From Anaerolineae bacterium (lineage in GTDB: Bacteria > Chloroflexota > Anaerolineae > Anaerolineales > Villigracilaceae), in NCBI GenBank assembly GCA_017303655.1, contig JAFLCE010000022.1, positions 1 through 48,941 of the forward strand: a stretch of 48,941 nucleotides of DNA, given 5' to 3'. The notes below the pieces were generated by a model, which saw nothing but the letters and a program-made list of their open reading frames with translations, did not search any database and had not been told where the DNA came from. The position numbers and the translations under genes are program-made. Below are positions 1-48,941 of this stretch, one piece after another. Numbering within the stretch: the first letter of the stretch is position 1; every line of letters begins with the position of its first letter.

Positions 1-152
1 ATAAATGGAATTATAAAGACAAACGGAATTCTAAGAGAAGGGAATAATTGTGTTAGAAAAATAATACCTAAAAACGCAATAGCGATTAGCGCACCATAAA
101 TAAATCTCTTGAAGTGAGGCTCGGCTTGTTCAATTACTTCACTTGAAGTCAT
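1..152 (-). CDS. Partial membrane protein (N-terminus only)
   Basis: I translated this short 5' end by hand. It starts with ATG at 152 on the minus strand, preceded by an AAGGAAC-type ribosome binding site. About 50 codons are open to the window edge, so the C-terminus is missing. After a short acidic N-terminus (MTSSEVIEQAEP) comes a hydrophobic stretch at about residues 20-35 that would cross the membrane, followed by a second hydrophobic run near the edge. It begins 41 nt after the GTTGGGC end of the first attC-like site, as the gene of the next cassette would. The family cannot be recognised from this fragment. Confidence 0.55.
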   Translation of the reverse strand, partial: MTSSEVIEQAEPHFKRFIYGALIAIAFLGIIFLTQLFPSLRIPFVFIIPF

Positions 153-192
153 GTGTTGTTCCTTTAGGAAAAAATGATGGTGATGCGAAGCA

Positions 193-663
193 GCCCAACG
201 GTTTGCATGGACCTGCCCATCACGCGGACTTAGCGAAGCCGTCCCACCAGAAAAATGATAATACCTTCGCAAGTGGGACATATCCTTTCAGGGACACACC
301 CTACCCCGTCACGCGGACTTGGCGAAGCCGTCCCACCAGAAAATTATAATGCCTGCACAGCAAGTGGGACATATCCTCTCAGGGACACAAACCCTGCCCC
401 GTCACGCGGACTTGGCGAAGCCGTCCCACCAGAAAAATGATAATGCCTGCACAGCAAGTGGGACATATCCTTTCAGGGACACAACCTGCCCCGTCACGCG
501 GACTTGGCGAAGCCGCCCCATAGAAAAATGATTATGCTTGCGTAGCAAGTGGGACATATCCTTTCAGGAACACAAACCCCACCCCGTCACGCGGACTTGG
601 CAAAGCCGTCCCACCAGAAAAATTATAATGCCCAACGTTATGAGGCTACACGCTTTGTTGGGC
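193..663 (-). other. attC-like recombination site 1, enlarged by tandem repeats
   Basis: On the minus strand this element starts with GCCCAAC (657-663, R'' box type RYYYAAC) followed by AAAGCGTG. It ends with GCAAACC then GTTGGGC (193-199, R' box type GTTRRRY). These inverted ends are the hallmark of integron cassette attC sites. At 471 bp it is far longer than a usual attC (roughly 50-150 bp), because four tandem copies of a 93-bp unit fill its centre. A second GCCCAAC lies at 630-636, which with 657-663 makes a compact 34-bp inner site. The stop codon of the pentapeptide gene lies inside the R'' side, which is common in cassettes. Whether it is recombinationally active is unknown. Confidence 0.6.
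216..630. repeat. Tandem repeat array 1, about 93-bp units (4 full copies)
   Basis: Direct repeats start with GTCCCACC at 241, 330, 423 and 515 (the last begins GCCCCA), giving unit lengths 89, 93, 92 and 93 bp. Partial copies stand at both edges. Each unit carries GTCCCAC and, about 28 nt later, GTGGGAC, so each can fold into a stem-loop, plus GGCGAAGCC and a GCGGACTTGG block. Open frames through this array are accidental: they differ in all frames and carry no ribosome binding sites. The same unit occurs at 1528-1620 and 2328-2701. Confidence 0.9.
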
Positions 664-1447
664 GTTTTTTATTTTCAAACCGGGTTTCTTGGAAAATCAA
701 TCTGTTTTTCTTTATATCCATTCTATTAGGCAATTTAGTTTTGCTATCTATTATTGCTCCATTCAAGTTTGTATTCAAGAGAGTAGAATTTTCAAGGTTC
801 ACGCCTTTCAAATTGGCTTTTGCTAAAATTGCGCCACTTAAGTTTGCTCTCTCAAGATTTGCACCTTCTAAATTTGCACTAGTCAAATCTACATCATCTA
901 AGATTGCTCCGGACAGATTGGCCTCACGCAGGTCGCAATTTTTCATATTAGCTTTTGTGAGACGCGCGTTTTGAAATTGGCACTGTCGTAAATTTGCATT
1001 TTCTAAATTTGTTAAATATAACCTTGCGCCTTCTAGTTTTGCACCCCAGAGGATCGCGCCTTTTAGATTCCCTAAAGAAAGATTAGACGCTCTCAATGAA
1101 CCATCAATGAGCCATCTTTCATCATCGGCAACCCTTACCGCTTGTAGGGCAAAATCATTGCTTGGGCTTGCCATTTGGAGAATAGTTCTTTTCTTCTCAC
1201 GTTGCCCATCTCGATAGGCATAAAGCCTATCAAGTACTAAAACAGTGATAGCCATTCCGATTAATTCAGCTGACAAATTCGCTTTTGCATCACCCCAAGA
1301 ACGAGGCGAAATAATTATTCCAAAAATGAGAAGAACAATAGCGAATATAAAAACTATTAAATTGACAGGGTCTTTTGTAAGCCCGGCAATAAGTTTTTTG
1401 AGCCGCTTGTTAGCCTTATGAGGTTGTTTTTTGTTTGCTTTGCCCAT
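638..1447 (-). CDS. Pentapeptide-repeat membrane protein
   Basis: The product of about 269 aa has a Lys-rich N-terminus, two membrane helices at about residues 28-47 and 58-77, a short basic linker, and then a run of A(N/D)LXX pentapeptide repeats at about residues 117-240. Such repeats form a right-handed beta helix that usually serves as a binding scaffold; here it would be anchored to the inner face of the membrane. The last ten codons run into the attC-like site. The frame also offers a GTG at 1468 inside the preceding attC end; I prefer the ATG at 1447. Pentapeptide proteins are frequent cassette cargo, but the target of this one is unknown. Confidence 0.85.
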   Translation of the reverse strand: MGKANKKQPHKANKRLKKLIAGLTKDPVNLIVFIFAIVLLIFGIIISPRSWGDAKANLSAELIGMAITVLVLDRLYAYRDGQREKKRTILQMASPSNDFALQAVRVADDERWLIDGSLRASNLSLGNLKGAILWGAKLEGARLYLTNLENANLRQCQFQNARLTKANMKNCDLREANLSGAILDDVDLTSANLEGANLERANLSGAILAKANLKGVNLENSTLLNTNLNGAIIDSKTKLPNRMDIKKNRLIFQETRFENKKRPTKRVAS

Positions 1448-1466
1448 TTTTACTTTCTTGTAGAAC

Positions 1467-1683
1467 ACCTAACGGTTTCCGGCTTGACCTGTGGGAACCC
1501 ACCCCGTCACGCGGACTTGGTAAAGCCGTCCCACCAGAAAAATGATAATGCCTGCACAGCAAGTGGGACATATCCTTTCAGGGACACATACCTACCCCAT
1601 CACGCGGACTTGGCGAAGCCGTCCCACCAGAAAGGTGGTTTTGCTCTTGACTTTTAAGACAGTTGCTGCACGCTTTGTTAGGC
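1467..1683 (-). other. attC-like recombination site 2
   Basis: Read on the minus strand it opens with GCCTAAC (1677-1683) plus AAAGCGTGCAGC and closes with GGAAACC and GTTAGGT (1467-1473), all matching integron attC core boxes. It is 217 bp long and contains one full copy (1528-1620) and two partial copies of the 93-bp unit. Its inner R'' side (about 1632-1676) is nearly identical to that of site 3, so these two sites share descent. It separates the pentapeptide gene from the 165-aa orphan gene. Confidence 0.65.
1498..1640. repeat. 93-bp repeat unit, single full copy with flanking partials
   Basis: A full unit runs 1528-1620 (93 bp). It is preceded by the last third of a unit and followed by the first 15 bases of another. 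The sequence matches the units at 241-607 and 2328-2701 with few changes. Confidence 0.85.
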
Positions 1684-1697
1684 GGCGTTTCTGAACT

Positions 1698-2195
1698 TCA
1701 GGGCTTTTCTTGCCACTGACCAGTTTGCCAATTGTATGCAATATCCTTTCCGTGTCCATCGGTATGTGTATGAGAATTGTTTACTTGACCTTGTCCATTA
1801 ATATCAACCGAGGTTCGTCCAATATCAAGGTCTCCGTTATTCCACCATGCCGTGATATGGTAATTGTTTCCTGAACGATGGATTGTGATGCCATGTTTTC
1901 CACCATACGGCGATAAGAGTTCATACGTTGCTCTTCCGTTATCTTCCACAGGTAAAGGATTTTCTGCAAACCCATATACAAACCTATGAAACGTACCAAA
2001 TGCTAAATAACCATTACCTTGATCCAGAGCAATGTACTTTCCGCGTGATTTGCAAACGTGCTCAGTCACCCATTCATTTTTTTGGGTTTGAGACATTTTA
2101 GATAATTCTTGTTCTTCTTCGTGGGAGGGCTTTCTTCCCTCAGTCGCACGATATAAGTCGCTAAAAGAACTATAACACCACCATGCTTGTGTCAT
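1698..2195 (-). CDS. Cassette-borne hypothetical protein, 165 aa
   Basis: ATG at 2195 has an AGAGG ribosome binding site about 6 nt upstream. I do not recognise the family. The protein is soluble with no signal peptide, rich in Trp, His, Gly and Asn. It has an N-terminal helical part (residues about 1-50, with a run of Glu at 26-29) and a C-terminal half that looks beta-rich, with a His-rich segment near residues 140-150. It sits alone between attC-like sites 2 and 3, with its stop codon only 14 nt from the R'' box, the classic layout of a single-gene cassette. Toxin, immunity or defence roles are possible but unsupported. Confidence 0.75.
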   Translation of the reverse strand: MTQAWWCYSSFSDLYRATEGRKPSHEEEQELSKMSQTQKNEWVTEHVCKSRGKYIALDQGNGYLAFGTFHRFVYGFAENPLPVEDNGRATYELLSPYGGKHGITIHRSGNNYHITAWWNNGDLDIGRTSVDINGQGQVNNSHTHTDGHGKDIAYNWQTGQWQEKP

Positions 2196-2279
2196 TTTGT
2201 GCCTCTACTTTCTTTGGGACAAATTACCGTGACTAAGATGTAGTTTAGTTTTTTTCACTTATTGCATATTACATGAGCC

Positions 2280-2764
2280 GCCCAACGGTTTGCATTACCT
2301 ACCCCATTAAGCGGACTTAGCGAAGCCGTCCCACCAGAAAAATGATAATGCCTGCACAGCAAGTGGGACATATCCTTTCAGAGACACAAACCCCACCCCG
2401 TCACACAGACTTGGCGAAGCCGTCCTACCAGAAAAATGATAATGCCTGCACAGCAAGTGGGACATACCTTTCAGGGACACAAACCCCTCCCCATCACGCG
2501 GACTTGGCGAAGCCATCCCACCAGAAAAATGATAATGCCCGCACCGCAAGTGGGACATATCCTTTCAGGGACACAGGCTCTACCCCATCACGCGGACTTG
2601 GCGAAGCGCCCCACCAGGAAAATGATAACGCCTACATAGCAAGTGGGACATTCCCTTTCAGGGACACAAACCCCACCGCATCACGCGGACTTGGCGAAGA
2701 CGTCCCACAAGAAAGGTGGTTTTGCTCTTGACTATCAAGACAGTTGCTGCACGTTTTGTTCGGC
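2280..2764 (-). other. attC-like recombination site 3, enlarged by tandem repeats
   Basis: On the minus strand it begins with GCCGAAC (2758-2764, one base off the RYYYAAC consensus) plus AAAACGTGCAGC and ends with GCAAACC then GTTGGGC (2280-2286). Four tandem 93-bp units fill the centre, so the site is 485 bp long. It marks the 3' end of the multi-gene cassette with the glycosylase/AP-endonuclease operon. Its inner end resembles that of site 2 almost base for base. Confidence 0.6.
2305..2717. repeat. Tandem repeat array 3, about 93-bp units (4 full copies)
   Basis: Units start at 2328, 2422, 2515 and 2608 with lengths 94, 93, 93 and 94 bp; partial copies flank them. Copies differ by scattered substitutions, so the array is not a recent slippage product. 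The arms GTCCCAC and GTGGGAC inside each unit allow local hairpins. No spacers separate the units, which rules out a CRISPR. Confidence 0.9.
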
Positions 2765-2835
2765 GGCTCTATGAACGCAAGACTTGCTGACTGAAAAAAG
2801 ATGTCACAACCAGCATAAAAAACTTTACACATAAC

Positions 2836-3738
2836 TTAAAATAGACTCATTTGAGAAACTTTTATATCATTATCTTTGTGTTCAAAAGTTTTTTCTTGGA
2901 AAGTTCCTTCTTGCCAAGCGTTTGTAAATAATTTGATTCCTATGGGGCAATGGTCGCTTCCCATTACATCGGATAATATGAATGCTTCAGCGACTCGTTC
3001 TACATATTCCTTGACAATAAAGAAGTAATCTAGTCGCCACCCTATATTTTTTTCTCGTGATTTTGTAAAGTTAGACCACCAAGTAAATTTTTCGGTAAGA
3101 GTCGGAAAAAAAAAGCGGAAAGTATCAACATATCCGAGAGTACTTATTTTATCAAGCCATGCACGTTCTTCTGGTAAAAAGCCAGTTTCCTTTTCGTTGG
3201 ATTTTGGATGAGATAAATCTATTTCTTTATGGGCTGTATTTACATCCCCGCAAAAAATGACTATATGTCCATTCTTCCGTAGTTGCTCACATTTTGCTAA
3301 GAACGCTTCGTAGAACTCTAACTTAAACTTTACGCGGCTAAGGTCTTGTCTGCCGTTAGGGAAATAACAGTTAATCAGAACAAAGTCGGGGTAATAAGCA
3401 ACTATGGTTCGTCCTTCACTATCAAACTCGGCTATCCCTAACCCAAACTCTATTTCGAGAGGTTCTTGGCGCGAAAACAGCGACGTGCCACTATATCCTT
3501 TTTTAATAGCGTCATTCCAGTATGTAAAGTAGCCCGATGGCTGTAATAAGTCATTAGTTAACTGGGCTTTGCTTGCTTTGGTTTCTTGTAAACAAAGAAT
3601 ATCTGGTTTGTTTTCATTCAACCAAGAGAAAAATCCTTTGTTTGTAATTGCTCGGATACCGTTTACATTCCAAGAAATCAACTTTATTTTCTTGGCAAAA
3701 GGTTTATTATTGGTCCCATGTGATAAGTTATTATCCAT
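2836..3738 (-). CDS. xth: Exodeoxyribonuclease III / AP endonuclease family protein
   Basis: This 300-aa protein has the full ExoIII-type endonuclease fold: SWNVNG at residues 22-27, the catalytic LQETK (Glu52), GDVNTAHK (Asp165, Asn167), GWRLDYF (233-239) and the terminal GSDHCPIGI (Asp262, His263). Enzymes of this family cut DNA 5' to an abasic site using Mg2+. It has about 17 extra N-terminal and 28 extra C-terminal residues compared with the core. It is the last gene of a four- or five-gene minus-strand operon, 4 nt after the kinase-like gene. Following the glycosylase two genes upstream, it could process the abasic sites that enzyme makes. Function from family is firm; the biological purpose in the cassette is inference. 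Confidence 0.93.
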   Translation of the reverse strand: MDNNLSHGTNNKPFAKKIKLISWNVNGIRAITNKGFFSWLNENKPDILCLQETKASKAQLTNDLLQPSGYFTYWNDAIKKGYSGTSLFSRQEPLEIEFGLGIAEFDSEGRTIVAYYPDFVLINCYFPNGRQDLSRVKFKLEFYEAFLAKCEQLRKNGHIVIFCGDVNTAHKEIDLSHPKSNEKETGFLPEERAWLDKISTLGYVDTFRFFFPTLTEKFTWWSNFTKSREKNIGWRLDYFFIVKEYVERVAEAFILSDVMGSDHCPIGIKLFTNAWQEGTFQEKTFEHKDNDIKVSQMSLF

Positions 3739-3742
3739 AATT

Positions 3743-4318
3743 TTATAAGTCTTTTATAAAGTTGGAGAATTGACTTAGTGTAGAAGAAGAATAATCGTTG
3801 GTGAAATGAAAATCAAATAATGGATAAGGCTTCTGTTTGTCTGCATTAACAAACTCTATCTCATCGGTAATTTCAAGTATTCTCTTATAAGTTTCTTCTT
3901 CACTTAAAGCGCGATTCTTTACATGCTGTATGGCTTCTTCTACTGATTTTGGAGATATATATATACATTTTAGGTCGGAAAATTTTTCTTTCGTTTCTTG
4001 AATGGCTATGTAACGAAGTTGACAAACTATCTTTTTACCTTCTTTATACTGATTCAGTAAAGCGACATCGTTCGCATACCAGTTTCCGAACATTAAACTT
4101 TCGCTAATCAATCTTCCTTCTGTGCGTAATAAGTTAAATTCTTCCAGCGAACAAAAAATTTTGTCAATCCCATGAACTTCATTGGGGCGTGGTGCTCGGG
4201 TAGTAATAGATGGAACGTGAATGAAGCCAAGAGAACGTACTAGATAATCAGTTATGTAACTTTTTCCAGAACCTGATAATCCTGCAAGAACTAATAGCAA
4301 TCCATTTGTATTAGGCAT
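3743..4318 (-). CDS. Guanylate kinase-like P-loop nucleotide kinase
   Basis: The 191-aa protein opens with a P-loop GLSGSGKS (residues 13-20), followed by the guanylate kinase-type nucleotide-binding segment TTRAPRPNE (39-47) and a GxID motif like that of Gmk near residue 50. The rest is more divergent than housekeeping Gmk and lacks an obvious match to the C-terminal lid. It overlaps the glycosylase gene by 8 nt and lies 4 nt before the ExoIII gene, so all are translated together. A role in phosphorylating a normal or modified (d)GMP-like nucleotide is a fair family-based guess; a housekeeping role is unlikely given its place in a cassette. Confidence 0.82.
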   Translation of the reverse strand: MPNTNGLLLVLAGLSGSGKSYITDYLVRSLGFIHVPSITTRAPRPNEVHGIDKIFCSLEEFNLLRTEGRLISESLMFGNWYANDVALLNQYKEGKKIVCQLRYIAIQETKEKFSDLKCIYISPKSVEEAIQHVKNRALSEEETYKRILEITDEIEFVNADKQKPYPLFDFHFTNDYSSSTLSQFSNFIKDL

Positions 4319-5117
4319 TTATGTCTTTTCCTAATTCAATTTTTTTAGCGCAACCTTTATTAATAGGACACTCATTACAATTAGGATTAGTTGGATGACA
4401 CCAATTTCTGCCAATGAGCCAAAATGGTGTTGTCAATAAACCTGGGTAATCAGGGTGCAGAGAACGAGCCGCTGATAAGACTTCTTCGGCACTGTCTTTG
4501 TTTGCCAAAGCCGAACGGAGGAAAATGCGCCGAATATGAATATCGTAGGCTATATCTATAGATGATGTATCTGGAATGATTAATCCAAAATCTCTAACCA
4601 ATAACATGACGCCTAAAGATGCTTTCTTGTGACCTATTCCGCTAAATTCTTCAAGACGATGAATAATTTCAGCGGCGTTTGCTGGCGCGTCCCAAATTTT
4701 AGATGCTTTACCTTGATATTGTTTTTTTAATCTTTGACTTGCTAATACGATATATTTAGCCATCTGGCTTGGGTATCTATGCAAGGCTGGTTTTAATTTC
4801 AAAATTTCAGTAAGTTCATCTATTGTCATGATAGATAAACGTTCAAGGTCAAGATGATTGATGCGTTTCCGCAATTCAAACGGTAGACTCCAAGCAATTT
4901 CTGCTTTAACTGATTGGTCAGATATTAATCCAAAGAGAAAAGCATTTGAGTCATTTTGGATTAATTCAAATTCGTCTTTGCCAAGCAAGTTATGCAAGCC
5001 TAGTTCATTGCGAATCTTTTCAGAATATAAAAGAATAGAAACTTTTATTTGGGCAGGCTGGACATTTCCTGTGTAATCCCATAAGGTGAACTGTTGGGTA
5101 TTATTTTTCTCTGTCAT
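4311..5117 (-). CDS. HhH-GPD base excision DNA glycosylase (endonuclease III-like) with 4Fe-4S cluster
   Basis: The 268-aa protein ends in the Nth-type iron-sulfur loop C240-X6-C247-X2-C250-X5-C256. Its helix-hairpin-helix segment GIGHKKA (160-166) keeps the catalytic Lys164 of bifunctional glycosylase/AP lyases, and the matching catalytic Asp is D192 in YDIHIRR. The N-terminal 70 residues are not part of standard Nth and may set substrate choice. It starts at an ATG 17 nt inside the upstream gene, with GGAG about 10 nt before it. It would flip out and cut a damaged or modified base. Placement in a mobile cassette beside nucleotide-handling enzymes suggests a special substrate, which I cannot identify. 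Confidence 0.9.
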   Translation of the reverse strand: MTEKNNTQQFTLWDYTGNVQPAQIKVSILLYSEKIRNELGLHNLLGKDEFELIQNDSNAFLFGLISDQSVKAEIAWSLPFELRKRINHLDLERLSIMTIDELTEILKLKPALHRYPSQMAKYIVLASQRLKKQYQGKASKIWDAPANAAEIIHRLEEFSGIGHKKASLGVMLLVRDFGLIIPDTSSIDIAYDIHIRRIFLRSALANKDSAEEVLSAARSLHPDYPGLLTTPFWLIGRNWCHPTNPNCNECPINKGCAKKIELGKDINA

Positions 5118-6147
5118 GTTCAGTGTTCTCCAAATGCTCTCGAGTTGTCAAAGCCCAAAAATTGTTTGGCATGAATTTAGGCACGCTTGCGTCTCGCCAA
5201 GAGAAAACTCTAATGGGGGCGGTTGGTTTGTGAGTCAACCAATAATATATGTCTAGTTTCGTATGTTCCTGTAAAGGATTCCTAGAGAATAAGGAAACAG
5301 GAGTCTTTGAAAAAATCCATAACTCTTGGGCGGCAGAAAGTAACGATATTCTATCAATTAAATACTCTTCTGGCAGACTTTCACCATAAGCCATATTAGT
5401 AACAAAATGCCGAACTAATGTTTCTGGCGAAAAAGGAACATAACCCAATTGATAAGCGATGGCTCTTGCCCAATCTACATGTTTTAGGTCAAAAAAATCC
5501 TGTGATATATAAGCGAGAGGTCTTACATGATTTTCTTTAATAGATAGGAGTAATTTTTCTTCAATCTCGCGGATTGCAAGATGCTCCATTTTGGTTACAA
5601 GTTCTTTTTGATAATCCAATGGCAGTTTCGATTGAAAAAGAATTTGTTCCGAACTTTTTTCTTCCAGTGAATTTTTATGCTTCATTAACATTGATTCTTG
5701 CAAATAAGGAAAAAAACGAACTGGCAAATGTGGTCTGATTTGATGCCACAAAACGAATTCTGCTATCACTCCTTCTGATAAGTTGGAATTTTGAATGGAT
5801 AGCGACGAATCGAAAATCCATAATTCTGTGCATGCAAGTTCTAGCGCAACGCAATCTCGCATTACTTCTATTTTTTTCCCGTTATGAGATGTTGTGGATA
5901 AATAATAGCCCAATGCCGCTTCGGGATTTATAGGGACACACCCTAGTTTATGAGCAACATAACACATCCAATCAAGAAAGTGCATATTATCGCCATCAAA
6001 AGATGTGTAGACTAATGGTTTCTTAGGTCTTGCTAAAATCGCGTCAAATTTTTCCACAGCCTGAGGTGATAATTTGTTGAGAAAGTCGCTTAGTTTTATA
6101 TGTACTTTAGATTGGGTTAGCAAATTCTCGCTGAGTATGTTTTGCAT
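5101..6147 (-). CDS. Duplicated nucleoside deoxyribosyltransferase-like (DUF4406-type) protein
   Basis: This 348-aa protein carries two copies of one domain. Copy 1 spans about residues 44-140 and copy 2 about 210-315. Both show PL(V/A)Y followed by an acidic patch, then a YQLG- or HKLG-type helix, (V/P)xNPE or VPFSPE, and a final ELWIF near residues 108-112 and 275-279. This pattern (strand with Tyr, G-x-x-P, C/A-x-ELWIF) fits the nucleoside 2-deoxyribosyltransferase-like Rossmannoid fold used by DUF4406-type proteins. Copy 1 keeps SEGVIAE after ELWIF, where the family places its catalytic Glu; copy 2 lacks it and may be inactive. An AAGGA ribosome binding site precedes ATG 6147. The operon context suggests nucleotide or base metabolism. 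Confidence 0.7.
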   Translation of the reverse strand: MQNILSENLLTQSKVHIKLSDFLNKLSPQAVEKFDAILARPKKPLVYTSFDGDNMHFLDWMCYVAHKLGCVPINPEAALGYYLSTTSHNGKKIEVMRDCVALELACTELWIFDSSLSIQNSNLSEGVIAEFVLWHQIRPHLPVRFFPYLQESMLMKHKNSLEEKSSEQILFQSKLPLDYQKELVTKMEHLAIREIEEKLLLSIKENHVRPLAYISQDFFDLKHVDWARAIAYQLGYVPFSPETLVRHFVTNMAYGESLPEEYLIDRISLLSAAQELWIFSKTPVSLFSRNPLQEHTKLDIYYWLTHKPTAPIRVFSWRDASVPKFMPNNFWALTTREHLENTEHDREK

Positions 6148-6185
6148 TTTTTGTCCTTCGACGCCATTTCTCTATTAGGAAGTCG

Positions 6186-6204
6186 CCAAACTACAATTAG
6201 GCGT
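6186..6204 (-). other. Possible collapsed attC remnant
   Basis: On the minus strand, shortly after the P-loop gene stop, AAAAACGCCTAAT runs straight into TGTAGTTTGGC. AAAAACGCCYAA is the same context that precedes the R'' boxes of sites 1 and 4, and GTTTGGC resembles an R' box with one mismatch. The two half-boxes are only 4 nt apart, as if the middle were deleted. It is weak evidence on its own. Confidence 0.25.
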
Positions 6205-6211
6205 TTTTTGC

Positions 6212-6838
6212 TCACTCTAGAATTGCATTTATTACACTTTGTACTCTTTTGACACGACTGTTTATGTCCATAACAGGGATAGTTGTCAATAAGTATCCTG
6301 CTTCATCATAAGTTTTGCGTAATGCTAAATCTATACTTCTTCGTAGTTTGTTAGTTTGTGGTCTTGCAATATCTTCTGCCAATTTATTTTGATAGATCAT
6401 TTCTAATAGAATAACGCCTTTGTAACGGTATTTAGTAAGAAAGTCCATTCGGTTATTGTAATTGACACCAGAAACTTGATAAAATGCTGCGCTATCGAAA
6501 ATGCCTGTATCCCATATTAAAACAGTATCAGGTGCAAAGCGTTTTGTTCGGTCAAGATTTCCCATTAACACTGCGTTAGTGAGTGATTCGGGGTTTGACA
6601 TAATTTCATTAATTGAAAAGCCCTTCTTTAGGGCTTGCTCAATTAACATTCGTGACATTTCAGGGACAATCGTATATCCTTGTTCTTTTAATATTTGACA
6701 AATCGTTGATTTGCCAGAACCTGGCGCACCGGTAAGTGTTATCCAATTAGTTTGAATAACGGTTGGACCAAGTTCTATTTGGCTGAAAGATAAGCCATTC
6801 GTAAGAATTTGTGATAATTTTGCTAGCCGTTCATCCAT
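6212..6838 (-). CDS. P-loop ATPase/kinase of the AAA_28 (NadR-like) type
   Basis: The likely start is ATG 6838 (AAGG upstream) rather than the far upstream end of the frame. The 208-aa product has a P-loop GAPGSGKS at residues 37-44, VPE at 58-60 followed by a helix with Arg, and a later D-T-G-x-x-D-S segment with AAFYQ. This order is typical of the AAA_28 group of small nucleotide or NMN-type kinases. It lies 64 nt upstream of the deoxyribosyltransferase-like gene and could be the first gene of the same transcript or a cassette of its own, separated by the possible attC remnant. The substrate is unknown. Confidence 0.75.
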   Translation of the reverse strand: MDERLAKLSQILTNGLSFSQIELGPTVIQTNWITLTGAPGSGKSTICQILKEQGYTIVPEMSRMLIEQALKKGFSINEIMSNPESLTNAVLMGNLDRTKRFAPDTVLIWDTGIFDSAAFYQVSGVNYNNRMDFLTKYRYKGVILLEMIYQNKLAEDIARPQTNKLRRSIDLALRKTYDEAGYLLTTIPVMDINSRVKRVQSVINAILE

Positions 6839-6920
6839 TTTGGAGACCTTCCATAAATTGACAAACCCGATTAGAAGTTTTTCGTTCGAAAACTTTTTTT
6901 GTCTAACCTGAAAAACATTA

Positions 6921-6967
6921 CATCTAACAAATGAAGCGACAGGCAAAACGCTGTCGCTTCATTTGTT
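6921..6967 (-). terminator. Strong 17-bp hairpin, terminator or very short attC-like end
   Basis: The arms 6926-6942 and 6951-6967 (AACAAATGAAGCGACAG type) pair perfectly across an 8-nt loop. The hairpin lies just after the secreted-protein gene on the minus strand. The minus-strand arm ends in GTTAGATG, an exact R' box, while the other end (AATAAAC) only partly fits an R'' box. On the plus strand the stem is followed by a T-rich tail. Termination is the simpler reading. Confidence 0.6.
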
Positions 6968-6990
6968 TATTTTAGTTACTCAACCGTGTG

Positions 6991-7317
6991 TTAATTTGGT
7001 CTGCAAACCTTCCACCAAGAAGCAGGAAATGGATCCCATGCTTTGCCAAACCAACTATAACCAGCTTTAAGTGGATTTGAGCCAATGCTCCAAAGAGAGG
7101 GCCACATAGGTCCAGAAACTTTCCAACTTGCACTTGGCTTGTCTACATTAAATGTTACATAGTGATGGTAACCCCCACTGTTTATAATTCCTTTGCCACT
7201 ACCGTTGTAACATTTTGTTCCCGCTGCGAGAGCATTTTGTGTGGGGACCAAGACTGCAAATGCCAACACGAACACAAGAATTGTGGCCAGAACCTTATAA
7301 CTAATCTTTTTTATCAT
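6991..7317 (-). CDS. Small secreted Trp-rich protein with two cysteines
   Basis: The 108-aa product has a clear signal peptide: Lys at 3-4, a hydrophobic core at about 9-24 and a likely cleavage after ALA (residue 31). The mature part of about 77 residues has only two Cys, near its two ends (C36 and C105), suggesting one disulfide that closes the domain, with seven or more Trp and many Gly/Pro. An AGGAG site lies 7 nt before the ATG. It has a general likeness to small secreted bacteriocin-type proteins, but I see no family motif that proves it. It shares a cassette with the LuxR-type HTH gene 84 nt upstream, which may control it. Confidence 0.75.
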   Translation of the reverse strand: MIKKISYKVLATILVFVLAFAVLVPTQNALAAGTKCYNGSGKGIINSGGYHHYVTFNVDKPSASWKVSGPMWPSLWSIGSNPLKAGYSWFGKAWDPFPASWWKVCRPN

Positions 7318-7401
7318 TTGTGTCTCCTTTTTTTATTCAGGTCGGAAGATACTGAAAATAGTATAAGGAGAAAATTTCAACCAGTCCATAGATTAAATCA
7401 T

Positions 7402-7617
7402 CTATTTTTTATAATTAGGTTTTTGTTCTTGGAATTTACGAGCTGCTTCCGTTCTATTTCGAACTCCTAATTTCTTGTATATTTTATGTGCATGATTTTG
7501 TACAGTTGATATGCTGATATTTAATTTTTGAGCAATTTCACTGTTGTATACTCCACTCGCAAGCAGTTGAAGAATTTCTTTTTCACGATTTGTAAGTTGT
7601 TTGGTGTTTGTATTCAC
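7402..7617 (-). CDS. Stand-alone LuxR/GerE-type HTH regulator
   Basis: The whole 71-aa protein is a LuxR-type DNA-binding domain: LTNREKEILQLLASG at about residues 8-22, then SEIAQKLNISISTVQNHAHKIYKKLGV at about 26-52. There is no receiver or ligand domain, so it resembles the short GerE type. Translation most likely starts at GTG 7617, with GGAGGG about 5 nt upstream. It is the first gene after attC-like site 4 and likely regulates its own cassette. The C-terminus is Lys/Gln-rich. Confidence 0.9.
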   Translation of the reverse strand: MNTNTKQLTNREKEILQLLASGVYNSEIAQKLNISISTVQNHAHKIYKKLGVRNRTEAARKFQEQKPNYKK

Positions 7618-7670
7618 TTATCCCTCCATTAGTTTTATGTTTTGGTCTACTATCATGCTCCAACGAAACT

Positions 7671-7800
7671 GCCTAACGGTTTGCGTTACCCGCGCTGGGT
7701 CGGGCGGCGGGACGCCGTCCGACTGGAAAAAGGCTGAGGCGTAGAAAAATGCTTGGAATCGCGCCAGACTCCCCAGCGTCGGGTGCACGCTTTGTTGGGC
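7671..7800 (-). other. attC-like recombination site 4 (compact)
   Basis: At 130 bp this is the best-formed attC of the window. On the minus strand it starts GCCCAAC (7794-7800) then AAAGCGTGCACCCGACGCTGGG, and ends CCCAGCGCGGGTAACGCAAACC before GTTAGGC (7671-7677). The two halves pair along almost their whole length with small bulges, as expected for the folded bottom strand that integron integrases use. Its centre has GCCGTCC and GGAAAAA pieces that resemble the 93-bp unit of the larger sites. It follows the 178-aa membrane protein gene. Confidence 0.75.
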
Positions 7801-7842
7801 GTTTTTATTATTGGACAACAAAGATTAAGCATAAAATGAATA

Positions 7843-8379
7843 TCATTTATTTAATAAGACAATTGCTATTACCGTTCCAAGAACAAGCGGTAAGTAGAAA
7901 AAAAACACATTCGATACAGTAAATGCTTTCCAAAAGCGCGTCTTTTTACGAAATCTGTCTTCAAACTCTTTATTAAGTTTTTTGGTTCGATTTGATGTCG
8001 GGTCGTGAATAGGGAATTGCCCAAAATCTCCTTTGCTAAAAGATTCTCTTAAACCCGATTTCTCATAAATTCCTTTTGAGTCAAGAAACAATTCTATTAC
8101 TGCTTTTCGACTTGTCGAGCGGCGTTGATATTGCTTGAAGTTAGCGTCTATTACCCAGAAGGCAATTATGGCAGGGAATGATGCGGCGATAATAAGATAG
8201 ATATTTTCCTTCACGCCGAAAGCAATAAGTGCTGACCATATTGTTAGTGCCCATCCCTTTACCTGAAAAGAAAGGGCGTCATAACGGGCAATTTCCGAAT
8301 GAATATATTCGATTTCTTTTATTAGCAGGTCTTGCTGAAATTCAAATAAATTCTTTTCTTTAGGTGATTTGGTTGCCAT
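7843..8379 (-). CDS. Cassette-borne membrane protein, about 178 aa
   Basis: I choose ATG 8379 as the start because GGAG stands 9 nt before it; an upstream ATG (8394) and GTG (8415) are in frame but have no good site. The protein has an N-terminal amphipathic helix, a hairpin of two membrane helices at about residues 40-80, a basic/acidic cytoplasmic middle and one C-terminal membrane helix ending in VLLNK. This layout is seen in effector-type membrane proteins such as SLATT-like families, but I cannot assign it. It would be the first cassette of the array, between the terminal GTTGGGC and site 4. Confidence 0.75.
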   Translation of the reverse strand: MATKSPKEKNLFEFQQDLLIKEIEYIHSEIARYDALSFQVKGWALTIWSALIAFGVKENIYLIIAASFPAIIAFWVIDANFKQYQRRSTSRKAVIELFLDSKGIYEKSGLRESFSKGDFGQFPIHDPTSNRTKKLNKEFEDRFRKKTRFWKAFTVSNVFFFYLPLVLGTVIAIVLLNK

Positions 8380-8415
8380 TATTTCTTTCTCCATGTTAAC
8401 CAAAGTTGATGACAC

Positions 8416-8440
8416 TCGCTAGCCAAACGCCCAACTATGT
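8416..8440 (-). other. Terminal half-site of the array, attI-like
   Basis: On the minus strand TATAAAACATA is followed by GTTGGGC (8429-8435), a correct R' box. The bases before it differ from the GCAAACC seen at the other sites and resemble the AAAACAAAGTTRGGC end of known attI sites. No matching R'' box is seen up to rsmA. It marks the border between array and core chromosome. No integrase gene is near. Confidence 0.4.
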
Positions 8441-8443
8441 TTT

Positions 8444-8510
8444 ATACGGCGGGGTTCTGTATAACTCCCCGTTTTAGGTGGTTATACAGTCTGTAGGCTG
8501 TATAACCACC
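8444..8510 (-). terminator. Paired hairpins downstream of rsmA
   Basis: A 13-bp perfect stem (arms 8477-8489 and 8498-8510, GGTGGTTATACAG type, 8-nt loop) stands 27 nt after the rsmA stop codon. A second, weaker GC-rich stem around 8449-8470 repeats the CTGTATAAC motif in its loop. T-runs are weak on either strand. They probably end the LCP-rsmA transcript and insulate it from the cassette array. Confidence 0.6.
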
Positions 8511-8537
8511 TTTGTATTTCGTACCAGCATTATAAAC

Positions 8538-9374
8538 CTACCACGTCCCCTCGCACAGAGTTTTCCATTCTTCAATCGAAAGGGTCTCGGCGCGGCGCAT
8601 GGGGTCGATGCCTGCCTGGGTCAGCAGGGCTTCGGCGTCGGCGGGTTTGATGTGCAAGCCAGCAGAGAGTGAATTTCGCAGGGTCTTGCGTTTTTGGCTG
8701 AAGCCCGCTTTGATGAGCTTGAAGAACTGCTTCAACATCTCCGTGGCGATGAGCGGCTGGTCGTAGATATCAATGCGCAGAATAGCAGAATCAACATTGG
8801 GCACAGGGTGAAAAGCTCCGGCGGAGATGCGCGCTTCGATGCGCGGGCTGCCATACACTTGCACGCTCAATGCCAGCAGGCTCATGTCACCGGGGCGGGC
8901 GCAAATGCGTTCTGCCACTTCCTTTTGAATGGTCAACACCACACGCCGCGGCTTGGGCTCACTTTCGAGCAAATGCCGAATGATCGCAGACGTAATGTTA
9001 TAAGGAATATTCGCCGCCACGATATAACCGGGCTGGTCTACAAGCTCCGCGATGGATAACTCGAGGATGTCACCATGGATGACGGTCACATTCGGATGCG
9101 GCTCAAGCACCGCCCTGAGAGGTGGAATCAGCTCCGGGTCCAGTTCGACCGCTGCAACCTTTCGGGCAGAGACCGCTAAATAGCGGGTAAGGCTGCCAAG
9201 TCCAGGACCAATTTCCAAGACGCAGTCATCCGCTTGGATCTCTGCCGCGTTGGCAATTTTTTCAAGTGCGAAAGGGTCTTGCAGAAAATTCTGTCCGAGG
9301 CTTTTATCGGCGCGCAAGCCATAACGTTTGAGCACGGCAACAGCATTGAGGGGAGGGATCGAGGAATAATTCAT
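8538..9374 (-). CDS. rsmA: 16S rRNA (adenine1518-N6/adenine1519-N6) dimethyltransferase
   Basis: RsmA (KsgA) dimethylates two adjacent adenines in the 3' hairpin of 16S rRNA using SAM during late 30S assembly. The 278-aa protein has LGQNF at residues 26-30, the SAM motif EIGPGLG at 54-60, VELDP at 77-81 and the catalytic NIPYN at 122-126, followed by FxPxPNVDSA. The start ATG 9374 overlaps the stop of the LCP gene by ATGA, so the two are translationally coupled. The gene is core genome and directly borders the cassette array. Confidence 0.97.
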   Translation of the reverse strand: MNYSSIPPLNAVAVLKRYGLRADKSLGQNFLQDPFALEKIANAAEIQADDCVLEIGPGLGSLTRYLAVSARKVAAVELDPELIPPLRAVLEPHPNVTVIHGDILELSIAELVDQPGYIVAANIPYNITSAIIRHLLESEPKPRRVVLTIQKEVAERICARPGDMSLLALSVQVYGSPRIEARISAGAFHPVPNVDSAILRIDIYDQPLIATEMLKQFFKLIKAGFSQKRKTLRNSLSAGLHIKPADAEALLTQAGIDPMRRAETLSIEEWKTLCEGTW

Positions 9375-10501
9375 TCGCAAATGATGGGGGTATCTTCTTC
9401 ATCCACCGCTGTAGAGGGTGCTGCGGCGGTGGGCCAGGTGCCCGCTTGAAAGCGAGCGACGAAATCGCGCAAGATGGTGAAGTCGGCATCCAGAATGGCG
9501 ATGCGTTTATCAAAGACCGGGTCGAAGGTGCGGGTTTGCTTGAAGAGGTCAGCGGGGAAACTGGCAAGCTGAATATTCTCTGGCGGCATCTGTGTGGCAA
9601 GGCAAGCCAGTTGACCGAGTTGCTCGGGCGTGAAATCGGTGCGGATGTTATCTTGAAACGACTCGATCAACGCCGGAATTTGAGTAACGATCTGCGGGCT
9701 GGTGATCTTTTTGCGCAACGCACACAAAACCAAATTTTGATTATCTGCCCGCTCAAAACTTCCGCCTTGACGGTTGCGTGCCAGTTTGAGCGCTTCTGCC
9801 CCATTGAGATGCGTCGTGCCCACTGGCAGGTTCGCCGTGCGCGCTACTTTTTCATTGGGTATCACTACGTCAATACCATCCATGGCGTTGATGATCTTTT
9901 CAAAGGTGCGCATGTTAACCGTGATGTAGTGATCGACATTCACGCCAAAGTTTTTATTAAGCGTCAGCGCCAGTAAACCCGAGCCTTCGGTGGGGTCGTC
10001 CCAATATTTGAAGCCGGGCTGCCCATACAAAAACGCCTGATTGATCTTCTCGTGGTCCTGCCCATTCAAGTTATCAGCAATGTGCGGAATCTCCACCCAC
10101 AGGTCACGTGGGAATTCAAGCGCACTCACTTTGGGGGTCACAAAATCCACCCGCACAAGGCGGATGGCATCTGCCAAGCCATAGGTGTAATTGTCGCCGC
10201 GTGTATCGGCACCCACGACGAGAATATTCATCAACGCAGGTCCGCCGCACATCGGTCCCGGTGTGCTGGTCGGGAAGGAAACCGTCGGCACGAGTGTGAC
10301 TTGTCCCATGGCACTTGTAGTGGGCGCAGGCGAAGCCGTCCACGTGGGCGGCAAAGATTGTGGGATGAAAGGCAGCATGGGTCCTAATGGCTGTTGAGCC
10401 GCCGTTTGCACCATGCGGTAAGAATACAGTCCCAGCGCTACTGCAAGCGTGAGTGCGACGAAGGACAAGATGGCAATCGTAATACGTTGTAATCGGGTCA
10501 T
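9371..10501 (-). CDS. LytR-CpsA-Psr (LCP) family protein
   Basis: LCP enzymes transfer lipid-linked glycopolymers to the cell wall outside the membrane. The 376-aa protein has one N-terminal membrane helix (about 8-30), a Pro/Thr/Ser-rich linker (about 40-85), then the LCP domain with LVVGADTRG, a D-x-I-R segment, FPRDLWVEIP and a later AEALKLARNRQ with Arg and FERADNQN. These carry the Arg/Asp residues that bind the pyrophosphate lipid. The gene starts 8 nt after a TATAAT box (10510-10515), so its mRNA is probably nearly leaderless. It is coupled to rsmA. Confidence 0.92.
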   Translation of the reverse strand: MTRLQRITIAILSFVALTLAVALGLYSYRMVQTAAQQPLGPMLPFIPQSLPPTWTASPAPTTSAMGQVTLVPTVSFPTSTPGPMCGGPALMNILVVGADTRGDNYTYGLADAIRLVRVDFVTPKVSALEFPRDLWVEIPHIADNLNGQDHEKINQAFLYGQPGFKYWDDPTEGSGLLALTLNKNFGVNVDHYITVNMRTFEKIINAMDGIDVVIPNEKVARTANLPVGTTHLNGAEALKLARNRQGGSFERADNQNLVLCALRKKITSPQIVTQIPALIESFQDNIRTDFTPEQLGQLACLATQMPPENIQLASFPADLFKQTRTFDPVFDKRIAILDADFTILRDFVARFQAGTWPTAAAPSTAVDEEDTPIICE

Positions 10502-10509
10502 ATAAAGTG

Positions 10510-10515
10510 ATTATA
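10510..10515 (-). promoter_or_regulatory. -10 box of the LCP gene (near-leaderless)
   Basis: TATAAT on the minus strand lies 8 nt before ATG 10501, with no ribosome binding site between. Confidence 0.6.
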
Positions 10516-10552
10516 TCTAAGCTAACTCGAGTTGCTATCATGTTAAGAAACT

Positions 10553-10735
10553 TCTGCCACGAATTTCGCTAATTCACGCGAATTTTTTCTCCTATTCATG
10601 AAAATTCGTGGAATTCGCGGCTAAAGATTTTTTGGGTTGCTAAGACCAAAAGGCACAGAAATCACAGAGAAAAGCCTTTAAAAAAATCTCTGTGAACACC
10701 GTGTTCTCTGTGGTGAATGCTCTTTTCTTGCATGT
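10553..10735. repeat. Intergenic repeat-like sequence with inverted segments
   Basis: This 183-bp stretch has CACGAATT-type words in both orientations (10558-10620) and then TCACAGAGA paired with TCTCTGTGA around 10650-10698. A T-run on the minus strand after the stem could end transcription of the 3D-domain lipoprotein gene. No gene is seen. Such words look like dispersed intergenic repeats, but a genome search would be needed to confirm. Confidence 0.4.
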
Positions 10736-10736
10736 G

Positions 10737-11963
10737 CTAAGGAGATGCGGGCTGGAAAAAATAAGGGATCTCTGCCGGAGTCGGTTCAAGAAAATACACA
10801 GTCACCCAGCCAGAGAGGGCACCGATATTATTATCGTCATACCCAAGGTCGATCCACTGCGTGCGCGCCACCCCAAACGCCGTCTCAATGATCGGACCAC
10901 CGCCCGTATCGCCAATGGTCGCCAAACCATACCCGGGAATATACACGCGCATCCCAGCAAGGTACGAGTAAATGGAATAATCCACAGCCACTACACCATA
11001 CCCGGCGCGCGCTCCGCTGGCAGTGCCATATGAACAACTGCCCGTGCCAGAATTACAAGGCGAATACCACGAAGCATACATTTGTGTGGCATACCAATAC
11101 TGATACGGCGCCTCACCACCCACCGGCGAAAGCACGATCTTCGAACCATTCGCCACCAACTGCGTCACAGGTTCTTGCAAGACCGTGCGCTCTTCTTCGG
11201 CACGGCTGACTTCCGCTCCATTTTCATAACGCACGCGCGTTCGCACCATCGCCACACCGTTCACACCGTTCTGCAAAATTTCCTGCGTGCCAAACGCCAC
11301 ATCTGCTGACTCAGTGGCTTCGCTCGTAAATGGAATCGATTGAAGCTCCACCAAAATGGATTCGCTCACACGCGTCACCTGAATCTGCCCATCGGCGGGC
11401 AGCGGCTCATTCTCCGCCGGGAGGCTGGTATCCAAGCCCATTAGCGGAATGCCCGCCTCAGCCAATGCCTCTCCCACCGTCCCAGCATTCGAGCGGATAT
11501 TAATCAGCACACCAGCACTGGCAACGGTCAACTCACGGGCAGGCATCAAGCGAATGGTCAACGACTCCGTGATCGGCGCGGTCAGAGGCGGTGTCACTTC
11601 ATCGTACATGCCAACCGCAATTCCATTTTCTTTCAACGCATCCGCCACAGTCAACGCAGAGGTTTGAATCATCTGCTCGCCCTGCGGGGTGACGAGCGTG
11701 ACATTCACAGCGCGGCGCAATTGCAATTGGAAATTTCCTGCAATACTAATCGGCTCATTCAAGGCATACGGAATCCCATTGATCAAAGCCCGGTCATTCG
11801 CTTGCGGCGTAATGCCTGCTTCGCTTAAGATCAACAAAGCCGTTTGCTCACTTGAAGTGATCGTCAGGGTCAGGTCGCCATCGAAAATGGTCACAGCCCG
11901 GCGAGGCTGCGCCTGACAAGCCAGCAGCAAGAACGCCAAGGTTAACCAACGAAATGTTTTCAT
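10737..11963 (-). CDS. DUF348/G5/3D-domain lipoprotein, likely cell-wall lytic factor
   Basis: The 408-aa protein has a lipoprotein signal with LLLAC (Cys16). Three DUF348 repeats follow at about residues 22-80, 85-140 and 145-200, with the typical (V/I)T-x-A-DAL-x-E-x-GI pattern. A G5-like domain spans about 205-285. The C-terminal 3D domain (about 295-395) has the three Asp: VAVD, IGDTGG and WIDLGYDD. This is the architecture of RpfB/YabE-like proteins, which bind and cut peptidoglycan, often for growth or resuscitation. The mRNA is probably leaderless (TATAAT 8 nt upstream). Confidence 0.9.
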   Translation of the reverse strand: MKTFRWLTLAFLLLACQAQPRRAVTIFDGDLTLTITSSEQTALLILSEAGITPQANDRALINGIPYALNEPISIAGNFQLQLRRAVNVTLVTPQGEQMIQTSALTVADALKENGIAVGMYDEVTPPLTAPITESLTIRLMPARELTVASAGVLINIRSNAGTVGEALAEAGIPLMGLDTSLPAENEPLPADGQIQVTRVSESILVELQSIPFTSEATESADVAFGTQEILQNGVNGVAMVRTRVRYENGAEVSRAEEERTVLQEPVTQLVANGSKIVLSPVGGEAPYQYWYATQMYASWYSPCNSGTGSCSYGTASGARAGYGVVAVDYSIYSYLAGMRVYIPGYGLATIGDTGGGPIIETAFGVARTQWIDLGYDDNNIGALSGWVTVYFLEPTPAEIPYFFQPASP

Positions 11964-11971
11964 GAGCAGGA

Positions 11972-11977
11972 ATTATA
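11972..11977 (-). promoter_or_regulatory. -10 box of the 3D-domain lipoprotein gene
   Basis: TATAAT on the minus strand is 8 nt before ATG 11963. Confidence 0.55.
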
Positions 11978-12009
11978 AACGGCAAGGCATGCTGGAGTGT
12001 TGCCGGGTC

Positions 12010-12672
12010 TCACGCTTTGCAATCCTCATCTTCACAATCGCATTCCAACCCTTTTGCTTTATCAAACGACTCGCGCCCTTCATTGATCGAAAAATAGATC
12101 AACCCCGCCGCACCAAGACTATCTACAAACCCAAAGCCAGTCACTTGATAGATCAAGCTCGCCGCCAACAGCACCACCGACATATAAATACAGACCATCG
12201 TGCAATTCGCATCCGCAAGGATCGGCATGGAATGTAGCGCCTGCCCCACCTTGCGCTTGCCCATCACCAACGCCCACATCACCAAGATCGAAATCAGAGA
12301 AATAATCAAGCCGGGCAGAGTCGTTTCTGGTTTATGCCCGGTAAAAATATTGTAGACGGCGCTTACGCCCAACCCCACCGCCAAAATATAAAATGAAGTT
12401 CCCGTTACTTTCAATGCAGTCACCTCAAACGGCGTGCGAGATGTATTTGGATTCTGACGGATGCGTTGCACCATCACCAGAATACCAACACCAGACATCA
12501 CCTCGATAAATGAATCCACCCCAAAGCCGAACAACGCCAATGACTCGTCACTCACGCCAAAGCTGATCGAAACCAGACCTTCGGCAATATTGTAAAAGAT
12601 CGTAAAGAGCGCCAGAGCCAGCGCATACTTCCAATATCGTTGAACTTCCAGGGGTTGAATTAAAGTAGCCAT
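12010..12672 (-). CDS. Cation diffusion facilitator-like membrane transporter
   Basis: The 220-aa protein has about six membrane helices. The segment FYNIAEGLVSISFG, then DESLALFGFGVDSFIEV, matches the first two metal-binding helices of the CDF family, and DANCTMVCIYMSV in the second half matches the later metal-site helix, with Cys in place of the usual His. It lacks the cytoplasmic C-terminal domain of full CDF proteins, ending instead with a Cys/Asp/Glu-rich tail (ECDCEDEDC) that may bind metal. A GGAG site lies 7 nt upstream. The metal is not clear. Confidence 0.82.
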   Translation of the reverse strand: MATLIQPLEVQRYWKYALALALFTIFYNIAEGLVSISFGVSDESLALFGFGVDSFIEVMSGVGILVMVQRIRQNPNTSRTPFEVTALKVTGTSFYILAVGLGVSAVYNIFTGHKPETTLPGLIISLISILVMWALVMGKRKVGQALHSMPILADANCTMVCIYMSVVLLAASLIYQVTGFGFVDSLGAAGLIYFSINEGRESFDKAKGLECDCEDEDCKA

Positions 12673-12714
12673 TAAGAACTCCTTCTCTACAAATCATACT
12701 ACAGGATTTTCGGA

Positions 12715-12720
12715 TACAAT
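12715..12720 (+). promoter_or_regulatory. -10 box of the rRNA methyltransferase gene (leaderless)
   Basis: TACAAT ends 7 nt before ATG 12728 and no ribosome binding site is present, so transcription should start at the start codon. Confidence 0.6.
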
Positions 12721-12727
12721 TTCGCCC

Positions 12728-13513
12728 ATGGAAATCCTAACCAGCACGTCCAACCCCTTCATCAAACACGTCCGCGCCTTGCGGCAAAAAAAAGCGCGCG
12801 TTGAATTCAACTCGTTCATCGTCGAAGGCATCACGCACGTCGGCGAAGTCATCGCCGCCGGTTGGGATGTGGACTCCATTCTCTACGCCCCCGAACTATT
12901 GACCAGCTCATTCGCCAAAGACCTGCTCGCTCGCGCCGAGCGCCTCAAGCTTAAACTCCAGCCTGTTTCTGTTTCTGTGATCGAATCCCTCGCTGATAAA
13001 GAAAACCCGCAAGGCATCCTTGCCGTGGTCAAGCAAAAAAAGTTTACATTAGATACTCTGCCCAAAACGACTCATGCCGTGGCATTGGTCTCACCACAAG
13101 ACCCTGGCAACCTCGGCACGATCCTACGCACCATGGATGCCGTCGGTGCAGACACGCTCTTCGTGCTCGATGGCGGCGTGGAACTCTATCATCCCACCGT
13201 GATCCGCGCCAGTATGGGCACCTTCTTCTGGAAGCCGGTCATCCAAGCAACCTTCGATGAATTTCTCAGTTGGGCACGCGCAGGCAGCTATCAACTCATT
13301 GGCACATCCGCCAAAGCCGATGTCGATTATCACACCTTGATTCCGCAATCTCCCTGGGTGTTGGTGCTCGGCAACGAGCAAAAAGGACTCTCCCCCGAAC
13401 AAACCGCCGCCTGTGATGTGACCATCTCCCTGCCCATGCGTGGGCGGGTCAGTTCGTTAAATCTCTCTGTGGCGGCAGGTGTGTTATTGTATGAATTTTT
13501 AGGAAAGTCTTAA
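12728..13513 (+). CDS. TrmH/SpoU family RNA 2'-O-methyltransferase
   Basis: The 261-aa protein has an N-terminal substrate-binding domain (about 1-95) and a C-terminal SPOUT knot domain. Motif 1 is PGNLGTILRT, motif 2 is LVLGNEQKGLS and motif 3 is LPMRGRVSSLNLSVAAGV. The Arg, Glu and Asn used for SAM and ribose binding are present. It most likely methylates a ribose in 23S rRNA. Its stop is 4 nt from that of the convergent acyltransferase gene. Confidence 0.93.
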   Translation: MEILTSTSNPFIKHVRALRQKKARVEFNSFIVEGITHVGEVIAAGWDVDSILYAPELLTSSFAKDLLARAERLKLKLQPVSVSVIESLADKENPQGILAVVKQKKFTLDTLPKTTHAVALVSPQDPGNLGTILRTMDAVGADTLFVLDGGVELYHPTVIRASMGTFFWKPVIQATFDEFLSWARAGSYQLIGTSAKADVDYHTLIPQSPWVLVLGNEQKGLSPEQTAACDVTISLPMRGRVSSLNLSVAAGVLLYEFLGKS

Positions 13514-13517
13514 ACCA

Positions 13518-14558
13518 TCAGGCAAATCTGCGGCTAAGCTTAAGCAAATGGATTTCGATAAAACGATAACTCATAAAGCCAACCAGCAATACAAGCCCAA
13601 ATGCCAAAATCAAGGCAATGACATTATCCAAGACCGAATCCATCGCAACGATTTGCCAAAGCCTGCCAACTACATTGATCGTGAATAAATGTGAGAGGTA
13701 AATAGAATACGATGCATTGCCCATTTGAATGAGGAAATTGGGGAGGACAACCTCATTCCGCTCCGCGTGGGTGATGCAGAATACGATCAACGTAGCGGGG
13801 ATGCCATAATAGACCACCCGCCACCATCCCTCTGGCGGGAAGCCCGTCTGAGCTTGGAAATAGACATATCCCAAAATAGCCGCTAACATCCCAAGACAAG
13901 CGACAAAGACCAGAATATTTCCCGAAATCTTGACCGCTTTGAGTTTGTGATAATGCACTGCCAATAAACAGCCGACAATGAATTCAAGCGTCAGTGGGTG
14001 AAAGACGAGGTTATACGTTGAGCTGCCAAACGACCTGCCAAAGACGGCGATCACAACTCCCCAAACCAGCATGCCGATAAACAAAAATCGTTCTGGCAAG
14101 ATCAGCATCAACACAAAGAACACCAGATAAAAATAAATTTCATGAATTAACGTCCAGCCAACTTGCACCAGGGGCAGCAATTCATCCGGCAGTAAAAGAT
14201 ATGAAGCCAGAATATCCACCTGCCCACCCTGCGAACTATTAACCCAGCCCGGCATAACCAGAAACACCAGCAACGCCAGCGTGGTATAGACCCAATACAA
14301 AGGGTAAATACGCGAGACTCGATGATATAAGAACAACAATGCCTGCCTGAGATTTTGAAACTTCCCTTGCGTCACCGTCACCATTACGAAGCCGCTGATG
14401 ACAAAGAACAAATCCACGCCGAACATGCCGAATGCCAACCAATCTGGCAGGATGGTGTCACTGCCACCATATCTCCGCTCGATAATGATCAGATGAAAAA
14501 AGACCACCGCCAGCACAGCAACTCCGCGCAGTGCCTGGACATTCTGCAATTTATTCAT
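13518..14558 (-). CDS. Acyltransferase 3 (OafA/YrhL-like) membrane protein
   Basis: The 346-aa protein has about ten membrane helices and opens with LQNVQALRGVAVLAVVFFHL, the classic start of acyltransferase 3, with the catalytic His in its first helix. FFVISGFVM and RIYPLYW follow, both family signatures. Such proteins O-acylate sugars or other cell-surface compounds. It stands 12 nt after the second acyltransferase gene in the same direction; the pair probably modifies envelope glycans. Confidence 0.92.
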   Translation of the reverse strand: MNKLQNVQALRGVAVLAVVFFHLIIIERRYGGSDTILPDWLAFGMFGVDLFFVISGFVMVTVTQGKFQNLRQALLFLYHRVSRIYPLYWVYTTLALLVFLVMPGWVNSSQGGQVDILASYLLLPDELLPLVQVGWTLIHEIYFYLVFFVLMLILPERFLFIGMLVWGVVIAVFGRSFGSSTYNLVFHPLTLEFIVGCLLAVHYHKLKAVKISGNILVFVACLGMLAAILGYVYFQAQTGFPPEGWWRVVYYGIPATLIVFCITHAERNEVVLPNFLIQMGNASYSIYLSHLFTINVVGRLWQIVAMDSVLDNVIALILAFGLVLLVGFMSYRFIEIHLLKLSRRFA

Positions 14559-14570
14559 GGACGGTTAACC

Positions 14571-15620
14571 TCAAGACAAAGTCCGCTTTGAAATGTAATG
14601 ACTACCTTTGAAAAGAAAGCGCTTCTCCACCCCGTGCCAAAGAAATACAGCTACCGCTAGCGTGACCAACAGTGCAACACAAAGATACAGCCAGGGCATG
14701 TCACGCAGCCAGCCATATTGAATGAATATCTGTAAGATCGGGAAGTGCAAAATATAAACCCCATACGAAAAATCTCCGTTCTTGCTAAATTCACCCACGT
14801 AAAAGAATAGACCGAAAAAGATCACCACTGCCGCCAGCGCGAAGGGCTCCAAAAGTATCAACGGTTGAAAGGCATCGACGACAAGCACCAAGACTCCCAC
14901 ACCCAAGAAATAAGCAGCATATTTTTCAAAAAAGGGCAGGTGATAATACAAGAAGGCTCCACCCAGAAAATAACTCAATTGACCGGGTAACTGCCTGCCC
15001 AACTCCGCATACATGGCATTGCCCGTGCGGACGGCAAGAACATTGCATATCAACACATAGACGATGGAGAGCACATACCCGCCAAGCAGTACCCAGGTCC
15101 GCGAGATTTTTTTGAATAACCAGCCAAACACCGGTACTGAGAGATAAAAAAGCACTTCGATCTTCAGCGTCCACAAGGCGCCGTTGACCGCCGTGAAATA
15201 GTTGGCTTCAAAAACACCCGGCAGTGTTGGTTGTAGGAAATTAAGAAAGACGAGGTTCACCGCCAGATATTTGAACCAGTCAACCGAGAAGTATTCGCGA
15301 TAATCAAAACGACTGACCAGCACCAGTAAAAATGCGGCCGCTATTACAACCGTCACATATGCCGGGTAAATGCGGCGAATCCGTTTGATAAAGTAATTGG
15401 GGATCGAAGACGAGCGTTCATAGCTCATGAAGATCAAGAATCCGCTCACCACAAAAAACGCCTTGACTGCCACTTCAGAAGAAAGTACCTGCGAGATCCA
15501 ACCGATCTCTGTGTAACCGGAAAGTTCATCGGCATGGACGAAACAGACGGTGGCAGCAAAGAGCAGACGCAGCAGGTCGAAGTTATTTTTTTTCAAGCGC
15601 GAGGTTTCAGACTGAAGCAT
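14571..15620 (-). CDS. Acyltransferase 3 (OafA/YrhL-like) membrane protein
   Basis: The 349-aa protein has KKNNFDLLRLLFAATVCFVHA with the family His at about residue 29, FFVVSGFLIF and RIRRIYPAYV. It has about ten membrane helices. It is the first gene of the acyltransferase pair, with an AAAGGA site before ATG 15620. It is divergent in sequence from its neighbour, so an old duplication or a separate origin is likely. The acceptor is unknown. Confidence 0.92.
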   Translation of the reverse strand: MLQSETSRLKKNNFDLLRLLFAATVCFVHADELSGYTEIGWISQVLSSEVAVKAFFVVSGFLIFMSYERSSSIPNYFIKRIRRIYPAYVTVVIAAAFLLVLVSRFDYREYFSVDWFKYLAVNLVFLNFLQPTLPGVFEANYFTAVNGALWTLKIEVLFYLSVPVFGWLFKKISRTWVLLGGYVLSIVYVLICNVLAVRTGNAMYAELGRQLPGQLSYFLGGAFLYYHLPFFEKYAAYFLGVGVLVLVVDAFQPLILLEPFALAAVVIFFGLFFYVGEFSKNGDFSYGVYILHFPILQIFIQYGWLRDMPWLYLCVALLVTLAVAVFLWHGVEKRFLFKGSHYISKRTLS

Positions 15621-15674
15621 GTCCTTTATTTTCTCACACCTTTTATGCTTTGGATGCCCTAAGGAGGCAAAACA

Positions 15675-15700
15675 AAAAGCCCTCCCGTAAGAGAAGGCTT
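15675..15700 (-). terminator. Terminator after the DUF1540-like gene
   Basis: On the minus strand AAGCC and GGGCTT form an imperfect stem followed by TTTTTGTTTT. It lies 40 nt after the stop at 15740. Confidence 0.65.
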
Positions 15701-15739
15701 ATATGGTTGATTCAGGCATGCGGTCAGAATGAGGCGGGT

Positions 15740-15973
15740 TTAAAATTCATCCTCTTCTTCAAGCCATTCATCGTCTTCTTCGCCGTCGGCGTCTTCATCT
15801 TCCCATTCATCCGACTCTTCCTCTTCGTCCCATTCATCTTCCGAAGCGGCGGCGCCATCACTAGGGGAATATGTTACGCATCCTGTATCCGGGTCCACCT
15901 CTACTGCAGCAGCAGAGCATAGCCCTTCGTCGATGAAGACACAGTCTACATAATGACATTTAATACGGGGCAT
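15740..15973 (-). CDS. DUF1540-like Cys protein with highly acidic tail
   Basis: I choose ATG 15973 because an AGGAGG site stands 7 nt before it. The 77-aa product begins with IKCHYVDCVFIDEGLC, a Cys pattern like DUF1540 (C-x4-C-x7-C, then a later C), which may bind metal. After residue 43 the chain is nearly all Asp, Glu, Ser and Trp (DEWDEEEE and similar), a long acidic tail with charge far below zero. It is 17 nt downstream of the VKOR gene and likely cotranscribed. The role of the tail is unknown. Confidence 0.75.
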   Translation of the reverse strand: MPRIKCHYVDCVFIDEGLCSAAAVEVDPDTGCVTYSPSDGAAASEDEWDEEEESDEWEDEDADGEEDDEWLEEEDEF

Positions 15974-15990
15974 TTTGAATCCTCCTGGGA

Positions 15991-16410
15991 TTAGTTTCGT
16001 GACAGGCGGATGACAGCGAGAATAAAGATCACTGTCATTGCCACCTGCGATGTAATACAAAACGGACAATACGCTTTGAGCAAGGCAACTTCAACATACA
16101 CTAACCACAACGTGAAGATGAAACCCGTCAACGACATACCGAAGATGAAGAGTGTAGCGTTCTTTTTAAAGAAGAGGTTGCGGTTTTCAAAGAAATGCAC
16201 GAACAAGATGGCAGTATACCCAACCACTCCAAAGACCGCCACCGGAATTCCATTCATCTCGGAAAAGCGGCTTGCGTTCACGGTCGAGCAGTCACCAGAG
16301 CCCAAGCACATGCCGTCGTTGTTGCTGTATTTATAGATCGTCATGTATATTGAAACCAATAATCCGACGACCACGAGCGCCACGGAAGCGCGGTACAACC
16401 ATTTATCCAT
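15991..16410 (-). CDS. Vitamin K epoxide reductase (VKOR) family protein
   Basis: The 139-aa protein has four membrane helices, the loop cysteines C35 and C41 and the active CPFC pair C115/C118. Bacterial VKOR oxidises DsbA-like partners and passes electrons to quinone, thus driving disulfide formation outside the membrane. No DsbA domain is fused here. Its start lies 6 nt downstream of the moeA stop, so it is probably cotranscribed with moeA and the small Cys-rich gene. Confidence 0.93.
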   Translation of the reverse strand: MDKWLYRASVALVVVGLLVSIYMTIYKYSNNDGMCLGSGDCSTVNASRFSEMNGIPVAVFGVVGYTAILFVHFFENRNLFFKKNATLFIFGMSLTGFIFTLWLVYVEVALLKAYCPFCITSQVAMTVIFILAVIRLSRN

Positions 16411-16416
16411 CAGTCC

Positions 16417-17631
16417 TCACAATAGGATGGCTTCTAGTTCTGAGCCAGCAGGCACGCATTTTACACCAGCGGGGATGATTAGTAAAGCATCCGCCTGTAC
16501 CAGAGAGAGCAAATTACCCGAGCCCTGATGCCCGGTCAGCACTGCCCAACGCTCGCCATTTTGGTTCTGGAGCACAGCCCGCAGATAGCTTTCCCGCCCG
16601 TCTGATTCGATCTCTTCCACGCATCGCACGCGGACCGTCTGCCTGCCTCCATCCATTGAGCCGCTCAACCGCTCAAGCACGGGGCGCACAAAAATCTGAA
16701 ACCCTACAAAGGCAGATACCGGATTCCCCGGCAACCCAATGAAAGGTGTACCGCGATACGCTCCGAATGCCAACGGTTTGCCCGGACGCATGTTAACCCG
16801 CCAAAAATCCATATTGCCATTGGCTTCGATCAATTCTTTAATAAAGTCAAAAGCGCCCACGCTCACCCCGGCAGAAGAGAGGATCAAGTCAGCTTGTGCC
16901 TGTGCGGCTTGATCTAACAGAGCAGTGATCGATTCTCGGTCATCTTTCGCCACCCCTAAATGGATTACCTCTGCACCTGCTTCCACAATGGCAGCCGCCA
17001 GCGAATACGAATTCGTATCGCGGATCTTACCCGGTTCAAGCGGTGCATCTACTGGGAGTAATTCATCACCTGAAGAAAAGAGTGCCACGCACGGCTTGCG
17101 ATATACATGCACCTGCGCAATGCCAAGCGCCGCCAACAAGCCCAGGTCTTGCGGTTTGAGCCTGCGACCTGTTTTCAGGATCAAGTCACCCATTTGCATG
17201 TCGGTGCCACGCAAACGGACGTTTTCGCCGGATGTCATTTGTTTGGTAAGGGTGATCGTCTTTGGTGCTGGGGTACCGCTGTGACGATTTTGAAAGTCTG
17301 TATCCTCCACTGGGATGACACAATCTGCGCCGCTGGGTAATGGAGCGCCGGTCATAATCCGCGCGGCTTCACCGGGTTGCAGGGAAACTGTCGGCGCAGA
17401 ACCGGCTGGGATATCTGCAATAACTTTCAGGGTTAAGGAAGAAGCGGATGTATCCGCCGAGCGCAAGGCAAAGCCATCCATGGCAGAATTATCAAATGGC
17501 GGGTAATCTCCATCCGCTTTCACATCCACAGCCAATATGCGGCGCAGTGAATCGGCAAGCGGAATTTGCTCAGGAGTTTTTATTTGAAAGTGAGAAAGGA
17601 TGCGCTCGCGCGCTTCAGTGACGGATAACAT
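16417..17631 (-). CDS. moeA: Molybdopterin molybdenumtransferase
   Basis: MoeA inserts molybdate into adenylated molybdopterin. The 404-aa protein has the N-terminal MoeA core (DGDYPPFDNSAMDGFA at about 37-52), the RIMTGAPLP and VIPVED segments of domain 2, the MoCF-binding fold with SSAGVSVGAFDF and GKPLAFG, GLPGNPVSA near residue 304, and a C-terminal beta domain. All family landmarks are present. A TATAAT box is 14 nt upstream of the start. No other cofactor genes are in the window. Confidence 0.96.
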   Translation of the reverse strand: MLSVTEARERILSHFQIKTPEQIPLADSLRRILAVDVKADGDYPPFDNSAMDGFALRSADTSASSLTLKVIADIPAGSAPTVSLQPGEAARIMTGAPLPSGADCVIPVEDTDFQNRHSGTPAPKTITLTKQMTSGENVRLRGTDMQMGDLILKTGRRLKPQDLGLLAALGIAQVHVYRKPCVALFSSGDELLPVDAPLEPGKIRDTNSYSLAAAIVEAGAEVIHLGVAKDDRESITALLDQAAQAQADLILSSAGVSVGAFDFIKELIEANGNMDFWRVNMRPGKPLAFGAYRGTPFIGLPGNPVSAFVGFQIFVRPVLERLSGSMDGGRQTVRVRCVEEIESDGRESYLRAVLQNQNGERWAVLTGHQGSGNLLSLVQADALLIIPAGVKCVPAGSELEAILL

Positions 17632-17692
17632 ATCGAAGCGCCGCGATTATACCCCCATAATCTTTTTCATCCATAAAGGTTGTATTAAAGTC

Positions 17693-19915
17693 TTATCCCG
17701 GTCTTGTGCGGATGGCTTCCATGACGTTGGGTAGATTCTCGATGCGCGTCAGGATGCGGCTAAGCTGGGTCAGGTCTTTGACTTCAATGATAAGACGCAA
17801 GTCGGCAATGCTGCGATTAACGTTAACCGAAACATTATTGATGTTGATGTTTTCATCTGAGAGCAAAATCGAGATGTCGCTCATCAATCCCTGACGGTCG
17901 TAGGCTTTGATCTTAACCGGAACCGGGAAGGTCTGCTCGACATGCCCCCAACCCACTTTGAGTAAACGTTCGCGATCTGGGGTTTGCAAAATGTTGGGGC
18001 AATCTTGTCGGTGAATGGTAGCGCCACGCCCACGCGTGATGTAACCGATGATCTGGTCACCGGGTGCGGGGTTGCAGCATTTCGCCATCGAAGCGAGCAT
18101 ACCTTTGAGTCCCACCACTTCCACGGCATCGGTGGATTTGGAAGAAGATGCTGGAGCATTTGCTTCCAGAATATCTTTTTGTTCTTCTTCATCAGAAAAC
18201 TTTTTGATAATGAGGCTGGTCGAAAGCTCTCCGGTGCCTAGGTGAATGAACATGGCATCTGGAGTTTTATAGCCAAGTTCGCGCGCCAACTTTTCGAAAT
18301 TGACTTCGGTGATCCCAAGGCGACCCAACTCACGCTCAAGCGTATCACGTCCGGTGGCGAGGTTTTGCTCGTCTTCCAGGATCTTAAACCACACCCGGAT
18401 CTTCGAACGGGCACGCTGGGTTTTTACCAATGCCAGATTGTTATTCAACCAATCGCGGCTCGGACCGCCACGTTTAGCGGTTAACACTTCCACCTGGTCG
18501 CCTGTTTTTAACTCATGATCGAGGGGCACGAGTTTTCCATTCACACGCGCGCCGCGGCAACGATGCCCAATATCGGTATGGACATGATATGCAAAGTCGA
18601 TCGGCGTGGAACCGGCGGGTAGGTCAATGATGTCACCGCGCGGGGTAAAGACATAGACGCGGTCACGAAACACATCGCTCTGCATCGACTCGACGAATTC
18701 GGTCGCATCGTTCACATCCGAGCGCCATTCCATCATCTTGCGCAAGTCTTTAATGCGTTGCTCAAATTGTTTATCGTGCTTGCCACCCTCTTTGTAACGC
18801 CAATGTGCCGCAATACCATACTCCGCACTCATGTGCATTTCCTGGGTGCGGATCTGGATCTCAAGCGGGCGGCGGTCATCAAACATCACAGCCGTATGCA
18901 AGGACTGGTAATGATTATCTTTTGGCACAGCAATGTAATCGTCGAACTCGCCAGGGATCGGGCGCCAGGTCGTGTGGATGACCCCCAGGGCAGAATAACA
19001 AGCGGGCACATCCGGCACGATCAAACGCACGGCGCGCACATCGTACAGCATGCCAAAGGATTTATCCTTGTTCTGCATCTTCTTAAAGATCGAGTAGATG
19101 TGCTTGGGTCTGCCGCTTACCTCAGCCTTGATATTATTTTTCTCCAACAGCCGAACGAGATTTTCCTTGATCTCTTCCAACTGTCGTTCGCGGTCGGGTC
19201 GTCGCTCCGCGAGGGATTCGGCGATCTCTTTATATTTCTCCGGCTGCACATAACGAAAACTAAGGTCTTCCAATTCCCACTTCAACTGCCAGATACCCAA
19301 CCGGTTCGCCAGCGGGGCAAAAATATCAAGCGTCTCTTGCGCAATGCGGCGGCGTTTATGCTCAGGCATATGACCCAGCGTCCGCATGTTATGCAAACGG
19401 TCTGCCAATTTGATGAGCACCACGCGCACATCTTCACCCATTGCAAGAAATGTCTTTCGCAGGGTTTCAGAGATCATATCCTCTTTACGCCCCAACAAGG
19501 CAGGCAAGATAATCTCATCTTCGGCTTCGTTATCAGTGTTTTCAGCATGTTGATCACCACGCGAAACGCGCGGCAGTTGCGTCAACTTGGTAACCCCATC
19601 CACTAATATTTTAACAGCATCGCCAAAGTCTCTACGAATATCAGATAGAGTGATACTGGTATCTTCGACCGTATCATGCAATAGTCCAGCAACGATCACT
19701 TCAGCCGGAACTTTTAGCTCGGCAAGAATCCCCGCCACGGCCAGGCAGTGATTGATATACGGCTCACCCGAATGACGTTTTTGCTCGCGATGCGCCTCTT
19801 CTGCGATCACATAGGCTCGCATAACCAATTCGCGATCGGCAAGGGAGTACGTTTCTGGGAGTTGTTCGATCAATCGTTCGATGGGGATTTCGGCAACAGC
19901 AGATTTCACATCCAT
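17693..19915 (-). CDS. rel: Bifunctional (p)ppGpp synthetase/hydrolase, Rel/SpoT family
   Basis: The full long-form order is present in about 740 aa: HD hydrolase (with HCLAVAG, LLHDTVEDT and LADRLHNMRT, all metal residues kept), synthetase (YDVRAVRLIV, PKDNHYQSLHT), TGS (VYVFTPRGDIIDLPAGSTPIDFAYHVH), a helical/zinc-finger part with CC in AKCCNPAPGD, and a C-terminal ACT domain. It controls the stringent response. In the synthetase, the motif reads EFDD (bases 18938-18949), the form usually seen in synthetase-only RelA, not RxKD. I chose ATG 19915; a GTG at 19990 would add 25 basic residues. Confidence 0.95.
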   Translation of the reverse strand: MDVKSAVAEIPIERLIEQLPETYSLADRELVMRAYVIAEEAHREQKRHSGEPYINHCLAVAGILAELKVPAEVIVAGLLHDTVEDTSITLSDIRRDFGDAVKILVDGVTKLTQLPRVSRGDQHAENTDNEAEDEIILPALLGRKEDMISETLRKTFLAMGEDVRVVLIKLADRLHNMRTLGHMPEHKRRRIAQETLDIFAPLANRLGIWQLKWELEDLSFRYVQPEKYKEIAESLAERRPDRERQLEEIKENLVRLLEKNNIKAEVSGRPKHIYSIFKKMQNKDKSFGMLYDVRAVRLIVPDVPACYSALGVIHTTWRPIPGEFDDYIAVPKDNHYQSLHTAVMFDDRRPLEIQIRTQEMHMSAEYGIAAHWRYKEGGKHDKQFEQRIKDLRKMMEWRSDVNDATEFVESMQSDVFRDRVYVFTPRGDIIDLPAGSTPIDFAYHVHTDIGHRCRGARVNGKLVPLDHELKTGDQVEVLTAKRGGPSRDWLNNNLALVKTQRARSKIRVWFKILEDEQNLATGRDTLERELGRLGITEVNFEKLARELGYKTPDAMFIHLGTGELSTSLIIKKFSDEEEQKDILEANAPASSSKSTDAVEVVGLKGMLASMAKCCNPAPGDQIIGYITRGRGATIHRQDCPNILQTPDRERLLKVGWGHVEQTFPVPVKIKAYDRQGLMSDISILLSDENININNVSVNVNRSIADLRLIIEVKDLTQLSRILTRIENLPNVMEAIRTRPG

Positions 19916-19995
19916 AATTTTACTACGCAAGCGCCTCCGCTTCCGGCTGGACCTGGAACCTGATGAGGCGTTCTGCTTCCTTCTCCCCACTCAAA

Positions 19996-20028
19996 CCCAC
20001 GACCAGAGTGTTCTGCCCTGGTCGTGGG
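19996..20028 (-). terminator. Hairpin after the cNMP-binding gene
   Basis: An 11-bp perfect stem (CCCACGACCAG, arms 19996-20006 and 20018-20028) lies 8 nt after the stop at 20037. The T-tract is weak. Confidence 0.6.
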
Positions 20029-20036
20029 GATTAATT

Positions 20037-20489
20037 TCATATGGTCTTCAACAAAGCCTGATGACTGTTCCGCAAGCGGTCGGCAATCAGCATGGCGATG
20101 CGCTTCATCACCGTAAAACCATGTTCAGGATGCTGCTCCAACAAGTTCATAAACGACTCTGCAGGCAAGATCAGTAACCGCGAGTCTTCATCACACTCGG
20201 CACTGGAGGTATAGTGATGCGGAGCCACCACACCCGACCAGCCAAAACTTTGATACGGCATCGAAACGAAAGAGACCGTCACACTCTCAGGGCGCGACGT
20301 CAACTTGACACGCAAGGCAACACTGCCATTTAATAAGAAATGCAGTTTATCTGCCTTTTCTCCTTCGCGAAAAACAAAATCACCTTTTTTGACCGATACT
20401 TCAACCCCCATCAGAGCGATCTCCTTAAGCAAAGACTCTGGCAGACCATCGAACAAATTGAATTGCGAGAGAACTTCTGGTTGGATCAT
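20037..20489 (-). CDS. Cyclic nucleotide-binding domain protein without HTH
   Basis: ATG 20489 has AGGAG 7 nt upstream, so the longer frame is not used. The 150-aa protein is a single Crp-type cNMP-binding beta barrel: LFDGLPESLLKEIA at the start, GDFVFREGEKADKLHFLLNGSVAL, and a C-terminal helix. The phosphate-binding cassette is poorly kept (SMPYQSFGWSG in place of GExxGExxxxxxxxRxAT), so cNMP binding is doubtful. No DNA-binding domain follows. It could be a sensor by protein contact. Confidence 0.85.
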   Translation of the reverse strand: MIQPEVLSQFNLFDGLPESLLKEIALMGVEVSVKKGDFVFREGEKADKLHFLLNGSVALRVKLTSRPESVTVSFVSMPYQSFGWSGVVAPHHYTSSAECDEDSRLLILPAESFMNLLEQHPEHGFTVMKRIAMLIADRLRNSHQALLKTI

Positions 20490-20583
20490 GAGCGTCTCCT
20501 GGTTCGGTTGTGGATTCAGGCTCGGGCAGAAAAAGCCACAGCTACCGTCGAATTGTTTATAATTGTACAAGGTTTGATGTCAT

Positions 20584-21063
20584 ATGAGTATCACGAATAA
20601 TGTCACGAGATTTTTAGATGCGCGCCGCGTACCCTACACGGCACATGAATTGCCCGCCGAGAAACTCGGTGCTTTGAACACGGCTCACCTCTTGAACGTG
20701 CCGGAAGAGCAGGTCTTCAAGACCATCGTCACAAAACGCGAAAAAGGTAAACCAGTCTTGGTTATGATTCCCGGCACTCGCGTCGTGGACTTGAAATTGC
20801 TGGCAAGCTTTTTGGGCGAAAAGAAAATGCACCTGCCCACTGAACGTGAAGCCGAACAGATGACCGGCTTGCAAGCAGGAGGCATTTCACCGTTAGCGCT
20901 CATCCAAAAGGGATTTCAAGTGGTGCTCGATTCATCCTCCAATGATTTTGAAGAGATCCACATCTCAGGCGGTCAGCGCGGGCTAAGCATTCAGTTAAGA
21001 ACGGCAGATTTAATTACACTTGTTAATGCAAAAGTTGGCAATGTCAGCAAAGCAGCCGCTTGA
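20584..21063 (+). CDS. ybaK: YbaK/EbsC-type aminoacyl-tRNA deacylase
   Basis: YbaK hydrolyses Cys-tRNA(Pro) made in error by ProRS. The 159-aa protein starts MSITNNVTRFLDARRVPYTAHELP and carries the VFKTIVTK segment with its catalytic Lys, the GxRVVDLKLLASFLGEKK loop and GGISPLAL. This length and order match stand-alone YbaK. A TATAAT about 20 nt upstream and an AAGG site precede ATG 20584. It is divergently arranged from the cNMP protein gene. Confidence 0.92.
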   Translation: MSITNNVTRFLDARRVPYTAHELPAEKLGALNTAHLLNVPEEQVFKTIVTKREKGKPVLVMIPGTRVVDLKLLASFLGEKKMHLPTEREAEQMTGLQAGGISPLALIQKGFQVVLDSSSNDFEEIHISGGQRGLSIQLRTADLITLVNAKVGNVSKAAA

Positions 21064-21077
21064 TCGATAATGGCAAA

Positions 21078-21120
21078 AACGCGAACTCGCTCCATGGGAC
21101 CCATGGAGCGAGTTCGCGTT
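21078..21120. terminator. Long bidirectional hairpin between convergent genes
   Basis: Two 21-bp arms (21078-21098 and 21100-21120) are exact reverse complements around one A. It lies between the ybaK and YggU ends, where a bidirectional terminator is expected. The stem is longer and its spacer smaller than usual for a terminator. Confidence 0.7.
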
Positions 21121-21161
21121 AAGAGAATAGATTAAGCTTTATTCAAAGACAGCAAATGGAA

Positions 21162-21470
21162 TTATTCCATGTGCGCCACAATGCGTTGATGCGCCGTCTC
21201 CACATCCATATCCAGGATCGAGACAAGCTTATCTCTGCCGTTCATGCCCGCCACGATCTCTACGCGAGTCTTCGGCACCCCAAGCACTTCAGCAAGGAAA
21301 GCGACAAGTTCCGAATTCATTGCTTCATCTGCAGGGTCAGATGTGATCTGCACTTTGACCGTGCCATCGTTCAGCACACCTGCGATCTGATTGCGGCTGG
21401 CACGCGGCGTGATGCGCAACGCCAGCGCCGAACCTTTTTTACCGTCATGAAGGACATAATTTCTAGTCAT
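21162..21470 (-). CDS. DUF167 (YggU) family protein
   Basis: The 102-aa protein has the family pattern LALRITPRASRNQIAG near residues 15-30, VKVQITSDPADEAMNSELVAFLAEVLGVPKTRVEIVAG in the middle. Function is unknown in the family. It follows YggT by 11 nt in the conserved yggS-yggT-yggU type cluster, here extended upstream by pgeF. Confidence 0.92.
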   Translation of the reverse strand: MTRNYVLHDGKKGSALALRITPRASRNQIAGVLNDGTVKVQITSDPADEAMNSELVAFLAEVLGVPKTRVEIVAGMNGRDKLVSILDMDVETAHQRIVAHME

Positions 21471-21481
21471 AGTTCACCTCT

Positions 21482-21733
21482 TTATAGAGATCGAAGAAAA
21501 ATGGTTACGAATTCAATTGCCAGGATCAGGATCAAAGGGCTAAAATCCAGCCCGCCAGCACTTGGCATTAAGTTTCGGATCGGATTCAAGAACGGGTCTA
21601 CCACGCGGCTCAACGCTTCGCGAACCGGGTGCGTGGGCGGTAGAAAAAAAGAAAGTAAAGAAGACGCGATCACAACCCATACAAAAAAATCCAACATCAA
21701 GATAAACAACCCAATAATTTGCTGACTTCCCAT
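21482..21733 (-). CDS. YggT family membrane protein
   Basis: The 83-aa protein has two membrane helices at about residues 7-28 and 62-82 with the family loop PTHPVREALSRVVDPFLNPIRNLMP between them. YggT proteins are linked to cell division and osmotic or K+ stress by context. It is between the YggS and YggU genes with short gaps (14 and 11 nt). Confidence 0.92.
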   Translation of the reverse strand: MGSQQIIGLFILMLDFFVWVVIASSLLSFFLPPTHPVREALSRVVDPFLNPIRNLMPSAGGLDFSPLILILAIEFVTIFLRSL

Positions 21734-21747
21734 ACAACCACTCCCGA

Positions 21748-22476
21748 TTAAGAATAATTTCTCGAACCAACGATCGCCGTTCCAACTCGTACAAAGGTCG
21801 CGCCTTCTTCCACGGCAACTTCATAATCAGAGCTGGTTCCCATCGAAAGCTCTGAAAAATCTGCCTGTGGAAATTGCCGGGCAAAAAAATCGCGCAAGCG
21901 ATGTGATTTTTGAAAATACCGGCGGGAGAATTCAGCCGTCTCACCCAGCGGCGGCATACTCATCAAGCCACGCACCCGCAGGTTAGGCAAGGCAAGGATC
22001 TCAGCAATCTCAACCAGCAGTTCAGCCCACCGACTTTCATCTGAAGTCTGCCAGCCACCTTTGCTTTCCTCGCCGCCAACGTTGAATTCCAATAAGACCG
22101 GTACAACCTTGCCAGCTTCAGCACAGAAACGATCGAGCCGTTTGGCAAGTTTCAGGCTGTCAACAGAATGGATCCAGTTAAAGTTCGCGGCGACCAACTG
22201 AGCTTTACGGCTCTGGATATGACCGATCATGTGCCATTCTACCGCAGAAGCATTTTGCAAAGATTGAATTTTCGTGACACCTTCTTCGGCATAGTTTTCG
22301 CCTAAAATGACCGCTCCCGCCTCGATTGCCGCCTGAACGACATCTACCGGTTGAGACTTGGTGACCACGACCAGCTTGACCGCCTCAGGACTCCGCCCGG
22401 ACTTGGTCGCTGCCGAAGAGATCTGGTCTAACACGGATAGATAGCGCTCTCGAATAGATCTGACCAATTCACTCAT
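21748..22476 (-). CDS. yggS: YggS/PLPBP-type pyridoxal phosphate homeostasis protein
   Basis: The 242-aa protein is an alanine racemase-like barrel without racemase domain. VKLVVVTKSQPVDVV holds the PLP Lys near residue 39. GENYAEE, WHMIGHIQSRKA, VNVGGEESKGG-like (NVGGEESKGG) and LSMGTSSDYEVAVEEGATFVRVGTAIVG follow in family order. It keeps cellular PLP balance. TAAAAT is 6 nt before ATG 22476, so the transcript is probably leaderless. Confidence 0.95.
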   Translation of the reverse strand: MSELVRSIRERYLSVLDQISSAATKSGRSPEAVKLVVVTKSQPVDVVQAAIEAGAVILGENYAEEGVTKIQSLQNASAVEWHMIGHIQSRKAQLVAANFNWIHSVDSLKLAKRLDRFCAEAGKVVPVLLEFNVGGEESKGGWQTSDESRWAELLVEIAEILALPNLRVRGLMSMPPLGETAEFSRRYFQKSHRLRDFFARQFPQADFSELSMGTSSDYEVAVEEGATFVRVGTAIVGSRNYS

Positions 22477-22482
22477 GACTTA

Positions 22483-22488
22483 ATTTTA
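22483..22488 (-). promoter_or_regulatory. -10 box of yggS
   Basis: TAAAAT on the minus strand is 6 nt upstream of the ATG at 22476. Confidence 0.5.
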
Positions 22489-22519
22489 CTCCGCCATCGC
22501 CCCTACTATCAATGGGTGT

Positions 22520-23299
22520 TTATACCAATGCGACCAATGCGCCAAAACGCCCCGTCTTCCCTTTTTCGGCGCGATGCGAATACCAATCACCTACATTAGA
22601 GGCGGTACATAGCCCTGAAATCTGGATCTGCTCCACGCCCATCGATTGAAGCTGTAAAGCATTCGCCATCCACAGATCAAGGTAAATGCGTCCGTCTCGG
22701 GTTTGCAAGACCTTGTCTGAGTCGGCACCATACTTCTGCCGAAATTGACTCGCCACATCCTCCCCCACTTCGTATTGCTCCACACTAATGGAAGGACCGA
22801 TCCCGGCAACGACATCGCTTGGGTTCGAGCCGTAACGAGTCTGCATGGCGCGAATGGAAACTTCTGCCACACCTTTTACGGTTCCCATCCAACCGGCGTG
22901 AGCAATACCAACGACCTGCTTTTTAGGGTCATGAAAAAACAATGGCACGCAATCGGCAAAGCGCATAAAGAGTGAAACTTCAGGGTTGTCGGTAAAAAGG
23001 ATGTCTGCTTTTTGAGGCGGTTCGTCGAGCGGGCGGGGAGTTTCAGCGTAGATAACGTCTATGCCGTGGACCAGCCACACGTCGTGGAGAGAGGCGGGGT
23101 TGCGTCCAAGTACGCGAAAGGCGTGGATGCGATTCTCCGCCACGCGTGCGGGATCATCCCCAACCGATATGCTTAAATTAAGCGACGACCACGGCTCTGG
23201 GCTGATGCCGCCCTGACGTGTGAAAACGGCGTTGAGGAAGTTTTTCGAGAAGATGTCGAACTGATAAAAGCGCAGTCCGTCTGATTCGTGAAAGGGCAT
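22520..23299 (-). CDS. pgeF: PgeF/YfiH multicopper-type purine nucleoside phosphorylase (laccase domain)
   Basis: The 259-aa protein has NAVFTRQGGISPEPWSSLNLS, DVWLVHGIDV, ADCVPLFFHDPKKQVVGIAHAGWMGTVKGV and GPSISVEQYEVGEDV, and ends with YSHRAEKGKTGRFGALVAL. His and Cys of the zinc site (VHG, ADC, AHAGW) are intact. Family members act on purine nucleosides or edit peptidoglycan precursors. It overlaps the upstream Grx-DUF2085 gene by one base. Confidence 0.93.
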   Translation of the reverse strand: MPFHESDGLRFYQFDIFSKNFLNAVFTRQGGISPEPWSSLNLSISVGDDPARVAENRIHAFRVLGRNPASLHDVWLVHGIDVIYAETPRPLDEPPQKADILFTDNPEVSLFMRFADCVPLFFHDPKKQVVGIAHAGWMGTVKGVAEVSIRAMQTRYGSNPSDVVAGIGPSISVEQYEVGEDVASQFRQKYGADSDKVLQTRDGRIYLDLWMANALQLQSMGVEQIQISGLCTASNVGDWYSHRAEKGKTGRFGALVALV

Positions 23300-24309
23300 T
23301 ATTCAGACGCCTGAATGACAGCATTCTTTTTCAAGTAATACTGACGGGTTTCGCTCATGGATTCTTCGATATTGGGGTAGGCAAACCAAGCGGTTGCCAG
23401 ACCAAACAGTGCGCCCGTGAGCACACGCAGGAATGGGGTGCTTTCACGATAGGGCACGAGTGCGGAGAGCCATTCCCAATTAAATTGGCTGAACAATTGC
23501 GAGAAACCATCGAGACCGATAGGAGCGATGCCAAGCAATAACCATGCGATCCAATGCAGGGATTTGAAGCGCCGTCCTGTGAGACCGAAGACAATACCGA
23601 AGAACAAAATTGCCAGATAGATGGCAATGTCACGTTCGCAAAGCGCAACTTTATACCCGACCGTATCATCGCCGATGTAGTTACGGGCATCAAAACGAGT
23701 CATGCTATAAGGATCATCCACGCCGACGATACCGGTTACTTCTTCAAAGGTTTTGTATCCGGCGACGTTCGCTTCAGCAAGCGGATAAAACGGTTGTTCG
23801 CCAAACACAAAGAAAGAACGGAAAGCAAATTGGTGGCAAAGCGGTTTGTATACCCGATACAACGCCTGGGCGGGAGCCTCTGCGCCGAGCTTCATCAAGG
23901 TGGGTGCAAGGAAGGGCAAGCCTACATAAAGAAGCATGAACAGGTTGAGAAGCAATAAGTATCGTTTTGAAATCCAATAGGAAATGCGGTCGCCGGTGCT
24001 CAAGGTTTTTCCTTTTTCAGTTTTGTATTTGTAGATGGGGTCATCTAATTTTTCAAGTTGAGATTTGCGGTCTGAGGCTGCACCCAGGGTCATTTGTAAT
24101 TTTTGGGCAGAAATAGGTGCGCTGATTGTGTAGGGTCCAATTTCAAGGACGGGGACGAGGTTGGTATATTTTGCGCGCAGGGCGGCATCGGCTTCTACAT
24201 CGATCTCAGCCAAGCGGTGCGGATATTTTGTTTGAAGTGCTGCCAAATTTGCTTTGACCTCTTCACATGGCGGGCAATCTTTTTTGGTGAACAATGTGAC
24301 ATTGAGCAT
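23299..24309 (-). CDS. Glutaredoxin-like domain fused to DUF2085 membrane protein
   Basis: With ATG 24309 (AAGGG upstream) the product has 336 aa. Residues about 1-75 form a thioredoxin-fold domain: LFTKKDCPPCEEVKANL with CPPC, then VPVLEIG for the cis-Pro. The rest has about five to six membrane helices with a DUF2085-like core (LCHQFAFRSFFVFG and LCERDIAIYLAILFFGIVFGL), where paired Cys sit on the outer side. A thioredoxin-fold head on DUF2085 suggests redox control of the membrane part. It follows the CcdA gene by 91 nt. Confidence 0.8.
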   Translation of the reverse strand: MLNVTLFTKKDCPPCEEVKANLAALQTKYPHRLAEIDVEADAALRAKYTNLVPVLEIGPYTISAPISAQKLQMTLGAASDRKSQLEKLDDPIYKYKTEKGKTLSTGDRISYWISKRYLLLLNLFMLLYVGLPFLAPTLMKLGAEAPAQALYRVYKPLCHQFAFRSFFVFGEQPFYPLAEANVAGYKTFEEVTGIVGVDDPYSMTRFDARNYIGDDTVGYKVALCERDIAIYLAILFFGIVFGLTGRRFKSLHWIAWLLLGIAPIGLDGFSQLFSQFNWEWLSALVPYRESTPFLRVLTGALFGLATAWFAYPNIEESMSETRQYYLKKNAVIQASE

Positions 24310-24400
24310 TTGCAAATATCCCTTTAGGTTGAAAAAATACATCCCGCAGGCAGGGGCTAACCCGATGAATCTGCGGGATGGGTGAAGCTAGTGTATATGG

Positions 24401-25132
24401 TTATAAACCAAAATCGATCCAGAAGAATTGTCCCTGTTGAGCAATAACCTCAAAGGTACCCGAGAGCAAAAGCACACCAACAATGATGAGGATGACTCCC
24501 ATGGCAATTTCTACGTAGCGCATGGTCTTGGCATACTTGCGCAGAATGGTCGTGACCCAACCAATGCCAAGAGCGGCGAGAAGGAATGGGATCGCCAGAC
24601 CAGCCGAATAGAAGGAAAGAAGCGTAGCACCTTGAGAGATCGATCCGCCGTTGAGGGCAAGGGTCAAGATCGCGCCGAGAACGGGTCCCACACAAGGAGA
24701 CCAGCCCGCTGAGAAGAAAATTCCCATCATGGCAGAAGAGAGATAGCCCAATTTCGGGTCTGGTGCTTGTTGCACGCGCGTGTCATACGCAAGGAATGGG
24801 ATGTGAAATACGCCGATCATATGCAGCCCAAAGACAATGACGACAATACCGCCGATCTTTGAAAGCCAAAAGCGCAGGTCATACAGTAAGCCACCTGCGA
24901 AGGAAGCTGCCACACCCAAAAGGACAAAAACTATACTGAAGCCAAGCACGAAAGCCAGCCCATGCGAAAAGGTCAGCCAGCGGCTGGGTTTCTGGTCAGC
25001 CCCCGCTGCCCCTGCAGCGATCCCGCCGAGATAGCCTACATAAGCAGGCACTAGCGAAAATACACAAGGGGAAAGGAAGGAAGCCAACCCGGCAAGCAGG
25101 GCAAGCCAAACGGTGATATTTGCAATATCCAT
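24401..25132 (-). CDS. ccdA: CcdA/DsbD-type thiol-disulfide membrane transporter
   Basis: The 243-aa protein has six membrane helices and two family Pro-Cys motifs: FLSPCVFSLVPAYVGYLGG near residue 20 and FFSAGWSPCVGPVLGAIL near residue 140. CcdA carries electrons from cytosolic thioredoxin to the outside, for cytochrome c maturation or thiol repair. It lies just downstream of the L,D-transpeptidase gene and upstream of the Grx-DUF2085 gene, a sensible redox group. Confidence 0.94.
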   Translation of the reverse strand: MDIANITVWLALLAGLASFLSPCVFSLVPAYVGYLGGIAAGAAGADQKPSRWLTFSHGLAFVLGFSIVFVLLGVAASFAGGLLYDLRFWLSKIGGIVVIVFGLHMIGVFHIPFLAYDTRVQQAPDPKLGYLSSAMMGIFFSAGWSPCVGPVLGAILTLALNGGSISQGATLLSFYSAGLAIPFLLAALGIGWVTTILRKYAKTMRYVEIAMGVILIIVGVLLLSGTFEVIAQQGQFFWIDFGL

Positions 25133-25156
25133 GAAGGTCTCTCTTGAATAACTAGA

Positions 25157-26323
25157 TTATAGGAAAACAGTTTCGGTGGAATTAATGATGGTGCCATGAT
25201 CTGGCAGGCTCTTGCGTTCTTCACTCTGCGCCAAAGAGATATAGGGCGTTGTCCAGCGGAAGATCCACTTGGCATCTTCGGTCGAGACATTGATACAGCC
25301 GTGAGAACGACGTTCACCAAAAGCGTTATGCCAGAATGCGCCATGGATCGCAATGCCCTCACCGCTGATAAACGTACACCATGGCACGGCAGGCGTGGAA
25401 TAGCCCGCCCCAACCGAACCCGCGGTCATATTCTTGGAAATGATCTTCCAATGCGTAAACAAGGTCCCAGCCGGAGTAGCGTATTCATCAGTCACAATCC
25501 CAGTGACGGGATCATATTTCTTTCCGCTTGAGATGCGAGAGAAGAAAACTTCGCGCGTGCCTTCAAAACAGGAAAGGGTTTGATAATCGAGGTCAACTGA
25601 GATAGTCTTTTCGTTAGGGTCCACATTGGGGTTGATGGGAGTCAATTCATCTTCTGTCAGGATCTTTAACCCGGCACCATCTGCCCAGAAAAATTCACCA
25701 TAGGCACCATAGCCATAGCCTTTGCCATAGGCATCTTCATTCCAGCGATATTCAGGGAAGCCGTTGCTAGTGCGGACCTGATCGATCCATACCACTTGTC
25801 CGTAATACAAGCGCGGTGGGAAGTTATATGTAATGTGATCTTGAAGCCATGGCGAAGCGACTTGCCCATCATGGGCAAGTTCAACATAAGGCACTGTAAC
25901 TTCTGCCCAAAAGCCCTGTCCGTTTGGCAACTCAGTCACAGGAGTGTTTGGTTGGTTGCGCGTGAGCTGTACTACAGGTGCATACACATAGCCTTGCGGA
26001 GTTTCCACATAGCGTTGAGTTGAAAGCCCACCAACCACATTGCCCAGCACTTCACGGCTCCACTCCACCAGCGAGTCTGCGCCAAGTTTACCCACCGAGG
26101 TATTAAGATTCGGGTCATTGGTGGGACGGTTACGAATATCAACATCTGGCTCAGTAACGCGCCCAATAATAGCGCTGCCCGGAAATTGCGGTAACCGTTT
26201 GGGTTGGCTAAAAATCGACCAACGGAAATCAATATCATGTGCAGTGATCGGGGTGAATGCCATGGCACCCAAACCCAACCCAGCTAGTTTAATAAAATCT
26301 CTACGGGATAAATATCGTCTCAT
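25157..26323 (-). CDS. Tat-exported L,D-transpeptidase (YkuD domain)
   Basis: The 388-aa protein starts with a twin-arginine signal SRRDFIK (residues 6-12) and a hydrophobic stretch. A middle domain of about 200 residues (SH3-like, with RNRPTNDPN and Tyr/Trp-rich parts) is followed by a YkuD catalytic domain with HGAFWHNAFGERRSHGCINVS, which has the catalytic Cys in SHGC. The enzyme would make 3-3 cross-links in peptidoglycan or attach proteins. A paralogue is at 42817-43905. An AAGGTGA site lies 4 nt upstream. Confidence 0.93.
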   Translation of the reverse strand: MRRYLSRRDFIKLAGLGLGAMAFTPITAHDIDFRWSIFSQPKRLPQFPGSAIIGRVTEPDVDIRNRPTNDPNLNTSVGKLGADSLVEWSREVLGNVVGGLSTQRYVETPQGYVYAPVVQLTRNQPNTPVTELPNGQGFWAEVTVPYVELAHDGQVASPWLQDHITYNFPPRLYYGQVVWIDQVRTSNGFPEYRWNEDAYGKGYGYGAYGEFFWADGAGLKILTEDELTPINPNVDPNEKTISVDLDYQTLSCFEGTREVFFSRISSGKKYDPVTGIVTDEYATPAGTLFTHWKIISKNMTAGSVGAGYSTPAVPWCTFISGEGIAIHGAFWHNAFGERRSHGCINVSTEDAKWIFRWTTPYISLAQSEERKSLPDHGTIINSTETVFL

Positions 26324-26401
26324 AGTTCACCTTAAATTCCATTTCTTTTAATAAGCATACCTGCAAACAAAAACAGCGTCAACAGCATGGTGAGAGTGAG
26401 A

Positions 26402-27061
26402 TTAATCTGTAAGGTATTCTTCCAATGCGCGCAGACAATTGGAGCTTAGCTTATGCCCGACTTCGTCTTCACAATAGGTGATCGAAGCGCCAGCCTGCTC
26501 GAGCAATTGCATTGAAGCTCGCGCGCGGTCGATCGGCACCAACTCATCTTGCGTGCCATGTGCCACAAAAACATGCTTGCCTTGCAAGGCGCGGCGTTCG
26601 GTATATTCTTCCAAACCAGAAGGCGCGAAGCCCGCCAGCACTCCCATCTTACGGATGCGGTCCGGGAAAGCCATGCCCAATACATTGACCATTGCCCCAC
26701 CCTGACTGAATCCGATCACATCGAATTGCTGCGCCTCAACCTTAACCGAAGCTGCGTACTCGTCTATGAGTTGGATCAAACTCTCAGCGGCGGGTAAAAG
26801 CATATCGAGGCTGGGCCTGCCAAAGGTCAGCGGTTGAGGCGGGCGCCAGGAAAAGCCCTGAGGGTCGGCAGGGTGCGGCGCACGCGGAGCGATAATCCAA
26901 TACTGCTCTGAGAATCTTCGAGCGAAGACCCACATGGAATTTTCGTCGCCGGTCCAACCATGGATCATCACCAGCAGACGCGGGGATGCAACAGCCGCCG
27001 GACGGATTCGCATCGTCCAGTTGTTAAATTCAATCGTTTCGGTCTTCGTCTGTGTTTGCAC
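26402..27061 (-). CDS. Phospholipase/carboxylesterase-like alpha/beta hydrolase
   Basis: The 219-aa protein has an oxyanion strand VMIHGWTGDENSMW, the nucleophile GFSQGG, the acid in HGTQDELVPIDRA and the His in EVGHKLS. This is the predicted esterase pattern of the carboxylesterase group. The first codon is probably GTG 27061, inside the end of the previous gene (32-nt overlap); a later start is possible. The substrate is unknown. Confidence 0.88.
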   Translation of the reverse strand: MQTQTKTETIEFNNWTMRIRPAAVASPRLLVMIHGWTGDENSMWVFARRFSEQYWIIAPRAPHPADPQGFSWRPPQPLTFGRPSLDMLLPAAESLIQLIDEYAASVKVEAQQFDVIGFSQGGAMVNVLGMAFPDRIRKMGVLAGFAPSGLEEYTERRALQGKHVFVAHGTQDELVPIDRARASMQLLEQAGASITYCEDEVGHKLSSNCLRALEEYLTD

Positions 27062-27272
27062 GTTTTACGATCCAGTCCAATCCAAAAAATACGAGAAAGA
27101 TCAAGCCAACCGGAATCAAACCAGCCAGAATACAAAGCATGCCACTGACTGCAGCTCCAAAACCATAGATTGCCCAGATCAGCCCCACGCCAACGATAAA
27201 TAAAAGTAATACCGCGCCCACCCCTATGCGTACATTGGTATCTCTTGCATATTTACGAAGGTCACGGCTCAT
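27030..27272 (-). CDS. Small two-helix membrane protein
   Basis: The 80-aa protein has a basic N-terminus (MSRDLRKYARDTNVR), a membrane helix at about 16-36, another at about 40-65 and a charged tail. The two helices are rich in Gly, as if they pack tightly. It overlaps the patatin gene by 4 nt (ATGA) and the hydrolase gene by 32 nt, so the three form an operon. No family is recognised. Confidence 0.75.
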   Translation of the reverse strand: MSRDLRKYARDTNVRIGVGAVLLLFIVGVGLIWAIYGFGAAVSGMLCILAGLIPVGLIFLVFFGLDWIVKRANTDEDRND

Positions 27273-28150
27273 TCAACACCTTTGAATACACGCCTGCTAA
27301 GCCGGGTTATCCAGCCGGTTTCAAGTTTTAACTTGGGCAATGCTTCTATCATTGCATCTTCACCCAATTGAGCGATCTCTTCAACGACAACTTTATCCAA
27401 AAGTTCAACATGCTGCACCGCCGGGCGGACAATGACCTCGGGCTTGTCTACTTGCAGTCGCAGATATGAAATGTAACGTGAGGAAATATCCACTGAACGC
27501 AGGAAGACATCCAACGATTGAGCAAGCGATATGCGCGCCAAGCTTTCAGCAATGGGGCGTGGAACAATGCTTGGAATGGGCAGGTTATAACTGCGCACGG
27601 GTTTATCGATGGGGTCGTTTAAAACTACCGCCACAACTGGAATATTCGGGGCGAGCATACGCGCGACCGAAACCGGAACCGGATTCAGAACACCGCCATC
27701 GATCAAGCTCCAACCATTGAAATGCTGAACCGGAAAAATGCCCGGTAAAGCAATGGTGGCGAGTAAGGCATCTCGCAAGCTGCCTTCATTGATAACAACT
27801 TCGGTGCCGCTGTTAATATCGACAGCGGTTACGGCACAGGGAAACCGTGTTTGGTTGAAGGTTTTATCCCCCACAACCCGATCTAATAAATGGCGTACCC
27901 CAGCCAGACCTAAAAACGAAGCCCCATCTTGCGGGGCACGCCCATACAAGGTTTTTTGATCGACTGATTCAAAGATCGCCAAGATCTCTTTCGGAGAATA
28001 CCCCAGGGAGTAGAGAACTCCTACCAACCCACCAAAGCTTGTCCCTGCCACAGCGCGGACTTTATATTCTTCTCTCTCGAGGCAGCGCAATACGCCAATA
28101 TGAGCATTGCCTTTGGCACCGCCGCCCCCTAATGCTAATGTGATTTCCAT
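27269..28150 (-). CDS. Patatin-like phospholipase (RssA-like)
   Basis: The 293-aa protein has LALGGGGAKG (oxyanion hole, residues 5-14), GTSFGG with the nucleophile Ser, and DGGVLNPVPV with the catalytic Asp. It fits bacterial patatins of the RssA/YlbK class, which hydrolyse acyl lipids. It is the first gene of an operon with the small membrane protein and the esterase-like hydrolase, which together suggest lipid turnover. Confidence 0.93.
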   Translation of the reverse strand: MEITLALGGGGAKGNAHIGVLRCLEREEYKVRAVAGTSFGGLVGVLYSLGYSPKEILAIFESVDQKTLYGRAPQDGASFLGLAGVRHLLDRVVGDKTFNQTRFPCAVTAVDINSGTEVVINEGSLRDALLATIALPGIFPVQHFNGWSLIDGGVLNPVPVSVARMLAPNIPVVAVVLNDPIDKPVRSYNLPIPSIVPRPIAESLARISLAQSLDVFLRSVDISSRYISYLRLQVDKPEVIVRPAVQHVELLDKVVVEEIAQLGEDAMIEALPKLKLETGWITRLSRRVFKGVE

Positions 28151-28249
28151 TTCTTTTTGTAGCCTTTCTAAATTACCACTCTAATAGACTGGGCGAACGC
28201 GTGAGATTATACCTACTTCACTCCGTATCGCTATTTCGCCCGGTGTGAC

Positions 28250-29281
28250 CTACTCCCCTTTGGGGTCACGAATCAACCAGACTGCCATCCCCGCCCCAAC
28301 CATTGCTGCAATGATCAGGATCACAACCAGAATACGCGATGAATTTGTACTTCCAGTTGTTTCTGTGGATTCTTCAGTAGCAGTGGATGTTACTTCCTGT
28401 ACCGGCATTGATGTAGATGATGCCAGAGTCGATGTCGGTGCTAGGGTAATGGTGGCAGCCAAAGTCGCAGTGGATTCGGGCAGTAAGGTAGCAGCCGGGG
28501 TCGCGCCGGTTACTACGAGCAAGTCCTGCCCTTGATATACGATTGAGTCTTCGCCTAGGTTGTTCAATGCCTGAATGTTCTTGATGGTTGTGCCATATGC
28601 AATGGCAATGCTCCATAATGATTGCCCATATTGAACTTTGTGATACACATTACCATCGGGGCGGGCAGTACTAAGCGTAACCGGTACCATAAATTGACTC
28701 ACGCCCGCCGATTCACTTGCACCGCCGGGCACGCTCGTAAGGACTGTAGAAGCACTGCTTTGTTGTTGTCCGCTGCCGGTGGCGGCGGCTGTATCCACCG
28801 CATAATAATAACTATCGCCCGATTGTGAAATGCCCGCACCAATATGGGTAAAGTTACCCGATAGCATCGTGTTCATATGCTCGGCATCCTGCCAGGCAGG
28901 CGGGACTCCATCCCAAGTCATCGGACCGAAGGTATTGACGATATTCTCAGCACGAAAACCACCCAATGAAAGATCACCCGCCAGTGGAAAGCCTAACGAT
29001 ATCAACTGTTGGGTATAGGTGATACCACCAGGGCGTGAGTGTGTCACCTGCCCGCTGGATGCCATATAGTCTGCTTGCGCTTGAGCAGATTGCATCAGAA
29101 TTGGGTGCGAAGGCAGAGGAGCCAATCCGTATGAAATGCGCAAACCATTAACGGCATCGATCAACTGATAAGGCGAGGTGATCTGATGCTGTGGGCGGGC
29201 TTGCGCATCCCGTTTGGGGAAGCCGCTCAATACCAAAGCCAATACGATAAAGAAAATATAAAACAGGTACGACTTTTTCAT
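28250..29281 (-). CDS. CAP/SCP-domain protein with LysM and C-terminal membrane anchor
   Basis: The 343-aa protein has a signal-like helix (about 6-22), a CAP domain (about 35-170) with VTHSRPGG, GFRAENI and DAEHMNTMLSGNFTHIGAGI, whose His and Glu residues form the CAP cavity, a LysM domain (about 212-255, VQYGQSLWSIAIAYGTTIKNIQALN) that binds peptidoglycan, a Thr/Ser-rich stem and a last membrane helix (about 318-337) with a basic end. It would sit on the cell surface held at both ends. It overlaps the aminotransferase gene by ATGA. Confidence 0.9.
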   Translation of the reverse strand: MKKSYLFYIFFIVLALVLSGFPKRDAQARPQHQITSPYQLIDAVNGLRISYGLAPLPSHPILMQSAQAQADYMASSGQVTHSRPGGITYTQQLISLGFPLAGDLSLGGFRAENIVNTFGPMTWDGVPPAWQDAEHMNTMLSGNFTHIGAGISQSGDSYYYAVDTAAATGSGQQQSSASTVLTSVPGGASESAGVSQFMVPVTLSTARPDGNVYHKVQYGQSLWSIAIAYGTTIKNIQALNNLGEDSIVYQGQDLLVVTGATPAATLLPESTATLAATITLAPTSTLASSTSMPVQEVTSTATEESTETTGSTNSSRILVVILIIAAMVGAGMAVWLIRDPKGE

Positions 29282-30423
29282 TTCGAAAGCAATTTCTCCA
29301 AGGCATGGAGCAAATGATCCATATCACGTTTAGAATTATATCCCTGCACCGAGAGGCGGATTAATTTATTCTCATTCCATGCGAGCACAGGAATTTCGAT
29401 GCGATAGTCATCGTATAACTTTGTTTTGAGCCAGGCAATATCAGTATCCGCTGGCAGGGAGGAAACTGTCATTTGGGCGAACCAGGTTTCAGGGTCGGAA
29501 TGAAGCGGGGCGATTCCGGTCAGCGCATGGATTCGTTTCCACGTATCCACTGCCAGGCGATGACAAGCGGCTCGCACCTTCGCCCAGTCTTGATCCTGTT
29601 GAAATTGAATCGCCATCGGGACGGTTAAGAACGCGGCGACATCGCGTGTGCCCCACCATTCATTTTGATCAATGAACGCAGACTCGCCCGGCAGTTCGGG
29701 TTCGTAGCCCCATGAAACGACCAAAGGTTTTAGCAAATGTTGAACTTCAGGACGGGCATATAAAAAGCCTGCGCCTTTCGGGGCACACAACCACTTGTGT
29801 AGATTCCCGCCGTAAAAATCTGCGCCGAGTTCATCCAGATTCAAAGGGATCTGCCCGGCAACATGAGCGCCATCGATGATGGTGAGAATATTTTTCTCAT
29901 GCGCACGTTGAATGATCTCTTTGACTGGGAAAATGGTAGCAGTTGGTGAAGTAATATGGCTGAGAAATATAACGCGTGTATTAGGCGTAACGCCGCGCCA
30001 GAATGAATCGACAAAAGCATCCACGGAAGAAAGGTCAACCGCTTGGTTGATGTAAGCAAAGCCGCGTTCTTTGGCAAGGAAGCGCCAGGTGCGATCCATG
30101 GCGCCATATTCATGATTCGAGGTCAGAACTTCATCCCCGATGCCCAGTTCCAATGAACGCGCCGCGATGTTCAAGGCAACGGTCACGTTTTGAGCGTAGA
30201 TCACATTCTGGGCGTTGGTGCCAAGATAGGTTGCCAATGCTTCACGCGCAGTACGCATCAAATCGTTGAAGCGCCGCCCTAAAAATTCCACAGGTTGGTT
30301 CTCCAACTCACGCTGCCAACGTTGATACTCCGCAAAAACTGGTTTTGGCGTAGCCCCAAAGGAGCCGTGATTAAGAAATGTGACGGATGGGTCGAGCAGG
30401 AAATGTCTTTTGAGTTTGAACAT
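29278..30423 (-). CDS. Class V aminotransferase (isopenicillin N epimerase-like)
   Basis: The 381-aa PLP enzyme starts FLLDPSVTFLNHGSFGATP, with the PLP Asp in IIDGAHVAGQIPLNLDELGADFYGGNLHKWLCAPKGAGFLY and the Schiff-base Lys in LHKW. This pattern is that of the isopenicillin N epimerase / cysteine desulfurase-like clade; the true substrate is not clear. The mRNA is likely leaderless (TATAAT 7 nt upstream). A decayed copy of its central part is found at 33649-33753. Confidence 0.93.
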   Translation of the reverse strand: MFKLKRHFLLDPSVTFLNHGSFGATPKPVFAEYQRWQRELENQPVEFLGRRFNDLMRTAREALATYLGTNAQNVIYAQNVTVALNIAARSLELGIGDEVLTSNHEYGAMDRTWRFLAKERGFAYINQAVDLSSVDAFVDSFWRGVTPNTRVIFLSHITSPTATIFPVKEIIQRAHEKNILTIIDGAHVAGQIPLNLDELGADFYGGNLHKWLCAPKGAGFLYARPEVQHLLKPLVVSWGYEPELPGESAFIDQNEWWGTRDVAAFLTVPMAIQFQQDQDWAKVRAACHRLAVDTWKRIHALTGIAPLHSDPETWFAQMTVSSLPADTDIAWLKTKLYDDYRIEIPVLAWNENKLIRLSVQGYNSKRDMDHLLHALEKLLSK

Positions 30424-30430
30424 GGACTTG

Positions 30431-30436
30431 ATTATA
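30431..30436 (-). promoter_or_regulatory. -10 box of the aminotransferase gene
   Basis: TATAAT on the minus strand lies 7 nt before ATG 30423. Confidence 0.6.
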
Positions 30437-30530
30437 CGAGAAGATGTCAGTCATAACTTCTATTTATCTCGCTCAAATAGGACAATCCCATTCATTGAAG
30501 TTCGCGTAAAAGACGAGTTGAGGTGGCTTA

Positions 30531-30674
30531 TCAATTTTCCAGGAAAATTACTCGCACCGGATTTGGGTCTGGGAAACCGGCAATACTAAAACGGATCGAT
30601 ATTAATATTGCCAACATCAGACATAATAAGACAAAACCTAATATCCATTTACCCAAACTACAAACCATCTTCAT
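30531..30674 (-). CDS. Small single-helix membrane protein, 47 aa
   Basis: I found this short gene by hand. Its ATG overlaps the stop of the 497-aa membrane protein by ATGA, which makes real translation likely. The product starts MKMVCSLGKW, has a membrane helix at about residues 11-30 and a short Pro-rich tail ending VIFLEN. No family is recognised. By coupling it may be a partner of the two large membrane proteins upstream. Confidence 0.5.
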   Translation of the reverse strand: MKMVCSLGKWILGFVLLCLMLAILISIRFSIAGFPDPNPVRVIFLEN

Positions 30675-32164
30675 TTATCACCTTTACTGAGAAAACCTAT
30701 CAACCAAATCCGGAACTTTGAAGGCTGCCTTGAGCCTGACGAACCCACAGCCCGCAATCGGGTAAACAAGGTGAGCAGAAAAATGTACCCAATTATGCCC
30801 GCTTGAATGAATGCCTCGGTTGCATTACGATTTTGTTTATCACCAATAAAGCTAAGCAGTACATATCCACCTATGGATATTTCCATCAATAACAATGTCA
30901 ACCAAAGAGGTTCTTTAGGAATATTTCTCCGCAAAAGATAGAATGCTATCACTATAGAAAGTAGTGAAAGAATAGGCATCATCTTAACCTGATATGCTGC
31001 TATATTGCCAGTATAGATAAAATCTGGATGTGGAAAATATCCTGACATCATTATTATGAATGGCAACAGGAACAAACTGCCAAGTAAAGCAATTTTTTGT
31101 AATTCTATCTGAACCCCATAGATGATCCAGGTCAACATAACCACGGTAAGAAAAAATAAGGATGCCCTTGCCGCAAAAGGCATGGCAACTACCATTTGGT
31201 GGTAAGGCGCATAAGGCCATTTCTGGATAATAGACAATCCCATTTTCGGGGTGGTGACTGCCCGATCCAGGCTGAATTTATTGATGTTGTACTTACCTTC
31301 CTCATAAGTGTCCAACTGGACACGTTCTACTGGCTCGTAGTGTAGGCAGCAATAGCTATAATCGATACCAATAATCAAAGTAAAATCTCTAACATCTCGT
31401 GCCTCTTGGACGATAAAAGAGTATCCATCCATCGACCAGGTTTTATACTCAATCAGAATGGTTTTCTGTTCTCCCTGTTGCAATGTGGATTCCCATACCA
31501 GCCCGCCATTTTTGTATGCCCAATTCACTGGTTTGTCATTCATCTTTACCGAGATTTTTTCATAGAGTTTTGCCCCGCCAAACAAAGGGAAATAAAAACG
31601 AGTCTCCGTCTGCTCGGTAAGGGTATTGATTACATCATATTCGTAGGCGGCTTTCATAGAGTACGCATTGAAGGTTGCATCGCGATTACCCCAATCGGCT
31701 CCTTGTAAGTACACTCTACCTAAAAAACGAGAAATGCTATTCTCAACCAGCACTTGTTCACTGCGGATGGTTTTGTAAAGAGCGGGATTTTCTGGCAGAG
31801 GCTCAACCGATTCAATCCATTTGTATTGGGTTACTTGCAAATCCTGCTGCTGAAAGAAACTATCACCATAAATTTTCTCCCATTCTTGATAGGCAGTATA
31901 GCTACGGCTTCCCAGTCTAGAAAATGATCCATGGGCGTTTTCAAAAGCAGTGGTATTACTGGCAAGCAGAAAGTACACCATGGCTGCCAGTGCCGCAAAA
32001 ATTAATGATTTACCCAACGCTTCAGCAATTGCCTGGAGCCAGTTTTTTTGGGACGCCAATTGATGGACGGTGATGCCGAATAGCAGAACCACAACAACTG
32101 CCAACAACAAGCTACCAAACGGCTCTTTGTTGACCCAGTTGGTGAGGATCATTTGAAGGGACAT
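30671..32164 (-). CDS. Membrane protein of unknown function, paralogue 2
   Basis: The 497-aa protein has two N-terminal helices (about 17-34 and 43-65), an extracytoplasmic beta-rich domain of about 250 residues, and five to six C-terminal helices (about 325-480). It shares its layout with the gene just upstream, including the ATFNAYS..YEY / DVDLEYQI block, the FTFPL/FYFPLFGGAKLYE block, and the PYAP/PYAL entry to the last helices. It resembles CreD-type topology but I see no firm family match. Three nt separate it from the paralogue, so the two are an operon. Confidence 0.85.
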   Translation of the reverse strand: MSLQMILTNWVNKEPFGSLLLAVVVVLLFGITVHQLASQKNWLQAIAEALGKSLIFAALAAMVYFLLASNTTAFENAHGSFSRLGSRSYTAYQEWEKIYGDSFFQQQDLQVTQYKWIESVEPLPENPALYKTIRSEQVLVENSISRFLGRVYLQGADWGNRDATFNAYSMKAAYEYDVINTLTEQTETRFYFPLFGGAKLYEKISVKMNDKPVNWAYKNGGLVWESTLQQGEQKTILIEYKTWSMDGYSFIVQEARDVRDFTLIIGIDYSYCCLHYEPVERVQLDTYEEGKYNINKFSLDRAVTTPKMGLSIIQKWPYAPYHQMVVAMPFAARASLFFLTVVMLTWIIYGVQIELQKIALLGSLFLLPFIIMMSGYFPHPDFIYTGNIAAYQVKMMPILSLLSIVIAFYLLRRNIPKEPLWLTLLLMEISIGGYVLLSFIGDKQNRNATEAFIQAGIIGYIFLLTLFTRLRAVGSSGSRQPSKFRIWLIGFLSKGDK

Positions 32165-32167
32165 TCT

Positions 32168-33592
32168 TTAACTTACCCCTTCGCGGACTTCCTGCTTATC
32201 TTTATGATTATTGACATACAAGGACAGGATGGTGATGTACAGAATCAGCCCGGCTTGCAGCAGCATATTGAATGCATTCTGATCGGACAGCTCGGTAAGC
32301 AAACCCGATACAGGATATGCAATGGTAAAGAAAGTGACCAACATATAAATGATGATACGCAAGGGTCTTGACGGTAATTTACGGAAAAGCAGGAAAGTCA
32401 GGAAGAGAGTCAATGCCGCGCCAAGAAGCAAGGCACCCCAAAATCCGAAGAAATAATCGCTGATGGCAGACATCAACAGGAATTGCATGGTGTACACAGC
32501 CGAAAGCAAGGCAAGGTCAAGGAATTGTACTTTCAAGCCCCAAATCAACATGGTAAGGGCGAGCATGGCGCCGAGCAGTGTCAGAGCATAGGGTGAAATG
32601 ACCAAAACACGCAAAACCTGCGCACCCGGTTGTTGAGGTTGCGCCAAAGCGACACCCATGCCAGCTACTGTAATGGCACGATCCAGTTCCCAAGTCAAAA
32701 TGGAACCGTTTCCATCCGGTGTGGATTCGATCTTGGTGGGAGTGATCACGCCGTCGGGGTAGTTGAGAAGAGAAACGGGCAGGCGATCGACCGTAAGGGT
32801 GAGGATAAAATCCTTGATCTCGCGCTGGACCGGAATCTGATAGTAGAAATAATCCATGCCGCGTGAGTAATAAGTAATATGGATCGTGCTTTTTTGGAGC
32901 GGTTTCATTTTTGTCGTCCAAGAAACAAGATCGGTGGCAAAACGCAGGTCAGCGCTGAGGTCTTTATTATCCATGGTGACGATAAAATCTTCAAACAGAG
33001 TTTGCCCGGCAGACAGTGGGAATGTAAACGTAGCATCGGTAGTGATATCCGAATCATTGATGATCTGGTATTCCAGATCGACATCTACAGTGTAGCCGCT
33101 GTATAAGGCATAGCCTTTTTGGCGTTCGTTGAGTTTCATGTACGCATCCCCATTGAAGCTCAGGATGCTGTTTTGAGGGACTTCCTGGGTTTGAATGATA
33201 GTACGATAGATTGGAGGAGACGTGGGGTCTTCACGTGGAAGCTCTTCTTTCACTTCCACTTCATGCGTGTGGTTAACTGTAAGTTCAACCTGGGTATGAG
33301 GACGCCCCCAAATGGACCAGGCGCTTTCACGGCTAATATCTGAAAGACTTCCGTGTGTGGAGTAATACGTGTTGGTATTTTCGTTGAGGATCGCGCGGAA
33401 TGCCCACAACAGCCCGAGAAAGAGCGCTGCTGAGACAGCAGCTTCGATGATCTTACGCATCCAAGGCCAGAAATCTCCCGAGGTCTCTTTGTAGGATGCG
33501 AAGGCAGAACCAAACAACACTACGGCAGTTGTGACCATGAGCATACTAACAGCAGGTTCAAGAGTGAACCAGTTAATGATTTTATCTAACAT
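32168..33592 (-). CDS. Membrane protein of unknown function, paralogue 1
   Basis: ATG 33592 has GGAGG with ideal spacing, so I reject the TTG at 33604. The 474-aa protein has the same order of parts as the next gene: two helices, an extracytoplasmic domain with many Thr/Asp-rich beta strands, and a C-terminal block of five to six helices. An adhesion, sensing or transport role is possible. The tandem arrangement suggests that the two copies form a hetero-complex. Confidence 0.85.
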   Translation of the reverse strand: MLDKIINWFTLEPAVSMLMVTTAVVLFGSAFASYKETSGDFWPWMRKIIEAAVSAALFLGLLWAFRAILNENTNTYYSTHGSLSDISRESAWSIWGRPHTQVELTVNHTHEVEVKEELPREDPTSPPIYRTIIQTQEVPQNSILSFNGDAYMKLNERQKGYALYSGYTVDVDLEYQIINDSDITTDATFTFPLSAGQTLFEDFIVTMDNKDLSADLRFATDLVSWTTKMKPLQKSTIHITYYSRGMDYFYYQIPVQREIKDFILTLTVDRLPVSLLNYPDGVITPTKIESTPDGNGSILTWELDRAITVAGMGVALAQPQQPGAQVLRVLVISPYALTLLGAMLALTMLIWGLKVQFLDLALLSAVYTMQFLLMSAISDYFFGFWGALLLGAALTLFLTFLLFRKLPSRPLRIIIYMLVTFFTIAYPVSGLLTELSDQNAFNMLLQAGLILYITILSLYVNNHKDKQEVREGVS

Positions 33593-33648
33593 GATATCCT
33601 CCAATATTTTTTGGTAAGCCGCTAAATAAAATTATTACACAGAATTAG

Positions 33649-33753
33649 CTTCCTTGCTGCCGTAAAAATCTACACCGAATAAATCAAGATGTAATGGAAT
33701 TCCCCCATAACTTATACATTATCTATGATGATAGAAATCCTCTTTTGTTTGGG
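33649..33753 (-). pseudogene. Decayed fragment of a class V aminotransferase
   Basis: On the minus strand this stretch reads IIIDNV-stop-VMG, then after a one-base shift IPLHLDLFGVDFYGS. The intact enzyme at 29278-30423 has IIDGAHVAG then IPLNLDELGADFYGG in the same order. About 35 codons of the PLP region survive with one stop and one frameshift. The fragment ends at the GNAT gene. It is a relic of a second, lost paralogue. Confidence 0.65.
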
Positions 33754-33756
33754 CTT

Positions 33757-34227
33757 CTACAAGCGCTTAACAAAAATCACAAGGTCATCGCCTTGGCTGT
33801 AAAAATCCTTGATGCTGGCTTCGGCTTGATAGCCCATGTTGATGTAAAAATTGCGGGTTGATTCATAGGGCGGCGTACCTGATGTTTCCGCGATCAATAT
33901 TCGTCCGCCGCTTTGACGGACAGCTTCTTCACTGGCGGTCAACAGCCTGCGCCCCACTCCGCCGCGGCGTGTTTCTGGGTCTACGGCGATCCAGTACAGG
34001 TCATGCACACCCTGGGTCAAATCACGCGGACCATGACAGGCAAAGCCCAAGACCTTATCGCCCTCCCGCTCCACAATGAAGTTATACCCACAGTCAGGGA
34101 CACCATAAGTCAGGTAGTCTTGCCAAAGCTCTGCCACGCAGTCAACCTCTTCCTGGTTGAACACGCCCGCCCGGGCAGTAATATCGTTTATCTGTACACC
34201 ATCTGCTTTCACTGCTGTGAAGATCAT
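33757..34227 (-). CDS. GNAT family N-acetyltransferase
   Basis: The 156-aa protein has the acetyl-CoA motif A in WIAVDPETRRGGVGRRLLTASEE (R-R-G-G-V-G-R) and the late NFYINMGYQ block of GNAT enzymes. The length fits a single GNAT domain. I use ATG 34227; a GTG at 34266 would add 13 residues. The substrate is unknown. Confidence 0.88.
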   Translation of the reverse strand: MIFTAVKADGVQINDITARAGVFNQEEVDCVAELWQDYLTYGVPDCGYNFIVEREGDKVLGFACHGPRDLTQGVHDLYWIAVDPETRRGGVGRRLLTASEEAVRQSGGRILIAETSGTPPYESTRNFYINMGYQAEASIKDFYSQGDDLVIFVKRL

Positions 34228-34346
34228 AAATCCATGCCTATGTTTCCCGGTTGAACCGTAGAACACTTTCTGAAAATTTGCCTGCTTGCGGCGGGCTGAT
34301 TTTCACTGCTTTTGCGATTTTCGACAAGCCTTTAAAGTCCATCGTG

Positions 34347-34364
34347 ATAGGACGATTATCCTAT
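34347..34364. promoter_or_regulatory. Operator-like inverted repeat upstream of Grx-TrxR
   Basis: ATAGGA and TCCTAT flank a 6-nt centre, a perfect 6-6-6 inverted repeat 68 nt before the ATG at 34432. It lies in the GNAT/TrxR intergenic region and could bind a dimeric repressor. The regulator is unknown. Confidence 0.35.
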
Positions 34365-34431
34365 TACGAATAATGTAATGAAATCCACACACACCTCCTC
34401 ATAATGACATACTCATCACTGGAGGAAGAAA

Positions 34432-35664
34432 ATGACCGAACCAAAGATCACACTCTATGGCGCATACTGGTGCCCCGACTGCCGCCGCTCGAAGAAATTC
34501 TTAAGTGAACAATTTGTACCCTTTAAATGGGTGGATATTGAACAAGATAAAGAAGCCGAAGCACTTGTCTTGAAAAAGAATAACGGCAAACGCATCATCC
34601 CCACCATTGTGTTTGAAGATGACTCTTTTCTTGTTGAACCGACGAATGCTGAATTAGCAAAAAAGCTTGGGTTGAAAACCGAAGCAAAGAAAACCTATTA
34701 CGACCTCATCATTATCGGCGGCGGACCAGCTGGCTTGACCGCTGCTATCTACGCTTCACGCGAAGGCGCGGATGTACTGTTGATCGAACGCTCCGGCTTG
34801 GGTGGGCAGGCGGGCATCACCGTTGGGTTGGATAACTTCCCTGGCTTTCCTGAAGGCATCAGCGGACAAGAATTCTCGGAGCGAGTCACCCAGCAAGCTC
34901 GGCGCTTTGGCGTGGAGATCTTACAAGCCGTGGACGTGGAACGCCTCGAAAACGAATCCGGCTATCACGAAGTGTATACATCTGATGGCAAGCATTATCA
35001 CTCTCGCGTCGTGCTAGTCACTACTGGTGCATCGTATCGCCGATTAGAAGTCCCCGGCGAGGACGATTTCATTGGCGCGGGCATTCATTTCTGTGCCACG
35101 TGTGACGGTCCCTTCTACAAAGGTGCCAAAGAGATCGTGGTGGTCGGCGGCGGGAATTCTGCCGTGGAAGAAGGCTTACATCTAACGCACTTCGCCGAAC
35201 AAGTGACTTTACTCGTGCGCGGCGACAAACTGACTGCCAGCCAGATCGCCATTGAAAAGGTCAATGAACCCGGCTCGAAGGTAAAGGTGCAATACAACAC
35301 CAGCGTGGATTCATTCGATGGTCAGGATTCAAAACTAAAGTCGATCAAGACCCGCAACATCGTCACCGGCGAAAGCGGAGAAGTAAATCCAGCCGCGGCC
35401 TTCATCTTCATTGGGCAACAGCCGAATAGTGAATTTATCAAAAGCTATGTGCAAACGGACTCGTACGGGTTCATCCTCACCGGGCACGATTTGAGCCATG
35501 ACAAGCCAAACTCACAAACTCAACTGCTTGCCTTCGAGACGAGCACACCCGGCATCTTTGCCGCTGGAGATGTGCGGCATGGCAGCGTTAAACAAGTCGC
35601 TTCTGCTGTGGGTGAAGGCGCCGCCGCGGCGATCTCGATCCGCGAATATTTGCGCACCTTGTAA
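34432..35664 (+). CDS. Glutaredoxin-thioredoxin reductase fusion
   Basis: The 410-aa protein has an N-terminal glutaredoxin-like domain (about 1-78) with WCPDC (C14, C17) and the cis-Pro in IIPTIVFED, and a C-terminal TrxB-type flavoprotein (about 86-410). The latter has GGGPAGLTAAIYASREG for FAD, CATCDG (C221, C224) as redox pair, GGGNSAVEEGLHL for NAD(P)H and AGDVRHG near the end. It should pass NADPH electrons to thiols, with Grx as built-in acceptor. GGAGGAAG stands 5 nt before the start. The gene next door encodes a near copy of the Grx domain. Confidence 0.96.
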   Translation: MTEPKITLYGAYWCPDCRRSKKFLSEQFVPFKWVDIEQDKEAEALVLKKNNGKRIIPTIVFEDDSFLVEPTNAELAKKLGLKTEAKKTYYDLIIIGGGPAGLTAAIYASREGADVLLIERSGLGGQAGITVGLDNFPGFPEGISGQEFSERVTQQARRFGVEILQAVDVERLENESGYHEVYTSDGKHYHSRVVLVTTGASYRRLEVPGEDDFIGAGIHFCATCDGPFYKGAKEIVVVGGGNSAVEEGLHLTHFAEQVTLLVRGDKLTASQIAIEKVNEPGSKVKVQYNTSVDSFDGQDSKLKSIKTRNIVTGESGEVNPAAAFIFIGQQPNSEFIKSYVQTDSYGFILTGHDLSHDKPNSQTQLLAFETSTPGIFAAGDVRHGSVKQVASAVGEGAAAAISIREYLRTL

Positions 35665-35761
35665 GGCTGGGTAAATTCCTCCTTTGTAAAAGGTAATTAA
35701 TGACACTAACGTCACGACCTTAGACGAAGTACATTAAACCCAACATCACTCTGGAGGAACC

Positions 35762-36022
35762 ATGAACACCCCAAACATCACCGTCTATGGCGCAGATTGG
35801 TGCGGAGACTGCCGCCGCACGAAGCAATTTTTGAAGGATCAGCAAATTTCGTATACTTGGGTCGATACCGACGAAAACAAGGAAGCCGAAGAATTTGTAA
35901 AAGCAAAAAACAACGGCAAGCGCATCATCCCCACCATTATTTTTGAAGATGGTTCGTATCTGGTAGAGCCTTCCAACACACAGCTCGCCGAGAAATTGAA
36001 TATCTCACTGCAATCTGCCTAA
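35762..36022 (+). CDS. Mycoredoxin/glutaredoxin-like protein
   Basis: The 86-aa protein has WCGDC (C14-x2-C17), FxWVDTDENKEAEEFV, NNGKRIIPTIIFEDGSYLVEP and the usual C-terminal helix. It is highly alike to the N-terminal domain of the reductase fusion, so it comes from a duplication, and probably is its redox partner. GGAGG is 4 nt upstream of ATG 35762. The 97-nt gap before it may hold its own promoter. Confidence 0.93.
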   Translation: MNTPNITVYGADWCGDCRRTKQFLKDQQISYTWVDTDENKEAEEFVKAKNNGKRIIPTIIFEDGSYLVEPSNTQLAEKLNISLQSA

Positions 36023-36036
36023 ATAACCCTCAAAGG

Positions 36037-36078
36037 TTAAAACGCATACATGGGTATAATCCTCTGTATGCGTTTTAA
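36037..36078 (+). promoter_or_regulatory. 14-bp inverted repeat around the -10 box and start of the MFS gene
   Basis: Arms 36037-36050 and 36065-36078 (TTAAAACGCATACA and its complement) are perfect. Between them is TATAAT (36055-36060). The second arm covers ATG 36068, 7 nt after the -10 box, so the transcript should be leaderless. A repressor bound here would block polymerase. Confidence 0.6.
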
Positions 36079-37324
36079 TTTCTTTAAGCAATCTGACATC
36101 CCCGAACGATACCGTTCCAATTTCATCAACCTCTATCTCGATATCGCCTGGTTCGGCGTGTTGAGTGGCACCGCCGTTAACTTTCTAAATGTCTACGCCA
36201 CCCGCCTCGGCGCAAGCGGATTTCAGATCGGCATGCTCAACGCGGTCGGCGCGGTCATCAACCTATTTCTCGCCATCCCTGCCGGGCATTGGATCAGCAA
36301 ACGACACACCGGCAAAGCCGTCTTTTGGTCATCCGTACTTTTCCGGCTCGGCTACTTTTTATGGATCCCCCTGCCCTGGCTCTTCAACGAAACCGGGCAG
36401 GTCTGGGCGCTCATCGTTATCGCCTTATTAATGGCAATTCCACTCACGCCATTGGGTGTGGGCTTCAACGCCCTCTTTGCAGAATCTGTGCCCGAACAAT
36501 ATCGTGCCCGCGTGGCAGGCACACGCAACATCACCTTTGCCATTGCTTATGTTTTTTCTTCGTTGCTGGCGGGCTATCTTCTAAAGAACATTTCATTCCC
36601 CGAAGGCTACCAAGTCATCTTTTTGATCGGAGCCATTGGAGCTGCCTTCAGCAGTTATCACCTCTGGCACATCAAACCAGTGCAGGATGAAGTACCCGCG
36701 CCTCTTTCCCCGCCGATAGTTGCTTCAACACCCGAGAGCGACTCAACCCCCAAGCCTTCTGTTTCTGCCCTGCGCCTGGATATTTGGAAGACTCCCTTCC
36801 GCGCCATTTTATTGGGCTTGTTCTTCTTTCATTTTGCCCAATACATCGTCACACCTTTGTATCCGCTTGTCTTTGTGCGTCAATTGAACTTAAACGACGG
36901 TCAGATCGGCAACGGCACCGCTTTTTATTACTTAAGCGCCATGCTGGTCTCCACCCAACTCGGACGCATCGCCCACCGCGTGGGCAACAAACGGCTAACC
37001 GCACTTGGCGCGATCGGCATGGGGTCTTATCCCATCATGCTGGCATTTGCCCAAAGTACCCTTCACTTTTACGCCCTGTCTTTTTTTAATGGCTTCATCT
37101 TTGCGCTGGTCAATGGCGCCTATGCCAATTACATGCTCGAAAACATCCCTGCAGATGACCGTCCGCCGTACCTGGCCTGGTATACCATCATGCTCAACCT
37201 CGCCATCCTCACCAGTTCCCTACTTGGTCCGCTCACCGCAGACCTGATCGGTCTCACAGTCGCATTAATCCTCTTTGGTATCTTACGCGCCATTGCTGGG
37301 CTCGCCCTGTTGAAATGGGGTTAA
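36068..37324 (+). CDS. MFS family transporter
   Basis: The 418-aa protein has about 12 membrane helices with the MFS loop 2-3 motif, here GHWISKRHTGK after helix 2. A charged, Pro/Ser-rich loop at about 205-235 splits the two halves. I start at ATG 36068 since it follows the -10 box by 7 nt; ATG 36050 would add six residues. Its substrate is unknown; the placement after the redox genes gives no firm hint. It is followed by smpB after 39 nt. Confidence 0.88.
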   Translation: MRFNFFKQSDIPERYRSNFINLYLDIAWFGVLSGTAVNFLNVYATRLGASGFQIGMLNAVGAVINLFLAIPAGHWISKRHTGKAVFWSSVLFRLGYFLWIPLPWLFNETGQVWALIVIALLMAIPLTPLGVGFNALFAESVPEQYRARVAGTRNITFAIAYVFSSLLAGYLLKNISFPEGYQVIFLIGAIGAAFSSYHLWHIKPVQDEVPAPLSPPIVASTPESDSTPKPSVSALRLDIWKTPFRAILLGLFFFHFAQYIVTPLYPLVFVRQLNLNDGQIGNGTAFYYLSAMLVSTQLGRIAHRVGNKRLTALGAIGMGSYPIMLAFAQSTLHFYALSFFNGFIFALVNGAYANYMLENIPADDRPPYLAWYTIMLNLAILTSSLLGPLTADLIGLTVALILFGILRAIAGLALLKWG

Positions 37325-37351
37325 TCGCAACTACGCCGATTTATTCCATGC

Positions 37352-37357
37352 TAAAAT
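37352..37357 (+). promoter_or_regulatory. -10 box of smpB
   Basis: TAAAAT lies 6 nt before GTG 37364, a leaderless arrangement. Confidence 0.5.
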
Positions 37358-37363
37358 TATCCT

Positions 37364-37825
37364 GTGACTGACGACATTAAGATTATTGCATCCAACCGCA
37401 AAGCCGGTTTTGAATACACCCTGCTCGAAAGATTCGAGGCCGGTATTTCCCTGCAAGGCTCCGAGATCAAATCCATTCGCGCCGGGCAGATCAGCATTCA
37501 AGAAGCGTATATAGACGTGGCGAACGGTCAGGAAGCCTGGCTGCTCGAAGCGCACATCGCGCCCTATGAACAAGCTGGGAAATACTTTAACCATGAGCCG
37601 CTCCGTAAACGCCGTTTGCTTCTACATAAAAAAGAGATCCGCGAATTGTGGAACAACGTCCGCATCAAAGGCATGACCATCGTCCCTATAAAAGTCTATT
37701 TCAAAGATGGTCGCGCCAAGATCGAGATCGCCCTCGCCAAAGGCAAGAAAGCCTACGACAAACGCGCCACGATCGCAAAGAGAGATGAAGCGCGGGACAA
37801 AGAAAGAGCGATGAGAGTTCGATAA
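37364..37825 (+). CDS. smpB: SsrA (tmRNA)-binding protein SmpB
   Basis: SmpB binds tmRNA and brings it to stalled ribosomes. The 153-aa protein has ASNRKAGFEYTLLERFEAGISLQGSEIKSIRAGQ (residues about 7-40), the RKRRLLLHKKEI block and VYFKDGRAKIEIALAKGKKAYDKR, and ends with a basic helix DEARDKERAMRVR, as usual. Translation starts at GTG 37364. I see no tmRNA gene in the window. Confidence 0.97.
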   Translation: MTDDIKIIASNRKAGFEYTLLERFEAGISLQGSEIKSIRAGQISIQEAYIDVANGQEAWLLEAHIAPYEQAGKYFNHEPLRKRRLLLHKKEIRELWNNVRIKGMTIVPIKVYFKDGRAKIEIALAKGKKAYDKRATIAKRDEARDKERAMRVR

Positions 37826-37884
37826 ATTCTTTCACCTTTCCTCTTGCACTATGTAGGAAAGATAAAAGAAGAAAGAAGTGATGT

Positions 37885-38667
37885 ATGCCTCCCTCAACCA
37901 TAGGTGGAATTAATTTACTCCCCGATCCTGAAAAGCGGGCGATCTACGCCAAATATATCCCTCAAGTTTTATTGGAAAAATACAGCCTGCCGCCGCTGAC
38001 ATCAGCGGCGGGATACAACTTGCTACAATTCCGTTTTGCAACCGGCTCCACCGATGTCGAGATGCGGCTGTATCACAAAGTGGATTTTCCCGACCCGATC
38101 CTATATGCCCACCTGACCGATACTATGAACGGTCAGATCCACGTCTTGCTGTACATCCTCAACGACCCGGATTCTCAACGCTATAACGTGGACAAAATGC
38201 CAGACGGCTCTCCCACCCGTTTTGGGACGTTGAAGCGCAACCTCGAGGCAGAGGCTCAGGCTTGTGAGGCTGGGCTGGCACCGGGTCAGGTACGACGCGG
38301 ACTTAGAATGTTAGGTCAAGCTATTGAGGCATTCGAAGGCTTCATCGTCGCGCTCGGGCATGAAATGTATTTCGTCGAACCTTTGTATTATCACAATGCG
38401 GTTATCTTTGAACGCTATGGGTTTTCTTACCAAATGGGCAAACGCCTGATGGAAAGCATCCATACAGGCTTTAAACCCGGTGGCGACCTGCACACCCAAC
38501 TCGATGGCTCAAACGTGTTCCGCAAACCAGAAGCATCTGAAAGCATCCGCAAACGCTCATGGGCGATCCATGATGGCATCCTCGGCGAGCCATTCACCAA
38601 CGTGACGATGTACAAACGCGTGGGCAAAGCCGCCGGAGTGAGCACGACCAAAGATTGCAAATGGTAG
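37885..38667 (+). CDS. Conserved-looking hypothetical protein, 260 aa
   Basis: I do not recognise the family. The protein is soluble, with no signal or membrane helix. It has an alpha/beta start (about 1-110, with LYHKVDFPDPILYAHLTDT), a helical middle (about 115-170) and a distinctive end, SIRKRSWAIHDGILGEPFTNVTMYKRVG. YHNAVIFERYGFSY around residue 172 has some likeness to acyltransferase C-termini. Ribosome binding is by AAGAAG near the start. A strong terminator follows 5 nt after the stop. Confidence 0.7.
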   Translation: MPPSTIGGINLLPDPEKRAIYAKYIPQVLLEKYSLPPLTSAAGYNLLQFRFATGSTDVEMRLYHKVDFPDPILYAHLTDTMNGQIHVLLYILNDPDSQRYNVDKMPDGSPTRFGTLKRNLEAEAQACEAGLAPGQVRRGLRMLGQAIEAFEGFIVALGHEMYFVEPLYYHNAVIFERYGFSYQMGKRLMESIHTGFKPGGDLHTQLDGSNVFRKPEASESIRKRSWAIHDGILGEPFTNVTMYKRVGKAAGVSTTKDCKW

Positions 38668-38671
38668 AATC

Positions 38672-38702
38672 AAAAAGAGCTGAGATTGCATCAGCTCTTT
38701 TT
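38672..38702. terminator. Bidirectional rho-independent terminator
   Basis: A 12-bp stem AAAAAGAGCTGA with 7-nt loop is followed by a T-run on the plus strand and an A-run upstream that serves the minus strand. It sits between convergent genes ending at 38667 and 38712. Confidence 0.9.
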
Positions 38703-38711
38703 TTCTGGAAA

Positions 38712-39161
38712 TTATTTCGTCAAGAGGAATGAAACTAAATACTCAGCAGGTTTGATCTCTGCGGCAGACATTTTCGGAAACGGCAAGACCTTGCTCATAC
38801 GAATCACTACATCGCCAACTTCAATGCTAGTTTGCATTCCTTGAAAATCAATCTCCGGCACATTGCCTGAATCATCCGTAAAGGTTTGAAAGACAAATTC
38901 TTGAGTAGTACTGGAATCGAATTGCGCCGTCACCACAACTGTTACAGGTCCGCTTTCAGCACATTCGATCTCCAGCGGACAACGACCATCCGTTGGGACG
39001 CTGAGCAAGGTAATGGTCAAATCCGATTCAGGTATCGTTACAGAATGACCCGGAGTCAATGTGAATTCTTCGCCAATATTTGCTTGGATCGGCATAGGAA
39101 GTGAATCATGTGTACATGCAGTTAGAAAAAATGCAAATAATAGAAAGAACTGCTTCCACAT
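38712..39161 (-). CDS. Lipoprotein of unknown function
   Basis: The 149-aa product has a lipoprotein signal LTAC (Cys16). The mature part is a beta-rich domain with DGRCPLEIECAESGPVTVVV, two Cys likely in a disulfide, and a final YLVSFLLTK. Similar DGRCP-containing small lipoproteins occur in many bacteria, without function. It would face outward. It is 13 nt downstream of the M20 peptidase gene stop. Confidence 0.8.
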   Translation of the reverse strand: MWKQFFLLFAFFLTACTHDSLPMPIQANIGEEFTLTPGHSVTIPESDLTITLLSVPTDGRCPLEIECAESGPVTVVVTAQFDSSTTQEFVFQTFTDDSGNVPEIDFQGMQTSIEVGDVVIRMSKVLPFPKMSAAEIKPAEYLVSFLLTK

Positions 39162-39174
39162 TTTATTGCCTTGC

Positions 39175-40494
39175 TTAGCCGAAACGGCTCAAGGCTTTAT
39201 AGATGGTCTGTGCCCCAAACTCGATTGCCGCCGCAGGCACGCGTTCGTCTGCCGCGTGGATCACAGAAGCAAATTGAAAATCTTCGGGCAATGGCATGGG
39301 CAGATAGCCATAGGTCTGAATCCCAAGCTTCGAGAAGAAGCGTCCATCCGTCACTCCACTGAGTAACAAAGGAATCGGAGTGCCCGTCGGGTCAGCTTCT
39401 TTTAGAACCTCTGAAAGTTTGTTGAACAACGACATATCCGGCTCAGACGGACCTGGGTCATACTCGGTCACTTCAAGCTCTACACCTGCGCCGACGATCT
39501 GACGCATTTCGTTTAACATCTGCTCTGGTTTGAACCCCGGCAGCATTCTGCCATCCATAAACACCGAGACTTCACTGGGAATCACATTGATCTTATTGCT
39601 ACCCTTGAGAATGGTCGGGCTGACCGTATTATGGAAGAGCGGATAAAAGACTCGTCCGCGCTCACCCAGCAAGTTCAAAACGGTATTAGTCATCAGCGGA
39701 TTGGTCAACTGCCCGAGAATCGCGCCTTGCACACCGCCTAGAGCCGAAGCCATGGCTTCTACCATCATCCGTGCTGGCGGCGTGATATGAACCGGGAAAT
39801 CCTTTTTATCCAATATCTTGAGCATTTCAGAAAGCCGAGCCATGGCGCCACCCCGCACTGGCATTGAGCCGTGACCGCCCTGTCCGCGTACTGTGGCTTT
39901 GATGCCACAGATCTGTTTTTCCGAGATCATGATGGGATAAAAACGCTTGCCGCCGACATTCATCGAAAAGCCGCCAAACTCACCAATGGCGTATTTGATG
40001 TCTTTGAATAATTCAGGGTGTTCATCCACTAAAAATTTCGCCCCGAAATCACCGCCCACTTCTTCATCGCAAACAATTGTAAGGATAATATCGCCGGGCG
40101 GGCGTAAGCCTTCGGCATTGGCACGCAGAAATGCCGCTACCATCATAGCAACGCCACCCTTCATATCCAAAGCACCACGCCCCCACACATACCCGTCGAT
40201 CAGATTCCCCTCAAAAGGCGGATGCTGCCAGGGTTGGTCTTCGGTCGTGACCACATCCACATGACCATACATCAGCAAAGGCGCAACCTTCCCTTCACCA
40301 GGGATGCGTGCGATCAGATTCGGTCGCTCCGGGTCTTTAGCAAGTAAGGTGGATTCGATCCCCGCCTCATTCAACAGGTCACGAATATAACCAACGCAAG
40401 CCGCTTCATGACCTGGTGGATTCGTCGTATTGAATCGGATCAGCCGCTGCAAAATTTCAACGGGACGTTCATGCATGTTCTGGTTTTGCGCCAT
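39175..40494 (-). CDS. M20 family metallopeptidase
   Basis: I choose ATG 40494 (GGAG 6 nt upstream). The 439-aa protein has YGHVDVV with the first zinc His, GRGALDMKGGVAMM with the bridging Asp, CDEEVGGDFG with the catalytic Glu, and a His near the end (IHAADERVP). The dimerisation lid with GGHGSMPVRGGAM is present. It belongs to the ArgE/DapE/carboxypeptidase group; which substrate it uses cannot be told. Confidence 0.93.
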   Translation of the reverse strand: MAQNQNMHERPVEILQRLIRFNTTNPPGHEAACVGYIRDLLNEAGIESTLLAKDPERPNLIARIPGEGKVAPLLMYGHVDVVTTEDQPWQHPPFEGNLIDGYVWGRGALDMKGGVAMMVAAFLRANAEGLRPPGDIILTIVCDEEVGGDFGAKFLVDEHPELFKDIKYAIGEFGGFSMNVGGKRFYPIMISEKQICGIKATVRGQGGHGSMPVRGGAMARLSEMLKILDKKDFPVHITPPARMMVEAMASALGGVQGAILGQLTNPLMTNTVLNLLGERGRVFYPLFHNTVSPTILKGSNKINVIPSEVSVFMDGRMLPGFKPEQMLNEMRQIVGAGVELEVTEYDPGPSEPDMSLFNKLSEVLKEADPTGTPIPLLLSGVTDGRFFSKLGIQTYGYLPMPLPEDFQFASVIHAADERVPAAAIEFGAQTIYKALSRFG

Positions 40495-40577
40495 GACAGA
40501 CTCCAAAGATGAAGTTATTTTTATAATTTTATTATATGCCAATTCAACGCAAAATATTCTTTGAGCAAGTTAAATCA

Positions 40578-40603
40578 AAAGACCACGCTTTCACGTGGTC
40601 TTT
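40578..40603 (-). terminator. Terminator of the tRNA-Met gene
   Basis: AAAGACCACG and CGTGGTCTTT form a 10-bp stem with 6-nt loop, 6 nt after the tRNA end, followed by TTTTGATTT on the minus strand. Confidence 0.85.
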
Positions 40604-40608
40604 CAGAG

Positions 40609-40680
40609 TAGCGGGGGCAGGACTTGAACCTGCGACCTTCGGGTTATGAGCCCGACGAGCTGCCACTGCTCCACCCCGCA
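40609..40680 (-). tRNA. Initiator tRNA-Met (fMet), anticodon CAT
   Basis: On the minus strand the cloverleaf is complete: acceptor arm TGCGGGG/CCCCGCT, anticodon loop CTCATAA, T arm GGTTCAAGTCC. Three G-C pairs (GGG/CCC) close the anticodon stem, and the first pair is a T-T mismatch, both marks of the initiator tRNA. The CCA end is not encoded. A hairpin terminator follows. Confidence 0.95.
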
Positions 40681-40891
40681 CCGGTTAGTAGAGCCCGCCG
40701 ATATTACCAACGTTTGTGTAAAAAGTCAAGCGATATAAGACAATGACACTTACAGATGCAAAAACATTGGTAACGAAATTCATATTCAGGTTCAAAGCAA
40801 TTCATAAGAATTGGTGTATAATCTTTTTACCTTAACAAACTTAAAGACAAAATCATTCCAAAGAATTAAGGCAGTAACTGAATTATAAATT

Positions 40892-41548
40892 ATGAAGACC
40901 ACCACCCTTTTGGTCATTGAAGCCAAACACGCAGAGGTCCCTTCGTTTGCAGCCGATCTGCAAAAGAAGGGATTTGATGTACATATAGCGCAAAACGGCA
41001 GTAAAGCTGTGGCGTTGCTAAAAGAAGTCAGCCCGAGTCTCGTGGTTGTCAATGCTGCCTCCATGCGCAGCACCGGGTTACGCATCTGTCAGGCATTACG
41101 CGAAAAAGATGCGAGGCTTCCCATCATTCTGATCCTCGATGAAGATAAAGAAGTCAGCAAAGATGCAGCCGATGCTGTCTTGATTCTGCCTTTTACAGTT
41201 CAAAAACTTTCCAATCGCATCAAGCCTTTACTCCCCGGTGACGGCAAAAATGTTTTACATGTCGGTCCCATTCGCCTTGACCTTGAAAAGCGACGTGTGC
41301 GCTGCATGGGAAAAAGCAGTAAGCTGACTCCACGCTTGGTGACCTTGCTACAATTGTTGATGGACAAACATGGTGAAGTGGTCGAACGTGAACCCCTCTT
41401 CAAAAAAGCATGGGAAACCAATTACACCGGCGATACCCGCACCCTTGATGTACATATCTCATGGTTGCGACGCGCCATTGAGCTCGACCCTGATAACCCA
41501 AAATTCCTCAAGACCGTACGCGGCGTGGGCTATCGCTTAGATATTTAG
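40892..41548 (+). CDS. OmpR-type winged-helix regulator with degenerate receiver
   Basis: The 218-aa protein has a receiver-fold N-terminus (about 1-115) and an OmpR-type DNA-binding domain (about 120-216, with KLTPRLVTLLQLLMDKHGEVVERE and TLDVHISWLRRAIE, ending VRGVGYRLDI). The receiver lacks key residues: the acidic pair is IEAK, the phosphoacceptor is N54 in VVVNA, and KPF is LPF (99-101). It cannot take a phosphate in the normal way. No kinase gene is near. It is convergent with, and overlaps by 12 bp, the methyltransferase gene. Confidence 0.9.
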   Translation: MKTTTLLVIEAKHAEVPSFAADLQKKGFDVHIAQNGSKAVALLKEVSPSLVVVNAASMRSTGLRICQALREKDARLPIILILDEDKEVSKDAADAVLILPFTVQKLSNRIKPLLPGDGKNVLHVGPIRLDLEKRRVRCMGKSSKLTPRLVTLLQLLMDKHGEVVEREPLFKKAWETNYTGDTRTLDVHISWLRRAIELDPDNPKFLKTVRGVGYRLDI

Positions 41549-42760
41549 CTCGAATTGCTTACCCTCAACAGTAACTAATCGGATGCAGATCTTGCCTCCG
41601 ATTTTTATTTTTAATTCCATGGGAATCTCCCCGCTTCGTACGTGACGTTGAGCCTGTGCAGCACTTCGGAAGGTTTTCCCATCCCAAGCCGGGTCCACTT
41701 CCCAAAAATCCACATCTAGTGATGTGCGTAATTGGATCGCATCTCCACTAATCTTAAACTTGATCTTCTTGGATTTTGTGGCAACTTTCGTCTTTATCGT
41801 TACATCACGTTCCACTGAAAAAACAGACTTTGTCCCAGCTAATCTTGCGCGGGCTGTATGAACCGCACGGATCGATTCGTCACAAGTGATAAATCGGCGC
41901 CCATGTTTAGCAGCGACCAAAGAAGTGGTACCGGAGCCGCAGAAAAAATCTGCGACGATGTCATTCTTATTGGAAGAGGCAAGAATGATGCGTGCAAGCA
42001 TGGCTTCGGGTTTTTGGGTGGGGTAACCTGTGCGTTCGTTATGCAGGCGCGCTACCACAGGGAAGTACCACCAATCTTCAGGGACTTTGCCGCGCTCCAA
42101 GTCTGGGACTTTACCAAAGCCAGCCTTTTTTGATGCTTTAAAAGTTGCCACTGTGTTGGGGTTATACGGCTCGCGGATATCATCTACATTGAAAACATAA
42201 TCCTTGCTTTTGGCATACATCAGGATCGTGTCGTGTTTACGGTTGAATGCTGTACGAATTGGAGAAGGACCGTGATAAGCCCAAATGATCTCGTTGATGA
42301 AATTTTCTGCGCCGAAGATCTCATCGAGGATGAGGCGGGCATGCGCATCAGCATGCCAGTCGAGGTGGAGATATAAAGTTCCATTTGGGGCAAGCAGGCG
42401 ATGCATGAGATGCAAGCGTTCGTAAAGGAACCCTAAATAGGAATCAATATCTGTCCAAGAATCGTGATAGCCCTCTGCTAATTTCCACTTGGAAGGCTTA
42501 CGCGAATCCTCGCCCCTACCTACGCGGGCATGGAATTGTCGGTTGGTAAAAAATGGTGGGTCAGCGTAGATAAGGTTGATGCGCCCCTCATACTCAGGGA
42601 GCAAAGCCGCCATAACGGCAAGGTTGTCCCCTTGAATGATTCGCCCCTCGGGACGCGATTTAGGATAGCCACGCCCTTTCGGGTGTACGACCGAGTCGAG
42701 GGTTAACGTGGCAGGTTGCGGCGAAGGAAGATGCTTCCCGTTCCAGTGTAGGATAGGCAT
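41537..42760 (-). CDS. Beta-class DNA methyltransferase (N6-adenine or N4-cytosine), orphan
   Basis: The 407-aa protein has DPPF (67-70, motif IV) before the SAM motif I FFCGSGTT (272-279), which marks the beta class. A target-recognition part lies between. The C-terminal 85 residues (about 320-407) are an extra basic/beta domain without known role. No restriction enzyme gene is near, so it could act in epigenetic control or protection. There is no clear ribosome binding site. Confidence 0.92.
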   Translation of the reverse strand: MPILHWNGKHLPSPQPATLTLDSVVHPKGRGYPKSRPEGRIIQGDNLAVMAALLPEYEGRINLIYADPPFFTNRQFHARVGRGEDSRKPSKWKLAEGYHDSWTDIDSYLGFLYERLHLMHRLLAPNGTLYLHLDWHADAHARLILDEIFGAENFINEIIWAYHGPSPIRTAFNRKHDTILMYAKSKDYVFNVDDIREPYNPNTVATFKASKKAGFGKVPDLERGKVPEDWWYFPVVARLHNERTGYPTQKPEAMLARIILASSNKNDIVADFFCGSGTTSLVAAKHGRRFITCDESIRAVHTARARLAGTKSVFSVERDVTIKTKVATKSKKIKFKISGDAIQLRTSLDVDFWEVDPAWDGKTFRSAAQAQRHVRSGEIPMELKIKIGGKICIRLVTVEGKQFELNI

Positions 42761-42816
42761 GAGAGCAGGGAAACCTCAAAGAGTGGATTCGGTTTGGGAG
42801 GGGAAATCCCAAAAGG

Positions 42817-43905
42817 TTAATAATGAATTTCGACAGTTGTGCCCAGTCCGCGAGTGGCAACCCGTTCAATTGTAGGCGCCAGAGGTACGGGACTGCACCA
42901 GCGGAAGAGCCAGTTGGCTTCGTTGCTGCGCATGTTGATACAACCATGGCTCATAGGCGAGCCGAAATTTTCGTGCCAGTAGGTGCCATGAAAAGCATGA
43001 CCCTGCCGGGTGAAGAAGGACGTCCACGGGACGCCGGGTAGTACGTAGTTATCGACATCGGCTAAGACGTTGCCCGTGGTTTGTTCACCGAAATAACTAT
43101 AGCCCATATGCTTGGCGGGAACTTTGTCGAGAATGGAGAATTTACCCGTGGGGGTAGTGGTGGGAATGCCTGTGCCACCAGTCGGGTCGCCGGGCACACC
43201 AGAAGAGATATTGGTCTTAAAGACCAGACTGCCATATTCATAGGCAGATAGAGTCTGTGTGGAAAGATTGACTTCAATGAGTTTCTCTTCGTAGGGAACA
43301 TCTGGCGAAAGGGGTGCAATAAGCTCAGGTTGAAACACGCGCATGTGAATGGCAGGCGCGTAATACGTGACGTTGGAGTCAAGCTCGTCGAAGATGCGAT
43401 ACCAGGGTCCGTCATAATCTGCCATGACAGGTCCCTGCTCAACGGCTTCGATGAAATGCACCGAACCATAATACAAAGGCGGCGCCAATTGCTGCCAGCC
43501 ATACGCTTTAGAGTAACGGTATGGGTTGGTAAATGGAACCGAGATATCGGCGATCAGACGTGTGCCTGCAGGGATGGAACTCAACGGCTTTTGGTAGACG
43601 GTCTTCACGCGATGCAGACGTCCGCGATGGAGGTAGCCCCCCCACACCTTATACCAGACCGGGTTGTGTTCGGGCTCTTCTGCTTTCACTTCGCCATATA
43701 CATGCACCAACTCGTCGCGATAATGCGTCAGTTCGATGCGGCTTTGATCGGTCGGCTCTTTGCGCACAGGCATATCGGCTGTGGCAATGCGCACAACAAA
43801 ACTATCGTCAAAATCGGTCAGCCCAGGCAGGAAGGGCGAAAACGCCAACCCGCCAAGGGTGAGTCCGCTTAGTTTTAGGAAATCTCTACGGTTAATACGC
43901 TTCAT
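42817..43905 (-). CDS. Tat-exported L,D-transpeptidase (YkuD domain), paralogue
   Basis: The 362-aa protein starts with the Tat motif NRRDFLK (5-11) and a hydrophobic h-region. A middle part has the same layout as that of the 25157-26323 protein, and the YkuD domain carries HGTYWHENFGSPMSHGCINMRS with the catalytic Cys. It probably cross-links peptidoglycan. TAAAAT is 7 nt before ATG 43905 on the minus strand, a leaderless arrangement. Confidence 0.93.
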   Translation of the reverse strand: MKRINRRDFLKLSGLTLGGLAFSPFLPGLTDFDDSFVVRIATADMPVRKEPTDQSRIELTHYRDELVHVYGEVKAEEPEHNPVWYKVWGGYLHRGRLHRVKTVYQKPLSSIPAGTRLIADISVPFTNPYRYSKAYGWQQLAPPLYYGSVHFIEAVEQGPVMADYDGPWYRIFDELDSNVTYYAPAIHMRVFQPELIAPLSPDVPYEEKLIEVNLSTQTLSAYEYGSLVFKTNISSGVPGDPTGGTGIPTTTPTGKFSILDKVPAKHMGYSYFGEQTTGNVLADVDNYVLPGVPWTSFFTRQGHAFHGTYWHENFGSPMSHGCINMRSNEANWLFRWCSPVPLAPTIERVATRGLGTTVEIHY

Positions 43906-43912
43906 AAGGAAA

Positions 43913-43918
43913 ATTTTA
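43913..43918 (-). promoter_or_regulatory. -10 box of the second L,D-transpeptidase gene
   Basis: TAAAAT on the minus strand ends 7 nt before the ATG at 43905. Confidence 0.5.
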
Positions 43919-44025
43919 CACTACATTGTTTAAGATTTAATGAGAATGTCCTAATTCGCAACAGATAATGATGGATTCTAGAGAAAACCAGGCAGAAACC
44001 CATATATTTGCCTTCCTCCTTAATG

Positions 44026-44055
44026 AAAAACTGCCCTCCGGATTACGAAGGGCAG
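44026..44055 (-). terminator. Terminator of the SWIM-domain gene
   Basis: CTGCCCT and AGGGCAG pair, and TTTTT follows on the minus strand, 20 nt after the stop. Confidence 0.75.
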
Positions 44056-44075
44056 GCAAGCTATTCAATTGTAAA

Positions 44076-44318
44076 TTAGGCTTCAACGGTTTCGACGATC
44101 ATATCCTTGAGCAGGATCTCGAGCGCCATGGAATGTCCACAACGTTTGTGGGTCAGGAAAAACTCGCAGTCGCAGTGAAAAACACCGCTATCATAATTAA
44201 CCGTGTGTTCATTGTTATCCCCATGAAAAGTAAGTTCAAATTTATTGAAGCGGAAGCGATGGCGATCCTCCGCGTAACGTTTTGCTTTTTCGAGCTTGCC
44301 GATCAGTCCGTAGTCCAT
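44076..44318 (-). CDS. Small SWIM-type zinc finger protein
   Basis: ATG 44318 has GGAG 9 nt upstream, so I trim the longer frame. The 80-aa product has an N-terminal amphipathic helix (LIGKLEKAKRYAEDRHR) and the SWIM signature C49-D-C51, C60-G-H62 in FHCDCEFFLTHKRCGH. SWIM domains bind DNA or protein. Being stand-alone is unusual; most SWIM domains are parts of ATPases or recombinases. Its 5' region holds a terminator and leader ORF that may regulate it. Confidence 0.85.
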   Translation of the reverse strand: MDYGLIGKLEKAKRYAEDRHRFRFNKFELTFHGDNNEHTVNYDSGVFHCDCEFFLTHKRCGHSMALEILLKDMIVETVEA

Positions 44319-44351
44319 GGCACAAGTCTCCTTTTTTGAAATGGTGTTTAG

Positions 44352-44386
44352 ATAAAAAAAAGACACGCGTGTATATTCGCGTGTCT
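44352..44386 (-). terminator. Terminator in the 5' leader of the SWIM gene
   Basis: AGACACGCG and CGCGTGTCT (arms 44361-44369 and 44378-44386) form a 9-bp stem with an 8-nt loop, followed on the minus strand by eight T. It starts one base after the leader ORF stop and ends 33 nt before the SWIM start. Confidence 0.85.
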
Positions 44387-44425
44387 CTATCTACAACTTT
44401 GGGTATTTCCGTGAAATAATCGCAT
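44387..44425 (-). CDS. Possible 12-aa leader peptide
   Basis: On the minus strand an AGAGG site (44436-44440) is followed after 10 nt by ATG and a 12-codon frame reading MRLFHGNTQSCR, with TAG at 44387-44389. The stop touches the terminator stem, as in attenuators where ribosome position decides folding. A 6-bp hairpin (TATTTC-ACG-GAAATA) lies inside it. Translation is unproven. Confidence 0.35.
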   Translation of the reverse strand: MRLFHGNTQSCR

Positions 44426-44451
44426 GTCGGCGTTACCTCTTGTTAGTCGTC

Positions 44452-44480
44452 AGTATAGTACTTTTCAAAAGGCGAGTCAA
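44452..44480 (-). promoter_or_regulatory. Sigma70-type promoter of the leader/SWIM transcript
   Basis: TTGACT (44475-44480) and TATACT (44452-44457) on the minus strand are 17 nt apart, an ideal spacing. Transcription should start near 44445 and read through a leader of about 90 nt to the terminator. The rest of 44481-44676 shows no gene. Confidence 0.75.
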
Positions 44481-44676
44481 TATGATTTTCGTAATGCAAT
44501 GATTTCGTATGGCATTTGTAGGGTGGATGTATTCCAAGCATCACCATTTGCCCCAATCTGACTACGCGCATCACACCGAACTTGGAGCTGATTCTACAAA
44601 AGTGGCATCTGCCCTGCTGAAAACTTTGACAAGCATTACCACAATTCCAAACACTTAAATATCTGTGTGCAATTCT

Positions 44677-44694
44677 TATAATTTAGCCTATAAT
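44677..44694 (+). promoter_or_regulatory. Tandem -10-like boxes before the EACC1 gene
   Basis: TATAAT occurs at 44677-44682 and 44689-44694, 40-58 nt before ATG 44735. No good -35 element is seen. AGGCGG lies 6 nt before the start codon. Confidence 0.45.
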
Positions 44695-44734
44695 AAAAAG
44701 ATAATTTCAAAATATCGTAGGCAGGCGGAACATT

Positions 44735-45109
44735 ATGACGACTGACGATCTAATCAAACTCGAAATTGAAGTTTTAGCAGAAGATACAACAAAAGAAGAA
44801 CTCGACAAGATGACGCGAAATCTGCTGGCAGAATTACGCGAAACAGATGTTGAGTCTGTTAGTTTAGTGTCTACAGGACAAGCACCAGCGGGAAGTAAAG
44901 GCGACCCCATCACTATTGGACAATTGGCAATTGAGGTTTTACCTGCTGCGATACCCAGTGTGATTGCCTTGATCCAAGCCTGGGTCATGCGTGGACAAGG
45001 ACGGAATATCAAATTCAAAGGCAACGGCATTGAATTCGAAGGGTCGCCGGAAGAACTTAGAAAATTGCTTACAAAGCTTGAAAAAAAGGAAAAGAAAAAG
45101 AAGAAATGA
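44735..45109 (+). CDS. EACC1-type effector-associated protein
   Basis: The 124-aa protein has an N-terminal alpha/beta part (about 1-47, with LLAELRETDVESVSL), the APAGSKG turn (51-57), one hydrophobic helix (about 68-86), a beta strand pair with FKGNGIEFEG and a final Lys-rich helix. This is the pattern I know as effector-associated constant component 1, found with caspase-like and other effectors in bacterial conflict systems. Its stop overlaps the caspase-fusion start by ATGA, so both are made together. It is likely a membrane-linked partner of that effector. Confidence 0.8.
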   Translation: MTTDDLIKLEIEVLAEDTTKEELDKMTRNLLAELRETDVESVSLVSTGQAPAGSKGDPITIGQLAIEVLPAAIPSVIALIQAWVMRGQGRNIKFKGNGIEFEGSPEELRKLLTKLEKKEKKKKK

Positions 45110-47946
45110 GCGGGAAATACGCGCTCGTCATCGGCAATACCGAATACACAGACTCAGGTCTGGCAAAGTTGACCGCGCCTGGTAGGGACGCGGAAGAGTT
45201 TGCGCGTGTGCTCAGTTCGCCGGAAATTGCCGGGTTCGATGAAGTACTGAAGTTCACCAATGAGAATGTATTCAACCTCAATGAAGCCATCGAGGGATTC
45301 TTTTTGGGGAAGAAGCCAGACGACCTGCTGATCTTTTATTTCTCTGGGCACGGCGTGAGAGACGAATCAGGTTCGCTATTCCTCGCCGTGAAGAACACAA
45401 ACCGCGCGAGACTGCGCTCCACTTCCATCAAAGCAGATTTTGTGCGTGAGATGATGGATCAAGGCCGTTCGAGACGGCAGGTCATCATTTTGGACTGCTG
45501 TAACAGTGGCGCATTCGCGAATGGAACAAAAGCCGAAACAGGTGGCGCGATGGGCATCGCAGCCACTTTCAAAGGAACAGGTTATGGTCGGGTTATCTTA
45601 ACCGCAACCGATTCAACGCAATTTGCATGGGAAGGGGACAAAATCATCGGGGATAAAATCACCAATTCTTTATTTACCCATTTCCTCGTTAAAGGGTTAG
45701 AAGGTGAGGCAGATGAAGATGGGGATGGAAAAATCACCGTTGACGAATTATATGATTATGCCTACAAACAAATTGTCAGTCATACACCGAAACAAACTCC
45801 GGGCAAATGGTCTTATCAACAACAGGGCGAAATCATTCTACGCCAAAGCACGCGGATCGAAGATATCAAGCCGGTTCCCCTGCCGGATGATCTGCTCGCG
45901 GCTGCAAAAAACTCTTTCCCATACGTACGGGAAGCGGCAGTACGACAATTAGACGAGTTGCTCAAAGGCAAAAATCTTGGTTTAGCACGTTCCGCGAGAG
46001 AAACACTGGAACATATTGCAGAGAACGATGACAGCAAGACTATCTCGCGTGCCGCATTTCAGGCACTAGAAGCAATTCGACAGGCTGAGCAAGGAGCATT
46101 TCAAAAAGCAGAGGAAGAACGTCTCGCCAAATTGGAAGTTGAGCGCATTGCTGAAGAGGAAAGACAAGTTCGCGAACAAGCCGAAGCAGAGCGGAAGGCA
46201 GAAGCTGAAAGGTTAGCCGCTGCCCAAAAAGCGGAAGAAGAACGTATCGCCAAAGCGAAACTCGAAACAGAACGACTCGCGGAAGAAAAGCGCCTTGCTG
46301 ACCAAGCCGAAAAGGAACGGCAAGCAAAAGCAGAAGCCAAAAGACTTGCCGACGAGAAAGCCGCAACAGAACAGTTAGCTGTTCAAAAAGCTGAAGAAGA
46401 AAGAATCGCCAAAGCCAAATTGGAAGCATATCGGCTAGCAGAAGAAAAGAGGTTTGCCGAGGAAGCTGAAAAACGAAGGATGGCTGCAAAACAAGAACAA
46501 GACGAGAAAGAGCACCTTGCCAAAGCCAAATTAGAAATTGAGCGGTTGACAGAAGAAAAGAAACGCGGCGAAGTCGCGGAAAGGCAACGAATTGCCAAAA
46601 CTAGAGTTGAACAGAGCACTCAACAAGCATCTACTACAGTTCCTAAACCACAAAAAAATACTAACACAACTTCTCCATTATCAATCATGGCAAAGATAGG
46701 CGTGACATTCCTTATTCTTGTTACTGGATTTTACGCAGTTAATTTATCGTCCCCAAAAAGCTTACCCCCAACACCTACCGAAAATGATGCGCATGCGGTA
46801 ACTGAAGAAACCTCTGAAGTCCCGCTCAGCACTAATGTACAAGCCACTGAACCTTTAAAAGTTGTTGAGATAACCCTGTGGCATGCCTATGGAACTGGTT
46901 CCGCTGAAATAATTGAGCTAAACAAATTAATTAACCAAGCTGCTGTTGACCTACCTCAATTCAAAATCAATGCACAACAGGTCCCCTTCAACGACATCTT
47001 CAACAAGTATGACACCGATGTTGCTGCTGGTGGTGGTCCTGATATGTTCATCGCCCCGAACGACAACCTTGGTGGACAAGCTCGCGCTGGCACTATCGCC
47101 GACATTACCGACCTCGTTGCCGGTAAACTTGGCGACTACAGCGAACTCTCCCAGGGCGGCATGATGTATGACGGCAAGATGTATGGTCTTCCTGAATCCC
47201 TCAAGGCTATTGCCTTGTGGTACAACACCGACATGCTCCCCGAAGCTCCTGCCACCACCGACGAACTCAAAGCGTTGATGGAAGGCGGCACCCCGGTCGC
47301 CATCAGCTTCGGCTGCTACCATCACTGGGGCTTCTTCGGCTCCTTCGGCGGTCAGATCTTCGATGACGAATTCAATTTCGTTGCCGACGAAGCCAATCAG
47401 GCGAACGTTGCTTCCGCCATATCCTACCTCAATGATCTCTATCAGATCTCTGTGGCGAACGGCTGGCCCCGAAATGATAGTGACGGTCTCGCTGCCTTCA
47501 CCGAAGGCAGCGTAGCCGCAATCACCAACGGCAACTGGGCGATAGATGACTATCGCAACGCTCTCGGCGACAAACTCGCTGTGGCTCCGATCCCCGCTGG
47601 TCCTGGTGGCGCCTCCAACTCGCTCCTCCTTGTTGACGGCTGGTACTTCAACCCGAACAGCGAAAACACCGAAGCTGCGATCGAGGTCGCTCTCTACCTG
47701 ACCAACACCGCTGCCTCCCAGTCCATGATGGATAACGCCGGTCACGTTCCTGCCAACACCACTGTTGAAGTGACCGACCCGCTCATCCAGGGCTTGCTCG
47801 ATGCCTTCTCCACCTCTTACTTCCGCCCTCAGGTGGAAGCCATGGGATACTATTGGGGCAATTTCTGCGGAACCGATCAGGTCTTTGATGCCGGAACCCC
47901 GGCTGCTGACTGGGTCAAGACCGCCTTCGAAGGCGCCACCAAGTAA
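45106..47946 (+). CDS. Transmembrane caspase with C-terminal solute-binding sensor domain
   Basis: The 946-aa protein has five parts. A caspase-like (C14) domain (about 1-240) has YALVIGNTEY, SGHG with His82 and DCCNSG with Cys132. A helical, HEAT-like part (about 260-320) follows. A long charged Ala/Glu/Lys/Arg coiled coil (about 322-505) resembles TolA stems. One membrane helix (about 528-549) is next. Last is a complete family 1 solute-binding domain (about 586-946, with LWHAYGTG, GGGPDMF, YGLPES), which must face outward. The layout suggests that sugar or other ligand binding outside controls a protease inside. The C-terminal third differs in codon use. The companion EACC1 gene supports a conflict or cell-death role. 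Confidence 0.92.
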   Translation: MSGKYALVIGNTEYTDSGLAKLTAPGRDAEEFARVLSSPEIAGFDEVLKFTNENVFNLNEAIEGFFLGKKPDDLLIFYFSGHGVRDESGSLFLAVKNTNRARLRSTSIKADFVREMMDQGRSRRQVIILDCCNSGAFANGTKAETGGAMGIAATFKGTGYGRVILTATDSTQFAWEGDKIIGDKITNSLFTHFLVKGLEGEADEDGDGKITVDELYDYAYKQIVSHTPKQTPGKWSYQQQGEIILRQSTRIEDIKPVPLPDDLLAAAKNSFPYVREAAVRQLDELLKGKNLGLARSARETLEHIAENDDSKTISRAAFQALEAIRQAEQGAFQKAEEERLAKLEVERIAEEERQVREQAEAERKAEAERLAAAQKAEEERIAKAKLETERLAEEKRLADQAEKERQAKAEAKRLADEKAATEQLAVQKAEEERIAKAKLEAYRLAEEKRFAEEAEKRRMAAKQEQDEKEHLAKAKLEIERLTEEKKRGEVAERQRIAKTRVEQSTQQASTTVPKPQKNTNTTSPLSIMAKIGVTFLILVTGFYAVNLSSPKSLPPTPTENDAHAVTEETSEVPLSTNVQATEPLKVVEITLWHAYGTGSAEIIELNKLINQAAVDLPQFKINAQQVPFNDIFNKYDTDVAAGGGPDMFIAPNDNLGGQARAGTIADITDLVAGKLGDYSELSQGGMMYDGKMYGLPESLKAIALWYNTDMLPEAPATTDELKALMEGGTPVAISFGCYHHWGFFGSFGGQIFDDEFNFVADEANQANVASAISYLNDLYQISVANGWPRNDSDGLAAFTEGSVAAITNGNWAIDDYRNALGDKLAVAPIPAGPGGASNSLLLVDGWYFNPNSENTEAAIEVALYLTNTAASQSMMDNAGHVPANTTVEVTDPLIQGLLDAFSTSYFRPQVEAMGYYWGNFCGTDQVFDAGTPAADWVKTAFEGATK

Positions 47947-47966
47947 GACCACTGTAGGTTAGTAAG

Positions 47967-47996
47967 TTGAACGACGGTCATATGACCGCCGTTCAA
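47967..47996. terminator. Palindromic bidirectional terminator
   Basis: TTGAACG-A-CGGTCAT pairs with ATGACCG-C-CGTTCAA, 20 nt after the caspase-fusion stop and 11 nt before the end of the convergent gene. Confidence 0.75.
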
Positions 47997-48006
47997 TATT
48001 AAAATT

Positions 48007-48941
48007 CTATTTTTCTTTCTTCTTGCTGACCTTCTTTTTTTCAACAGGCTTTTTTGCTAATTCTTCCCCTTTCGGGGATGATTTCACAGTTGTCCCTTTT
48101 TTCGCACTTACCTTCGGCTTGCTGACCGTTTTCTTTTCAACAGCCTTTTTCTTCGCAGCAGTCTTCGTTACAACTTTCGTCGCAGCAGGTGCTTTCTTCA
48201 CGGCTTTTGTCTTGACTGCGGTTTTCTTTGGTGTGGTTTTCTTTGAGACTTTTGCCTTGACAACAGTCTTCTTTACCGCAGGCTTTTTGGCGGCGCGTTT
48301 CTTTTTGGCGGGTTTTTCTTCAACCACGGTCTCGACCTTGGCAAACATCTTCTGCCATTGGCCATGAATGGATGAAACGCCTGCGCCGTTCAATTTCTCG
48401 CAAATCGTCCCCCACTCTTTGTCGTACACGAAGCGGAAGTCCATGAAGGCGTGGCATTGATACGCGCCGAGTTCCACGTACATGCCATTCTTCCAGATCT
48501 CTTCGCAGGAGCGGATGAATTCCAATTGCGAGGAATAATCTTTGAAGATCATATAACCCTGGCGCGGAAGACCAAGTCCTTCGGCGAGGTTACGGCGTTT
48601 GAGTTTGCCGGAACCTTTATCAAGCACACCGGTAGAGGTTTTGATCCAACCTTTGGTATCGCCAAAGGTATTGTGATAAATGACCAAACCGCGTTCTTCG
48701 TTGAGACGGTTGGAATAGGCGAAGACGTTTTCGTCGATTCCGCTGTAGGGTTTTTGAAGGTCAAAGAGTAGGAAATTCTCCACGTCAGCGAACAGGCTGC
48801 GGCGGTGAAGGAGCGGGAAGATACGCCATTCATGTGCCTGAATCAAGCCATCATCTTGAGTCTCTTCCCATTTGGGTCGGCGGAATTCCATCCCGTATTT
48901 TTCAGAGAAGCCCTCTACTTGTCCATGACCGAACATGGGCA
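48007..48941 (-). CDS. C-terminal part of a large protein with histone H1-like tail (possible glycoside hydrolase)
   Basis: The frame is open to the window edge, so the true start is outside; the ATG at 48936 is probably internal. The first 205 residues (MFGHGQVEGFSEKYGMEF, then WRIFPLLHRRSLFADVENFLLFDL and GYMIFKDYSSQLEF) look to me like the far C-terminal region of large alpha-amylase-family enzymes in Chloroflexota, but without a search this is tentative. The last 100 residues are almost only Lys, Ala, Thr, Val and Pro with AKK/KKT-type repeats, like histone H1 or the AlgP/Hc1 tails, which bind DNA or polyanions. A catalytic enzyme with such a tail is unusual. Confidence 0.65.
   Translation of the reverse strand, partial: PMFGHGQVEGFSEKYGMEFRRPKWEETQDDGLIQAHEWRIFPLLHRRSLFADVENFLLFDLQKPYSGIDENVFAYSNRLNEERGLVIYHNTFGDTKGWIKTSTGVLDKGSGKLKRRNLAEGLGLPRQGYMIFKDYSSQLEFIRSCEEIWKNGMYVELGAYQCHAFMDFRFVYDKEWGTICEKLNGAGVSSIHGQWQKMFAKVETVVEEKPAKKKRAAKKPAVKKTVVKAKVSKKTTPKKTAVKTKAVKKAPAATKVVTKTAAKKKAVEKKTVSKPKVSAKKGTTVKSSPKGEELAKKPVEKKKVSKKKEK

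What the first reader, a model, noticed from the sequence alone, without database searches (positions are those of the whole stretch)
44735..47946. Candidate new system: EACC1 partner plus a ligand-sensing transmembrane caspase
Seen: a 124-aa EACC1-type gene overlaps (ATGA) a 946-aa gene that joins a caspase-like domain with intact His82/Cys132, a HEAT-like part, a 180-residue coiled coil, one membrane helix and a full extracytoplasmic solute-binding domain. Known: EACC1 and caspase-like proteases occur together in bacterial conflict and programmed cell death loci; family 1 solute-binding domains bind sugars for ABC importers. Inferred: ligand binding outside is passed through the coiled coil to a protease inside, thus a receptor caspase. 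No ABC permease genes lie next to it, so the binding domain is not serving a transporter here. I know of no described system with this fusion.
Basis: partly seen in the sequence, partly recalled or inferred. Interest (0 to 1): 0.9.

Follow-up and report, generated by a model that had tools for sequence, protein, structure and literature searches.

The report
Membrane caspase with sugar-binding outer domain
A two-gene locus in a Chloroflexota bacterium encodes a caspase-like protease anchored in the membrane with a sugar-binding-type domain on the far side; the general design was described in 2020, and what is new here is that the outer domain can be traced to a maltose-type uptake gene of sister species.

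Summary
Window 44735-45109 (124 aa) overlaps 45106-47946 (946 aa) by ATGA. The large protein joins an EACC1-associated caspase domain (NCBIfam NF047832; His82/Cys132 intact), helical repeats, a ~180-residue helix, one membrane helix (527-545) and a MalE-type solute-binding domain. The small protein is homologous to EACC1-type proteins beside other caspases.

The claim of an undescribed system fails. Kaur et al. 2020 (PMC7159879) defined this two-gene system and list variants with a TM helix and a downstream extracellular periplasmic-binding domain. Among 30 relatives scanned I found four further caspase-TM-binding-protein fusions (SBP_bac_5 three times, Peripla_BP_6 once).

New details: the binding domain is orthologous to a free-standing SBP of 29 of 56 same-genus genomes, part of a mal-type ABC operon where checked; in this genome no free copy and no orthologue of its permease was found. 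Both flanks of the locus are native, which argues against a simple misjoin. But the SBP part is mosaic: nt 46867-46977 differ from the nearest free copy at 37% of sites, the rest at 10%, with the switch at a 44-nt exact match: recombination or, less likely, a chimeric assembly.

Most likely mechanism: an outside ligand gates an inside protease. Untested.

The parts
44735..45109 (+). EACC1-type partner, 124 aa; stop overlaps the start of the caspase gene (ATGA)
   Evidence: 46% identical over 116 aa to the gene upstream of the nearest caspase relative (L063); a profile from nine such proteins finds (E<=0.1) one within 400 bp, same strand, of 70 of 166 caspase ORFs, duplicates included
45106..47946 (+). 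946-aa membrane caspase with MalE-type C-terminal domain
45115..45804 (+). Caspase (Peptidase_C14 / NF047832) domain, residues 4-233; His82, Cys132
45886..46026 (+). Helical repeat part, about residues 261-307 (HEAT-like)
   Evidence: AlphaFold2 helices 261-267, 272-286, 291-307 at high pLDDT; Pfam HEAT_2 in relatives L142, L064, L084, not in this protein
46036..46581 (+). Continuous charged helix, residues 311-492 (coiled coil or single alpha-helix rod)
   Evidence: composition of residues 326-515: E 45, A 39, K 24, R 21 of 190
46684..46740 (+). Transmembrane segment, residues 527-545
   Evidence: hydrophobicity only; 3 K/R and 1 D/E before (500-526), 2 K/R and 7 D/E after (546-590)
46867..46977 (+). 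First 37 codons of the SBP domain, strongly diverged from the free-standing copies compared
46978..47946 (+). Body of the MalE-type SBP domain (0.81-0.90 nt identity to ten free-standing copies of the genus)
   Evidence: DNA similarity ends at the stop codon
48007..48936 (-). C-terminal part of an alpha-amylase-like protein cut by the contig end; native right flank (not part of the system)
   Evidence: Pfam Alpha-amylase in the full-length orthologue of G017
42817..43905 (-). YkuD L,D-transpeptidase; native left flank (not part of the system)

Best explanation
This is an EACC1-caspase two-gene system (Kaur et al. 2020 'System 4') whose variable C-terminal domain is a MalE-type solute-binding domain. 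Shown by sequence: a caspase with intact dyad and no signal peptide evident, helical repeats, a long helix, one TM segment, and an SBP domain orthologous to the binding protein of the genus's mal-type ABC importer. Inferred: the SBP faces outside; closing on (or losing) an oligosaccharide changes the arrangement of the long helices and so the pairing or proximity of the caspase domains inside; the active protease, with its EACC1 partner, cuts itself and/or host proteins and stops or kills the cell. The SBP acts as a sensor, not as a transporter part. The domain came from a mal-operon-type binding protein, and its body was probably exchanged by recombination near 46978.
For: Caspase family, EACC1-type partner and ATGA overlap. 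Intact dyad here, and the dyad motifs in 30 of the 31 nearest caspases. In 14 of these 31 a single hydrophobic TM segment precedes at least 80 further residues; scanned ectodomains include SBP_bac_8 (this one), SBP_bac_5 (L142, L193), FGE-sulfatase (L063, L199, L246, L204, L208), WD40 (L062), PD40 (L067) and PEGA (L212). A binding or propeller domain beyond the TM is easier to read as a sensor than as a cytoplasmic effector. The SBP half matches free-standing genes at 66-89% aa identity (rows cover different stretches) in 29 of 56 same-genus genomes; in G050 it is followed by two BPD_transp_1 permeases and two alpha-amylases. No permease orthologue in this assembly (best 31%). The SBP body is under purifying selection (dN/dS about 0.11 on its own branch; ten free copies 0.055-0.151).
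Against: No experiment and no ligand. The long linker and single TM could simply tether the protein. AlphaFold2 is weak over the TM and the SBP, so coupling cannot be judged. Kaur et al. read the variable domains as effectors deployed by autoproteolysis. Of the 31 nearest caspases 7 have no TM segment and 9 have several, so membrane anchoring with an ectodomain is not general even here. The mosaic junction leaves room for an assembly error. Residues that I align with recalled maltose contacts of E. coli MBP are not all kept, so the ligand may not be maltodextrin.
Confidence: 0.55

Rival explanations
1. Variable domain as effector: the caspase is activated by EACC1 at the membrane and cuts its own chain, releasing or inactivating the C-terminal domain; the SBP is cargo, not a sensor.
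For: This is how Kaur et al. interpret the C-terminal domains of the system. The long charged helix offers cleavable sites (inference).
Against: The domain is beyond a TM segment; FGE, propeller and PBP ectodomains in relatives have no obvious toxic role outside (inference). The SBP body keeps ordinary purifying selection.
Confidence: 0.22
2. Assembly chimera: a caspase gene with another, diverged SBP-like end was joined in silico to a free-standing malE-like gene at the shared 44-nt stretch 46978-47021.
For: Sharp step in divergence (41/111 against 99/966 differences to G034, Fisher p 5.5e-12; the free pair G050-G034 gives 20/111 and 98/966) and in third positions of codons alike at the first two (17/25 against 71/303); GC3 0.47 to 0.68; exact 44-nt run with G050 and G034. 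The assembly is fragmented (172 contigs, 5.82% contamination), and the fusion was not found in any other genome searched.
Against: Left flank (L,D-transpeptidase) and right flank (amylase-like gene) are near neighbours in sister genomes, and other caspases sit between them in G017 and G018, so an error needs two joins; at the second one, the stop codon, no similarity to the free copies continues. SBP-like coding sequence is already fused in frame upstream of the break (46867-46977). Even in this case a caspase-SBP design remains.
Confidence: 0.12
3. The fused SBP still serves an ABC importer elsewhere in the genome and the caspase part is incidental.
For: The genome has 14 other SBP_bac_8 matches and 21 matches to a MalF protein at E<=0.001.
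Against: None of these is a close orthologue of the cognate permease (best 31% identity); DNA of the G050 mal locus matches this genome well only at the SBP, otherwise short pieces; no free-standing SBP orthologue. A 946-aa tethered protease is an odd importer part.
Confidence: 0.06
4. Proteolysis or cell-wall house-keeping unrelated to conflict or cell death.
For: Neighbours are an L,D-transpeptidase and a glycoside-hydrolase-like gene. Of ten neighbouring proteins scanned with PADLOC, the informative hit is one DNA methyltransferase (41537-42760); one response-regulator-like protein (40892-41548) has a weak PD-T4-6 match. So no recognised defence island.
Against: The neighbours also occur in genomes without the caspase, and the methyltransferase also lies at the loci of G017 and G018 (by sequence start); the caspase is patchy (19 of 400 order genomes, own included, at E<=1e-60) and varies at one site, typical of accessory conflict genes (inference).
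Confidence: 0.05

Closest known systems
[quoted passage not shown] 2020, PMC7159879; section 33 read in full, other passages by term)
   Same: 5' EACC1 gene, 3' gene with N-terminal caspase and variable C-terminus; TM helices with a downstream extracellular PBP domain are named as one variant
   Different: Section 33 does not say which PBP family; here a MalE-type (SBP_bac_1/8) domain with an identifiable free-standing orthologue and a mosaic junction. The paper calls the system prevalent in actinobacteria and sporadic in proteobacteria; here Chloroflexota (inferred from named records that match the same-genus genomes)
Metacaspases with ANF_receptor or CHASE2 receptor domains (Asplund-Samuelsson et al. 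2012, PMC3501461; passages read)
   Same: Caspase joined to an extracellular receptor domain; for CHASE2 the paper proposes receptor outside, caspase inside
   Different: Cyanobacterial single sequences, other receptor folds; no EACC1 partner mentioned in the passages read
EACC2-caspase / TRADD-N systems (PMC8195603; passages read)
   Same: Constant caspase module with variable, sometimes extracellular sensor domains (CHASE2)
   Different: Different constant component (EACC2)
mal-type ABC importer SBP of sister species (G050, L048, and others)
   Same: SBP domain orthologous over residues 588-946 (blastp 77-91% in the full-length genus copies)
   Different: Free-standing, with its own N-terminal leader, beside MalK/MalF/MalG-type genes and alpha-amylases
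Caspase-TM-SBP_bac_5 proteins L142/L202 (Thermoflexales), L193 (Anaerolineae), L222 (Streptosporangiaceae) and caspase-TM-Peripla_BP_6 L243 (Leptolyngbyaceae), found here
   Same: Same overall architecture
   Different: Other binding-protein families; an EACC1-like ORF directly upstream only in L222 and L243

Membership tests
EACC1-caspase two-gene system (Kaur 2020 System 4) | 3' gene with N-terminal caspase of the EACC1-associated type | tested here: met
   NF047832, 156 bits against cut-off 140
EACC1-caspase two-gene system (Kaur 2020 System 4) | 5' gene encoding EACC1 | tested here: met
   Homologous to proteins upstream of many such caspases; P0002 itself gives no PF19953 match at E<=1, one of nine homologues does, E 7e-5, so met by homology and position, not by the Pfam model
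EACC1-caspase two-gene system (Kaur 2020 System 4) | EACC1 has one conserved TM helix with small residues | tested here: inconclusive
   Hydrophobic stretch 64-82, KD 1.88; 1.34-2.47 in the other eight; AlphaFold2 (mean pLDDT 66) makes it strand + helix of a ferredoxin-like fold
EACC1-caspase two-gene system (Kaur 2020 System 4) | Variable C-terminal domain between relatives | tested here: met
   SBP, FGE-sulfatase, WD40, PD40, PEGA, multi-TM in relatives
EACC1-caspase two-gene system (Kaur 2020 System 4) | Conflict / cell-death function | not testable with these tools
   Proposed in PMC7159879 from genomics; no assay seen in the section and passages that I read
Active caspase-like (C14) protease | His-Cys dyad | tested here: met
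   H82, C132 invariant in 13 sequences
Active caspase-like (C14) protease | Proteolytic activity | not testable with these tools
   none
MalE-type solute-binding protein (SBP_bac_1/8) | Complete SBP domain by sequence | tested here: met
   Profile positions 11-267 of 279; aligned end to end with free-standing genes; Foldseek hits are SBPs, many MBP-type, though the model is weak there
MalE-type solute-binding protein (SBP_bac_1/8) | Binds maltodextrin or related sugar | not testable with these tools
   Operon context of a free copy (two alpha-amylases in G050) makes a glucan likely
ABC importer component | Cognate permease genes | tested here: not met
   None adjacent; no close orthologue in the assembly, which is 93.55% complete

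The most novel reading that the evidence does not exclude
A sugar-gated receptor caspase: the binding protein of a maltodextrin-type importer was captured as the outside sensor of an EACC1 caspase, and its body was later renewed by recombination with a circulating malE-like gene, so that an extracellular oligosaccharide (or its loss) switches a protease in the cytoplasm.
Probability: 0.3. Interest if true: 0.65.

Novelty: new member of a known kind. Interest (0 to 1): 0.42.

Why it matters
The architecture was on record as one sentence in a survey. This case adds an identifiable free-standing orthologue for the outer domain and comparators with other ectodomains on the same caspase core, including at the same chromosomal site. 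That makes an open question testable: is the variable domain of EACC1-caspase systems a sensor or an effector? A MalE-type domain has a short list of candidate ligands, so ligand-dependent activity can be assayed directly.

Tried and rejected
Rejected: a brand-new system (Kaur et al. 2020). Rejected as unlikely: use of a cognate importer. Not excluded: assembly chimera; a one-join chimera is unlikely because both flanks belong to one ancestral locus.

Tried without result: the same fusion in other genomes. Among 101 genomes (own included; at most 8 candidates scored in each) only the window's own gene matched over the whole protein, and in 400 order genomes (own included; 3 candidates scored in each) searched with residues 1-624 the longest match to another genome ended at residue 456. 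A local SBP profile run over 166 collected caspase ORFs (duplicates included) hit only the window's own gene; it is a MalE-type profile and misses other SBP families. Pfam was run on 30 of the collected caspases plus the window's, mostly chosen for a TM segment, so the number of binding-protein fusions is a lower bound. AlphaFold2 of the full protein (mean pLDDT 64, SBP half mostly under 70) did not help with coupling.

Change at otherwise invariant SBP sites: with 24 free copies the fused copy has 10 changes in 175 columns, the most of 25 sequences, half of them in the diverged first 37 codons; over the body its 5 of 152 equals two free copies, G026 and G067. With all 28 free copies it is 10 of 174 against 7 for G067 (another family) and at most 2 for the others. 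This may mean a changed binding site, or only a long separate branch; I do not build on it.

Literature searches; only the open-licence PMC library was searched.

Rows dropped: of 28 loci offered for the SBP comparison, 24 entered; the ORF picker of my script did not return L006, L009, L024 and L025 (cause not checked); they were added, which kept the first-stretch excess (41-42 of 111 differences against 150-223 of 966). L030 (G017, broken frame) was left out beforehand. Sliding-window and branch estimates used ten of the 24 (twelve, where the branch value with the diverged start included was 0.128, others 0.034-0.190).
Full report
What is there. The window (a whole 48,941-base contig, C88, of a 4.6-Mb, 172-contig assembly, 93.55% complete and 5.82% contaminated) holds a 124-aa ORF at 44735-45109 and a 946-aa ORF at 45106-47946, overlapping by ATGA. 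The 946-aa protein matches NCBIfam NF047832 'caspase, EACC1-associated type' above its cut-off, Peptidase_C14, and at its C-terminal half SBP_bac_8 and SBP_bac_1. A PADLOC caspase model also matches (E 9e-12). His82 and Cys132 are invariant among 13 relatives. Between the caspase and the SBP lie helical repeats, a continuous helix 311-492 (AlphaFold2) and one clear hydrophobic segment 527-545, with slightly more positive charge before it and more negative charge after it. It is the only Peptidase_C14 match found in the genome.

The partner. The 124-aa protein does not match the Pfam EACC1 model; one of nine aligned homologues does (E 7e-5). It is 46% identical over 116 residues to the gene upstream of the nearest caspase relative. 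A profile from the nine proteins finds a relative (E<=0.1) within 400 bp of 70 of 166 caspase ORFs, duplicates included. I therefore accept it as EACC1-type by homology and position.

The system is known. Kaur et al. 2020 (PMC7159879; passages and the whole of section 33) define the EACC1 + caspase pair with up to 50 alternative C-terminal domains and state that there are instances of TM helices with a downstream extracellular periplasmic-binding-protein domain in this position. Asplund-Samuelsson et al. 2012 (PMC3501461; [quoted passage not shown] PMC8195603 (passages) describes the parallel EACC2-caspase design. The finding is therefore a member of a described kind.

Variation of the outer domain. 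Of 152 distinct caspase ORFs collected here, 31 (the window's own included) score at least 300 bits with a profile built from the phmmer hits of the window caspase; 14 of these 31 have a single hydrophobic TM segment after the caspase and at least 80 further residues, 9 have several, 7 none and 1 a single one with a shorter tail. Pfam for the 14: binding protein 3 (this one; L142, L193), FGE-sulfatase 5 (L063, L199, L246, L204, L208), propeller 2 (L062, L067), PEGA 1 (L212), a sub-threshold lectin-like match 1 (L080), only the caspase and weak HEAT 1 (L064), not scanned 1 (L207). Two more distant proteins carry binding domains after a TM segment: L222 (SBP_bac_5, Streptosporangiaceae) and L243 (Peripla_BP_6, Leptolyngbyaceae), both with an EACC1-like ORF directly upstream. 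L142/L202 has no EACC1-like ORF in its locus, and L193 has one only on the other strand. Only 30 of the collected relatives were scanned with Pfam.

Where the SBP comes from. In a search of 101 genomes (own included), 29 of 56 other same-genus genomes have an orthologue-level match to the SBP half (66-89% identity, rows covering different stretches; in G015, G017 and G055 in broken frames). In G050 it is followed by two BPD_transp_1 permeases and two alpha-amylases, and in G025 a MalK-type ATPase lies in the same locus; the order looks alike in the other loci viewed (by eye, not by profile). The other 27 genus genomes gave no such match, so the gene is patchy in the genus. The window's genome has no free-standing orthologue (next best match 29%), no DNA match to malF/malG of G050 beyond short pieces and no close MalF orthologue (best 31%). 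The assembly is incomplete, so absence is not proved.

Is the fusion real? Both flanks are native. The right-hand gene (48007-48936, the end of an alpha-amylase-like protein) has matches in 51 of 57 genus genomes, own included. In 14 of the 29 other loci viewed, all with flanks of at most 1.5 kb, the L,D-transpeptidase or the small gene that lies left of the system here is found beyond its 3' end, sometimes with another small gene between; in 2 a caspase gene is (G018, G017), and in none the SBP. In G017 and G018 longer stretches show amylase-like gene, caspase(s), L,D-transpeptidase and methylase in the window's order. A single misjoin does not easily give this. However, the SBP part is mosaic. 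The first 111 nt (46867-46977) differ from the nearest free copy (G034) at 41 of 111 sites, the remainder at 99 of 966; an ordinary pair of free copies (G050-G034) gives 20 of 111 and 98 of 966. In codons alike at the first two positions, third positions differ in 17 of 25 and 71 of 303, so relaxed protein constraint does not explain it. GC3 goes from 0.47 (first 51 codons) to 0.68, while four free copies have 0.69-0.78 in the same first stretch. The switch falls at a 44-nt exact match with G050 and G034 (46978-47021). I read this as recombination between an older fused SBP and a malE-like gene. A chimeric assembly is possible but would need a second join near the stop codon, beyond which no similarity to the free copies is seen. 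SBP-like sequence is fused to the caspase already upstream of the switch, so the design does not depend on this question.

Selection. By pairwise counting with a three-taxon formula, the SBP body has dN/dS about 0.107 on its own branch, within 0.055-0.151 for ten free copies. It looks like a working binding domain. Its ligand is unknown; the operon context of the free copies suggests a glucan. The residues that I recall as maltose contacts of E. coli MBP are not all kept in the alignment.

Neighbourhood. Of ten neighbouring proteins scanned with PADLOC, one DNA methyltransferase (41537-42760) matches type II/III methyltransferase models, and a response-regulator-like protein (40892-41548) has a weak PD-T4-6 match; the other eight have none. 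This is no clear defence island, and the methyltransferase also lies at the loci of G017 and G018.

Mechanism. Shown: domains, order, dyad, one TM segment, partner gene. Inferred: SBP outside and caspase inside; ligand-dependent rearrangement passed through the helix to the caspase; protease action on itself or host proteins; arrest or death. I favour 'sensor' over the 'effector' reading of Kaur et al. because the swapped domains in this subfamily often lie beyond a TM segment and are binding, FGE or propeller folds. This is an argument from anatomy, not a test.

Structure searches. Foldseek with the full model finds solute-binding proteins first (E about 5e-11, TM by target about 0.5) and a MALT1 paracaspase structure at rank 15. 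The EACC1-type model (mean pLDDT 66) resembles ferredoxin-like proteins such as CutA1 (E 5e-4, TM below 0.5 by query); this is weak but does not show the single TM helix proposed for EACC1.

Noticed in passing
window 44735-45109: AlphaFold2 makes the EACC1-type protein a ferredoxin-like alpha/beta fold (mean pLDDT 66; CutA1-like hits) rather than a protein with one TM helix as proposed in 2020.
   Followed up: partly
window 46867-47021: Mosaic junction inside the SBP part: 37% divergence up to 46977, then a 44-nt exact match to two free-standing malE-like genes.
   Followed up: partly
L062:5405-10474 (G017): Two tandem EACC1-type caspases, one with a WD40 propeller beyond the TM and one with several TM segments, at the same chromosomal site as the window's system: a possible exchange site for such systems.
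   Followed up: partly
[quoted passage not shown] G443 has three caspase matches with frames of the same length, 861 aa.
   Followed up: no
L061, L065, L066: The malE-like gene is in broken frames in G017, G015 and G055: assembly errors or decay of the mal operon.
   Followed up: no
window 46220-46470: The long helix contains internal near-repeats (self-match peaks at 90 and 53 residues); L193 has a regular short-unit version of the same helix.
   Followed up: no
window 41537-42760: A DNA methyltransferase (N6_N4_Mtase; type II/III MTase models) lies near the system, but also at the corresponding loci of G017 and G018.
   Followed up: partly
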